Of a DNA stretch of 33,530 bases, positions 1 through 33,530 are shown piece after piece (the stretch's first letter is position 1; each line of letters starts with the position of its first letter). Position numbers and translations under genes: made by a program. Source of the DNA: a virus. The stretch lies in IMG/VR virus record IMGVR_UViG_3300034107_000316, positions 1 to 33,530 of that record; one strand, written 5' to 3'. Under the pieces are notes generated by a model that saw only the letters and a program-made list of their open reading frames with translations, searched no databases and was not told the origin of the DNA.

Positions 1-127
1 CTCAATTGTTTGATCCAATATAACTTTGAAAAATCCATATCCGATATATCTTTTTCGCTTAGGTAAATTGTAGCATCTACAATTTTTGAGTAGTTTAAAA
101 TAGAACCGATATTTGCATAATATTGAT
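1..127. repeat. Terminal direct repeat, left copy (circular closure)
   Basis: These 127 bases are identical to 33404-33530. The repeat lies inside a coding region and the reading frame continues through the joint without a break. An exact overlap of 127 bases is what a de Bruijn assembler using k=127 leaves on a circular or circularly permuted molecule, so I read it as closure of a 33,403-bp genome, not as a biological terminal repeat. A true short terminal repeat cannot be excluded from sequence alone. Confidence 0.93.
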
Positions 128-1757
128 TAACTATGTCTTCCATTCGTAATAAATAAAACGCTTCGACTGGAATAGGCATATCGGTTATGTCTTCGGAAAC
201 TAATAGGGTTGCACTTCCAATTTTTGTCGATTCTGTAAACGTATGCGAAGCCTCACGCAAAAAATAATATCTTTTAGAAAGTCCTTTGTATTTTACGGCT
301 CCAGTATCCTGAACTTCTTTATCCCAAATTTTATAAACATTTGAATTTAAAGTTTGCAAAAAAGAAACAGGGTCTTTCTCAGGTGCGTAAATTTTAGAAG
401 GTACCACTATTTTATTATCAGGCAAATTCACATTATTAATTAAAATTTTACCATCGTAGTAAATGCTTTCTGGGTCGTTATATTTGTAGTTAAAATAATT
501 GCATTGTGCATAGCTTCCAAAAATATAACGTTCGCTTACTTTATCGACAAATTTATTTTTTTCACGGCTCCAATCAACAACGGTATTATTTTGTAGTAAT
601 TCTTGAAGCGTTAAAAATTTGTAATGATTTGTATATTTATCTTTGTAGGGTGTTAATCCAAATCGGTTAAGAATTTCGGAAATAAAATCTTTGACGCTAA
701 AATCTTTCAACTCATTTGTAAATGAAATTGGAACGCCCTCAAATTCTTTGATTATTAAATCAAATTTATATGTACCAGTGTAATTATATTGAACTTCTTC
801 TCCATTATTTAAAAATGGGTCTGGAAAGCCACACGCAATAACGTCACCTACTTGTAAATTAATTTGACCGTTTGGTGCTTGTATTCCATTTACAAAAATA
901 GTAGCGTATAATATCCCACCGCCTGAAAGCATACCAGTCCAGTCATATGTATTGTAAGATAAAAAACCATAGCTTAAATTCAAATCGTAAGTCCCAGCAG
1001 TTTCAATTATAAAAACTTGACTATCTACATCCTGAATGTTATCAATTACAATATTCGTGAAAGCGAAATTAGGATATGCCTCAGATGGAGTTGACCCCTC
1101 AAAAATAGTAACAGGTAATTGCATACTATCGCTAAATTTTGGATAGGTCATCCAAAGATTGGTAAAATTAACAGTATCGAAAACAATACCTTCGTAAGTG
1201 AATCCATAAGTGCTAAAAATTTTATCCCATAAATACGAAATTTTAACACTAGGTACCAAATAATCTAAATTTATTATAGTGGTATCATAAACAGAAAGTC
1301 CGTTAAAATCTGCAATAATATACTTGTAAGGTAATCCAGCGGTCCAAGAATCTAGAACTGTAGAAAGTAATTTATTGTGGTCGATTTCGGACAAATCCAA
1401 ATCACCCAAAGTTTTATTTTCAATTGCTTTGTAAAGGTCAATATTGCCATCGTAAATATTGATTTTATAATCTTTATCCGTGCTTTGAATTACCGCCCAT
1501 CCTTTATAAACTAAACACTCCCCATCGTCTGTATAAAGATAGCATTCATTTTTTAAATATGGTAAAACGGAAGGACTACCAACCTCACCCAAAAAATCAA
1601 ACGTTTGTTTGTTTACATCCGTTTTTTCAATTGTGAAAGTATTAGTGTAATTCGATTGTCGATTTGATAAACTCAAAATATCATTTACTTGCAAAGTCCT
1701 AGATATTTTTTGCTCTGGTTTTAACTCAATAGTTCGGTTATTGATTATTAATTTCAT
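1..1757 (-). CDS. Large tail protein, baseplate/hub-like (N-terminal 585 residues; continues at the other end)
   Basis: The ATG is at 1757-1755 and the frame stays open to the window edge. It continues through the 127-bp overlap to a stop at 33028, giving 710 residues in the closed genome. The N-terminus (MKLIINNRTIEL, then VNDILSLSNRQSNYTNTF) is a pattern I recognise from a widespread tail protein of Bacteroidota siphophages that usually lies beside the tape measure gene. It probably forms part of the distal tail or baseplate hub; that role is inferred from position. The start overlaps the end of the 455-residue tail gene (ATGA), and the stop overlaps the tape measure start (TAATG), so all three are probably translated together. 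No catalytic domain was seen. Confidence 0.85.
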   Translation of the reverse strand, partial: MKLIINNRTIELKPEQKISRTLQVNDILSLSNRQSNYTNTFTIEKTDVNKQTFDFLGEVGSPSVLPYLKNECYLYTDDGECLVYKGWAVIQSTDKDYKINIYDGNIDLYKAIENKTLGDLDLSEIDHNKLLSTVLDSWTAGLPYKYIIADFNGLSVYDTTIINLDYLVPSVKISYLWDKIFSTYGFTYEGIVFDTVNFTNLWMTYPKFSDSMQLPVTIFEGSTPSEAYPNFAFTNIVIDNIQDVDSQVFIIETAGTYDLNLSYGFLSYNTYDWTGMLSGGGILYATIFVNGIQAPNGQINLQVGDVIACGFPDPFLNNGEEVQYNYTGTYKFDLIIKEFEGVPISFTNELKDFSVKDFISEILNRFGLTPYKDKYTNHYKFLTLQELLQNNTVVDWSREKNKFVDKVSERYIFGSYAQCNYFNYKYNDPESIYYDGKILINNVNLPDNKIVVPSKIYAPEKDPVSFLQTLNSNVYKIWDKEVQDTGAVKYKGLSKRYYFLREASHTFTESTKIGSATLLVSEDITDMPIPVEAFYLLRMEDIVNQYYANIGSILNYSKIVDATIYLSEKDISDMDFSKLYWIKQL

Positions 1758-3121
1758 AGTGTTTTTGTGACGTTTGTGGGTAGTTCGATTGTGAAATTAA
1801 AGTTAGTCATTTTCTCCTTAGAATTTGCAACTCTAAACGAACTACTTTTTATCGTAACCTCTAACCAATTATTTGGTAGACCTTGAAACAAATAAACTTT
1901 CGGACTATCTGGCAAATCGTTTAAAATTAATAATTCATTTGGTGTTATGTTTGCTTGATTTACTGCTATATTATTCTCGCTAGTTTTACCGATTGCAACG
2001 TATGGTGAAACAGTATCCACAATATCGTTATAATCATTGTAAATTGTACCTAAATCCTTTGTGGTAAGTGTATCGTTTCCTTTATCAAATAACCAATAAT
2101 TCCAACCGCCTAAAGAATTAAGCCATTTTAAATAATGACCGTTACAATATTGCGAAAGTTGCTCAATATAGAAGTAATTACCTCCAATTTCTAAATGATT
2201 ATAGCCGTCTTGTAAGTCAATTGCAGTAGGTAATATTATACGATTTACTCGGTTTGTGCTCGTTATTACAGTAGGAGTTATTAAACCATTTGTTAAAGTG
2301 AAACAACTTGTAATATCGACGCCTGTAATTGGTGTAATTGGTGTGCCAACTTGAACTATAGATGTGCCCACTACTTGGTTTACTCCATCTACATAGGAAT
2401 TGTAAACCTGAAACTTCCAATCTAGTACGGTTATAATATCGTCAACTTGAATAGAATTTGTTAAATTAATATTAGTACTTCTTTTATAAATCAAATCAAT
2501 ATAGTCTCCCAAAATACCATTAATAGTTCCAATACTTGTATAGAAGTTATCTACACCCCATTGGTATTTTTGACAAATCGGAACTCCTTCGCTTGTAATT
2601 TCATTTATTACAATATTATTAAGTAACCCATCATAATAAGTAAAATCAAACGGTAAACCGCTCCAGTATTTCAAATATGGAATAGGCTTCAATAAAAATC
2701 GACTTGTTGCTAAAAATGGATAGTTTGGATATAGCGTTCTGTAATTTTGTAAATTTACAAAGGCACTTAAAAAATGATAATTTACTATTGTTTCATCCTG
2801 AGTTAAATCAGTGTAAAAAATTCGATATGTAACGGCTGAAAGTTTATAAATTTCATTTGTCCAATTCAATTTTTGAGCACTCCCGAAAACAGCTTCATCC
2901 TTAAAATTTCGGTTGTTATTTATTAAAGTAGAAATTGCATATTTGAAGTTAAAATAAAATTTTCCATCTGGATCAGGATACAACGTGAAAACCAACCCCG
3001 AAAAATTTACCGTCGCTTTTGATGCTGTTAGGGTTGTACTACTTTGTTTGAATGTAACTGTATTGTTATTGTACGATAAAAGTAAATCGTTAATGCTTAA
3101 TTGTTTTTCGAATACTATCAT
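1754..3121 (-). CDS. Tail protein, 455 aa, distal-tail-like
   Basis: The protein is rich in beta-strand-type sequence, with many Asn, Thr and Tyr and no signal peptide or membrane segment. Around residues 325-345 it has the motif CNGHYLKWLNSLGGWNYWLF; a similar W-L-N-x-L-G-G-W signature occurs in tail proteins of many Bacteroidota phages. It lies between the gp10-like gene and the 710-residue tail protein and overlaps both by 4 bases. By position it should belong to the tail tip or distal tail, but no fold can be assigned by eye. The family resemblance is fairly secure and the precise role is inference. Confidence 0.75.
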   Translation of the reverse strand: MIVFEKQLSINDLLLSYNNNTVTFKQSSTTLTASKATVNFSGLVFTLYPDPDGKFYFNFKYAISTLINNNRNFKDEAVFGSAQKLNWTNEIYKLSAVTYRIFYTDLTQDETIVNYHFLSAFVNLQNYRTLYPNYPFLATSRFLLKPIPYLKYWSGLPFDFTYYDGLLNNIVINEITSEGVPICQKYQWGVDNFYTSIGTINGILGDYIDLIYKRSTNINLTNSIQVDDIITVLDWKFQVYNSYVDGVNQVVGTSIVQVGTPITPITGVDITSCFTLTNGLITPTVITSTNRVNRIILPTAIDLQDGYNHLEIGGNYFYIEQLSQYCNGHYLKWLNSLGGWNYWLFDKGNDTLTTKDLGTIYNDYNDIVDTVSPYVAIGKTSENNIAVNQANITPNELLILNDLPDSPKVYLFQGLPNNWLEVTIKSSSFRVANSKEKMTNFNFTIELPTNVTKTL

Positions 3122-3582
3122 ATTTTTAAATCGTTTACTATTTTTATAATTTCAGTTGTGTACACCAACGCTTGACCTGCTCCAACCTCATCAATTATCT
3201 TTTGAATACGCACATCGGTTACAACTTGACTTATTAATTCAACACCGCCGTGCTCCTCACGTTTCCAGCCTCTTTTAGCTATCTTTCGGGCTATTAAAAA
3301 CGCTAAGCTACTAATTGATATTTTGCCCTCAATTCTGTTTGCAATCCCTTTGTCTTTAATCCATTGTTCAATTGCACTAACCGGAGGAAAACCACCAGCC
3401 TTTCGACCCGTTTCTAATTGCTGCGCATAACTCTCACCCCACAATTGAGCGGTTAATCCCTCAACTTTTACATCCAAACTATCGGCAAACTTTCCACTCG
3501 CTCGCATTCCTTTCGCGTCGTATGCTTTAATTAAGTCATCCTTTAGTAGTTCAAATTGCTTTGATAGGATTGCACTACTCAT
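3118..3582 (-). CDS. HK97 gp10-like tail completion / head-tail joining protein
   Basis: At about residues 50-80 of 154 the sequence reads YAQQLETGRKAGGFPPVSAIEQ and continues WIKDKGI. This is the signature of the HK97 gp10-like family: an 'E-G-T/R' turn, then F-P-P-x-x-x-I-x-x-W-x-x-x-K-G-I. Family members act at the head-tail interface or in tail completion. Its start overlaps the end of the 144-aa gene by 8 bases and its stop overlaps the 455-aa tail gene. In most siphophages it follows the capsid and connector genes. Here it follows the terminase, far from the capsid gene. Confidence 0.82.
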   Translation of the reverse strand: MSSAILSKQFELLKDDLIKAYDAKGMRASGKFADSLDVKVEGLTAQLWGESYAQQLETGRKAGGFPPVSAIEQWIKDKGIANRIEGKISISSLAFLIARKIAKRGWKREEHGGVELISQVVTDVRIQKIIDEVGAGQALVYTTEIIKIVNDLKI

Positions 3583-4009
3583 ATACTTTGAATTGAAACG
3601 TTACCCATAAACCCGACATGTTAGCGTCGAGTACATCAATTGCATCTACACTCTCAAAGGAATTAATGTCGATACCCTCGCACCATTTTAACTTTTGCTC
3701 CAGTGCATCGAGTGAACTTATAAGCGGTTCAATTCGATTTGTATATTTAGCCTCGCAATTTTCTTGGCCCGTTTCATTATGATATTCTTGTGAAAAATTA
3801 TCTGGCATAACATAAAAGAAATTACCATTATAAACACGTGCAGCATCTACAATATTACCACGTCTTAAAGGAAACAAAAGTAAATGAATTTTATCAGGGC
3901 ATAAATCGGAATTGCTATCAATTAAATTCAAATGGGATTTATTACCGTAATGAAATTCAATTCCATTAGTAGCACAAACCGTTTCTAAAATTCTAACCAA
4001 ATCCGCCAT
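3575..4009 (-). CDS. Probable tail terminator / neck protein, 144 aa
   Basis: I do not recognise a firm domain. The protein is short and mixed alpha/beta, and it ends in a beta-strand-like segment (GLWVTFQFKVYE). That kind of C-terminus, together with a place directly before a gp10-like gene, fits the tail terminator or neck proteins of siphophages. It has four cysteines (residues 12, 37, 84 and 109) with no obvious metal-binding spacing. The start overlaps the previous stop as TAATG, so translation is probably coupled. The functional label is positional inference only. Confidence 0.5.
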   Translation of the reverse strand: MADLVRILETVCATNGIEFHYGNKSHLNLIDSNSDLCPDKIHLLLFPLRRGNIVDAARVYNGNFFYVMPDNFSQEYHNETGQENCEAKYTNRIEPLISSLDALEQKLKWCEGIDINSFESVDAIDVLDANMSGLWVTFQFKVYE

Positions 4010-4548
4010 TATTTTTTACTTTTTATTTTTTGATATTCATTTTCGACTTGACCTTGTACGTTATTCATTCTTAATAAATAAATAATTTCAACATACTTTT
4101 GCTTTCCATAGTCGAACGGATAACCCCCGTATATTTTTGCTAGTTGTGAAAGTGGTAATATATCCCCAAATTCGTTCAGCATTTCTCCACCCGCCAACTC
4201 CCAAACTCCGTCATCATTATTTACACTTTTTAATAAAAGCGTTTCCTTCTTTTGCAAATTTACAAAATAATTCGATAAGTATTTTTTTAATTGAAAATAA
4301 TTTTGTAAAGGTAAATTATAGAAGTCCTCTTCAGTAATTCCGAATGCTGTTTCAAAAATATCTTTTACCGTTTCAATTTCTGTTGACTTGCTTAATTTTT
4401 TGTAAATGTTCCGAACATCATTATACGATAAATCGTTTATATTGATTTTAAGCCATTCTTTTGAACGAAGCGAACTAAATAACGTTATGTATGGTAACTG
4501 CTCGTTTAATGGTAGCTTAATGAATTGTGAGAGGTTTATTTGTTTCAT
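4009..4548 (-). CDS. Uncharacterised structural-module protein, 179 aa (possible tail assembly chaperone)
   Basis: Mostly helical sequence with a charged, lysine-rich C-terminus (YQKIKSKK). The middle part (ITEEDFYNLPLQNYFQLKKY) and the C-terminal half (LAGGEMLNEFGDILPLSQLA) resemble small proteins found among tail genes of Bacteroidota phages, where a tail assembly chaperone is expected. I saw no slippery heptamer that would give a frameshifted longer form. Its start overlaps the TerL stop (ATGA). If it is the chaperone, it is unusually far from the tape measure gene (about 4 kb, with five genes between). Confidence 0.5.
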   Translation of the reverse strand: MKQINLSQFIKLPLNEQLPYITLFSSLRSKEWLKININDLSYNDVRNIYKKLSKSTEIETVKDIFETAFGITEEDFYNLPLQNYFQLKKYLSNYFVNLQKKETLLLKSVNNDDGVWELAGGEMLNEFGDILPLSQLAKIYGGYPFDYGKQKYVEIIYLLRMNNVQGQVENEYQKIKSKK

Positions 4549-5933
4549 ACTCTTAAATTAATGTTTGAACTTTTTTGCATTAATTCTTTTTCAATTCCGT
4601 AGCAAGTTAAATCGATATGTTCGTCGTGCTTTCCATTTGGGAACATTGCAATCTGTTGTAAGTAGTGTTCGTTCCAACTACCCTCAACTAATTTAACCCG
4701 TCCACTTTCTATAAACGGACTTACCGACCTTGCTCTTTCGATTTTTGACATTTGCACAAAGTCGCTTTTAATTTCTGCTATATTAAAACGTGTTTGTTGT
4801 TTTATCAATTGCGCTATACTTTTACCACTTGCCTTTGGTTCGACATAAATCATATTTATTTGCACACCTGTAGCCTTAATAAATTCAGGAATAAACTTCA
4901 ATAGCTCGGGCATTTCCAAATATTTATCAATTGAAGTAAGGATAATATAATCATTCATGTACTTGGCCGAAATCTGAATACCAGTTGGATCGTTTGAATT
5001 ATCTTTTGTATAAGCTCCATCGATATACATATTCCATTTTAATGGTGGAATAGCTTGTTTGTTTATTATTTCAAACCATTGTTTTTTCCATTCACCGCCC
5101 TCGTCTGGTGAAGGAGTTTGCATGTATTGTCCTGCAAATGTATATCTGTTTGCTTGTCTAATTTGTTCTAATTCTGCAAATGTATGTTTGTCGTTCCAAA
5201 GCGGCTCGTTGTCTTCGCTCAATGCAGGTAAGCATAAATGTGTCCACTCTTCACCGCTACCACCATTTAATAAAAAACCGCTCATGTCGTCTTCGTGTAG
5301 TCGCTGCATGATTACAATAATAGGCGTATCCCTATCGTTTACACGTGAACGAATTGTATTGTTATAACGTTCGTTCACTGCCTTTCGTTTAACCTCGCTA
5401 AATGCGTCATCTGGCTTTAATGGGTCATCAATTATAATTGCACCGCTAAATTCTTTTGAATCAGTAACACCCGCGCCAAATCCTGTAATAGCACCACCCG
5501 AAGCCGTAGCGTAAACACCGCCTCCAAAATCATTAAACCATTTCGATTTACTTTGAGCGTCTTTTTTTAATTTCATAGGCCATAAAGCCTGAAACGAATC
5601 ACTTTCGATATACTCTTTTGTTTGACTTGAATTATCAAGTGCTAAACTATCAGAATAGGATAAATGAATAAATTTTGATTGTGCATTTTTTGCTAAGGAC
5701 CAGGCAATAAAACATTTTACAGCAAGTTCTGTTTTACCGTATCTAGGCGGTATATTTATAACTAAACGTTTTATTTTTCCATTAGCAACTTGCTGCAATG
5801 TTTCAGCTATTCTAACAAAGTGAGGCGTAATAATAAAATTACGCCTCGTATTTTCTTTGTAGATATACCTAGCAAAAAATAATAAATCATTTTCGCAATG
5901 TACTTTTAAAACTTTTTGCTCATTAGTAAGCAT
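4545..5933 (-). CDS. terL: Terminase large subunit
   Basis: Packaging motor ATPase with a nuclease domain, 462 aa, of normal length. The ATPase part has a Walker A (PPRYGKTE, residues 62-69) and a Walker B (GAIIIDD, residues 164-170). The C-terminal RNase H-like nuclease part has an acidic residue in the strand MYIDGAYT (D305) and a late HIDLTCYG segment. Its start overlaps the small subunit gene by 11 bases and its stop overlaps the 179-aa gene. The motor would bind the portal (26529-25351), which in this genome is encoded about 12 kb further along the transcript. The packaging mode (cos or headful) cannot be told from the sequence. Confidence 0.96.
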   Translation of the reverse strand: MLTNEQKVLKVHCENDLLFFARYIYKENTRRNFIITPHFVRIAETLQQVANGKIKRLVINIPPRYGKTELAVKCFIAWSLAKNAQSKFIHLSYSDSLALDNSSQTKEYIESDSFQALWPMKLKKDAQSKSKWFNDFGGGVYATASGGAITGFGAGVTDSKEFSGAIIIDDPLKPDDAFSEVKRKAVNERYNNTIRSRVNDRDTPIIVIMQRLHEDDMSGFLLNGGSGEEWTHLCLPALSEDNEPLWNDKHTFAELEQIRQANRYTFAGQYMQTPSPDEGGEWKKQWFEIINKQAIPPLKWNMYIDGAYTKDNSNDPTGIQISAKYMNDYIILTSIDKYLEMPELLKFIPEFIKATGVQINMIYVEPKASGKSIAQLIKQQTRFNIAEIKSDFVQMSKIERARSVSPFIESGRVKLVEGSWNEHYLQQIAMFPNGKHDEHIDLTCYGIEKELMQKSSNINLRV

Positions 5934-6228
5934 TTTCTAAAGCTGTTTTTATTCTTTTAATTTCAGCATCGTCTAAATCTTTGGCATCAATATTATAATT
6001 TGTTTGCTTAACTTCTTGCGGTGCTTTTCCGAAAACGTGTTCAGCTACAAATAACTGACCTCTTTGACTTTGCAATAAAACACTTTTAATAAAAAATATC
6101 TTTGCTTTATCGTCGGTTTCTGCTTTATATAAGTCCTTTAATGCAGTAATAAACAAAGTATTTACTTTTTGTTCGTCTGCTACTGGCTTACGTCCTGCGT
6201 TTTCTCTTGCTCCTCCTCTTTGTTCCAT
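5923..6228 (-). CDS. terS: Terminase small subunit
   Basis: A 101-residue protein directly before and overlapping the large subunit gene. The basic N-terminus (RGGARENAGRKPVADEQK) is the AT-hook-like start common to small terminase subunits of this type. The rest is helical and acidic toward the C-terminus. It should recognise the phage DNA and deliver it to TerL. The assignment rests on this N-terminal pattern and on position; the central domain was not matched to a named family. Confidence 0.82.
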   Translation of the reverse strand: MEQRGGARENAGRKPVADEQKVNTLFITALKDLYKAETDDKAKIFFIKSVLLQSQRGQLFVAEHVFGKAPQEVKQTNYNIDAKDLDDAEIKRIKTALENAY

Positions 6229-6251
6229 TTGAAAAAAGTTTGTTTATTCAG

Positions 6252-6527
6252 TTACTTACAAATAATTCGATTACGTTTGAATATAGTTATTTGAGTGCTT
6301 GTGTTATTGTTTGATGTTGAGTTTGATATTTCACCATCTTTACTACAATCTTGCGTAAAATTTACGTTTGTAGTTATTGTGGTCCAATTGGATAAAATTT
6401 CATGCGTTGCATTGTTATAAGTTTGTTGTTCGTAAACCCTATCACAATTGCAAGTTTTTTCTATTACTTGGTCTTCAGTAGAACACCCGTAAATAAATAA
6501 TATCGATAATAATAATAATTTTTTCAT
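6252..6527 (-). CDS. Cysteine-rich lipoprotein, 91 aa
   Basis: The first 15 residues (MKKLLLLSILFIYGC) form a lipoprotein signal peptide with the lipobox IYGC, so C15 should be lipidated and the mature 77-residue protein anchored in an envelope membrane. The mature part has further cysteines (TCNCDRVYE, DCSKDG and IICK) and many Asn/Thr residues. It lies between a 90-aa gene and terS at the start of the late block. Phage lipoproteins in such places can block superinfection or assist lysis, but nothing in the sequence decides this. The C-N-C-D-R-V-Y pattern resembles short lipoproteins of flavobacteria, so it may have come from a host gene. Confidence 0.72.
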   Translation of the reverse strand: MKKLLLLSILFIYGCSTEDQVIEKTCNCDRVYEQQTYNNATHEILSNWTTITTNVNFTQDCSKDGEISNSTSNNNTSTQITIFKRNRIICK

Positions 6528-6529
6528 AG

Positions 6530-6802
6530 TTACTCAAATATTTTAAATGTATCCAACCCCGTATATTTTTCAATTAATATTTTTATTTCGGTTCCTAATT
6601 GTTCGGCCTGGTCTTCACGTTGTTTTAAATCTGTTTTAATCAATTCTTGGCGCTCAAACATTTTGTCCACCATTACCGAGCTAAAAATAAATATCGCAGC
6701 ACGAAAACCCTCCTTAGTGAATTCGGGTTTATAATCTGAAAACTCTAATAAACTGTTTTCAATTTCTTCTAATATCGGTGATAATTCTTTTCCTATTGCC
6801 AT
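6530..6802 (-). CDS. Hypothetical protein, 90 aa
   Basis: I do not recognise a family with certainty. The sequence is helical, with a hydrophobic middle stretch (FRAAIFIFSSVMVDKMF, residues 33-49) flanked by charged helices. The hydrophobic part has charges spaced through it and is unlikely to span a membrane. The start shares a base with the previous stop (TAATG), and the next gene starts 2 bases after its own stop. It lies in the terminase cluster and is probably expressed late. Confidence 0.65.
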   Translation of the reverse strand: MAIGKELSPILEEIENSLLEFSDYKPEFTKEGFRAAIFIFSSVMVDKMFERQELIKTDLKQREDQAEQLGTEIKILIEKYTGLDTFKIFE

Positions 6803-6942
6803 TATATTTGATACGTTAAATAATAATAATTACTATTTTTCTTTAATTCCTTCCATTCTTTGAAAGTGATTATTTTTTCAAAGGTAGTAAATTTTTGTTT
6901 ATGTGTTGCAACTAAACGTAATTTTGTTTCGGGGGCTAGCAT
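6802..6942 (-). CDS. Small hypothetical protein, 46 aa
   Basis: A short reading frame, MLAPETKLRLVATHKQ... to ...YYYLTYQI. It begins inside the stop region of the 89-aa gene (ATGCTAG arrangement) and ends in a TAATG overlap with the 90-aa gene. It fills the gap between those two genes exactly. The overlaps at both ends are the main evidence that it is a gene. It is basic, with a Tyr-rich C-terminus. No family was recognised. Confidence 0.6.
   Translation of the reverse strand: MLAPETKLRLVATHKQKFTTFEKIITFKEWKELKKNSNYYYLTYQI
6879..6911 (-). promoter_or_regulatory. Possible promoter inside the 46-aa gene
   Basis: Read on the minus strand there is TACCTTTG (6886-6879), which fits the Bacteroidota -7 consensus TAnnTTTG. 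A TTG lies 22 bases upstream (6911-6909), about where a -33 element belongs. It would serve the 90-aa gene, the lipoprotein and the terminase genes. Such matches can occur by chance in AT-rich coding sequence. Confidence 0.25.
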
Positions 6943-7205
6943 AACATATTAAATTTTTTCCAATCGTTTGTATTCCATTGTCTAACCGATTTATTCCAAA
7001 GTTCGTGTTTCACATCCTTGCGCAAGGTGTCTAAAATTTCGTTTATATTTAAAGTTCGTTTTATTGGTTCCAATTTTATTTCTTTTGCTTTTACAATTAT
7101 CCCTTTGCTTTCTAAATATTTTATTTTTCTGTATGCTGAAAGTTTCTCTTTGTTTTTATGGTAATTTTTCAATGATATTTCAGCAAGTTCTTTTTTGGTT
7201 TTCAT
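6936..7205 (-). CDS. Hypothetical basic protein, 89 aa
   Basis: A lysine-rich helical protein. The N-terminal half (ELAEISLKNYHKNKEKLSAY) could bind nucleic acid, and the C-terminus is Trp-rich (ELWNKSVRQWNTNDWKKF). Its start overlaps the stop of the VRR-NUC nuclease gene as ATGA, so the two are probably translated together. This suggests, without proof, a partner role in DNA processing or packaging. No named family was recognised. Confidence 0.65.
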   Translation of the reverse strand: MKTKKELAEISLKNYHKNKEKLSAYRKIKYLESKGIIVKAKEIKLEPIKRTLNINEILDTLRKDVKHELWNKSVRQWNTNDWKKFNMLC

Positions 7206-7513
7206 AATATCGATTTGAATTGTTCTAGTGATCTGATTAAATAATATTCGTGGTTTAAATTTTCAATTGATTTTTGGAATTTCTTTTGTACTTCGCTTTG
7301 AACTCCAATTTCTGTTTTTAATTCAACAAAAAATATTTTTTCTGGAGTTACTACTATCAAATCTGAAACACCCGCCATGGTTCCAGTTGCTTTAAATACT
7401 TTATTTTTATACGTTGATTCGTTTGCTACTGAAAAAATCAAACCTTTGCCGTGTATTTGGTAGTTATTTCTATAAAAAACTACGATTTCGTTTTGCAATT
7501 GTGCCTCTGTCAT
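7202..7513 (-). CDS. VRR-NUC domain nuclease
   Basis: A 103-residue single-domain PD-(D/E)xK nuclease. The VRR-NUC pattern is visible: an N-terminal acidic/Gln helix (EAQLQNEIV), the turn GTMAGVSDL with the metal ligand D51, the catalytic pair in FFVELKTE (E64, K66), and a following glutamine (Q72 or Q76). Free-standing VRR-NUC proteins are common in phages, where they are thought to cut DNA branches or nicks during replication, recombination or packaging. It is the first gene after the 257-bp repeat region and next to the replication genes. Its start codon directly abuts the outermost repeat of that region. Confidence 0.88.
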   Translation of the reverse strand: MTEAQLQNEIVVFYRNNYQIHGKGLIFSVANESTYKNKVFKATGTMAGVSDLIVVTPEKIFFVELKTEIGVQSEVQKKFQKSIENLNHEYYLIRSLEQFKSIL

Positions 7514-7528
7514 AATTTGTAATGTTTT
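7513..7528 (+). repeat. Outer repeat arm (left)
   Basis: TAATTTGTAATGTTTT. Its reverse complement is at 7751-7766. The first 13 bases recur directly at 7566-7578. This arm touches the start codon of the VRR-NUC gene (7513-7511). Confidence 0.85.
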
Positions 7529-7530
7529 TT

Positions 7531-7541
7531 ATTACACTTAA
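7531..7541 (+). repeat. Middle repeat arm (left)
   Basis: ATTACACTTAA, with its exact reverse complement at 7726-7736. It is also part of a local near-palindrome (ACACTTAAAGTGT, 7534-7546) that could bind a dimeric protein. Confidence 0.75.
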
Positions 7542-7567
7542 AGTGTTAGTTTTTAATTATTTATGTA

Positions 7568-7583
7568 ATTTGTAATGTGTAAT
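7568..7583 (+). repeat. Inner repeat arm (left)
   Basis: ATTTGTAATGTGTAAT, with its exact 16-base reverse complement at 7683-7698. The 99 bases between the two arms are almost entirely A and T. Confidence 0.85.
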
Positions 7584-7682
7584 ATATTATTTTAAACTTA
7601 TATAGATATAAATATAAAAATTCATTAATGTGTATATTATATAAAAATGAAATGTATTATATAGTTTATAGTAATATTATAG

Positions 7683-7698
7683 ATTACACATTACAAAT
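7683..7698 (-). repeat. Inner repeat arm (right)
   Basis: ATTACACATTACAAAT, the exact reverse complement of 7568-7583. Confidence 0.85.
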
Positions 7699-7725
7699 AG
7701 GGTTTAAGTCAATGGTAGTAAGGTT

Positions 7726-7736
7726 TTAAGTGTAAT
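7726..7736 (-). repeat. Middle repeat arm (right)
   Basis: TTAAGTGTAAT, the exact reverse complement of 7531-7541. Confidence 0.75.
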
Positions 7737-7750
7737 ATTTTTTTTATTAC

Positions 7751-7766
7751 AAAACATTACAAATTA
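7751..7766 (-). repeat. Outer repeat arm (right)
   Basis: AAAACATTACAAATTA, the exact reverse complement of 7513-7528. It ends 4 bases from the stop codon of the primase-helicase gene. Confidence 0.85.
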
Positions 7767-7770
7767 CATT

Positions 7771-9954
7771 TTAAAACGGTACTTCGTTTGAAATTGGAGC
7801 GTGTTCTGGCTTTAAAAATAGCTCAACTCCAACTTTAACCGTTCCATTTACTCGATATGTTTTGTAATCTAAATTATTTTTTATAAAAATATCTTTTACA
7901 TCGTATTTTGAAACGTTAATTGAAGTAAAAATATTTAGATAGTTTAAAATTTCTCCCTGATTCATTATCCTTCTTTCGCTTTTTTCTTCTGTTTCTTTGA
8001 TTGAAAACGTATTAAAAAATAATTCTTCAACAGGTAAAACTTCTAAATTTACATTTGTATTAGCTGCTAAAAAATCAATGTCCTCACAATTATAAATTTT
8101 CCAATCAAAATCAGAACGCCATAAACTGAACGCTTCACGCCATAAACTATCCGTATCAATTAAAATCATTTTATCATAATCAATAGAAAATACATTTATA
8201 GGCAAAATCCTACGATTTCCTGTAACATCTTTTAAAATTGATATATCGTTACTTGTTCCGCATAAAGACGCCTTACGTTTCATTTTTGAATAGAAAGCTG
8301 AATAAGGCAAACGGATGTCAATTTGATTTGCGTCTGCTATTTTTTTAAAGTCTTTCACATCTTTTGTAGCCAAGCCTCCAAATTCATCGTCTAAAACAAC
8401 AAGCCCCTTAACTAGGTTGTAAATACTATCCTTATCCTTTGAATCGATTTTATGTTCTATTAAGTATTTTGATAGCTCTTTAGGCATTAAATTACGAAAA
8501 AACGAAGTCTTGCCAGTCCCTTGCTTTTTTCCACATAAAACAAGCGTTAAAGGGCTTACTTTAGTTTCGTGAGTTGGACTACACCAGTTGTGAACGGAAC
8601 CAACTATCCATTTTTTAAACGCCCATTTATTAAATTCTGTTTTAGGTTCTATACAATCAACATATTTTTCAATAGTTCTAGCTTCAAAAGTTTTAAATTT
8701 AAAAAATTCATTTAGTGCGTTATAGTTTTGCGTGGCTTCTGAATTTATCATATCTCTTACATCGGATTTATTTACATTAAAATCTAGACAATTTTTAGCA
8801 GCAAAATAAATTGTATTCAGTTTTATATCGTCAAGCAAAACTCCATTTATAAAAATTTCATTCGTTATTGTATCCCGAATAGGATTAAAATTTTCAGCAA
8901 TAAACATTTTTAATTGGTTAACTTCTGTTTCGTCGTTTTCAATTCCAGCAGAATAATCAACTTTACTTTCAATTAATTGTTTAATTAAATTTTCATCTGG
9001 TGCATCTAATTTTAATACTTCGGTAATGTGTTTTTTTACGCTTTCAATTGTGGGAGTACCTTGCGCTTTTTGTGCTGCAACCGTTGTAATTGTTTTCTTT
9101 GTTTTTTCGCTATAAATTTCTATTCCTTCCTGTTTAACGTAATGGTAAAAAGTAGCAATAGTTACACTTCCAGATTTACAAAAGTTTTTATAATGTTTTT
9201 CAATATCTTTAGGATTATATTTAGACCCATTTTGGCAAATAGATTTAAAATAATTTAATCCATTTTCTCCAAATTGAGAACCAATAGCAAATCCAATATT
9301 TACATATCGTGAGTAGTCATCTTGACAAAGGTCAATAGTAGAAATTTTATCTAAAATTATACTAAAATCATCTTGAACAAAAATAAAATTTTCTTTTTTA
9401 ATTTTATCTATTTTTGATTTTGCAATATATTTTTTTGCTTTATCATTATAAAATAAATATGGATCATAACTAAAATAACGTAAACGATTTTTATTCTTAC
9501 AACTTGGATCGATAGTTAGATTAAAATTATCCCAATAGTATTGACCTAATTCATTGAAACTTTCAAGGAATTTATTAGGATTAATTTTTACAAATATACA
9601 AACCCCATCACCGCCAAAACTTCTATGCGAGATAAAAGTATATTTATCCAAATTAATTTTAGTAATAGTTTCAATATCAACCGTGTCGTCAATATCAATT
9701 ACTATTAACCCATTCATTTGTTCAATATTACTTTCGATTTTAGAGCCTTGATTCATGATTGCAGAACCTGTTATACAAGGCATTTGAGATTTGAACTCTT
9801 TATACTTTTGCTTATCATTTTTAACCGCCCGTGCTCCTAAAATTATATCCTGATATTTTCCATTTTTTACACTATCTATGTAAAATTGTAAATCAATATC
9901 AATTTTGTTTTTGTCTTGAACCGTTTTATAGCTACTAAATTTTATTTGTTCCAT
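7771..9954 (-). CDS. Primase-helicase, BT4734-like N-terminal domain fused to a VirE-type ATPase
   Basis: A 727-residue replication protein. The N-terminal part (about 1-180) resembles the BT4734/BF3469-like primase-type domain of Bacteroidota elements, with the acidic motif IVIDIDDT (residues 84-91) followed by a conserved SFGGDGV turn. A middle helical part follows. The C-terminal ATPase has Walker A GKKQGTGKT (475-483), Walker B LVVLDDEF (518-525), a sensor-like CGTSND (565-570) and an arginine-finger-like TGNRR (578-582), as in the virulence-associated E (VirE) family of phage helicases. It should open and prime the replication origin. It overlaps the SF2 helicase gene by 20 bases and ends beside the repeat region at 7513-7770. 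Confidence 0.92.
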   Translation of the reverse strand: MEQIKFSSYKTVQDKNKIDIDLQFYIDSVKNGKYQDIILGARAVKNDKQKYKEFKSQMPCITGSAIMNQGSKIESNIEQMNGLIVIDIDDTVDIETITKINLDKYTFISHRSFGGDGVCIFVKINPNKFLESFNELGQYYWDNFNLTIDPSCKNKNRLRYFSYDPYLFYNDKAKKYIAKSKIDKIKKENFIFVQDDFSIILDKISTIDLCQDDYSRYVNIGFAIGSQFGENGLNYFKSICQNGSKYNPKDIEKHYKNFCKSGSVTIATFYHYVKQEGIEIYSEKTKKTITTVAAQKAQGTPTIESVKKHITEVLKLDAPDENLIKQLIESKVDYSAGIENDETEVNQLKMFIAENFNPIRDTITNEIFINGVLLDDIKLNTIYFAAKNCLDFNVNKSDVRDMINSEATQNYNALNEFFKFKTFEARTIEKYVDCIEPKTEFNKWAFKKWIVGSVHNWCSPTHETKVSPLTLVLCGKKQGTGKTSFFRNLMPKELSKYLIEHKIDSKDKDSIYNLVKGLVVLDDEFGGLATKDVKDFKKIADANQIDIRLPYSAFYSKMKRKASLCGTSNDISILKDVTGNRRILPINVFSIDYDKMILIDTDSLWREAFSLWRSDFDWKIYNCEDIDFLAANTNVNLEVLPVEELFFNTFSIKETEEKSERRIMNQGEILNYLNIFTSINVSKYDVKDIFIKNNLDYKTYRVNGTVKVGVELFLKPEHAPISNEVPF

Positions 9955-11476
9955 ATTTTTTTAAATAAGTTTCGGTTAATATTTTTTGAGTAAATGTATC
10001 ATATTTCATGTGCTTACCGTCTTTAAGCATTGAGGATAAAATTTTAAAATAAATGGGTCGTAAATGTATTCTAAATTTTTCTTTAAATTGTCTATTTCTA
10101 TGATAATTAAAAGTTTCTTCTTTTATTTCCTTTGATTTTAAAAAATGAATCCAAGCTATTGAAATGCTTTTTAGCGCTTCATATTTTGTCGATCCTTTAG
10201 AAATGTGAAAATCCAAATTAAATTTAGGAATAGGAATTTCAGAAGCTTGAGTAAATAATTCAAATTCTTTTTTTTCTCGTTCTTCTCCTGGTTCTTTTTC
10301 TGGAACTTCTTCGCCACAATTAGGACAAATTTTTTCACTTTCTAAAAATGTAAATCCGCAAAAGTTGCATTCTTGTATGCTTTCGACAATATCCTTAATA
10401 TTTTTATCTGAAAATATTTTTTTCCAATCACGATCAAAACTAAAAACTTGGTGTTCTTCGTTATTGTTTCCACCATCTACTAATAAAAAGTAAGGCTTAT
10501 CGGTTTTTTTTGTTGGTCTAGCTCCACGCCCCGCAATTTGAATCCATAACGATAGGCTTTTAGTTGCTCTTGCCATTATTATAGCTTCTACATCACAAAC
10601 ATCAAAACCCTTTGTAAAACAACCTGTATTTATTAAAATTGCATCTGGTGTATTTTTAAACCAATCTACTATATCGGTTCTATTTTCTCTGTCGCTTTTA
10701 GAATCGTATATTTTTACATTTTTATCACTAAATAATTCTTGGTAAACTAAATTAGTGGAGCAACTACTTGTGAAAATCATTGTTTTTTTTCCTTCGCAAT
10801 ATTTTTCGTAGGTAAGTTTTAAAGATTTTTGATAGTTTTCAGCTTGAAATGTAGTTTCCATAGATTTAGAAGTGTACTCACCGCTCGAATCAGTTTTTAA
10901 ACTTAACTTATCAAACTCAAAAAAAACATTTTGTTCTGGTATTAAATAACCGTTATCCATTAACCATTTAATAGGTTTGCCACATACAATATCGTCGTAC
11001 ACATCGGACAAAGTTTTTTGAGCCGTTTGATTATCATTAATTTTATAACGCCCCATTCTTACGGGTGTTGCTGTAAATCCAATAATTCGAGCATCTTTTA
11101 AAAATGGTATTAGCTTATCAAATATAGCCACATGACATTCATCTATTACGCAAAGATTAAAATTTGGAAGTTTAGAGCGTCGGTTCCATAAACTTTGAAC
11201 CATCGCCACTATAATTTTATTTTGTGGAAAAATTTTATTTCCAGCTAAAACACATCCGACATCTAATCCTTGTTTTTTAAACGTTTCTACGGTTTGATTT
11301 ACCAAATCAATACTATCTACTAGAATTAAAGTTTTAGTGTCTAATTGACTAACTAACTCGGTAAAAATAACTGTTTTCCCTCCACCTGTCGAGAGCTGAA
11401 CACATAGTTTTTGTGCTTTGTTTTGCAGGATTTCATCCAATAATTCTTGTTGGTAAGGTCTTAATGTTTTTTTCAT
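9935..11476 (-). CDS. DEAD/DEAH-type SF2 helicase with C-terminal zinc ribbon
   Basis: A 513-residue helicase. It has a Q-motif-like start (LRPYQQELLDEI), Walker A LSTGGGKT (28-35), the DECH box (112-115), motif III-like GFTATP (133-138) and motif VI QIAGRGARPTKK in the second RecA-like domain. After these comes a four-cysteine zinc ribbon (CNFCGFTF ... CPNCGEE). I chose the ATG at 11476-11474 over an in-frame GTG at 11494-11492. The GTG lies inside one arm of the leader structure, while the ATG stands 11 bases beyond it. The protein probably unwinds DNA in replication with the primase-helicase that follows and overlaps it. Confidence 0.92.
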   Translation of the reverse strand: MKKTLRPYQQELLDEILQNKAQKLCVQLSTGGGKTVIFTELVSQLDTKTLILVDSIDLVNQTVETFKKQGLDVGCVLAGNKIFPQNKIIVAMVQSLWNRRSKLPNFNLCVIDECHVAIFDKLIPFLKDARIIGFTATPVRMGRYKINDNQTAQKTLSDVYDDIVCGKPIKWLMDNGYLIPEQNVFFEFDKLSLKTDSSGEYTSKSMETTFQAENYQKSLKLTYEKYCEGKKTMIFTSSCSTNLVYQELFSDKNVKIYDSKSDRENRTDIVDWFKNTPDAILINTGCFTKGFDVCDVEAIIMARATKSLSLWIQIAGRGARPTKKTDKPYFLLVDGGNNNEEHQVFSFDRDWKKIFSDKNIKDIVESIQECNFCGFTFLESEKICPNCGEEVPEKEPGEEREKKEFELFTQASEIPIPKFNLDFHISKGSTKYEALKSISIAWIHFLKSKEIKEETFNYHRNRQFKEKFRIHLRPIYFKILSSMLKDGKHMKYDTFTQKILTETYLKKYGTNKI

Positions 11477-11487
11477 TGTAATAAAAT

Positions 11488-11564
11488 AGCCCACAATTTC
11501 AGTCGGGCAGGACTTACTTTTGTGAGCTTATTTAATATGTTTTTAATAATAAACGAATCTGCCC
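11488..11564 (-). ncRNA. Structured 5' leader 1 (pseudoknot), before the SF2 helicase
   Basis: In RNA order: arm A GGGCAG (11564-11559), a 30-nt AU-rich linker, arm B AGCUCACAA (11528-11520), 5 nt, stem AGUC (11514-11511), apical loop CUGCCC (11510-11505), stem GACU (11504-11501), 4 nt, arm B' UUGUGGGCU (11496-11488). B pairs with B' over 9 bp with one G-U. The six-base loop is fully complementary to arm A, giving a loop-to-5'-end pseudoknot. B' ends 11 nt before the helicase ATG, inside a ribosome footprint. The same plan recurs in leaders 2 and 3. Function is inferred. Confidence 0.72.
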
Positions 11565-11579
11565 AAACGTTTACTTCTG

Positions 11580-11587
11580 CAAAGATA
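11580..11587 (-). promoter_or_regulatory. Promoter -7 box before leader 1 (TATCTTTG)
   Basis: The minus strand reads TATCTTTGCAGAA, matching TAnnTTTG. It lies 15 nt before arm A, so arm A should be at the very 5' end of the transcript. No TTG is seen at the usual -33 distance, so the promoter may need an activator. Confidence 0.65.
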
Positions 11588-11658
11588 CTAATATTTTTCT
11601 ATAAATAGTATTTATTTTTTAATAGTCTAGTATTGCTGTTATTCTAATCCTTTTAAAT

Positions 11659-11682
11659 AACGCCCCAAGTTAATGAGGCGTT
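11659..11682 (-). terminator. Hairpin terminator after the lipoprotein gene
   Basis: Read on the minus strand, AACGCCUC pairs with GGGGCGUU (8 bp with one G-U) across an 8-nt loop. It starts 16 bases after the lipoprotein stop and just before the promoter of leader 1. The following bases (ATTTAAAAGG) give only a weak U tract, so termination may be partial. Confidence 0.6.
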
Positions 11683-11697
11683 GTGTTAGTGTTAGTT

Positions 11698-12099
11698 TTA
11701 TTTTAATATTATTGGTAAATTTGCTTCTGTTGGTACGTATACCGTTTTATCTGATTTATATTTATACATTCCCTCAATCATTTGAAATTTTAAATATTCT
11801 GGATTACTTTTTAAAGAGTTGCCAACTACTTCAATTGCTTTTGATTTTGCGTTGGCTTCTATTAATTTAGCTTTTGCCAATGCTTCTGCTTCAATTATTC
11901 TTGTGTCAGCTTCTAACTTTGCACTTTCAAAATCTGCTTTTGCTTGTTCAACTTTTGCTTTTTTAGAACTTTCTGCTTTAAATAAAATACATTTACCAGC
12001 AGTAACCGCATCTTTTTCGTCTTGTTCTCTGTCAAAATCATAACAAGAAGTTAAACCTAATGCTACAAATAAACCTAGTGTAATCGTTAATTTTTTCAT
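11698..12099 (-). CDS. Lipoprotein with an SPFH/prohibitin-like C-terminal segment, 133 aa
   Basis: The signal peptide MKKLTITLGLFVALGLTSC has the lipobox LTSC, so C19 should be lipidated. Residues about 45-95 are an Ala/Glu/Lys-rich coiled coil (EADTRIIEAEALAKAKLIEA). The end (YLKFQMIEGMYKYKSDKTVY and then VPTEANLPIIL) resembles the last part of prohibitin/band-7 proteins, where the coiled coil is followed by a 'tVyvP' segment. The SPFH core domain itself is absent, so this looks like the tail of such a protein on a lipid anchor. It might act on the host envelope, for example in protection from FtsH-type proteolysis or superinfection, but that is speculation. A terminator hairpin follows. 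Confidence 0.7.
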   Translation of the reverse strand: MKKLTITLGLFVALGLTSCYDFDREQDEKDAVTAGKCILFKAESSKKAKVEQAKADFESAKLEADTRIIEAEALAKAKLIEANAKSKAIEVVGNSLKSNPEYLKFQMIEGMYKYKSDKTVYVPTEANLPIILK

Positions 12100-12103
12100 A
12101 ATT

Positions 12104-12202
12104 TTAAAATTTGTTGTTAAATAAATATTTGATAATTTTTGCCGATATTATGTAAAAAATTATTAGAATCGGCACTGCTAATAAAAAGATTACTATTTTC
12201 AT
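12104..12202 (-). CDS. Very small membrane protein, 32 aa
   Basis: MKIVIFLLAVPILIIFYIIS followed by a short basic tail (AKIIKYLFNNKF). It is essentially one membrane helix. It starts 8 bases after the DUF3127 gene stop and ends 4 bases before the lipoprotein start. The DNA holds a GCCGAT/ATCGGC inverted repeat, which I take as coding because no U tract follows. Function unknown. Confidence 0.55.
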   Translation of the reverse strand: MKIVIFLLAVPILIIFYIISAKIIKYLFNNKF

Positions 12203-12210
12203 AGTTAGTT

Positions 12211-12483
12211 TTAGTTTTTCTCTATTTTCCAACCCTTTACCGAATTAAAATATTTAGTTTCTCCAGCAGGATTAACCCACTCTCGACCGCCTAAATTAAT
12301 TGATACCTTAACAGATTGTCCTACTTCATAAAAATCTAATAAACTTCCTTTATCCTGTGGGAATTCAATTAATATTGAATCAGGATATTGCGAATCAGTT
12401 TTTATAACCAACTCTCTTTTTTTGTAAGATGCAGAAACTTCTATTGTTTCTCCAATTACTTTAATCGTTCCAATTACTTCCAT
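12211..12483 (-). CDS. DUF3127 family OB-fold protein, probable single-stranded DNA-binding protein
   Basis: A 90-residue protein with the clear DUF3127 pattern: SASYKKRELVIKT, QYPDSILIEFPQDK, LLDFYEVGQSVKVSINLGGR, EWVNPAGETKYFNSVKGWKI. DUF3127 proteins are small OB-fold proteins common in Bacteroidota and their phages, often standing where an SSB would be expected. It lies between recombination and replication genes, which fits binding of single-stranded DNA. It lacks the long acidic tail of classical SSB. The start is 14 bases after the HNH gene stop. Confidence 0.88.
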   Translation of the reverse strand: MEVIGTIKVIGETIEVSASYKKRELVIKTDSQYPDSILIEFPQDKGSLLDFYEVGQSVKVSINLGGREWVNPAGETKYFNSVKGWKIEKN

Positions 12484-12497
12484 TTTTATATATTTAT

Positions 12498-12956
12498 TTA
12501 ATTAATAATATGATATTTTTCTTTGTTTTTTAAATAACATTTTTCAGCTTCAATTTCTGTTTCAAAAATACCTAAATGCTTCTTTTTGTAATTAACCATT
12601 ATGTATGCTATAAATTTTTTTGAACGTTTGCAAAATGAATATCCTTTTATGTTTGATAAATTCATAGCGTTTTGACTTTTTGTAACACTGCGTAAATTTT
12701 TTATTTTGTTATTAGTTTTATCTCTATCTATGTGGTCTATAAAATCAACAATTTGAATATATTTAACGAACCATGCAAATTGATGTGCGTATAAATAATA
12801 AACATTTCTTTCTTTATTTCTTAAAGTTAACATCAAATACCCGTTTTTAGTTTTCTTTGATAAAACCTTACCGCTTGGAGTAAATACATATCCATTTGTA
12901 AAATCATAAGTAAATCCTAATTTTTCAGCTAATAAACACTTTTCTAATCTAGTCAT
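12498..12956 (-). CDS. HNH endonuclease with AP2-like DNA-binding C-terminus (homing-type)
   Basis: A 152-residue protein. An HNH-type core spans about residues 45-100: LYAHQFAWFVKY, then VDFIDHIDRDKTNNKIKNLR with the D-H-x-D-x-x-x-x-N-N and N-L-R elements. The last 45 residues (KGYSFCKRSKKFIAYI, KKHLGIFETEIEAE) look like an AP2-type DNA-binding repeat, as in many free-standing phage homing endonucleases. It is the first gene after leader 2 and stands between that leader and the DUF3127 gene. It may therefore have inserted there and displaced the gene that the leader first served. Confidence 0.85.
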   Translation of the reverse strand: MTRLEKCLLAEKLGFTYDFTNGYVFTPSGKVLSKKTKNGYLMLTLRNKERNVYYLYAHQFAWFVKYIQIVDFIDHIDRDKTNNKIKNLRSVTKSQNAMNLSNIKGYSFCKRSKKFIAYIMVNYKKKHLGIFETEIEAEKCYLKNKEKYHIIN

Positions 12957-12966
12957 AAAAATAAAA

Positions 12967-13035
12967 CCACCAAATCAAAAGGTCGTCGTCTTTATCAATG
13001 GTGGGTTTTTAAAATATTGTTAATGTAGCGACGAC
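12967..13035 (-). ncRNA. Structured 5' leader 2 (pseudoknot), before the HNH/DUF3127 unit
   Basis: In RNA order: arm A GUCGUCG (13035-13029), a 24-nt AU-rich linker, arm B CCACCA (13004-12999), 5 nt, stem AAAG (12993-12990), 8-nt apical loop ACGACGAC (12989-12982), stem CUUU (12981-12978), 5 nt, arm B' UGGUGG (12972-12967). B/B' is 6 bp and can gain four A-U pairs past a one-base bulge. Seven loop bases are complementary to arm A. B' ends 10 nt before the ATG at 12956. The plan is that of leaders 1 and 3 with different sequences in the arms. Confidence 0.72.
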
Positions 13036-13045
13036 TCTACTAATA

Positions 13046-13063
13046 CAAATATACAACTTTATT
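13046..13063 (-). promoter_or_regulatory. Promoter before leader 2 (TATATTTG with upstream AATAAAGT)
   Basis: The minus strand reads AATAAAGTTGTATATTTG, with the -7 box at 13053-13046. The same AATAAAGTnnTATATTTG stands before leader 3. It lies directly after the YqaJ gene stop. No TTG is present at the -33 distance. Arm A of the leader begins 10 nt after the box. Confidence 0.7.
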
Positions 13064-13065
13064 CT

Positions 13066-13680
13066 TTACCATTGTTGATTTGTTTTAATTTTGTTAATAT
13101 ACTCTAGTTTAATTTCGATTACTTCCTGTAAACGTTCTTTTATTTTTTCAATCATAACCTCGTCACGTTCAACGATAATTTCATGATAGTATTCTGTTCC
13201 CTCGTGAACTAAATAGTTGAAAAAATACGCCTTGTTTCTATCTGTGGATAACATTTGCATTTGCATCTGTGCGTAATACTTTGGATCAACTTCATTTGTA
13301 GCTACCAATTTAAAAAATGTACTCGATTTCGGACATTTAATTTCTAGTATTGCATTGTCTGAAACTAATCCATCTGGAGACGCTCCCGAGTGTTCGCAAT
13401 TATCAAAGAAACCGCAGTTAGTTACTTCTAAAAACTCCAAAGATTTCAATTTTTTAAACTTTGCAAAGGCTAGGGGTTCTGTATCAATACCATTTTGCAT
13501 ATCAAAGCTAATATAGTTTTCTTCAAACTCTCCGTAAAGTGATTCGATAGCTTTATCAATAGCATAATTTTTACCAGTTTCACCAATTCCACGAACTCCA
13601 AGTATTTTAATAATTTCGGAAGCTGTAAATTTTCCGTAGCGTTGCTGTTTCCAACTGTCTATCCTTTGTAATTGTTCCAT
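13066..13680 (-). CDS. YqaJ-type (lambda Exo-like) recombination exonuclease
   Basis: A 204-residue PD-(D/E)xK exonuclease. The N-terminal WKQQRYGKFTASE segment, E68 (DTEPLAF), the catalytic SPDGLV aspartate (D103) and LEIKCP with E113 and K115, followed by YYAQMQMQML, are the usual YqaJ/lambda Exo motifs. Such enzymes degrade the 5' strand of double-stranded DNA ends to give 3' tails for a single-strand annealing protein. No annealing protein of a known family (RecT, Erf, Redbeta, Rad52-like) is visible nearby. The 170-aa and 321-aa proteins of the same unit are the candidates for that job. Confidence 0.92.
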   Translation of the reverse strand: MEQLQRIDSWKQQRYGKFTASEIIKILGVRGIGETGKNYAIDKAIESLYGEFEENYISFDMQNGIDTEPLAFAKFKKLKSLEFLEVTNCGFFDNCEHSGASPDGLVSDNAILEIKCPKSSTFFKLVATNEVDPKYYAQMQMQMLSTDRNKAYFFNYLVHEGTEYYHEIIVERDEVMIEKIKERLQEVIEIKLEYINKIKTNQQW

Positions 13681-13682
13681 TT

Positions 13683-14648
13683 TTATAAATTATTTATTTG
13701 ATTAATTGACCATTTTTTAAAAGCATCGAATTTATTTTTAATTTCAAAGCTTGTTTCATTATCTACATTTGTAGTTGGTAATTCAAAACTATTTACCCAT
13801 TGTTCTAATTGCTTTTTAATCGGTGCTTTCGCTAATTTTTCAGCTTCTTTTTTCTGTTGTTCTAATAATGCTAAGCGTTCGTTTTCTGCTTTAATTTCAG
13901 CGTCTTTTTTATTTTGCAATTCTTTTAAAATTGCATCATTTTTCGCTTTTAAATCAGCTTCTTTTTTAATTTGTAAATTGCGCTCTTTTTGGAATTCTAA
14001 TTCTTTTTCTTTAGCCTCTTCTTGCAAACGTAAATTTTCAACTCTTATTTTTTCATTTTCAATTTCTGCTAAACGTTGTCTTTCAATTTCGGCTAATCTT
14101 TCATTTTCTAATCGGTCAACTTCTAAACGTTCATTTTCTAATTTCAATTCAAAATTAGTTTTAGAACCTAATAAAAAATTATTAAAAGTTTCTTCTGTCA
14201 TAGAAGATAAATCCAACCCTATTGTATTTTCTAAAAATGGAGTAATTAATTCTAAACGATTATTTTGTAATTCTTTTAAACGTTCAATTTCTTTATTTTT
14301 AAAATAATTTTCAATAGTTTCTAATTTTTCTTCTATTCCTTGACTTGCGAAAATTTGAGCATTTTTCCATCCGTCTACAAAACGCCCAGCACTTAAATAA
14401 AATGCTTTTTGTTGTTTATGAATTTCAGCTGTTCCGGTTCTAACTTTTACATATTTTAAGCGAACTTCTTTTGCTAGTTTTCCAGTTTCAATTTTTTCAA
14501 TATCTAAACTAAAAATATTATTTGCTTCTTTCTCTAATTCAACCATTTTGTCTAACATTGGTGTGAATTGGTCTGAAATTTGTTTTGCTTTCGATTCTTC
14601 TATTCCGAATTCTTTAGCATTAATTTTAATTAGTTGTAGTTGTTCCAT
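13683..14648 (-). CDS. Coiled-coil protein of the recombination unit, 321 aa
   Basis: The N-terminal part (1-150) includes LAKEVRLKYVKVRTGTAEIH and FYLSAGRFVDGWKNA, which I recognise as a conserved block in Bacteroidota phage proteins next to YqaJ exonucleases. Residues about 165-285 are a long Glu/Lys/Arg coiled coil with repeated RLENERLAEIERQR-like units. The C-terminus (about 285-321) is a short globular segment. It overlaps the 170-aa gene by 19 bases. A role in recombination, perhaps as a scaffold or exonuclease partner, is inferred from position. It somewhat resembles proteins labelled DUF1351, but I cannot confirm this. Confidence 0.7.
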   Translation of the reverse strand: MEQLQLIKINAKEFGIEESKAKQISDQFTPMLDKMVELEKEANNIFSLDIEKIETGKLAKEVRLKYVKVRTGTAEIHKQQKAFYLSAGRFVDGWKNAQIFASQGIEEKLETIENYFKNKEIERLKELQNNRLELITPFLENTIGLDLSSMTEETFNNFLLGSKTNFELKLENERLEVDRLENERLAEIERQRLAEIENEKIRVENLRLQEEAKEKELEFQKERNLQIKKEADLKAKNDAILKELQNKKDAEIKAENERLALLEQQKKEAEKLAKAPIKKQLEQWVNSFELPTTNVDNETSFEIKNKFDAFKKWSINQINNL

Positions 14649-15142
14649 TTTATTTCAATTTCTTTTGTTAATGTATAATTTTTAGTAATCATTTCAATAG
14701 TTGCGTTAGCTTTTTTAGCAGCTTCAAAATTAGCCTCGGTAAAGTTCGGTAATACTTTGTTTAATACTGGCTGTAATGGCTTAATTCGTATCCCGTCGGT
14801 TATAGCACCCATCATTTTTACCATCCTGTCGACGTATAACTCGATTAACATACCTTTCCAATTCTCTATAACATGGCATTCTTTACCAACTAACCCATTT
14901 TTCTTTGCGAACCCTGCTAAAATTTTGTTATTAGTAGAATTCAATTTTAAAGGTTTAATATTTTCTACAAAGTGTAAAAAGATACCGTCCATTTTAGTTC
15001 CCGAAACATCTACATTAGTTTCGTACTTTACTTCTTTAATGCTAAAAATTAATTTAGTTCCAGCAGTTTCCATAGCATCTAAATCAGCACTCGCAAGGTG
15101 TGTAGATTTACGATATTGTCTCCAGTCGGTTTTAGTTTCCAT
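14630..15142 (-). CDS. Conserved protein of the recombination unit, 170 aa; candidate annealing or accessory protein
   Basis: It starts METKTDWRQYRKSTHLASAD, followed by LDAMETAGTKLIFSIKEVKY and VSGTKMDGIFLHFVENIKPL. This pattern is familiar from Bacteroidota phages and comes close to YqaJ genes, but I know no established function. It has no membrane segment or signal. The start overlaps the end of the 53-aa gene (ATGGAAACTAA) and the end overlaps the 321-aa gene. Since a lambda Exo-type nuclease normally works with an annealing protein and none is recognisable, this protein is a candidate for that role. That is guilt by association only. Confidence 0.7.
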   Translation of the reverse strand: METKTDWRQYRKSTHLASADLDAMETAGTKLIFSIKEVKYETNVDVSGTKMDGIFLHFVENIKPLKLNSTNNKILAGFAKKNGLVGKECHVIENWKGMLIELYVDRMVKMMGAITDGIRIKPLQPVLNKVLPNFTEANFEAAKKANATIEMITKNYTLTKEIEIKWNNYN

Positions 15143-15293
15143 TTGCAGCAGTTGTTAAATTGTTATGTTTTTCATACCAGTAAACAATAGTTTTTTCCTT
15201 TTCCGAAATTGTTATGTCTTTCGCTATTAATTGGCTTTCTAGTTGCTCAATCAATAACATTTTTTCTTGTAAAATTTTTAATAATGTTTCCAT
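15132..15293 (-). CDS. Small coiled-coil protein, 53 aa
   Basis: METLLKILQEKMLLIEQLES, then charged helical sequence ending EKHNNLTTAANGN. It is the first gene after leader 3, with the ATG at 15293-15291, 21 nt beyond leader arm B'. Its stop lies just after the start codon of the 170-aa gene, so the two overlap by 11 bases. The heptad-like Leu/Ile spacing suggests a short coiled coil. Function unknown; it may mainly couple translation of the leader to the 170-aa gene. Confidence 0.7.
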   Translation of the reverse strand: METLLKILQEKMLLIEQLESQLIAKDITISEKEKTIVYWYEKHNNLTTAANGN

Positions 15294-15314
15294 AATAATG
15301 TTTTTTAAAAAATA

Positions 15315-15386
15315 TCCCGACTAAAATCTAGTAGGTCAGTACTAGCATAGTCGGGAATAAATAATGTTTTTTTAAATACCCTGACC
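15315..15386 (-). ncRNA. Structured 5' leader 3 (pseudoknot), before the recombination unit
   Basis: The clearest of the three. In RNA order: arm A GGUCAG (15386-15381), a 24-nt AU-rich linker, arm B UCCCGACUA (15356-15348), 2 nt, stem CUAGUA (15345-15340), apical loop CUGACC (15339-15334), stem UACUAG (15333-15328), 4 nt, arm B' UAGUCGGGA (15323-15315). The 9-bp B/B' and 6-bp inner stems are perfect. The six-base loop is exactly complementary to arm A. B' ends 21 nt before the ATG at 15293. The pairing would put the 5' end of the mRNA onto the hairpin tip. Confidence 0.78.
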
Positions 15387-15398
15387 GATATTGTTCTG

Positions 15399-15416
15399 CA
15401 AATATAATACTTTATT
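15399..15416 (-). promoter_or_regulatory. Promoter before leader 3 (TATATTTG with upstream AATAAAGT)
   Basis: The minus strand reads AATAAAGTATTATATTTG, with the -7 box at 15406-15399, followed by CAGAA as in the leader 1 promoter. It matches 16 of 18 positions of the leader 2 promoter. No TTG is present at -33. Arm A begins 12 nt after the box. Confidence 0.72.
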
Positions 15417-15435
15417 TTAATTAAATGCTAATTAA

Positions 15436-16128
15436 TTAAAATAATTTTTGTTGTGCTACGTGGTTATTAATTCTTTGCATTGCTTTGTCGAAGTATTCTT
15501 TGTCTAATTCGCAAGCGGTTAAATCAAATCCATAATCGTGACAAGCTATTGCTATACTTCCAGAACCTAAATGCGTATCGAGTATTTTGTCGTTTGGCTT
15601 TGCGTATTTATCTAAAAGCCATTTGTATAATACAATAGGTTTTTGGGTTGGATGTATTGTTTGTTTTCCACTAAAAGGAACGTTATATATTACTGGTTGA
15701 TTATATCCAATGTTTTGACCTCTTTTAAATCCATCTTGTAATAAAGTAACTATTTTTAAAGGTTTTTTAAATGAAGTCCAAGCTAACTCGCCATCACTTC
15801 TTGTTTCTAATACTTGTAATTTATTCCAAACTATCCAAGAATTAATTAGTGGTAATGGAAAATAATTACCTCCCCAAATAATTTGTTCTTTAGAAACTCT
15901 AAATAATTCATCAAAATATTCTTTATTTGGAATTTCATTATCCCATTCTTTAGATTTTAAATCGCTTCTTTTTATAATGCTATTTTTTCTACCTTTCATT
16001 TTAGAACTTGAAACACTTTGTTTTCCTGCTCCAATTCCATAAGGCGGGTCAACTATTGCCAAATCGAAGTAATTATCAGGGTAGCGTGCCATTAGCACCA
16101 TGTTGTCCTCGTTAGTTATTTTTAGCAT
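15436..16128 (-). CDS. Solitary DNA methyltransferase, beta-type motif order (N6-adenine or N4-cytosine)
   Basis: A 230-residue enzyme. The catalytic motif IV, DPPY, is at residues 27-30. Motif I (ILDTHLGSGS, about 182-191) comes later, after HPTQKP (159-164). That order is that of beta-class amino-methyltransferases. DPPY fits N6-adenine best; N4-cytosine is not excluded. No restriction enzyme is encoded beside it, so the likely role is protection of phage DNA from host restriction or marking for replication or packaging. The start lies inside the end of the 42-aa gene. It is the last gene of the first block. Confidence 0.92.
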   Translation of the reverse strand: MLKITNEDNMVLMARYPDNYFDLAIVDPPYGIGAGKQSVSSSKMKGRKNSIIKRSDLKSKEWDNEIPNKEYFDELFRVSKEQIIWGGNYFPLPLINSWIVWNKLQVLETRSDGELAWTSFKKPLKIVTLLQDGFKRGQNIGYNQPVIYNVPFSGKQTIHPTQKPIVLYKWLLDKYAKPNDKILDTHLGSGSIAIACHDYGFDLTACELDKEYFDKAMQRINNHVAQQKLF

Positions 16129-16240
16129 AATTCATTTTACTTTCAACAATATAATATCCGTATTCAATTTTCACGTCTGGCAAAGATTTTATTTCTAGTT
16201 TTTCCTTTGCTTTTTTAGCTTGTTCCTTTGTGTATTTCAT
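16112..16240 (-). CDS. Small hypothetical protein, 42 aa
   Basis: MKYTKEQAKKAKEKLEIKSL followed by PDVKIEYGYYIVESKMNYAKNN. The start overlaps the stop of the 80-aa gene as ATGA, and the end overlaps the methyltransferase start by 17 bases. The N-terminal half is a lysine-rich helix. No family recognised; the overlaps are the main support. Confidence 0.6.
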   Translation of the reverse strand: MKYTKEQAKKAKEKLEIKSLPDVKIEYGYYIVESKMNYAKNN

Positions 16241-16479
16241 AATTTCTCGATTTCGGTTTTAACTTCTTTCCAATATGTTTTTTGACTAATAAAATAAATC
16301 ATATCTCCTGTTATGCTTTCTTTATTTGGAGTATACCACCAAAACATAATATCATTTAATATAACATCAACTGCTATTAATGCGCATTGTTTGGCATTTC
16401 TAAATTCAATAGTATCTTTTCTCCATTGGTGTTGATACATTTTATCTACTAACTCTTTTGCTTTCTCTTTTGGTGTCAT
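16237..16479 (-). CDS. Hypothetical phage protein, 80 aa
   Basis: It begins MTPKEKAKELVDKMYQHQW and has RNAKQCALIAVDVILNDIMF. The TPKEKA-x-E-L start with a later A-K-Q-C-A-L-I-A-V-D-x-I-L is familiar from many small Bacteroidota phage proteins of unknown role. It shares a base with the previous stop (TAATG) and overlaps the next gene (ATGA). Probably a small helical cytoplasmic protein. Confidence 0.65.
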   Translation of the reverse strand: MTPKEKAKELVDKMYQHQWRKDTIEFRNAKQCALIAVDVILNDIMFWWYTPNKESITGDMIYFISQKTYWKEVKTEIEKL

Positions 16480-16817
16480 TACCTATTAATTTTATTTACA
16501 ATTCCCTCTATACTTTTTTGATCCTTTCGGTAAGCGTCTATGATATGACAAATGTTTTCCATATCGTAAATAGCAATTTCACTAACTTTTTTAATAAACG
16601 TTTCGAAAACGCTATAAACCGCATCAGTTGAATCTGAATCACGTTCGAAAAATTTATCATAGTGATTTTGTTCTGCTTTGATTAACTCTACTAAAACGCT
16701 ATTTAATTTGTTTTTAAGCGCTTGTTTATAGTACGGTGTATATTTTATTTGCTCAAGTTGGTTAAGTGCAATCTGGCAACTCATAACGCTGTTGGTTATT
16801 TTATCTTCTATTTTCAT
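16479..16817 (-). CDS. Hypothetical helical protein, 112 aa
   Basis: An all-helical, charged protein (MKIEDKITNSVMSCQIALNQ to YRKDQKSIEGIVNKINR). It has no signal peptide, membrane segment or recognised motif. It overlaps the 91-aa gene by 17 bases and is followed by a TAATG coupling. Function unknown. Confidence 0.62.
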   Translation of the reverse strand: MKIEDKITNSVMSCQIALNQLEQIKYTPYYKQALKNKLNSVLVELIKAEQNHYDKFFERDSDSTDAVYSVFETFIKKVSEIAIYDMENICHIIDAYRKDQKSIEGIVNKINR

Positions 16818-17076
16818 CTTGGTAAATTTCTATTAATTCATCCACATTTTTACTCCAGTATAACTCTGGATGGTTAATTTTCAATAGTTCTAAAAATCTA
16901 CTAAAACTAATTGCATATTCTTGCATATCACTATAACTTCTTTCTTGTTGCCATTTAGCGCCTGCTATAAAATCTAATTTTATTTGTTGAGTATATTCAA
17001 CTCTATGACTTCTTCCTGATTTTATGATATTTATTTTATAATTTTCAGCAGCTTCTTCAAGTGTTTCTTGTTTCAT
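16801..17076 (-). CDS. Hypothetical phage protein with AKWQQER motif, 91 aa
   Basis: The segment FIAGAKWQQERSYSDMQEYA (residues 36-55) matches a short 'G-A-K-W-Q-x-E-R' motif that recurs in many small Bacteroidota phage proteins. The second half has FLELLKINHPELYW, resembling the start of the 74-aa protein at 19398-19174 (KLEIEHPELF), so the two may share a small domain. Function unknown. Confidence 0.65.
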   Translation of the reverse strand: MKQETLEEAAENYKINIIKSGRSHRVEYTQQIKLDFIAGAKWQQERSYSDMQEYAISFSRFLELLKINHPELYWSKNVDELIEIYQDENRR

Positions 17077-17150
17077 TTTTTATTAGTATTAAATAAACCA
17101 AGGCACAAGTCAAAAGCACAACGTGAAGTTGGTACTCTGTTAAATAACAT
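17073..17150 (-). CDS. Possible tiny gene, 25 aa
   Basis: MLFNRVPTSRCAFDLCLGLF, then NTNKK. The only support is that its stop overlaps the start of the 91-aa gene (ATGA) and that it fills most of the gap after the 36-aa gene. The frame is open upstream of the ATG as well. It may be chance. Confidence 0.3.
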   Translation of the reverse strand: MLFNRVPTSRCAFDLCLGLFNTNKK

Positions 17151-17171
17151 TTCTTGCACTTGGTCTATAAG

Positions 17172-17282
17172 TTATTTTTTTCTTTTAAAATCGAATTGTG
17201 TTATTATCCATAGAATTACAAATATTAGTACTGCTCCTCCCCAAAATACTAACCAAACATTTATTTCTTCTTCTAAACTCAT
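17172..17282 (-). CDS. Very small membrane protein, 36 aa
   Basis: MSLEEEINVWLVFWGGAVLI, then FVILWIITQ and a basic end (FDFKRKK). One membrane helix has an acidic N-terminus and a basic C-terminus, which suggests the N-terminus is outside the cytoplasm. It starts 2 bases after the 90-aa gene stop. No family recognised. Confidence 0.6.
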   Translation of the reverse strand: MSLEEEINVWLVFWGGAVLIFVILWIITQFDFKRKK

Positions 17283-17284
17283 TA

Positions 17285-17557
17285 TTAATTATTTTTACCA
17301 CATATTAAATTTAAAACTTTACAAGCCATATCATTATCGTGATTAAATAATGTTAATAAATCTCCATAAATTAAATTACAATGTTTTTCTAAAATATCTT
17401 CGTATAAAAACAAGCTAATTTCTTTTTCATATTCACAAGTCCAATCATCAATATATTTTTTAGATTTTAAATATTCTAAAAAATCATATAAAACAGTTTC
17501 ATTAACTAAATCTCTTTTTTTTAAATTTTCAGCAGCTTCTTTTATATTTTCTCCCAT
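17285..17557 (-). CDS. Hypothetical acidic protein, 90 aa
   Basis: MGENIKEAAENLKKRDLVNE, then WTCEYEKEISLFLYEDILEK, ending CGKNN. Helical, with four scattered cysteines and no recognised motif. It overlaps the 75-aa gene by 16 bases. Its N-terminus vaguely resembles that of the 91-aa protein at 17076 (EEAAENYK). Confidence 0.6.
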   Translation of the reverse strand: MGENIKEAAENLKKRDLVNETVLYDFLEYLKSKKYIDDWTCEYEKEISLFLYEDILEKHCNLIYGDLLTLFNHDNDMACKVLNLICGKNN

Positions 17558-17769
17558 GTTCGGCTCCAGTTTGAATTTTTAATTTCTTGTAGTAAAGCCT
17601 CGCAAGTCGAATAAGTTTTTTTGCTTAAATAGGACTTTCTGCCGTCCTGTCCTAAACATAAACTTCGCTCTTGTGCTATTGCCCATCTTTCGTAAACACT
17701 TAATTTTGTGAACCTGTATACGTCTGATTCGTATTTCAACACTTCGGTAAATTCTGTAAATGATATCAT
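17542..17769 (-). CDS. Hypothetical phage protein, 75 aa
   Basis: I place the start at the ATG 17769-17767 (MISFTEFTEVLKYESDVYRF), 4 bases after the 55-aa gene stop. A longer frame opens further upstream but runs through the 55-aa gene. The protein has YERWAIAQERSLCLGQDGRK and a Trp-containing C-terminus (NWSRTWEKI). It looks like a small conserved phage protein without known function. Confidence 0.62.
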   Translation of the reverse strand: MISFTEFTEVLKYESDVYRFTKLSVYERWAIAQERSLCLGQDGRKSYLSKKTYSTCEALLQEIKNSNWSRTWEKI

Positions 17770-17773
17770 GATT

Positions 17774-17941
17774 TTATTTGTTATTTTCAAATTGTTCTTT
17801 AATAAATTTTTGCATATTTTCCATAGTTTCAAAAACATACGGTAAAGGTCTTATTGCCATTGCACTTGGATAATCATTAATAAAAACTAAAAATCCATTT
17901 TTTGCAGTTTCTATTTTAATGCTTGTTGTTATTTCTTTCAT
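17774..17941 (-). CDS. Hypothetical protein, 55 aa
   Basis: MKEITTSIKIETAKNGFLVF, then INDYPSAMAIRPLPYVFETM. It looks like a compact beta-sheet protein ending in a helix (ENMQKFIKEQFE). The pattern 'a-k-N-G-F-x-V' followed by a 'fet-m-e-x-m-x-x-f-i' helix resembles short phage proteins with a similar layout. It starts 4 bases after the 65-aa gene stop. Confidence 0.6.
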   Translation of the reverse strand: MKEITTSIKIETAKNGFLVFINDYPSAMAIRPLPYVFETMENMQKFIKEQFENNK

Positions 17942-17945
17942 AATT

Positions 17946-18143
17946 TTAAAGTTTTGTAAATTCTATTACTTCAATTTGGTTAATTCTGTCCTGTTCTAAA
18001 AGCGAAATTAATCGGTTATCGCTTTGTTTTTTTATTTCAATTTGGTTGAAGGCTTCCATCATTTGTTCGTTATTTGAAATGTCACCCCCTAATGCTAAAA
18101 ACCATGTTTGAAAACGCTCACATTCTTGTATCCACTCTTCCAT
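17946..18143 (-). CDS. Hypothetical protein, 65 aa
   Basis: MEEWIQECERFQTWFLALGG, then an acidic helical remainder ending RINQIEVIEFTKL. No motif recognised. It is separated from the 68-aa gene by 11 bases and from the next by 4, so it is part of the same transcript. Confidence 0.58.
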   Translation of the reverse strand: MEEWIQECERFQTWFLALGGDISNNEQMMEAFNQIEIKKQSDNRLISLLEQDRINQIEVIEFTKL

Positions 18144-18154
18144 TTTATTTTAAA

Positions 18155-18361
18155 TTATTGATTAATAATTAATTCATCATTATCATCATATTCATAACAA
18201 TCAGTACAATAGTGTTTTTTATCTACTTGTTTCCAATCATTATCATAAGCAATATCTTCTAAATAACCTTCATCGCTCCAGCAAGAAAATTCACTATTTG
18301 AATTTACATCTTTACCACAATTATCACATACAATTGTAAACATTTTTACTTCTTTTAGCAT
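18155..18361 (-). CDS. Small zinc-ribbon-like protein, 68 aa
   Basis: Two CxxC pairs (VCDNCGKD at residues 11-18 and YCTDCYEY at about 51-58) are separated by about 35 acidic residues. This suggests a four-cysteine zinc site. The C-terminus is very acidic (DDNDELI). An alternative start at MFTIVCDN removes six residues. Small acidic zinc-ribbon proteins in phages can mimic or bind host transcription or DNA-repair factors, but the partner is unknown. Confidence 0.65.
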   Translation of the reverse strand: MLKEVKMFTIVCDNCGKDVNSNSEFSCWSDEGYLEDIAYDNDWKQVDKKHYCTDCYEYDDNDELIINQ

Positions 18362-18363
18362 AA

Positions 18364-18600
18364 TTATTTTAAATTATTGATTATTTGATTAATATTATTT
18401 TTAAAAAAAGTTAGTTCTGTTTGCTTTGCTACACTATAAAGCAATTTTAAACAGATTTTAGCTTCTCTTATTTTCTTCTCGAGTTCGTTTACATATTCTT
18501 TGGCTTCGTTGCTCTGGTCGTCTTGTGATAACCAAAAGTTATCTGATGCACTTGGCTCGTAGTCGTGTTCCTCTGTTGGATCGTTTTTATATTTTGTCAT
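18364..18600 (-). CDS. Hypothetical protein, 78 aa
   Basis: The N-terminus is acidic and probably disordered (NDPTEEHDYEPSASDNFW). A helical C-terminal half follows (AKEYVNELEKKIREAKICLK). The start overlaps the 79-aa gene stop as ATGA. No family recognised. Confidence 0.58.
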   Translation of the reverse strand: MTKYKNDPTEEHDYEPSASDNFWLSQDDQSNEAKEYVNELEKKIREAKICLKLLYSVAKQTELTFFKNNINQIINNLK

Positions 18601-18836
18601 AATAATTTTTCTAAATCGTTAAGTGATATTTTATTTATATTTTCAATTAATAAATCAATTTTCATTTGGTCTAATAGACTTAATCTAATATCAAATCTTT
18701 CAACTTCAAATAAATCTTCTGCCCATTCGTCAATTTCTTTTTTATTTCTTTGATAGTAATATCTATCTCCTATTTCTTCCAAAAGTTCGTCTAAATCAAA
18801 ATCGTCTAAACTAACATCTACTGTAATACTTGCCAT
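18597..18836 (-). CDS. Hypothetical strongly acidic protein, 79 aa
   Basis: It begins MASITVDVSLDDFDLDELLE, continues with acidic and helical sequence and ends in a Leu/Asn-rich helix. The high Asp/Glu content in a small early phage protein is often seen in DNA mimics that block host defence or DNA-binding enzymes. That role is only a possibility here. It starts 1 base after the 48-aa gene stop. Confidence 0.6.
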   Translation of the reverse strand: MASITVDVSLDDFDLDELLEEIGDRYYYQRNKKEIDEWAEDLFEVERFDIRLSLLDQMKIDLLIENINKISLNDLEKLL

Positions 18837-18837
18837 T

Positions 18838-18984
18838 TTATTTTTTTTTATAAGTTTTACAAATTACATCGATTGCTTTTAATATTTCTGGCATTGCTTT
18901 TAAAGGGAGAAATCTGTGAAATCGTTTTAATTCCGTTTTATCCTTCCATTTGTAGGGTCGACCTACTGGGTTTTTATCGTTCAT
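18838..18984 (-). CDS. Hypothetical basic protein, 48 aa
   Basis: I take the ATG at 18984-18982 (MNDKNPVGRPYKWKDKTELK). It overlaps the end of the 67-aa gene by 11 bases. A longer frame starting at 19026 would overlap that gene by 53 bases. The 'N-P-V-G-R-P-x-K-W' start resembles DNA-binding small proteins or terminase small subunit N-termini. The rest is helical and basic, so DNA binding is plausible. Confidence 0.6.
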   Translation of the reverse strand: MNDKNPVGRPYKWKDKTELKRFHRFLPLKAMPEILKAIDVICKTYKKK

Positions 18985-19177
18985 TTTTAAAAGGTTTACC
19001 GCACGTTTGGCAGTGGTTAATTTCAAATTCTAAGTGAAAGTGTTCTTGTCTTAATTTATAATATCTTTCGATGTCGTGAAAATATCTACTTGCTTCTTTT
19101 AAACTTATAGTAGTATTTCTATTTTCTAAACTTTCCATTTTTTTTTCAAGACTTTTTAATTTTGCTTTTGGTGTCAT
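18974..19177 (-). CDS. Hypothetical coiled-coil protein with C-terminal CxxC, 67 aa
   Basis: A helical N-terminal part (KLKSLEKKMESLENRNTTIS) is followed by RYYKLRQEHFHLEFEINH and the end CQTCGKPFKNER. One CxxC pair near the C-terminus could make half of a zinc site in a dimer, perhaps with the nearby histidines. The start overlaps the previous stop (ATGA). Function unknown. Confidence 0.6.
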   Translation of the reverse strand: MTPKAKLKSLEKKMESLENRNTTISLKEASRYFHDIERYYKLRQEHFHLEFEINHCQTCGKPFKNER

Positions 19178-19398
19178 ATTTTAAAAGTTTCGTTGTAATA
19201 TTGGTCTGCTGTAGTAGGATTTTTATTAATTATTGACATTTTACAATCATACCAAGTTTTTATTATCTGCTGTTTTTCTAATTCAAAAAACGGATAATAA
19301 TCGTTTATGAATTGTCTACCATCTGGCGTATTTGTGTTGAATAATTCGGGGTGCTCAATTTCTAATTTGCTAAATAATTCTTGTATTGCTGTTTTCAT
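19174..19398 (-). CDS. Hypothetical phage protein, 74 aa
   Basis: It has the pattern PFFELEKQQIIKTWYDCK followed by DQYYNETF at the C-terminus. The 'E-K-Q-Q-I-I-x-x-x-x-x' and 'Y-Y-N-E-T-F' segments are familiar from a group of small Bacteroidota phage proteins of unknown function. Overlaps of ATGA type join it to both neighbours. Confidence 0.68.
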   Translation of the reverse strand: MKTAIQELFSKLEIEHPELFNTNTPDGRQFINDYYPFFELEKQQIIKTWYDCKMSIINKNPTTADQYYNETFKI

Positions 19399-19484
19399 GC
19401 TCTTGAAATTTGGATTAATAAATAAGTTAATACTATTCCCGCAAAAATCAATTGAGGGCGCTTGTGTTGTAGAAAGTGTTTCAT
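19395..19484 (-). CDS. Tiny membrane protein, 29 aa
   Basis: MKHFLQHKRPQLIFAGIVLT, then YLLIQISRA. It has a basic N-terminus and one hydrophobic helix. It is joined to both neighbours by ATGA overlaps, which is strong support for translation despite its size. Its place in the first block suggests early expression and an effect on the host membrane, but no function is known. Confidence 0.6.
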   Translation of the reverse strand: MKHFLQHKRPQLIFAGIVLTYLLIQISRA

Positions 19485-19615
19485 AGTTTACTAAATGTTA
19501 ATTTATTTGTACATAATTTACTGCCATCTTTAAATTTTATTACAACGTGTGAAGTGTTGAATAAAACTACCTCAGCTTCTTTGCCAAAGTAGTTTACTAT
19601 ATCCCCTATTTTCAT
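19481..19615 (-). CDS. Small beta-barrel-like protein, 44 aa
   Basis: MKIGDIVNYFGKEAEVVLFN, then TSHVVIKFKDGSKLCTNKLT. The 'K-I-G-D-x-V' start followed by short strands and turns suggests a small SH3/KOW-type barrel. The 52-aa protein at 21954-21796 starts in a similar way (MKIGDFYYDEILGYCVIV). The start is in a TAATG overlap and the stop in an ATGA overlap. Confidence 0.62.
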   Translation of the reverse strand: MKIGDIVNYFGKEAEVVLFNTSHVVIKFKDGSKLCTNKLTFSKL

Positions 19616-19758
19616 TATCTTAAAGTTTTTAAATGTTCATCAATAACTAAAGCCATCATTTGCATATTATGTTTTGTTTTTGGAAACATTGTAGCTCCTT
19701 TAAAAGTAAATAACGCTTTTGCTTCTTCTTTTGTAATTGTTGTATTAAATGTTTTCAT
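19615..19758 (-). CDS. Small hypothetical protein, 47 aa, first gene of the first block
   Basis: MKTFNTTITKEEAKALFTFK, then GATMFPKTKHNMQMMALVID. It is the first reading frame after the promoter at 19794-19823, with a leader of only about 30 nt and none of the structure seen in leaders 1-3. It ends in a TAATG overlap with the 44-aa gene. As the first gene it may be made very early. No family recognised. Confidence 0.62.
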   Translation of the reverse strand: MKTFNTTITKEEAKALFTFKGATMFPKTKHNMQMMALVIDEHLKTLR

Positions 19759-19793
19759 AATATTTGTTTTTGTGTTTCGCTTTATTGCTGGGA

Positions 19794-19823
19794 CAAATAT
19801 AAGGCAATTAATTTAATGCACAA
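19794..19823 (-). promoter_or_regulatory. Consensus Bacteroidota promoter driving the first gene block
   Basis: The minus strand reads TTG (19823-19821), a 19-base spacer, then TATATTTG (19801-19794). This fits the known TTG-N19-TAnnTTTG promoter of Bacteroidota housekeeping sigma factor. It is the only promoter in the window with both elements and this spacing. It stands 35 bases before the first small gene, so it is the best candidate for an immediate-early promoter read by host polymerase. Confidence 0.82.
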
Positions 19824-19904
19824 CAATTATTGCTAATTTATAATGATTCTAAATAAAAATATTACACAATTACGTAATATCTTAATTTATTACACTTTTT
19901 GGTA
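19824..19904. promoter_or_regulatory. AT-rich intergenic stretch with ATTACAC words, possible operator
   Basis: Between the early promoter and the late terminator there is no gene. It contains ATTACACAA (19861), the perfect palindrome ATTACGTAAT (19869-19878) and ATTACACTT (19889-19897). The ATTACACTT word also occurs at 7531 in the repeat region. A common regulator at both places is possible. Confidence 0.35.
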
Positions 19905-19906
19905 AT

Positions 19907-19933
19907 AAAAAAACCACCCGTTAAGAGTGGTTT
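19907..19933 (-). terminator. Strong hairpin terminator at the end of the late block
   Basis: Read on the minus strand: AAACCACTC, a 5-base loop (TTAAC), GGGTGGTTT, then a run of Ts. The stem is 9 bp with one G-T pair. It lies directly after the tRNA-like gene and just before the early promoter, so it separates late from early transcription in the circle. Confidence 0.85.
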
Positions 19934-19937
19934 AATT

Positions 19938-20006
19938 AATCATTAAGGGACTCGAACCCTTATCTATTGCAGTACTTGCAACATGCTACCCTTACACCAA
20001 ACGATT
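19938..20006 (-). tRNA. tRNA-like gene with aberrant anticodon loop (formally GTA)
   Basis: A cloverleaf can be drawn on the minus strand. The acceptor stem AATCGTT/AATGATT has 7 bp with one G-U. The D arm is GTGT/GCAT with loop AAGGGTA, the anticodon stem GTTGC/GCAAT, the variable loop 4 nt, and the T arm AAGGG/CCCTT with loop TTCGAGT. The anticodon loop reads AAGTACT, giving GTA (Tyr) but with A instead of U at position 33 and C at 37. Position 26 is missing. No CCA is encoded. It may be a degenerate tRNA, a tRNA mimic, or a tRNA whose anticodon arm I have folded wrongly. It lies at the 3' end of the late block. Confidence 0.65.
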
Positions 20007-20166
20007 AACTTAATTTGTGTGCGAACATTTTAATAATCGTTGTAGGTTTGATAAACTTACAAACTAAACGTAAAAAGAAACCCGCATTTGTTGTGGCTGG
20101 ACTACTTGCGTAATCTGTTGCTACTGCATCTAAAGCATTTTTAATCGGTTCTGGAATATTATTCAT
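20005..20166 (-). CDS. Small hypothetical protein, 53 aa
   Basis: MNNIPEPIKNALDAVATDYA, then SSPATTNAGFFLRLVCKFIK and a basic end. It starts 2 bases after the metallophosphoesterase stop, and its stop codon overlaps the 5' end of the tRNA-like gene by 2 bases. The C-terminal half may be an amphipathic or membrane-associated helix (FFLRLVCKFIKPTTIIKMF). Function unknown. Confidence 0.6.
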   Translation of the reverse strand: MNNIPEPIKNALDAVATDYASSPATTNAGFFLRLVCKFIKPTTIIKMFAHKLS

Positions 20167-20168
20167 AA

Positions 20169-21383
20169 TTAAAAAATAAAGTGGTTAATTGTTTTTTGTG
20201 TTTCGTAATAATTAAACGTTGTAAAAGAACTTAAAGTATTTTTAAAACAAGTCTTAACCCAATCCGATGGTGGACTAAACGCCCCGAAGTTTTGATATTC
20301 AAAAGCCGTGCTACTTGTATGGTCAAATAAAAGTTGGTGGCTGTCTCCTTTGCTAAATTCTATTTTATAATTGTGCAACTTGTACTCATCGATATAGTTC
20401 TTTATTTTTTCGATTTGGATCGCATCTAATTTAGGTTTAAACCCAAACTTTAAATTTGCATTGTCTTTACCATGGGTTAAAATGAAGCATCGATTATTAA
20501 TAATATAGTGATCAATGAATTTCCTTTGGTTAATTACCTCGATATTATTTGGATATTTCAACTCGATATAAGTTTTAAAAGCTGAATTCACAATATAGCC
20601 AAAACTTCCAGCGTGATTATCATTACAAATATTCACGAACTTAATAAAATTGTAATGCTGCAATAAAGCATCTACTAAACGAATTTTAAACAATAAAGCA
20701 ACGTCGAAGGCTTTTTGGTTATCCATATTTTGCGGTAATTTGTGGCCACCTCGTGTTGTTTCTGCATCCCATCCATCTAGGAAATCCGCCAAATCATTTA
20801 GGAATAAAGTATTTGACTTTTTATTTTTAATAATTTCGTTTACAAATATTTCAAGTCTTAAAAATATCTGATCCTCGTTCCATAAACCATCGTATAAACT
20901 ATAACCATCTTTGTTTACGTCCATACCGATGTGAGTATCGGTAAAAACCGCCCTATCAAATTTAGCTGTATTTTTAGACTTATGCTTTATAAAAATAGGC
21001 TCGATTTTATCCTTAAAAATGCTTAAAAAATCAATTTCTTTTTCAACGTCTGCAATCTTTATAGGCTCTGTAATAACCCATTGCTGGTTAGTTGCTACAT
21101 TTGTACTAACCCTTTTGATTTGATGGTTAGAAGGTATTTCAATTAACTCCTTAGAAGTTAATTTTTCAACTTTTGTAATTACCTCTCCATCTTTGTTAAG
21201 AGTTCTTTTGACTTCTTTAAATTCTGAATTATGTAAATTTCGGAGTTTTAAAAGTTCGCGCTCCTCTTGACTATTTAAGTAGTATTTTGGATTGCTCCCG
21301 TATTTATCTTTATCTTTATTTTTAATTTCTAAACCTAGTGCAATTGCTTCAAATGGCTTTAACCTATAACCTGGTTTTTTCAT
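20169..21383 (-). CDS. Calcineurin-like metallophosphoesterase, 404 aa
   Basis: The catalytic domain begins near residue 140. It has the metal-binding motifs of the family: TDTH (148-151), NDLADFLDG (196-204, in place of GDxxD), CNDNH (253-257, in place of GNHD/E), then LTHGKD and KGDSHQ toward the C-terminus. The N-terminal 120 residues are helical and charged and may bind DNA or a partner. The substrate (nucleic acid, nucleotide or phosphoprotein) cannot be told. It starts 1 base after the M15 peptidase gene and is the last large late gene. Similar enzymes are encoded by other Bacteroidota phages. Confidence 0.85.
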   Translation of the reverse strand: MKKPGYRLKPFEAIALGLEIKNKDKDKYGSNPKYYLNSQEERELLKLRNLHNSEFKEVKRTLNKDGEVITKVEKLTSKELIEIPSNHQIKRVSTNVATNQQWVITEPIKIADVEKEIDFLSIFKDKIEPIFIKHKSKNTAKFDRAVFTDTHIGMDVNKDGYSLYDGLWNEDQIFLRLEIFVNEIIKNKKSNTLFLNDLADFLDGWDAETTRGGHKLPQNMDNQKAFDVALLFKIRLVDALLQHYNFIKFVNICNDNHAGSFGYIVNSAFKTYIELKYPNNIEVINQRKFIDHYIINNRCFILTHGKDNANLKFGFKPKLDAIQIEKIKNYIDEYKLHNYKIEFSKGDSHQLLFDHTSSTAFEYQNFGAFSPPSDWVKTCFKNTLSSFTTFNYYETQKTINHFIF

Positions 21384-21809
21384 TTACTTAATGTATAAAA
21401 CTTGTTTCCTATTCTTGTCCTTTGAAACATAACTAACATGTACCCAAGCGGGGTTGGCATCAGTTCCGTATTCATGAATTAATTGGTCAAAATCTAGGTT
21501 TTCCTTTACATAGTCGAAAATCATTTGATTAGTTAGCTTTCCTGTGCCTTGCATATCAATTGCCTGACCTTTTACGTGTTGGCTTGTTTTACTGCCACCG
21601 ATGCAGTTGTTTAAAAGTCTACATCGAAAGAAACTACTTACACGGATAGGTGTTTTAAAATGTTCACGTATAACGTCAAAAACTCTAATGCCTACTAATT
21701 GCATATTAATCAATTCTAAGTCGGTAGGAACGTTTAAAATCTTGTTTCTAACAGCTGTTTGACTCGTTGTAGCTTCCTCAAATGTAATATACTTGCTAAT
21801 GTTTTTCAT
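21384..21809 (-). CDS. Peptidase M15 endolysin (D-Ala-D-Ala carboxypeptidase-like)
   Basis: A 141-residue single-domain enzyme of the Peptidase_M15_3 type. The zinc ligands are visible in SQHVKGQAIDM (H78, D85) and WVHVSY (H124), with E113 in the preceding segment IHEYG as probable catalytic residue. The SSFFRCRLLNNCIGG turn is typical of the family. It should cut peptide cross-links of peptidoglycan. There is no signal peptide, so release needs a holin, and holin-like membrane proteins are encoded just upstream (22314-21951). It overlaps the 52-aa gene by 14 bases. Confidence 0.92.
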   Translation of the reverse strand: MKNISKYITFEEATTSQTAVRNKILNVPTDLELINMQLVGIRVFDVIREHFKTPIRVSSFFRCRLLNNCIGGSKTSQHVKGQAIDMQGTGKLTNQMIFDYVKENLDFDQLIHEYGTDANPAWVHVSYVSKDKNRKQVLYIK

Positions 21810-21954
21810 ATCGTGTAATTATTTTAGTTCTTTTTTCGTTTAACCCTTGTAAATTTAAGCTATTATATTTTATTTTTATTTTATTAAATTTAAAAATATC
21901 TACAATTACACAATATCCTAAAATTTCATCGTAATAAAAATCGCCTATTTTCAT
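21796..21954 (-). CDS. Small hypothetical protein, 52 aa
   Basis: MKIGDFYYDEILGYCVIVDI followed by a Lys/Ile/Asn-rich part. The start overlaps the previous stop (ATGA) and the end overlaps the endolysin start by 14 bases. The beginning resembles that of the 44-aa protein at 19615 (MKIGD then short strands), suggesting a small barrel fold. It lies in the lysis region but has no membrane segment. Confidence 0.6.
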   Translation of the reverse strand: MKIGDFYYDEILGYCVIVDIFKFNKIKIKYNSLNLQGLNEKRTKIITRYEKH

Positions 21955-22148
21955 TTTTTAAATTTTTTATGAATTTCAATTGCTAATAATTTACCAAAGT
22001 AACCAAATGCACCCCCTAAAATACCAAAAATAATAACTTTAAATAGTTGTTGTGCGTCTTGAATCAATGGATTTTCTGCAATGTAGGAAAATATACTTAA
22101 AACTGCACCCGAAAATATCGATAAAAAACTATGATTGTGGCTATTCAT
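21951..22148 (-). CDS. Holin-like membrane protein, 65 aa
   Basis: I place the start at ATG 22148 (MNSHNHSFLSIFSGAVLSIF), which overlaps the stop of the 57-aa gene. A longer frame from 22184 would overlap much more. Two hydrophobic segments (about 7-22 and 33-55, LFKVIIFGILGGAFGYFGKL) and a basic tail (EIHKKFKK) give the layout of a small holin. With the 57-aa protein it may form a holin or holin-antiholin pair next to the endolysin. Confidence 0.65.
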   Translation of the reverse strand: MNSHNHSFLSIFSGAVLSIFSYIAENPLIQDAQQLFKVIIFGILGGAFGYFGKLLAIEIHKKFKK

Positions 22149-22314
22149 TACTTTGCTTTTTAGAGTTTCCAAAGTAATACCCAATAACCGAACCCATTAA
22201 ACCAACTACAGCGATTTTAACATCGTTTTCTGGAGCCGTCCATCCTAAAATATATAAACCGACGGCTATAATTATTAAAGCTATTACGCCTTGTATATTA
22301 GTTTTTTGTATCAT
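22141..22314 (-). CDS. Holin-like membrane protein, 57 aa
   Basis: MIQKTNIQGVIALIIIAVGL, then YILGW; a second hydrophobic segment is VKIAVVGLMGSVIGYYFGNS, followed by a charged end (KKQSNE). Two membrane helices joined by a short polar loop with Asn-Asp resemble small phage holins with a 'G-x-x-G-x-x-x-G-Y-Y-F-G' second helix. Its start is in an ATGA overlap with the 46-aa gene. Placed two genes before the endolysin. Confidence 0.65.
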   Translation of the reverse strand: MIQKTNIQGVIALIIIAVGLYILGWTAPENDVKIAVVGLMGSVIGYYFGNSKKQSNE

Positions 22315-22451
22315 AACTTATTTTCAATTATAAATTTTTCCGTGTCTTCAACTTCAAATAAAATTATTTCCTCGTTAATTTCAATGCTTATTTGTTTTGA
22401 ATTGTGGATTAAATATCCATTTTCTAAAAGCGTTTTTGTTAAATTTTCCAT
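22311..22451 (-). CDS. Small acidic protein, 46 aa
   Basis: MENLTKTLLENGYLIHNSKQ, then ISIEINEEIILFEVEDTEKF. It is linked to the fibre gene by TAATG and to the 57-aa holin-like gene by ATGA. It looks like a small soluble beta-rich protein. No family recognised. Confidence 0.6.
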   Translation of the reverse strand: MENLTKTLLENGYLIHNSKQISIEINEEIILFEVEDTEKFIIENKL

Positions 22452-24499
22452 TAGTTTTTAGTTATTTTATAAAAGTCACCGAAAGAAGTTTCTGTAATTA
22501 AAGCTAAAGTATGACCTATTGCAAAAATAAAATATTGATTTACCGTCCAATCAATAGTTAAAGTTGTCATACTAGCAGTTTGTGTTGTATCTGTAGAATT
22601 TGCACCAGCAGCAGCAGTTACTTTTGTTGTAGCTCCTTTTATAGATAACGTTCGTTCTAGTTGCACGGTTCGACCCGTTGCCGTGGTGTTAAATAATCCA
22701 ATTTGTGTAGCTCCTGACAATGAATTTGTAGAGTTCACGTAAATATAAGCGTTTGTTGAATTTGTTTTTGCGTTTGGACTTGTAATTCTAAACTCATTTT
22801 TAACAACGTCACCAGCTACAAAAGTATTTGCGGGTATAAGTTGACTATAAGTAGCAGTTATAGTATTTGTATTAGTTACTGTAGTGCCATCAATTGCAGA
22901 TTTAAACGTTCTAGTTGGTATATAGCCTAAAATAGTAGCCAATTGACTTGAAGTAAAATAGTCGATTATTGCCTTAACTACTGGAAATTTAGTTGTAGAA
23001 GTTTCGTTTCCTGTAAACGTTGTTACTTTATTTGTTGCGTCTTCTTTATTAACCAAAGCATCAAATACCCCATTTGAACTAACAGCGTTTTCGCTTCCAT
23101 CTGTAGGCACGGCATCGATTGGTAACAAAGGGACAACTGTTAAAGGAATAGGAACTAATGTTCTAACAGGTGTAACCCCCCCGAATTGAAATTGATAAGT
23201 AGGATTAGAACCGCCAGAAATTCTATTCGCATAGTATTTCATAACAACCCTATCCGTGTCTAAAAATACACCATCATTCCAAACAGCAGTTGCAGTAAAT
23301 TCAGTGTAAACGCCGCTATCGATTACAGGAATAGTATTGTCGCTCGTTGCAATTAATGTTTCAACTCCCGCACTTGTACGCTTGTAAACCTTAAAATAAA
23401 AAGATGCTTGTCCAGTTCCTGAAATCCTTCTTATATTTCCGATTGTTGTAATATTGAGCACGCCAGGATTACCGACTATAATATTTGCAGAAGTTGCTAA
23501 ACTACTAATTAGTTGGTCCGTAGTTGTAATCGCTCCAGTTGAAATATCTACTGCTGTTGTGTTATAGCTTGGGTCTGTAATGCTAGTTACTATTTTTACA
23601 TAGCCACCAATATCACTAGCAGCGTTTGTAGGATAAAAAATAATGTTTGAAGGTAAATCTTCAAGGCTTATAAAATGCGAAATTCCATTATCTCCATCGT
23701 TAATAAGATCACTTGTTTTTGTAACGTTTGTTGCACCATCTTCAATTAATGCAAGTTTAGTTTTTTCGGTATCGGTATAATTATTTTCGGTATGTACATA
23801 ATCCCCATCTACAACAAAATCGCTGTTATTTATTAAATCACTTGTTTGAGTTGGAATAACATTGTAAAGCTGCCAAACAGCGGCTCCTTCCGTTGCATCC
23901 GTGCAAATATAATTTGTCCCGTCATCCAAAGTCCAAATCGAACCCACTTTAAATCTTAATGTAACATCAAAAGAAGCGTTTGGAATTGCATCGAAACAAT
24001 TAGTTGAATTTCTAATAAATCCGCTTTGATCAAATACATGTCTAAATCCATTTTGCCACATGTCCTCATAATTGTTGGAGCAAATTCTTGAAACCCCACC
24101 ATTACCCCCAAAATCGTAAGTTCCTTTTTTTAAACTAGAAGTATTTTCTAGTAACAAGGCATCTGCATTGTTTAATAAAATATCGTTTCCACCTGTATTA
24201 TTACCTAAATCTAATGTTTGTGCAAGTGTTTGACTACCACCGCCACCGCCCGAAGTAATAAACGGGTGAATACCGTCCTCACCGTCGTTAATTAAGTCGC
24301 TTGTTTTTGTTACTTGAATACTTGCTATCCACTCCGCCTCCGTTCCTATAAATCCATTTGCAACGGCTATATCATAGGCACTTAATCCAGGCGTTCCCAA
24401 TCCGCTAGATATAATTGTTATTTGTTCGCAATTATTTTCTATTACAATTGTTGCTAATACCTCGTTGTTTTCTATTATTATAGTTGCATCGTTACACAT
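22451..24499 (-). CDS. Tail fibre / receptor-binding protein, 682 aa
   Basis: Near residues 34-62 it has a collagen-like and W-containing motif (GTPGLSAYDIAVANGFIG, then TEAEWIAS) frequent in phage tail fibres. Three 'T-K/Q-T-S-D-L-I-N' repeats follow (about residues 64, 219 and 261). Further on is VPTDGSENAVSSNGVFDALV, also typical of fibres of Bacteroidota phages. The C-terminal third is Thr-rich and beta-structured and is the probable receptor-binding part. No enzyme motif was seen. The start overlaps the 117-aa gene by 8 bases. It should sit at the tail tip and set host range. Confidence 0.8.
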   Translation of the reverse strand: MCNDATIIIENNEVLATIVIENNCEQITIISSGLGTPGLSAYDIAVANGFIGTEAEWIASIQVTKTSDLINDGEDGIHPFITSGGGGGSQTLAQTLDLGNNTGGNDILLNNADALLLENTSSLKKGTYDFGGNGGVSRICSNNYEDMWQNGFRHVFDQSGFIRNSTNCFDAIPNASFDVTLRFKVGSIWTLDDGTNYICTDATEGAAVWQLYNVIPTQTSDLINNSDFVVDGDYVHTENNYTDTEKTKLALIEDGATNVTKTSDLINDGDNGISHFISLEDLPSNIIFYPTNAASDIGGYVKIVTSITDPSYNTTAVDISTGAITTTDQLISSLATSANIIVGNPGVLNITTIGNIRRISGTGQASFYFKVYKRTSAGVETLIATSDNTIPVIDSGVYTEFTATAVWNDGVFLDTDRVVMKYYANRISGGSNPTYQFQFGGVTPVRTLVPIPLTVVPLLPIDAVPTDGSENAVSSNGVFDALVNKEDATNKVTTFTGNETSTTKFPVVKAIIDYFTSSQLATILGYIPTRTFKSAIDGTTVTNTNTITATYSQLIPANTFVAGDVVKNEFRITSPNAKTNSTNAYIYVNSTNSLSGATQIGLFNTTATGRTVQLERTLSIKGATTKVTAAAGANSTDTTQTASMTTLTIDWTVNQYFIFAIGHTLALITETSFGDFYKITKN

Positions 24500-24845
24500 C
24501 TTGACAAATTTTCCAGTAGTTAGTAAAGTAAGTTTTTTTCACACCGCCCAAAGTTGTAACCTCGACGTCAAATATATAAGTAGCCGCCTGGTAATTCATA
24601 TCTCTAGGCTGTAAAAATATTTCTCCTGTTAATGGATCGGGAATAGTAATAGTATTGTTTTCAGTTTCAAAAGAAAACGTCTTATTTTGACCTACTCCTT
24701 TTTTAAATGGAATTGATATTGAAACGTCGGTTAAATCCATTGCAGTTTTCGTGGTTCCAATTCCATCATAAAAAGTCATTTTCAAACCCGTGAAAGTGTC
24801 TCCTTTTTTTATGTCTTTAAAATAATTTTCGTTTATACAATCCAT
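24492..24845 (-). CDS. Small beta-sandwich protein, probable baseplate or fibre-attachment protein, 117 aa
   Basis: KKGDTFTGLKMTFYDG, then AMDLTDVSISIPFKK, TITIPDPLTGEIFLQP and YIFDVEVTT form the pattern of small beta-sandwich domains (BppU N-terminal or LtfC-like) that attach fibres to the baseplate. It lies immediately before the fibre gene and shares its stop/start bases with the neighbours (TAATG upstream). Role inferred from fold pattern and position. Confidence 0.62.
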   Translation of the reverse strand: MDCINENYFKDIKKGDTFTGLKMTFYDGIGTTKTAMDLTDVSISIPFKKGVGQNKTFSFETENNTITIPDPLTGEIFLQPRDMNYQAATYIFDVEVTTLGGVKKTYFTNYWKICQDV

Positions 24846-25354
24846 TATCCTATTCTTGAAATTTTGAAATTTTTATTTTTTGCATTCGAGCTGCATAACT
24901 TATAAAGAGCGACGTTGTTTCGCATCAAATAATTTTCTAGGTTTAACCAAAGATTAAAAGCGTAATTACAATTGTGTTCGTAAAGTGTTTTTTTCATTGG
25001 GTAATCTACCGATTTACTAACATCGGCATTTAATTTTTCTTTTAACCCGAATGCCGTATCTATTACGTCACCATACAAACTATATCTGGCATAAGTGTAA
25101 TGCGCCAAAACAGCTTTTAAACCTACATTCGTGTACGTTATTCCGTTATAGTCATAAATACACCCGTCTAAAATAGCAGTATAATTTTCAGTATTATTTA
25201 GCAAATCATAATAAAGTTGTTCACCTAAAAGCGGTAAAATATCCACCATTTGCGCTTGCAATATTAACTCCTTAAGTTTGTCGTTATGTATCGAGTTGCT
25301 TAATTGCTTATATTGTTGGATTTCTTGACGTGTTATTAAAGGCGTTGTTATCAT
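24845..25354 (-). CDS. Head-tail connector-like protein, 169 aa
   Basis: A helical protein. It starts MITTPLITRQEIQQYKQLSN and has DILPLLGEQLYYDLLN, KAVLAHYTYARYSLYGDVID and FNLWLNLENYL. This matches small proteins placed next to the portal in Bacteroidota phages that I take as gp6-type head-tail connectors (the DUF6712-like group, from memory). It overlaps the portal gene by ATGA. In the capsid it should form the ring below the portal. The name of the domain family is less certain than the role. Confidence 0.65.
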   Translation of the reverse strand: MITTPLITRQEIQQYKQLSNSIHNDKLKELILQAQMVDILPLLGEQLYYDLLNNTENYTAILDGCIYDYNGITYTNVGLKAVLAHYTYARYSLYGDVIDTAFGLKEKLNADVSKSVDYPMKKTLYEHNCNYAFNLWLNLENYLMRNNVALYKLCSSNAKNKNFKISRIG

Positions 25355-26529
25355 AGTGCGGTTAGTGTTATTAAAGGTTGCTCTAATAATGGCTTAATAA
25401 AAATATATTGCCCATTCCAAGTTGGTAAATTTTGTACAATATCGTTTATAATTGTTTCTAATTTATTACGCTCTTTTGATGTATTTTCCCAATACATTTT
25501 TTTAGCTTCTAAAATAGACGCCCCACTATTGCCAAACATTGCACTATCTGGAGATTTTACCAATGCAACAGGAATATTATTGAAAGCCATTAGAATATTT
25601 TTACTAACTGAATTTTCCGTATACTCAAACATTTTGTCGTTTAAGTCCGAACTAATAGTTTGAATTTTAAATATCGAATCGATACCGTTTATAAAATCAG
25701 GACTTTCAATCATTAGCGCACCTCCAGCATTTTCAGAACCGATAAAACTTTCAATTGTTTTTTTAACCTCGTCCGCTTCAGCTTGTCTTTTAGCAAATGC
25801 GTGATTTCTAATAAGTGCACCAGCATCATTTACAATCATTTCAGGCTCATCATTAGATACTAATGGCGGTGTCATTATGATTTGCTTACCAAAGAAACCC
25901 CTACGCAAAATCATATTTTTGTAGATAGCCGCTTGACCTTCCGAATCACAATCATTTTGCACTGCATCTATTCGAGAAAGTGGATAGTAGTAGCGTGAAT
26001 CTAAATTGATGTACAAAACTTGTCCTTTGTATTTTTCAATACTTCCAGCCTTTGCAATTTGTGCCTCAACTACTTTTGAATTTTTATTAAAAACGTCAAA
26101 AATAATAGCCTTCTCTTTTGAGTCTAACCAATTATTTTTAAACAATATTTTTCCGTTATATTCCGAGCTGTCTTTTTTGCCTAGTCTAACTTTAGTGAAA
26201 TCTAAAACTTTAGGATTTACAGCGTCAAAATTTAGGTTATAATCAAAATGAATTGATATACCTCTTTGTCTTACCAAACTATCGGCTATATCAGTTGCAA
26301 AGTCAATTAGTTTTTGGTCCTTATTTACTTGAAAATTATCAGCTTCACCAAATCCTTTACCAAGTAAGTATTGCACCATCATTTCGGATGCCATTTTAGC
26401 AGTAACGGAATTATTAATTATGCGGTCTATTCTTTCAGGGTAGGCATTGTCCTCTCCATTTTGATAGATTTCTAATTTTTTATCCCAAGAAACCGCCCTT
26501 TTTAAAATTTCAAGGACTGTTACTTTCAT
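25351..26529 (-). CDS. Portal protein
   Basis: A 392-residue protein with features of phage portals of Bacteroidota: an N-terminal segment NAYPERIDRIINNSVTAKMA, a wing-like core with IYKNMILRRGFFGKQIIMTP, the stalk region DEVKKTIESFIGSENAGGAL, then FNNIPVALVKSP and FGNSGASILEAKKMYW. Portals form the 12-fold ring through which TerL pumps DNA and to which the connector binds. The gene comes after the tail tube and 134-aa genes, not directly after terL as in most siphophages. It overlaps the connector gene (ATGA). Confidence 0.82.
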   Translation of the reverse strand: MKVTVLEILKRAVSWDKKLEIYQNGEDNAYPERIDRIINNSVTAKMASEMMVQYLLGKGFGEADNFQVNKDQKLIDFATDIADSLVRQRGISIHFDYNLNFDAVNPKVLDFTKVRLGKKDSSEYNGKILFKNNWLDSKEKAIIFDVFNKNSKVVEAQIAKAGSIEKYKGQVLYINLDSRYYYPLSRIDAVQNDCDSEGQAAIYKNMILRRGFFGKQIIMTPPLVSNDEPEMIVNDAGALIRNHAFAKRQAEADEVKKTIESFIGSENAGGALMIESPDFINGIDSIFKIQTISSDLNDKMFEYTENSVSKNILMAFNNIPVALVKSPDSAMFGNSGASILEAKKMYWENTSKERNKLETIINDIVQNLPTWNGQYIFIKPLLEQPLITLTAL

Positions 26530-26530
26530 C

Positions 26531-26935
26531 TTACTTTTTGATTTTTATTTCAGCTATTGGATACACCTCAAAAAGGTCTTCCATTTTGAAGTCTTTGTTT
26601 ATTTCTTTGAATCTTTTTGTTAACTTCTCAGCGTAACGGTCTGTAATGTTTTCGTTAGTTACGAAAATAGAGCCACCGAATTCTAATTGAATTCCCTCTC
26701 TCTTTTTGTGCAATTGGTATTTTGAAGTATTAGCCATTTTCTTTTGCTTATTTATGAATTCTTTGTGGTATGCGTAAAGGCATTTTTGACAACTTGCATT
26801 TACACTATCGACTGAAAATTCTTGTTTATAATCTAATAAAAATAATTTTAAATAAGGAACATTATCGGAGGACTTGCCCCCGATAATAAGTTCCAAACTC
26901 ATTTCATGCCATTTATACTGTGGCAAATTTTGCAT
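26531..26935 (-). CDS. Hypothetical structural-module protein with one CxxC, 134 aa
   Basis: It contains VNASCQKCLYAYHKEFINKQ (about residues 42-61) and an end rich in Lys (YPIAEIKIKK). The single C-x-x-C followed by a histidine may bind a metal. The start overlaps the tail tube gene by 23 bases and the portal gene starts 1 base after its stop, so it belongs to the head-tail transcript. I do not recognise its function. Confidence 0.65.
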   Translation of the reverse strand: MQNLPQYKWHEMSLELIIGGKSSDNVPYLKLFLLDYKQEFSVDSVNASCQKCLYAYHKEFINKQKKMANTSKYQLHKKREGIQLEFGGSIFVTNENITDRYAEKLTKRFKEINKDFKMEDLFEVYPIAEIKIKK

Positions 26936-27500
26936 CGAACGCTGTTTTAGTAGTAGCGTAATCAGTTTCCAAAAGTGTTAACGGCAAAGTAGGCTCTTCG
27001 TAGCCCTCTGTGCTTTCAAGTGTGAAAGAAATTGTACCGTCATTTTCTTTTGAACTAGAAGTCATAGTCATTAATTCTAGTCCTGATTTGTATCCATAAA
27101 CCTGGAACGCATCCGCATTAGAAGCGCCTTTCCATTTTTGTTCAACTACAATAACATATTTCCCGCCTTCGCTCAATTGAGTAGCTTGTAATTTGTTTAG
27201 AGCTGAAGCGTTCAAAATAACGCCTGAAAACACGTGTTTAAATTTATCTGGTCCAAATTCTTTTTTTACTAACTCGTAGTTAGTTCCGTTTATCTGTTTA
27301 ACACCTTGCAACAAAAAACCAGTTTTACCAGTTTTCAAAGCTAGGTTTGTCATTTTGATTTTGTTAACGGAATCAATTGTAGTTGTAGCAATGTTTATAT
27401 CGTCAGCATTGATAATCAATACATCAGTTTCTAAACCTCCAACACTTGGATTTGCACAATCAAATAAGATGTCCGCTGTAATTAATCCTTCACAAGCCAT
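26913..27500 (-). CDS. Major tail tube protein
   Basis: A 195-residue protein with beta-rich sequence and the C-terminal signature FTLESTEGYEEPTLPLTLLE followed by TDYATTKTAFDAKFA. I know this from abundant tail tube proteins of Bacteroidota phages. The middle part (ASNADAFQVYGYKSGLELMT) also fits. It should polymerise into the tail tube around the tape measure protein. It starts about 20 bases after the terminator that overlaps the capsid gene end. Being between capsid and portal genes is unusual for a tail tube gene. Confidence 0.75.
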   Translation of the reverse strand: MACEGLITADILFDCANPSVGGLETDVLIINADDINIATTTIDSVNKIKMTNLALKTGKTGFLLQGVKQINGTNYELVKKEFGPDKFKHVFSGVILNASALNKLQATQLSEGGKYVIVVEQKWKGASNADAFQVYGYKSGLELMTMTSSSKENDGTISFTLESTEGYEEPTLPLTLLETDYATTKTAFDAKFATV

Positions 27501-27520
27501 AATTTTATTTTTTTAAAAGT

Positions 27521-27547
27521 TAAAAAAAGTAACGGCTTAGTAAGCCG
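27521..27547 (-). terminator. Terminator hairpin overlapping the end of the major capsid gene
   Basis: On the minus strand the hairpin CGGCTT-ACT-AAGCCG (27547-27533) contains the last two sense codons and the TAA stop of the capsid gene, followed by TTAC and seven Ts (27528-27522). It should end part of the transcripts right after the capsid gene and so raise capsid mRNA over downstream genes. Ribosomes reaching the stop codon would cover the stem, so translation may affect it. Confidence 0.75.
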
Positions 27548-28607
27548 CTACTGTTAAATATTTCTCTAAGTGTTTTGCATCGATTGTGTAAACACCATCA
27601 ATTACATTTACTTTATGATATTGGTCATAGAAAGCATCTACAGTTCCAAAGTCATCAGTTGCTAGTGTACCAATTTTTAAATTCATTGGAGTTGACAAAA
27701 CCGCTCTGTGAGGTAAGTTCAATTTCGTTCCATTGTCTTGGTACGCTTTAATAACTCTATCAAATACTTCAACTTTAACAACTGGAATTCCTCTGTAAGT
27801 TAATGATACTTGACCTTTTTCATTGATTATTGTGTTTCCGTTTCCAGAATTTTGCAACGCTTCAAGGTCATTTAAATAACCATCCCAAAGAGAACGTGTT
27901 ACATAAAATTTAGCAGCACCTGAATCAATTAATCTAGAATCCGCTTTGTTATACATTGCTTTTAAAGTAGCAATTGCGTCTCCAGAAGCTAATGCCTGTA
28001 AAGCGTAAGAGGCTCCAGCATTTTTAGCAATAGATACATAGTTTGCATCTGTTGTAGGTACATCTGTAAAGATTTGTTTAAACAAACCATTAAAAGAATT
28101 GAAGTAACCTAAATCAGTACCAACTTTGAAAACTCCACCGCCACTAGTTAAAGCTGCAGCAGTATCAGAAAACCACGCTTGACGTAGTAAATTTTCGTTA
28201 AATCCTTCAACAACTTTTGCAACTAAAAAGTTACCTACTACATTGCTTGACCCTTCGATTACGTTGTAAAAGTCTGGGTTCATTTTAGCCATTTGACGGA
28301 TTAATTTATCCTGTGCGTTTACGTCAGCAGAACAATGTTCTAATCTGAAATCCAAATCTACTGGAGTCCATGTTTTTTCAGTCAATGCAACTCCAACAAC
28401 TGCGTTTGGTGTGCAACTTGCAACAACTTTACCCATTAATCCCATTCGACCAGCGAATACAATTTGTTGGTTGTATTTAATTCCTTGTTCGATGTCATGT
28501 AATTCGTTCAACATTGGATCACCAAATGTTAACTCGTTAATTACTTTTGACCAATCTTTTAGTTCCTCTCTATTAAAAGCGAAACTTGATGTAATTTCTG
28601 ATGCCAT
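27537..28607 (-). CDS. Major capsid protein
   Basis: A 356-residue protein. It starts MASEITSSFAFNREELKDWS, has RMGLMGKVVASCTPNAVVGV, YVTRSLWDGYLNDLEALQNS, then VSLTYRGIPVVKVEVFDRVI and ends with KHLEKYLTVAAY. The length, the 'Y-R-G-I-P-V' element and the place directly after a ClpP-like protease gene fit an HK97-fold capsid protein of the Bacteroidota phage type. The start lies 2 bases after the protease stop. A terminator hairpin overlaps the end of the gene. Confidence 0.87.
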   Translation of the reverse strand: MASEITSSFAFNREELKDWSKVINELTFGDPMLNELHDIEQGIKYNQQIVFAGRMGLMGKVVASCTPNAVVGVALTEKTWTPVDLDFRLEHCSADVNAQDKLIRQMAKMNPDFYNVIEGSSNVVGNFLVAKVVEGFNENLLRQAWFSDTAAALTSGGGVFKVGTDLGYFNSFNGLFKQIFTDVPTTDANYVSIAKNAGASYALQALASGDAIATLKAMYNKADSRLIDSGAAKFYVTRSLWDGYLNDLEALQNSGNGNTIINEKGQVSLTYRGIPVVKVEVFDRVIKAYQDNGTKLNLPHRAVLSTPMNLKIGTLATDDFGTVDAFYDQYHKVNVIDGVYTIDAKHLEKYLTVAAY

Positions 28608-28609
28608 AG

Positions 28610-29662
28610 TTATTTTCTTTTGTTTTTTAAGTTTTCTAATGCTGATTTTGCGTCGTTAACAACAAGTTTACCAGCCGTTTGTTTGTCTTTTTTGTCTGCT
28701 CCATCAAAGCGAGAAGTAATACCAGCTTTAAGCTCTTTTACTTCTTTTACGATGTTTGTAATTTGAATTTCTTGTTCTGCAATAGTTACAGCACTTGCTT
28801 GTAATTCCGCTTCTTTGTCAGCTAATTGCTTTCTTAAGGCATCTAACTCAACATCACCTGAAACAACTATTTCAGTTAATTCACCAGCTAGGAAAATGTA
28901 AGTACTACCGTCTGGCATAATGTACTCACCTTCTGCGGGTGCTCCGTCAATTGTAGCAATTGCACCAACAGTAGGAGTTTCACCCTCCATTACTTCGGTA
29001 AATTCAATAGCCACACCATTTGCATCCTGTAACACGATATTTAAAATCGGTTTTTTGAATGCGTTTAAAATAGAATTGAATTTATCCTCAATCCAGCTTT
29101 TGTCTTCTTTGTTCATCGGTTTATCATTGTTTAAATTAAGATACGCTTTTGCTAGGATAGGCTCGTTTAATGATGTCGCAAATCCTAATGATGTCGCTTG
29201 GTCTTCAGTAAGCCAAGTTTCATTTCTTAAAAGAGGTGCAATTGCATCCGTTCCTAGTCCTGTTTGGTTGGTGTAAAATTTTATTAGTTTAGTCTCACAA
29301 TCTCTAACACTTTGTGCATACAATTCAATTTCATCAGCCGTGCCATCTATACCACCCATTGGAGAGTGAATCATAAATTGAGTACCGCTCGTTAAAATTC
29401 TTTTGTCACCTACCATAAAAATAACAGTCGCAATAGATGCAACTAATCCACTTCCTACGGTTGTAATTGGTAATTTTAAAGAATGTAAATAATTGAAAAT
29501 ATCAAAGCCAGTATCTACAACACCGCCTTCTGAATTAATATGTACACGAAAAGATGTCGCACCTACTTGTGATTTTACTTGTTGAATAATATCGATTAAC
29601 TCCGTTCCTTTTTGGTCTGGAGTGCTTCCAATTTGTCCGTTTATGTAAATAGTTCCTTCCAT
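28610..29662 (-). CDS. ClpP-like prohead protease fused to a scaffold-like C-terminus
   Basis: I start at ATG 29662 (MEGTIYINGQ), giving 350 aa; an in-frame TTG 9 bases upstream is less likely. Residues 1-170 are a ClpP/S49-type serine protease: HINSEGGVVDTG, the nucleophile in GLVASIATV (S76), the histidine in FMIHSPMGG (H99) and the acidic region NETWLTEDQA (E148 probable). About 190-265 is a beta domain with the sequence ATIDGAPAEGEYIMPDGST. About 270-325 is a coiled coil followed by a basic tail, as in scaffolds. The protein would assemble the prohead and then cleave its own scaffold part. Confidence 0.88.
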   Translation of the reverse strand: MEGTIYINGQIGSTPDQKGTELIDIIQQVKSQVGATSFRVHINSEGGVVDTGFDIFNYLHSLKLPITTVGSGLVASIATVIFMVGDKRILTSGTQFMIHSPMGGIDGTADEIELYAQSVRDCETKLIKFYTNQTGLGTDAIAPLLRNETWLTEDQATSLGFATSLNEPILAKAYLNLNNDKPMNKEDKSWIEDKFNSILNAFKKPILNIVLQDANGVAIEFTEVMEGETPTVGAIATIDGAPAEGEYIMPDGSTYIFLAGELTEIVVSGDVELDALRKQLADKEAELQASAVTIAEQEIQITNIVKEVKELKAGITSRFDGADKKDKQTAGKLVVNDAKSALENLKNKRK

Positions 29663-29671
29663 ATTGCACAA

Positions 29672-29679
29672 ATTTACAA
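29672..29679 (-). promoter_or_regulatory. Possible promoter just before the protease gene
   Basis: The minus strand reads TGTAAATTTGTGCAATATGG. TAAATTTG fits the TAnnTTTG -7 box and ends about 10 bases before the protease ATG; a TTG lies about 24 bases further upstream. If active, it would give a leaderless or almost leaderless mRNA for protease and capsid. It could be a chance match. Confidence 0.3.
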
Positions 29680-29716
29680 CATGTTAGAATTAACTTTTTA
29701 CAATATTCGTTGTAAA

Positions 29717-29941
29717 TTAACGCTCCATAAAATTAATGATATTCCGAATCGTATTTTCGGAACAATTATATTTGTCGCTGCAATAGGTAATTGCTACCGA
29801 TTTTTTATTACTTATTTTTTCATGCAAATAGGTATCATAAATAGTAAGATAATCCATAATATGGACCGATATAATGCCTCTATTTACCATTTCAACAAAA
29901 CTTTCAAAACCAATTTCTTTTAAATAATCGTAATTTACCAT
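29717..29941 (-). CDS. Small protein with helix-turn-helix-like C-terminus, 74 aa
   Basis: I place the start at ATG 29941 (MVNYDYLKEIGFESFVEMVN), which overlaps the previous stop in the arrangement ATGGTAA. An upstream ATG at 29956 is possible. The C-terminal part (KSVAITYCSDKYNCSENTIR, then NIINFMER) looks like a helix-turn-helix, with the 'S-D-K-Y-N-C-S-E-N-T-I-R' stretch as turn and recognition helix. It could regulate the protease-capsid genes that follow, but a structural role is equally possible. Confidence 0.62.
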   Translation of the reverse strand: MVNYDYLKEIGFESFVEMVNRGIISVHIMDYLTIYDTYLHEKISNKKSVAITYCSDKYNCSENTIRNIINFMER

Positions 29942-30180
29942 AATTCCTTTGGACAAGTTTCTAATTCACTTCTAATTTTTGCACTTATTGGACAATAACA
30001 TAGCCCGCAGTAATGCCCCTCGATTTCTTTTAAGTCATCTTTTATCAAAGCAAGTAACTTGCCCTCTTTTAATTCGGGACAAGTTACGCATTTTGATGCT
30101 CTTTTTTCTGCTAGTTGTTCAGAAACTTCGCTTTTGTCAATCCAGTTGCTCCAACCGTTTAAAATGTTTTTTATATTCAT
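29935..30180 (-). CDS. Cysteine-rich small protein (CxxCP...CxxCxCP...CP..W type), 81 aa
   Basis: The ATG at 30180 (MNIKNILNGWSNWIDKSEVS) lies 4 bases after the tape measure stop; a frame from 30201 is also open. Six cysteines follow a regular scheme: CVTCPELKEG, then CGLCYCPISAKIRS, then TCPKELW. This 'CxxCP...C..C.CP...AK..S...CP...W' scheme is shared by a family of small proteins found in many tailed phages, probably metal-binding. The function of that family is unknown to me. It is encoded between the tape measure gene and the HTH-like gene. Confidence 0.72.
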   Translation of the reverse strand: MNIKNILNGWSNWIDKSEVSEQLAEKRASKCVTCPELKEGKLLALIKDDLKEIEGHYCGLCYCPISAKIRSELETCPKELW

Positions 30181-30184
30181 AGCT

Positions 30185-33028
30185 TTATAAATCGGCTCCA
30201 CTTTTTACACTTGCATATCTATTACCAACGCTTTGGATTTCTTCAACTGCTACTACGGGTGCAGGTAGTAAGGACATTGCCTCAACTATTCCGTTAAAAT
30301 CAATACTATCTGGTTTAACTCCTTGCGTTATAATTCCACCACCAGCAAAGAAACCGCCACTACTAGAACCGCCTGAATGCGCATTATTAAAATCCATAAA
30401 TGATGCAAAGGCGTTTCTGTTTAATATTCCAATTCCTTCACCCGCTTCGGCTTCAAATCGTGTGCCGTCCTCTCCAAAGAATTTAGTACCACCAGCGCTA
30501 TGCCTTTTACCGCCAATTTCTTGAATCCCTCCTTTTTCAAATTTAGCACCGTTAATTTGTGCTATACTTTTTGCCGTAGTTGCAACAGTTCCAGCAATTT
30601 GAATACCTCTTGAAATTGAGGCAAATGGTTCCGGAAATACGGAAGGAGTTTTTAATATTTCAGTAACTGATAATGCTCCGTTAATTACAGCAGTCGCACT
30701 TGAAATAGCTTTATTTTTTCCAAATAACCCCTCTAATCCTGCACCTACTTTTAACATTTCTTTAAGCTGTCCTTCTGTTCTACTTAAAGATGCAAGCCTA
30801 TCCATTTCTATTTTTTTGTCGTCAGCTTGTTTCTTTTTTTCGTCGTATTGTTCTTGCGTTAATTTCTTAGCCTCTAGTGCTAGTGTAAGTTGTGCCAATT
30901 CAGATTCATATTTGAATTGATTGCTTAACATGTCCTCTTGAAATTTTGTTTCTGCATTAGCTAAATCAATTTCTTTTTGCGCTGCTAGTTGTTCGGCTTG
31001 TTGTTGCTTGGTTTGATCGTCTAAAGTTTTTTTGTTGGTTTTTATTGTCGTTTCGGTTTCGTTTGCTAATGCAATACGCCCTGTTTCGTATTCCATTTCA
31101 GCAACGGTTAGTTGCTCGTTATTTAGTTTTTTGTCTTCTATTTTTTTAACATCGACACCTTTCTCTTTTGCTAAAATATCTAATTGTCTTTTTTCAATTT
31201 CACGTAAACGACGCTCTTCCTCTTTTACTAATTCATCGGTCAACAATTTAGAACTATCCAGTTTGCTTTGATTTGTTTGTAAAAATAAAGTCAATTCAGC
31301 GTTTGCAAATTGCAACATTGTTTCCGCATTTTGTTGGGCGAATGTTTGGGATAATTTTAATTTCTCACTTTCGTATTGAGTTTTAGAAATTTTACCTTTA
31401 TCAAATTGCAATTTTAAATCTGCGTTTTCTTTGTCGTAAAGTTGTTTATTGTATTGGTATGTTTGTTCTGCTGTTTTTGATTTCTCACCCTCTTTGATTT
31501 TATAAAGTTCGATTTCTTCTTTTGATTTTGTAAGCTGTAATTCGATTGCTTTGTTTTGTCTTTCAACTTCTTTCGCAGCCGCTTCTTTTGCTGCTGTTTC
31601 TTGTTCTTTTTTTAATCCAGACAAAACCTTTGTTTGTTCTAACCTTGCGTTAAGTCCTCGATCTTGTGCATCGTCCAAACTTTTTTCTAAGTCAATCATT
31701 TTTTGTTGTTCTGCAATAGTAATTGATTTCGCATCTTTCATGGAATACTCTAATTGCAAAGCCTTAATTTTCTTTTGAATTATCTCCTCCTCTTTTTTAC
31801 CAAGTTCAGCAGTCAAACGTATAATTTCATTTGCAGCAACACCCCTTTCAGCAAAAGTTCGTGAGGTATCTTTTGATATTAATAATTGTGCATCGATAGC
31901 ATCGTTAGTTTTTATTTGCGCTCTTTGAAATGCTAATTCGCTTCTTTCAATATCCTTTTTTAATCGGTCAATTTCTTGACCTTTTTTAATTGCAGCGTCT
32001 AAAAATTTACCTGTTTCTTTTGCTCCGTTTTTAATTTTGTCGGTCATATTTTCAACACCCGTACCAGCTTGTAAAACTCCGTTTGTTACTTTCTTAAAAT
32101 CGAGTTCGATAATACCTTCTAAAATTTTACCAAATGCAGTGAAGCGATTAATTAAATTCGTTTTCACAAATTCGTACAACTCATTTAAAGTCTTTTTAGG
32201 GTTGCTAAATGCTTCAAATAAATACTTACCTACACTTTGTAAAACGCCCATTAAAGAGGACATAACAGCTTGTAATGGTCTAGTAACCGACGTTACTGCA
32301 TCGATACCTTCTTGCGATGACTTCAAATAATTAACCAACGCACCAACTACTAAACCGATTGCAGCTATAACCGCCCCTATTGGGGTTGCTATAAATGCCA
32401 AAGACGCTCTAGTAATACCCATAATTCCCTGAATCATGCCACCCATTGAGTTAGAAAGTAGATTTGTAACCCCACCAGCTTCTTGACTACGTTGTATAAA
32501 CCCACCAATTCCACCATTAAAGATATTCATTTCTTGGAATGCTTCTTTAATACTCTCTTTATAGTTCCCTATATTGATTTTTTGCTGTAAATACTGGTCT
32601 CCGTTTTGTTTTATAAAGTTGTTATTCTCATCTAACTTGGCATTTAAAGCTGTTATTTGCGCTTGACCTTCAACCGTTGTAGCGTTTGTTTCGTTTCGTA
32701 GCTTGTTAAGCATTTGATTTTGTTGCCTTGCCTCTGCTATACTCGTAGCTTCTGTGTTTAAGGCCATCGAAAGTAAGTCCGATTGTACGGCTTGCGTTTG
32801 TGTAGCTTTTCCGCTTTCTTGGATAACCTTAATATTTGATGAATAGGCACCGTTTAACGACTTTAATACCGCTTCATTTTGCACAAATGCCTCGCTCGAT
32901 TTGTCACCCGAAGCGGTCAAATCCTTTTGAGTGTTTTTTAATGCGTCAATTTCTTTTTTTAAATCCGATGTAGATTTCAACAAAGCATTTATGTCGATGT
33001 CCAATTCTGCAATTACTATTTTTGCCAT
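30185..33028 (-). CDS. Tail tape measure protein
   Basis: A 947-residue protein, the longest in the genome. It is mostly alpha-helical, with extended Lys/Glu/Gln-rich coiled coils (about 30-165 and 345-770). A hydrophobic segment is at about 208-235 (ASLAFIATPIGAVIAAIGLV and following), as is usual in tape measure proteins. A Gly-rich C-terminal part follows (GGSSSGGFFAGGGI). At about 0.15 nm per residue it predicts a tail near 140 nm, i.e. a siphophage. It overlaps the 710-aa tail gene (TAATG). No lytic transglycosylase or peptidase motif was seen in it. Confidence 0.92.
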   Translation of the reverse strand: MAKIVIAELDIDINALLKSTSDLKKEIDALKNTQKDLTASGDKSSEAFVQNEAVLKSLNGAYSSNIKVIQESGKATQTQAVQSDLLSMALNTEATSIAEARQQNQMLNKLRNETNATTVEGQAQITALNAKLDENNNFIKQNGDQYLQQKINIGNYKESIKEAFQEMNIFNGGIGGFIQRSQEAGGVTNLLSNSMGGMIQGIMGITRASLAFIATPIGAVIAAIGLVVGALVNYLKSSQEGIDAVTSVTRPLQAVMSSLMGVLQSVGKYLFEAFSNPKKTLNELYEFVKTNLINRFTAFGKILEGIIELDFKKVTNGVLQAGTGVENMTDKIKNGAKETGKFLDAAIKKGQEIDRLKKDIERSELAFQRAQIKTNDAIDAQLLISKDTSRTFAERGVAANEIIRLTAELGKKEEEIIQKKIKALQLEYSMKDAKSITIAEQQKMIDLEKSLDDAQDRGLNARLEQTKVLSGLKKEQETAAKEAAAKEVERQNKAIELQLTKSKEEIELYKIKEGEKSKTAEQTYQYNKQLYDKENADLKLQFDKGKISKTQYESEKLKLSQTFAQQNAETMLQFANAELTLFLQTNQSKLDSSKLLTDELVKEEERRLREIEKRQLDILAKEKGVDVKKIEDKKLNNEQLTVAEMEYETGRIALANETETTIKTNKKTLDDQTKQQQAEQLAAQKEIDLANAETKFQEDMLSNQFKYESELAQLTLALEAKKLTQEQYDEKKKQADDKKIEMDRLASLSRTEGQLKEMLKVGAGLEGLFGKNKAISSATAVINGALSVTEILKTPSVFPEPFASISRGIQIAGTVATTAKSIAQINGAKFEKGGIQEIGGKRHSAGGTKFFGEDGTRFEAEAGEGIGILNRNAFASFMDFNNAHSGGSSSGGFFAGGGIITQGVKPDSIDFNGIVEAMSLLPAPVVAVEEIQSVGNRYASVKSGADL

Positions 33029-33530
33029 TATATTACTGTTATTGTTAGATTGTTTGATTGTAAAACTGGTTCTGTTGACCCTCTTAATTCTATTTCGATG
33101 TTTGCGGTGTAAACTCCAGCGGTTGGATATTTAATTGTAATAAATTGATTACTACCAGCCATTTGCTCACTACCTACTGGAATTGTTTTTATCGAATAGT
33201 TATCCGTGTAAATTGTATCTTGATAAATTGTAACTTCTTGGTTTACTGCAATTGTAATTTCTCGATTGCTTAATCCAAAATGAATAAACGGGTTTGGCAT
33301 TCTAGGCTCGAAATTCGGAGCGGTGAAAACTACTTGTATTAATTCAACTTTTGTAATTCCTTTTTTCTCAAAGTTGTTTACTTTATTTAAAATAAAATAC
33401 GAGCTCAATTGTTTGATCCAATATAACTTTGAAAAATCCATATCCGATATATCTTTTTCGCTTAGGTAAATTGTAGCATCTACAATTTTTGAGTAGTTTA
33501 AAATAGAACCGATATTTGCATAATATTGAT
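33028..33530 (-). CDS. C-terminal part of the 710-aa tail protein (continues from 1-1757)
   Basis: This is the rest of the gene that starts at 1757. The apparent start MDFSKLYW at 33441 is an internal methionine: the same codon is at 38-36, and 1757 minus 38 is 573 codons, in frame. Residues up to 710 include a beta-rich domain (VELIQVVFTAPNFEPRMPNP, then YPTAGVYTANIEIELRG) like an Ig-type sandwich. The stop overlaps the tape measure start as TAATG. Bases 33404-33530 duplicate 1-127. Confidence 0.87.
   Translation of the reverse strand, partial: QYYANIGSILNYSKIVDATIYLSEKDISDMDFSKLYWIKQLSSYFILNKVNNFEKKGITKVELIQVVFTAPNFEPRMPNPFIHFGLSNREITIAVNQEVTIYQDTIYTDNYSIKTIPVGSEQMAGSNQFITIKYPTAGVYTANIEIELRGSTEPVLQSNNLTITVI
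33404..33530. repeat. Terminal direct repeat, right copy
   Basis: Identical to bases 1-127. It should be counted once in the closed genome. Confidence 0.93.

Follow-up and report, generated by a model that had tools for sequence, protein, structure and literature searches.

A candidate iteron origin beside a phage primase-helicase gene, with a repeated word that co-varies with the wing of the primase-helicase C-terminal domain

A repeat array between the primase-helicase and VRR-NUC genes

The stretch of DNA analysed here (the window) comprises 33,530 nucleotides of IMG/VR virus record IMGVR_UViG_3300034107_000316, a virus contig whose nearest named relatives are Flavobacterium phages of the genus Muminvirus. 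It contains a 257-bp gap between two minus-strand genes, lying downstream of the stop of a primase-helicase gene (7771) and upstream of the start of a VRR-NUC-type nuclease gene (7513) (Table 1). According to Pfam and structure prediction, the primase-helicase joins BT4734_N and PriCT-2 domains, a VapE P-loop domain and a C-terminal winged helix in one chain. The same replication/recombination region of the window holds an HNH endonuclease gene (12498-12956) and a YqaJ-type recombinase gene (13066-13680).

Table 1. Features of the array and its surroundings, in window coordinates.
Feature	Position	Strand	Remark
VRR-NUC-type nuclease gene	7202..7513	-	Flanks array; linkage control, no co-variation
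Putative replication origin / iteron array	7514..7770	.	Entire gap, primase-helicase stop to VRR-NUC start
Iteron TGTAAT, outer cluster, VRR-NUC side	7518..7523	+	
Iteron ATTACA, outer cluster, VRR-NUC side	7531..7536	-	
Inner cluster, VRR-NUC side	7564..7583	+	TGTAAT x3 at 7564, 7571, 7578
A/T core between inner clusters	7584..7682	.	Presumed unwinding element
Inner cluster, primase side	7683..7695	-	ATTACA x2 at 7683, 7690
Iteron TGTAAT, outer cluster, primase side	7731..7736	+	Inverted relative to neighbours
Outer cluster, primase side	7746..7768	-	ATTACA x3 at 7746, 7756, 7763
Primase-helicase (VapE/PriCT-2/BT4734-type), 727 aa	7771..9954	-	Proposed initiator
C-terminal winged-helix domain	7774..8040	-	Primase-helicase residues 639-727
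Wing codons 699-708	7831..7860	-	Co-vary with iteron word (701 with base 0, 708 with base 5)
Second helicase (ResIII/Helicase_C)	9935..11494	-	Directly upstream of primase-helicase

The gap has a GC content of 16% and contains 11 copies of the word TGTAAT, where dinucleotide shuffles give 1.4 (maximum 7); in 1000 shuffles, the commonest 6-mer of any kind never reached 11. This amounts to 43 copies per kb, compared with 1.9 per kb across the remainder of the window, in which the densest other 250 bp holds 4. No comparable TGTAAT cluster, as a candidate second (crr-like) iteron locus, was found elsewhere in the window, a contig that is possibly incomplete.

The gap was originally singled out for its nested, symmetric inverted repeats, and these are real: 21 exact inverted pairs of at least 11 bases are present, versus 0.4 in dinucleotide shuffles, and the centres of the nested pairs fall at 7633-7640. 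The original prediction gave arm lengths of 16, 11 and 16 bases. Both values of 16 stand, for the outer arms (7513-7528/7751-7766; 22 nt at 91%) and the inner arms (7568-7583/7683-7698; 27 nt at 89%), while the middle pair (7530-7542/7725-7737) is 13 exact bases long rather than 11. The outer arms had also been described as touching the flanking start and stop codons; the right arm ends 5 bp from the primase-helicase stop codon. What was overlooked is that the nested pairs are a by-product of one repeated word, TGTAAT, placed near-symmetrically around an A/T core, and that this word switches between phages. A terminator or cruciform as the main function of the repeats was considered and rejected, in agreement with the earlier view that this is not a simple terminator, because the arms are copies of one word that also occurs as direct repeats, and because relatives retain the sites yet alter the word. 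The suggestion of a large operator between early and late halves of the genome is not supported, as the flanking genes are co-oriented and both of replication type.

Conserved layout, switching word and variable wing

A scan of IMG/VR with the primase yielded 64 loci, to which a profile scan added distant loci at 46-52% identity and a search of genome contigs added one close new locus (L080), which fits the pattern, together with two distant loci. In nearly all of these loci, a gap of some 190-310 bp separates the primase stop from a VRR-NUC-like gene, and the gap, its size and its layout are common to ~70 relatives at 46-98% primase identity. In the layout that is kept, the word stands in direct copies next to the primase stop and then in an inverted copy; after a spacer comes a pair pointing toward the A/T core, with its mirror image on the other side of the core. 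Across many lineages the inner sites are mostly 100-115 bp apart, a distance that would be near ten helical turns.

The word itself differs between phages, and it does so at all sites in concert. While the window has TGTAAT, the words in relatives include RGTTACC, TGTTACC, TGTAACC, RGTAACC, GGTAAT, GGTAAG, TGTTCCC, TGTTTCA, TGTCATT, CACTACC and TTTTACC. On a tree of primase residues 21-640, with word classes assigned by reading the arrays, at least 31 changes of class are required among 59 loci.

Several arrays depart from this uniformity. Two words apparently occur at once in L021 (GGTAAT and GGTAAG), L129 (TGTAAT and TGTAACC) and L030, and the mixed-word arrays of L021 and L129 may be intermediates of a switch. 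One clade (L132, L136, L137 and L138) has a degenerate-looking array with the word TGTTTCA at 4-6 sites. An element loosely like TAACTAATTGATAATCAATAAGTTAA recurs between the iteron clusters whatever the word, for example in the window spacers 7537-7563 and 7696-7730, though no clean motif was resolved from it.

To relate the word to the primase, we asked how well distances between words follow those between primases, the latter taken in sliding windows and with overall primase divergence removed, across 43 distinct loci. The best predictor of the word along the 727-residue primase is the segment of residues 697-708, with a partial r of 0.66 (best window in 200 label permutations, 0.30), and the control gene VRR-NUC, on the far side of the array, gives 0.05. 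At the level of single positions, column 708 is the best of ~700 primase columns for base 5 of the word, and column 701 is the best for base 0. With words read from the arrays, Lys708 is accompanied by C at base 5 in 31 of 31 loci, and among loci lacking Lys708 a C occurs in only 4, all of which have Arg708, a residue that goes with either C or T and so forms an exception to the code. At base 0, Arg701 goes with T and Lys701 with a purine. A weaker pairing involves residue 699, where, in classes likewise read from the arrays, Leu goes with GTAACC and other residues with GTTACC, with four exceptions (Leu699 with GTTAC in L049 and L051, and Ser699 with GTAAC in L144 and L055).

Since these word classes had been assigned by reading arrays, we also ran an automatic choice of word, in which orientation was taken from the sites next to the core and 12 loci whose word has no initial GT were left out. 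Such an orientation rule matters because GTTAC and GTAAC are reverse complements of each other and are otherwise ambiguous. Under the automatic choice, T precedes GT in 26 of 29 loci with Arg701 and in 0 of 16 with Lys701, and phylogenetically independent pairs divide ~9:0 in favour of the association between residue 701 and base 0 (p ~0.004). The residue-base pairing recurs in distant lineages.

The C-terminal 89 residues of the primase-helicase are predicted by AlphaFold to form a winged helix (mean pLDDT 84), with which the full-length model agrees, and the modelled wing is a beta hairpin of residues 698-702 and 705-714. The top structural matches of this model are the DNA-binding domains of ArgR/AhrC, Fur and PadR (Z up to 6.0); these are generic, reflecting the common winged-helix fold and not a family assignment. 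It is the wing that varies, whereas the putative recognition helix (around 683-692) is conserved, which suggests that the wing determines specificity.

The cleanest natural experiment is provided by locus L007, in which the wing and both arms are replaced while the core and the rest of the primase are kept. Its primase is 98% identical to that of the window, and 7 of the 15 differences fall inside residues 699-708. At the DNA level, identity to the window within the primase gene is 96% before the wing codons, 60% in the wing and 95% after it. Across the gap, the left and right arms are each 55% identical and the core 98%, and the beginning of VRR-NUC is 95% identical. Within the core segment 7596-7658, 62 of 63 positions are identical in L007 although both arms differ.

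Proposed origin function and alternative explanations

Iteron origins are recognised by ordered copies of a short word beside an A/T-rich region, and the gap presents 11 copies of TGTAAT, a conserved layout and an A/T core. We consider it very probable that the gap is a theta-type iteron origin, the word of which is bound by the C-terminal winged helix of the adjacent primase-helicase. The co-variation of word and wing supports recognition, with physical binding inferred; that the core melts and replication begins here is deduced from the layout and from precedent. The earlier proposal of an origin with protein sites in mirror image is, as far as sequence comparison can tell, well supported: relatives keep the arm positions in the same gap though the word differs, and the repeats co-vary with the C-terminal wing of the primase-helicase.

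In the proposed mechanism, the C-terminal winged-helix domain of the primase-helicase would bind the repeated word (TGTAAT in the window) and read its bases through the wing hairpin (residues 698-714). Molecules on the inner clusters, which flank the ~100-bp A/T core, could then load two helicase rings head to head, and the loaded primase-helicase would melt the core and prime both forks. Array and wing would evolve together like a lock and its matching key, so that the word switches from phage to phage while the core and the remaining primase are kept.

The alternative that survives best, though it is unlikely, is that the primase-helicase C-terminal domain does bind the array but that replication starts elsewhere, the array instead governing copy number or incompatibility, in the manner of P4 crr, or acting as a loading site for replication that depends on recombination. 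Co-variation speaks for recognition and not for initiation, and the ori and crr of P4 share the same iterons. Nor is the site marked by GC skew, one of the checks originally proposed: neither the window nor the complete relative snusmum6-1 shows a skew break at the array, a result that neither supports nor opposes the site, since skew follows gene orientation. Against this alternative, the array is the only one of its kind in the window, and the A/T core between its clusters is the expected unwinding element, with a length that is kept among relatives.

An operator for a separate repressor or activator of VRR-NUC and downstream genes, in the manner of an immunity-type operator/repressor switch, is very improbable. 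The array does lie directly upstream of VRR-NUC, and repeated phage operators that switch with their repressor are known, but here the word is confined to one gap and co-varies with the primase wing, not with a separate gene, while VRR-NUC is without signal. Furthermore, an HMM of the C-terminal domain finds the primase alone among the genes of the window, revealing no further word-specific regulator. Finally, the wing lies ~60 bp from the array, so that the primase 3' end and the gap could be swapped together by block recombination and their correlation reflect linkage only, but this is scarcely tenable. In L007 codons 709-727 and the core are still 95-98% identical although the wing and both arms have changed; VRR-NUC gives no signal, whereas residues 699-708 give a sharp one; and the identical residue-base pairing returns in distant lineages.

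Taken as iteron origins with their initiators, these loci offer ~60 matched pairs of initiator and origin. Specificity has changed at least 31 times among them, and individual residues are paired with individual bases. This natural series makes directly testable how an initiator and all of its sites can change specificity together without an inviable intermediate.

Nuclease genes within arrays and comparison with known systems

In seven distinct relatives (L038, L049, L055, L063, L144, L149 and L155), a gene for a T5orf172 nuclease (GIY-YIG superfamily) lies 45-81 bp past the primase stop, and L058 has the same nuclease gene at a contig end. The gene is placed between the primase and most of the array in 6 of 6 relatives with a readable array, and the T5orf172 domain was confirmed by Pfam in 3 of 3 tested (L038, L049 and L155). 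The first iteron cluster, intact in snusmum6-1 (L040), is split by this gene in Muminvirus mumin6-1 (L038), which uses the same word. The C-terminus of these nucleases carries the winged-helix domain of the primase (HMM, best E 5e-16, small set); the match is weaker in L038 and L055, marginal in L144 and made by eye only in L155. Across the loci, the HMM of this domain finds it outside the primase in T5orf172 nucleases only, and in the window it detects no such nuclease gene. The residue equivalent to 701 equals that of the phage's own primase in 6 of 7 nucleases (permutation p 0.0095, with the L155 residue aligned by eye).

This nuclease is possibly an origin-directed homing nuclease. We tentatively suggest, and would put the chances at somewhat short of even, that such T5orf172 nucleases bearing the initiator's winged helix drive the switching of word and wing, by inserting into arrays with a matching word, cutting rival phages or satellites of the same word and thereby selecting matched lock-and-key changes. 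If so, Flavobacterium phages would fall into exclusion or incompatibility types according to their origin word, and these array-borne nucleases with the primase's own domain would tie the diversity of origins to conflict between phages, much as Odn does in the case of satellites.

Among known systems, the alpha protein of phage P4 fuses primase and helicase; its C-terminal domain recognises the origin, and the short iterons are the same at P4 ori and crr. The primase-helicase described here is likened to it by architecture, having primase, helicase and a C-terminal DNA-binding domain in one chain, but it has one array adjoining its gene where P4 has two separate loci. The SaPI ori is composed of two iteron sets flanking an AT-rich stretch. 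SaPI Rep proteins are self-loading helicase initiators whose C-terminal domain recognises iterons directly downstream of their own gene (PMC7581432, citing Ubeda et al. 2007), and the C-terminal domain of the related Cch2 was shown to bind its repeats (PMC7581432). Similarly, in the window and its relatives the array follows directly on the helicase gene, with the nuclease gene intervening in some relatives, and co-variation points to the C-terminal domain as the determinant of iteron specificity. The likeness is one of layout. In contrast to SaPIs, the protein here is a fused VapE-type primase-helicase of Bacteroidota tailed phages, its word switches fast and is tied to two wing residues, and some relatives have a nuclease gene in the array.

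In geminiviruses, iterons and a short variable segment of Rep (the iteron-related domain) co-vary across species while the layout is kept (PMC10653810), as do word and wing here; however, that Rep is a rolling-circle protein of ssDNA viruses with the segment in its N-terminal domain, and both protein and replication mode are unrelated. The nuclease recalls the ICP1 protein Odn, which combines a T5orf172 nuclease with a RepA-like domain, cuts the origins of satellites and selects for altered iterons (PMC8263062), and the further RepA_N-T5orf172 fusions (PMC10448857), in which T5orf172 is likewise joined to the DNA-binding domain of a replication initiator. It differs in that its domain is the winged helix of a primase-helicase and not RepA_N, its gene is inside the phage's own origin, and its target and function are putative.

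A literature search for this origin in Flavobacterium phages found nothing, and the Muminvirus paper makes no mention of iterons. Iteron origins beside a helicase or primase-helicase gene are already known, as is the co-variation of iterons with a Rep segment in geminiviruses. As far as literature searches show, what is new is that Flavobacterium phages have a family of this kind, that its words switch in concert very often while the core is preserved, that wing residues pair with bases in a simple way, and that a nuclease with the same domain lies inside the origin.
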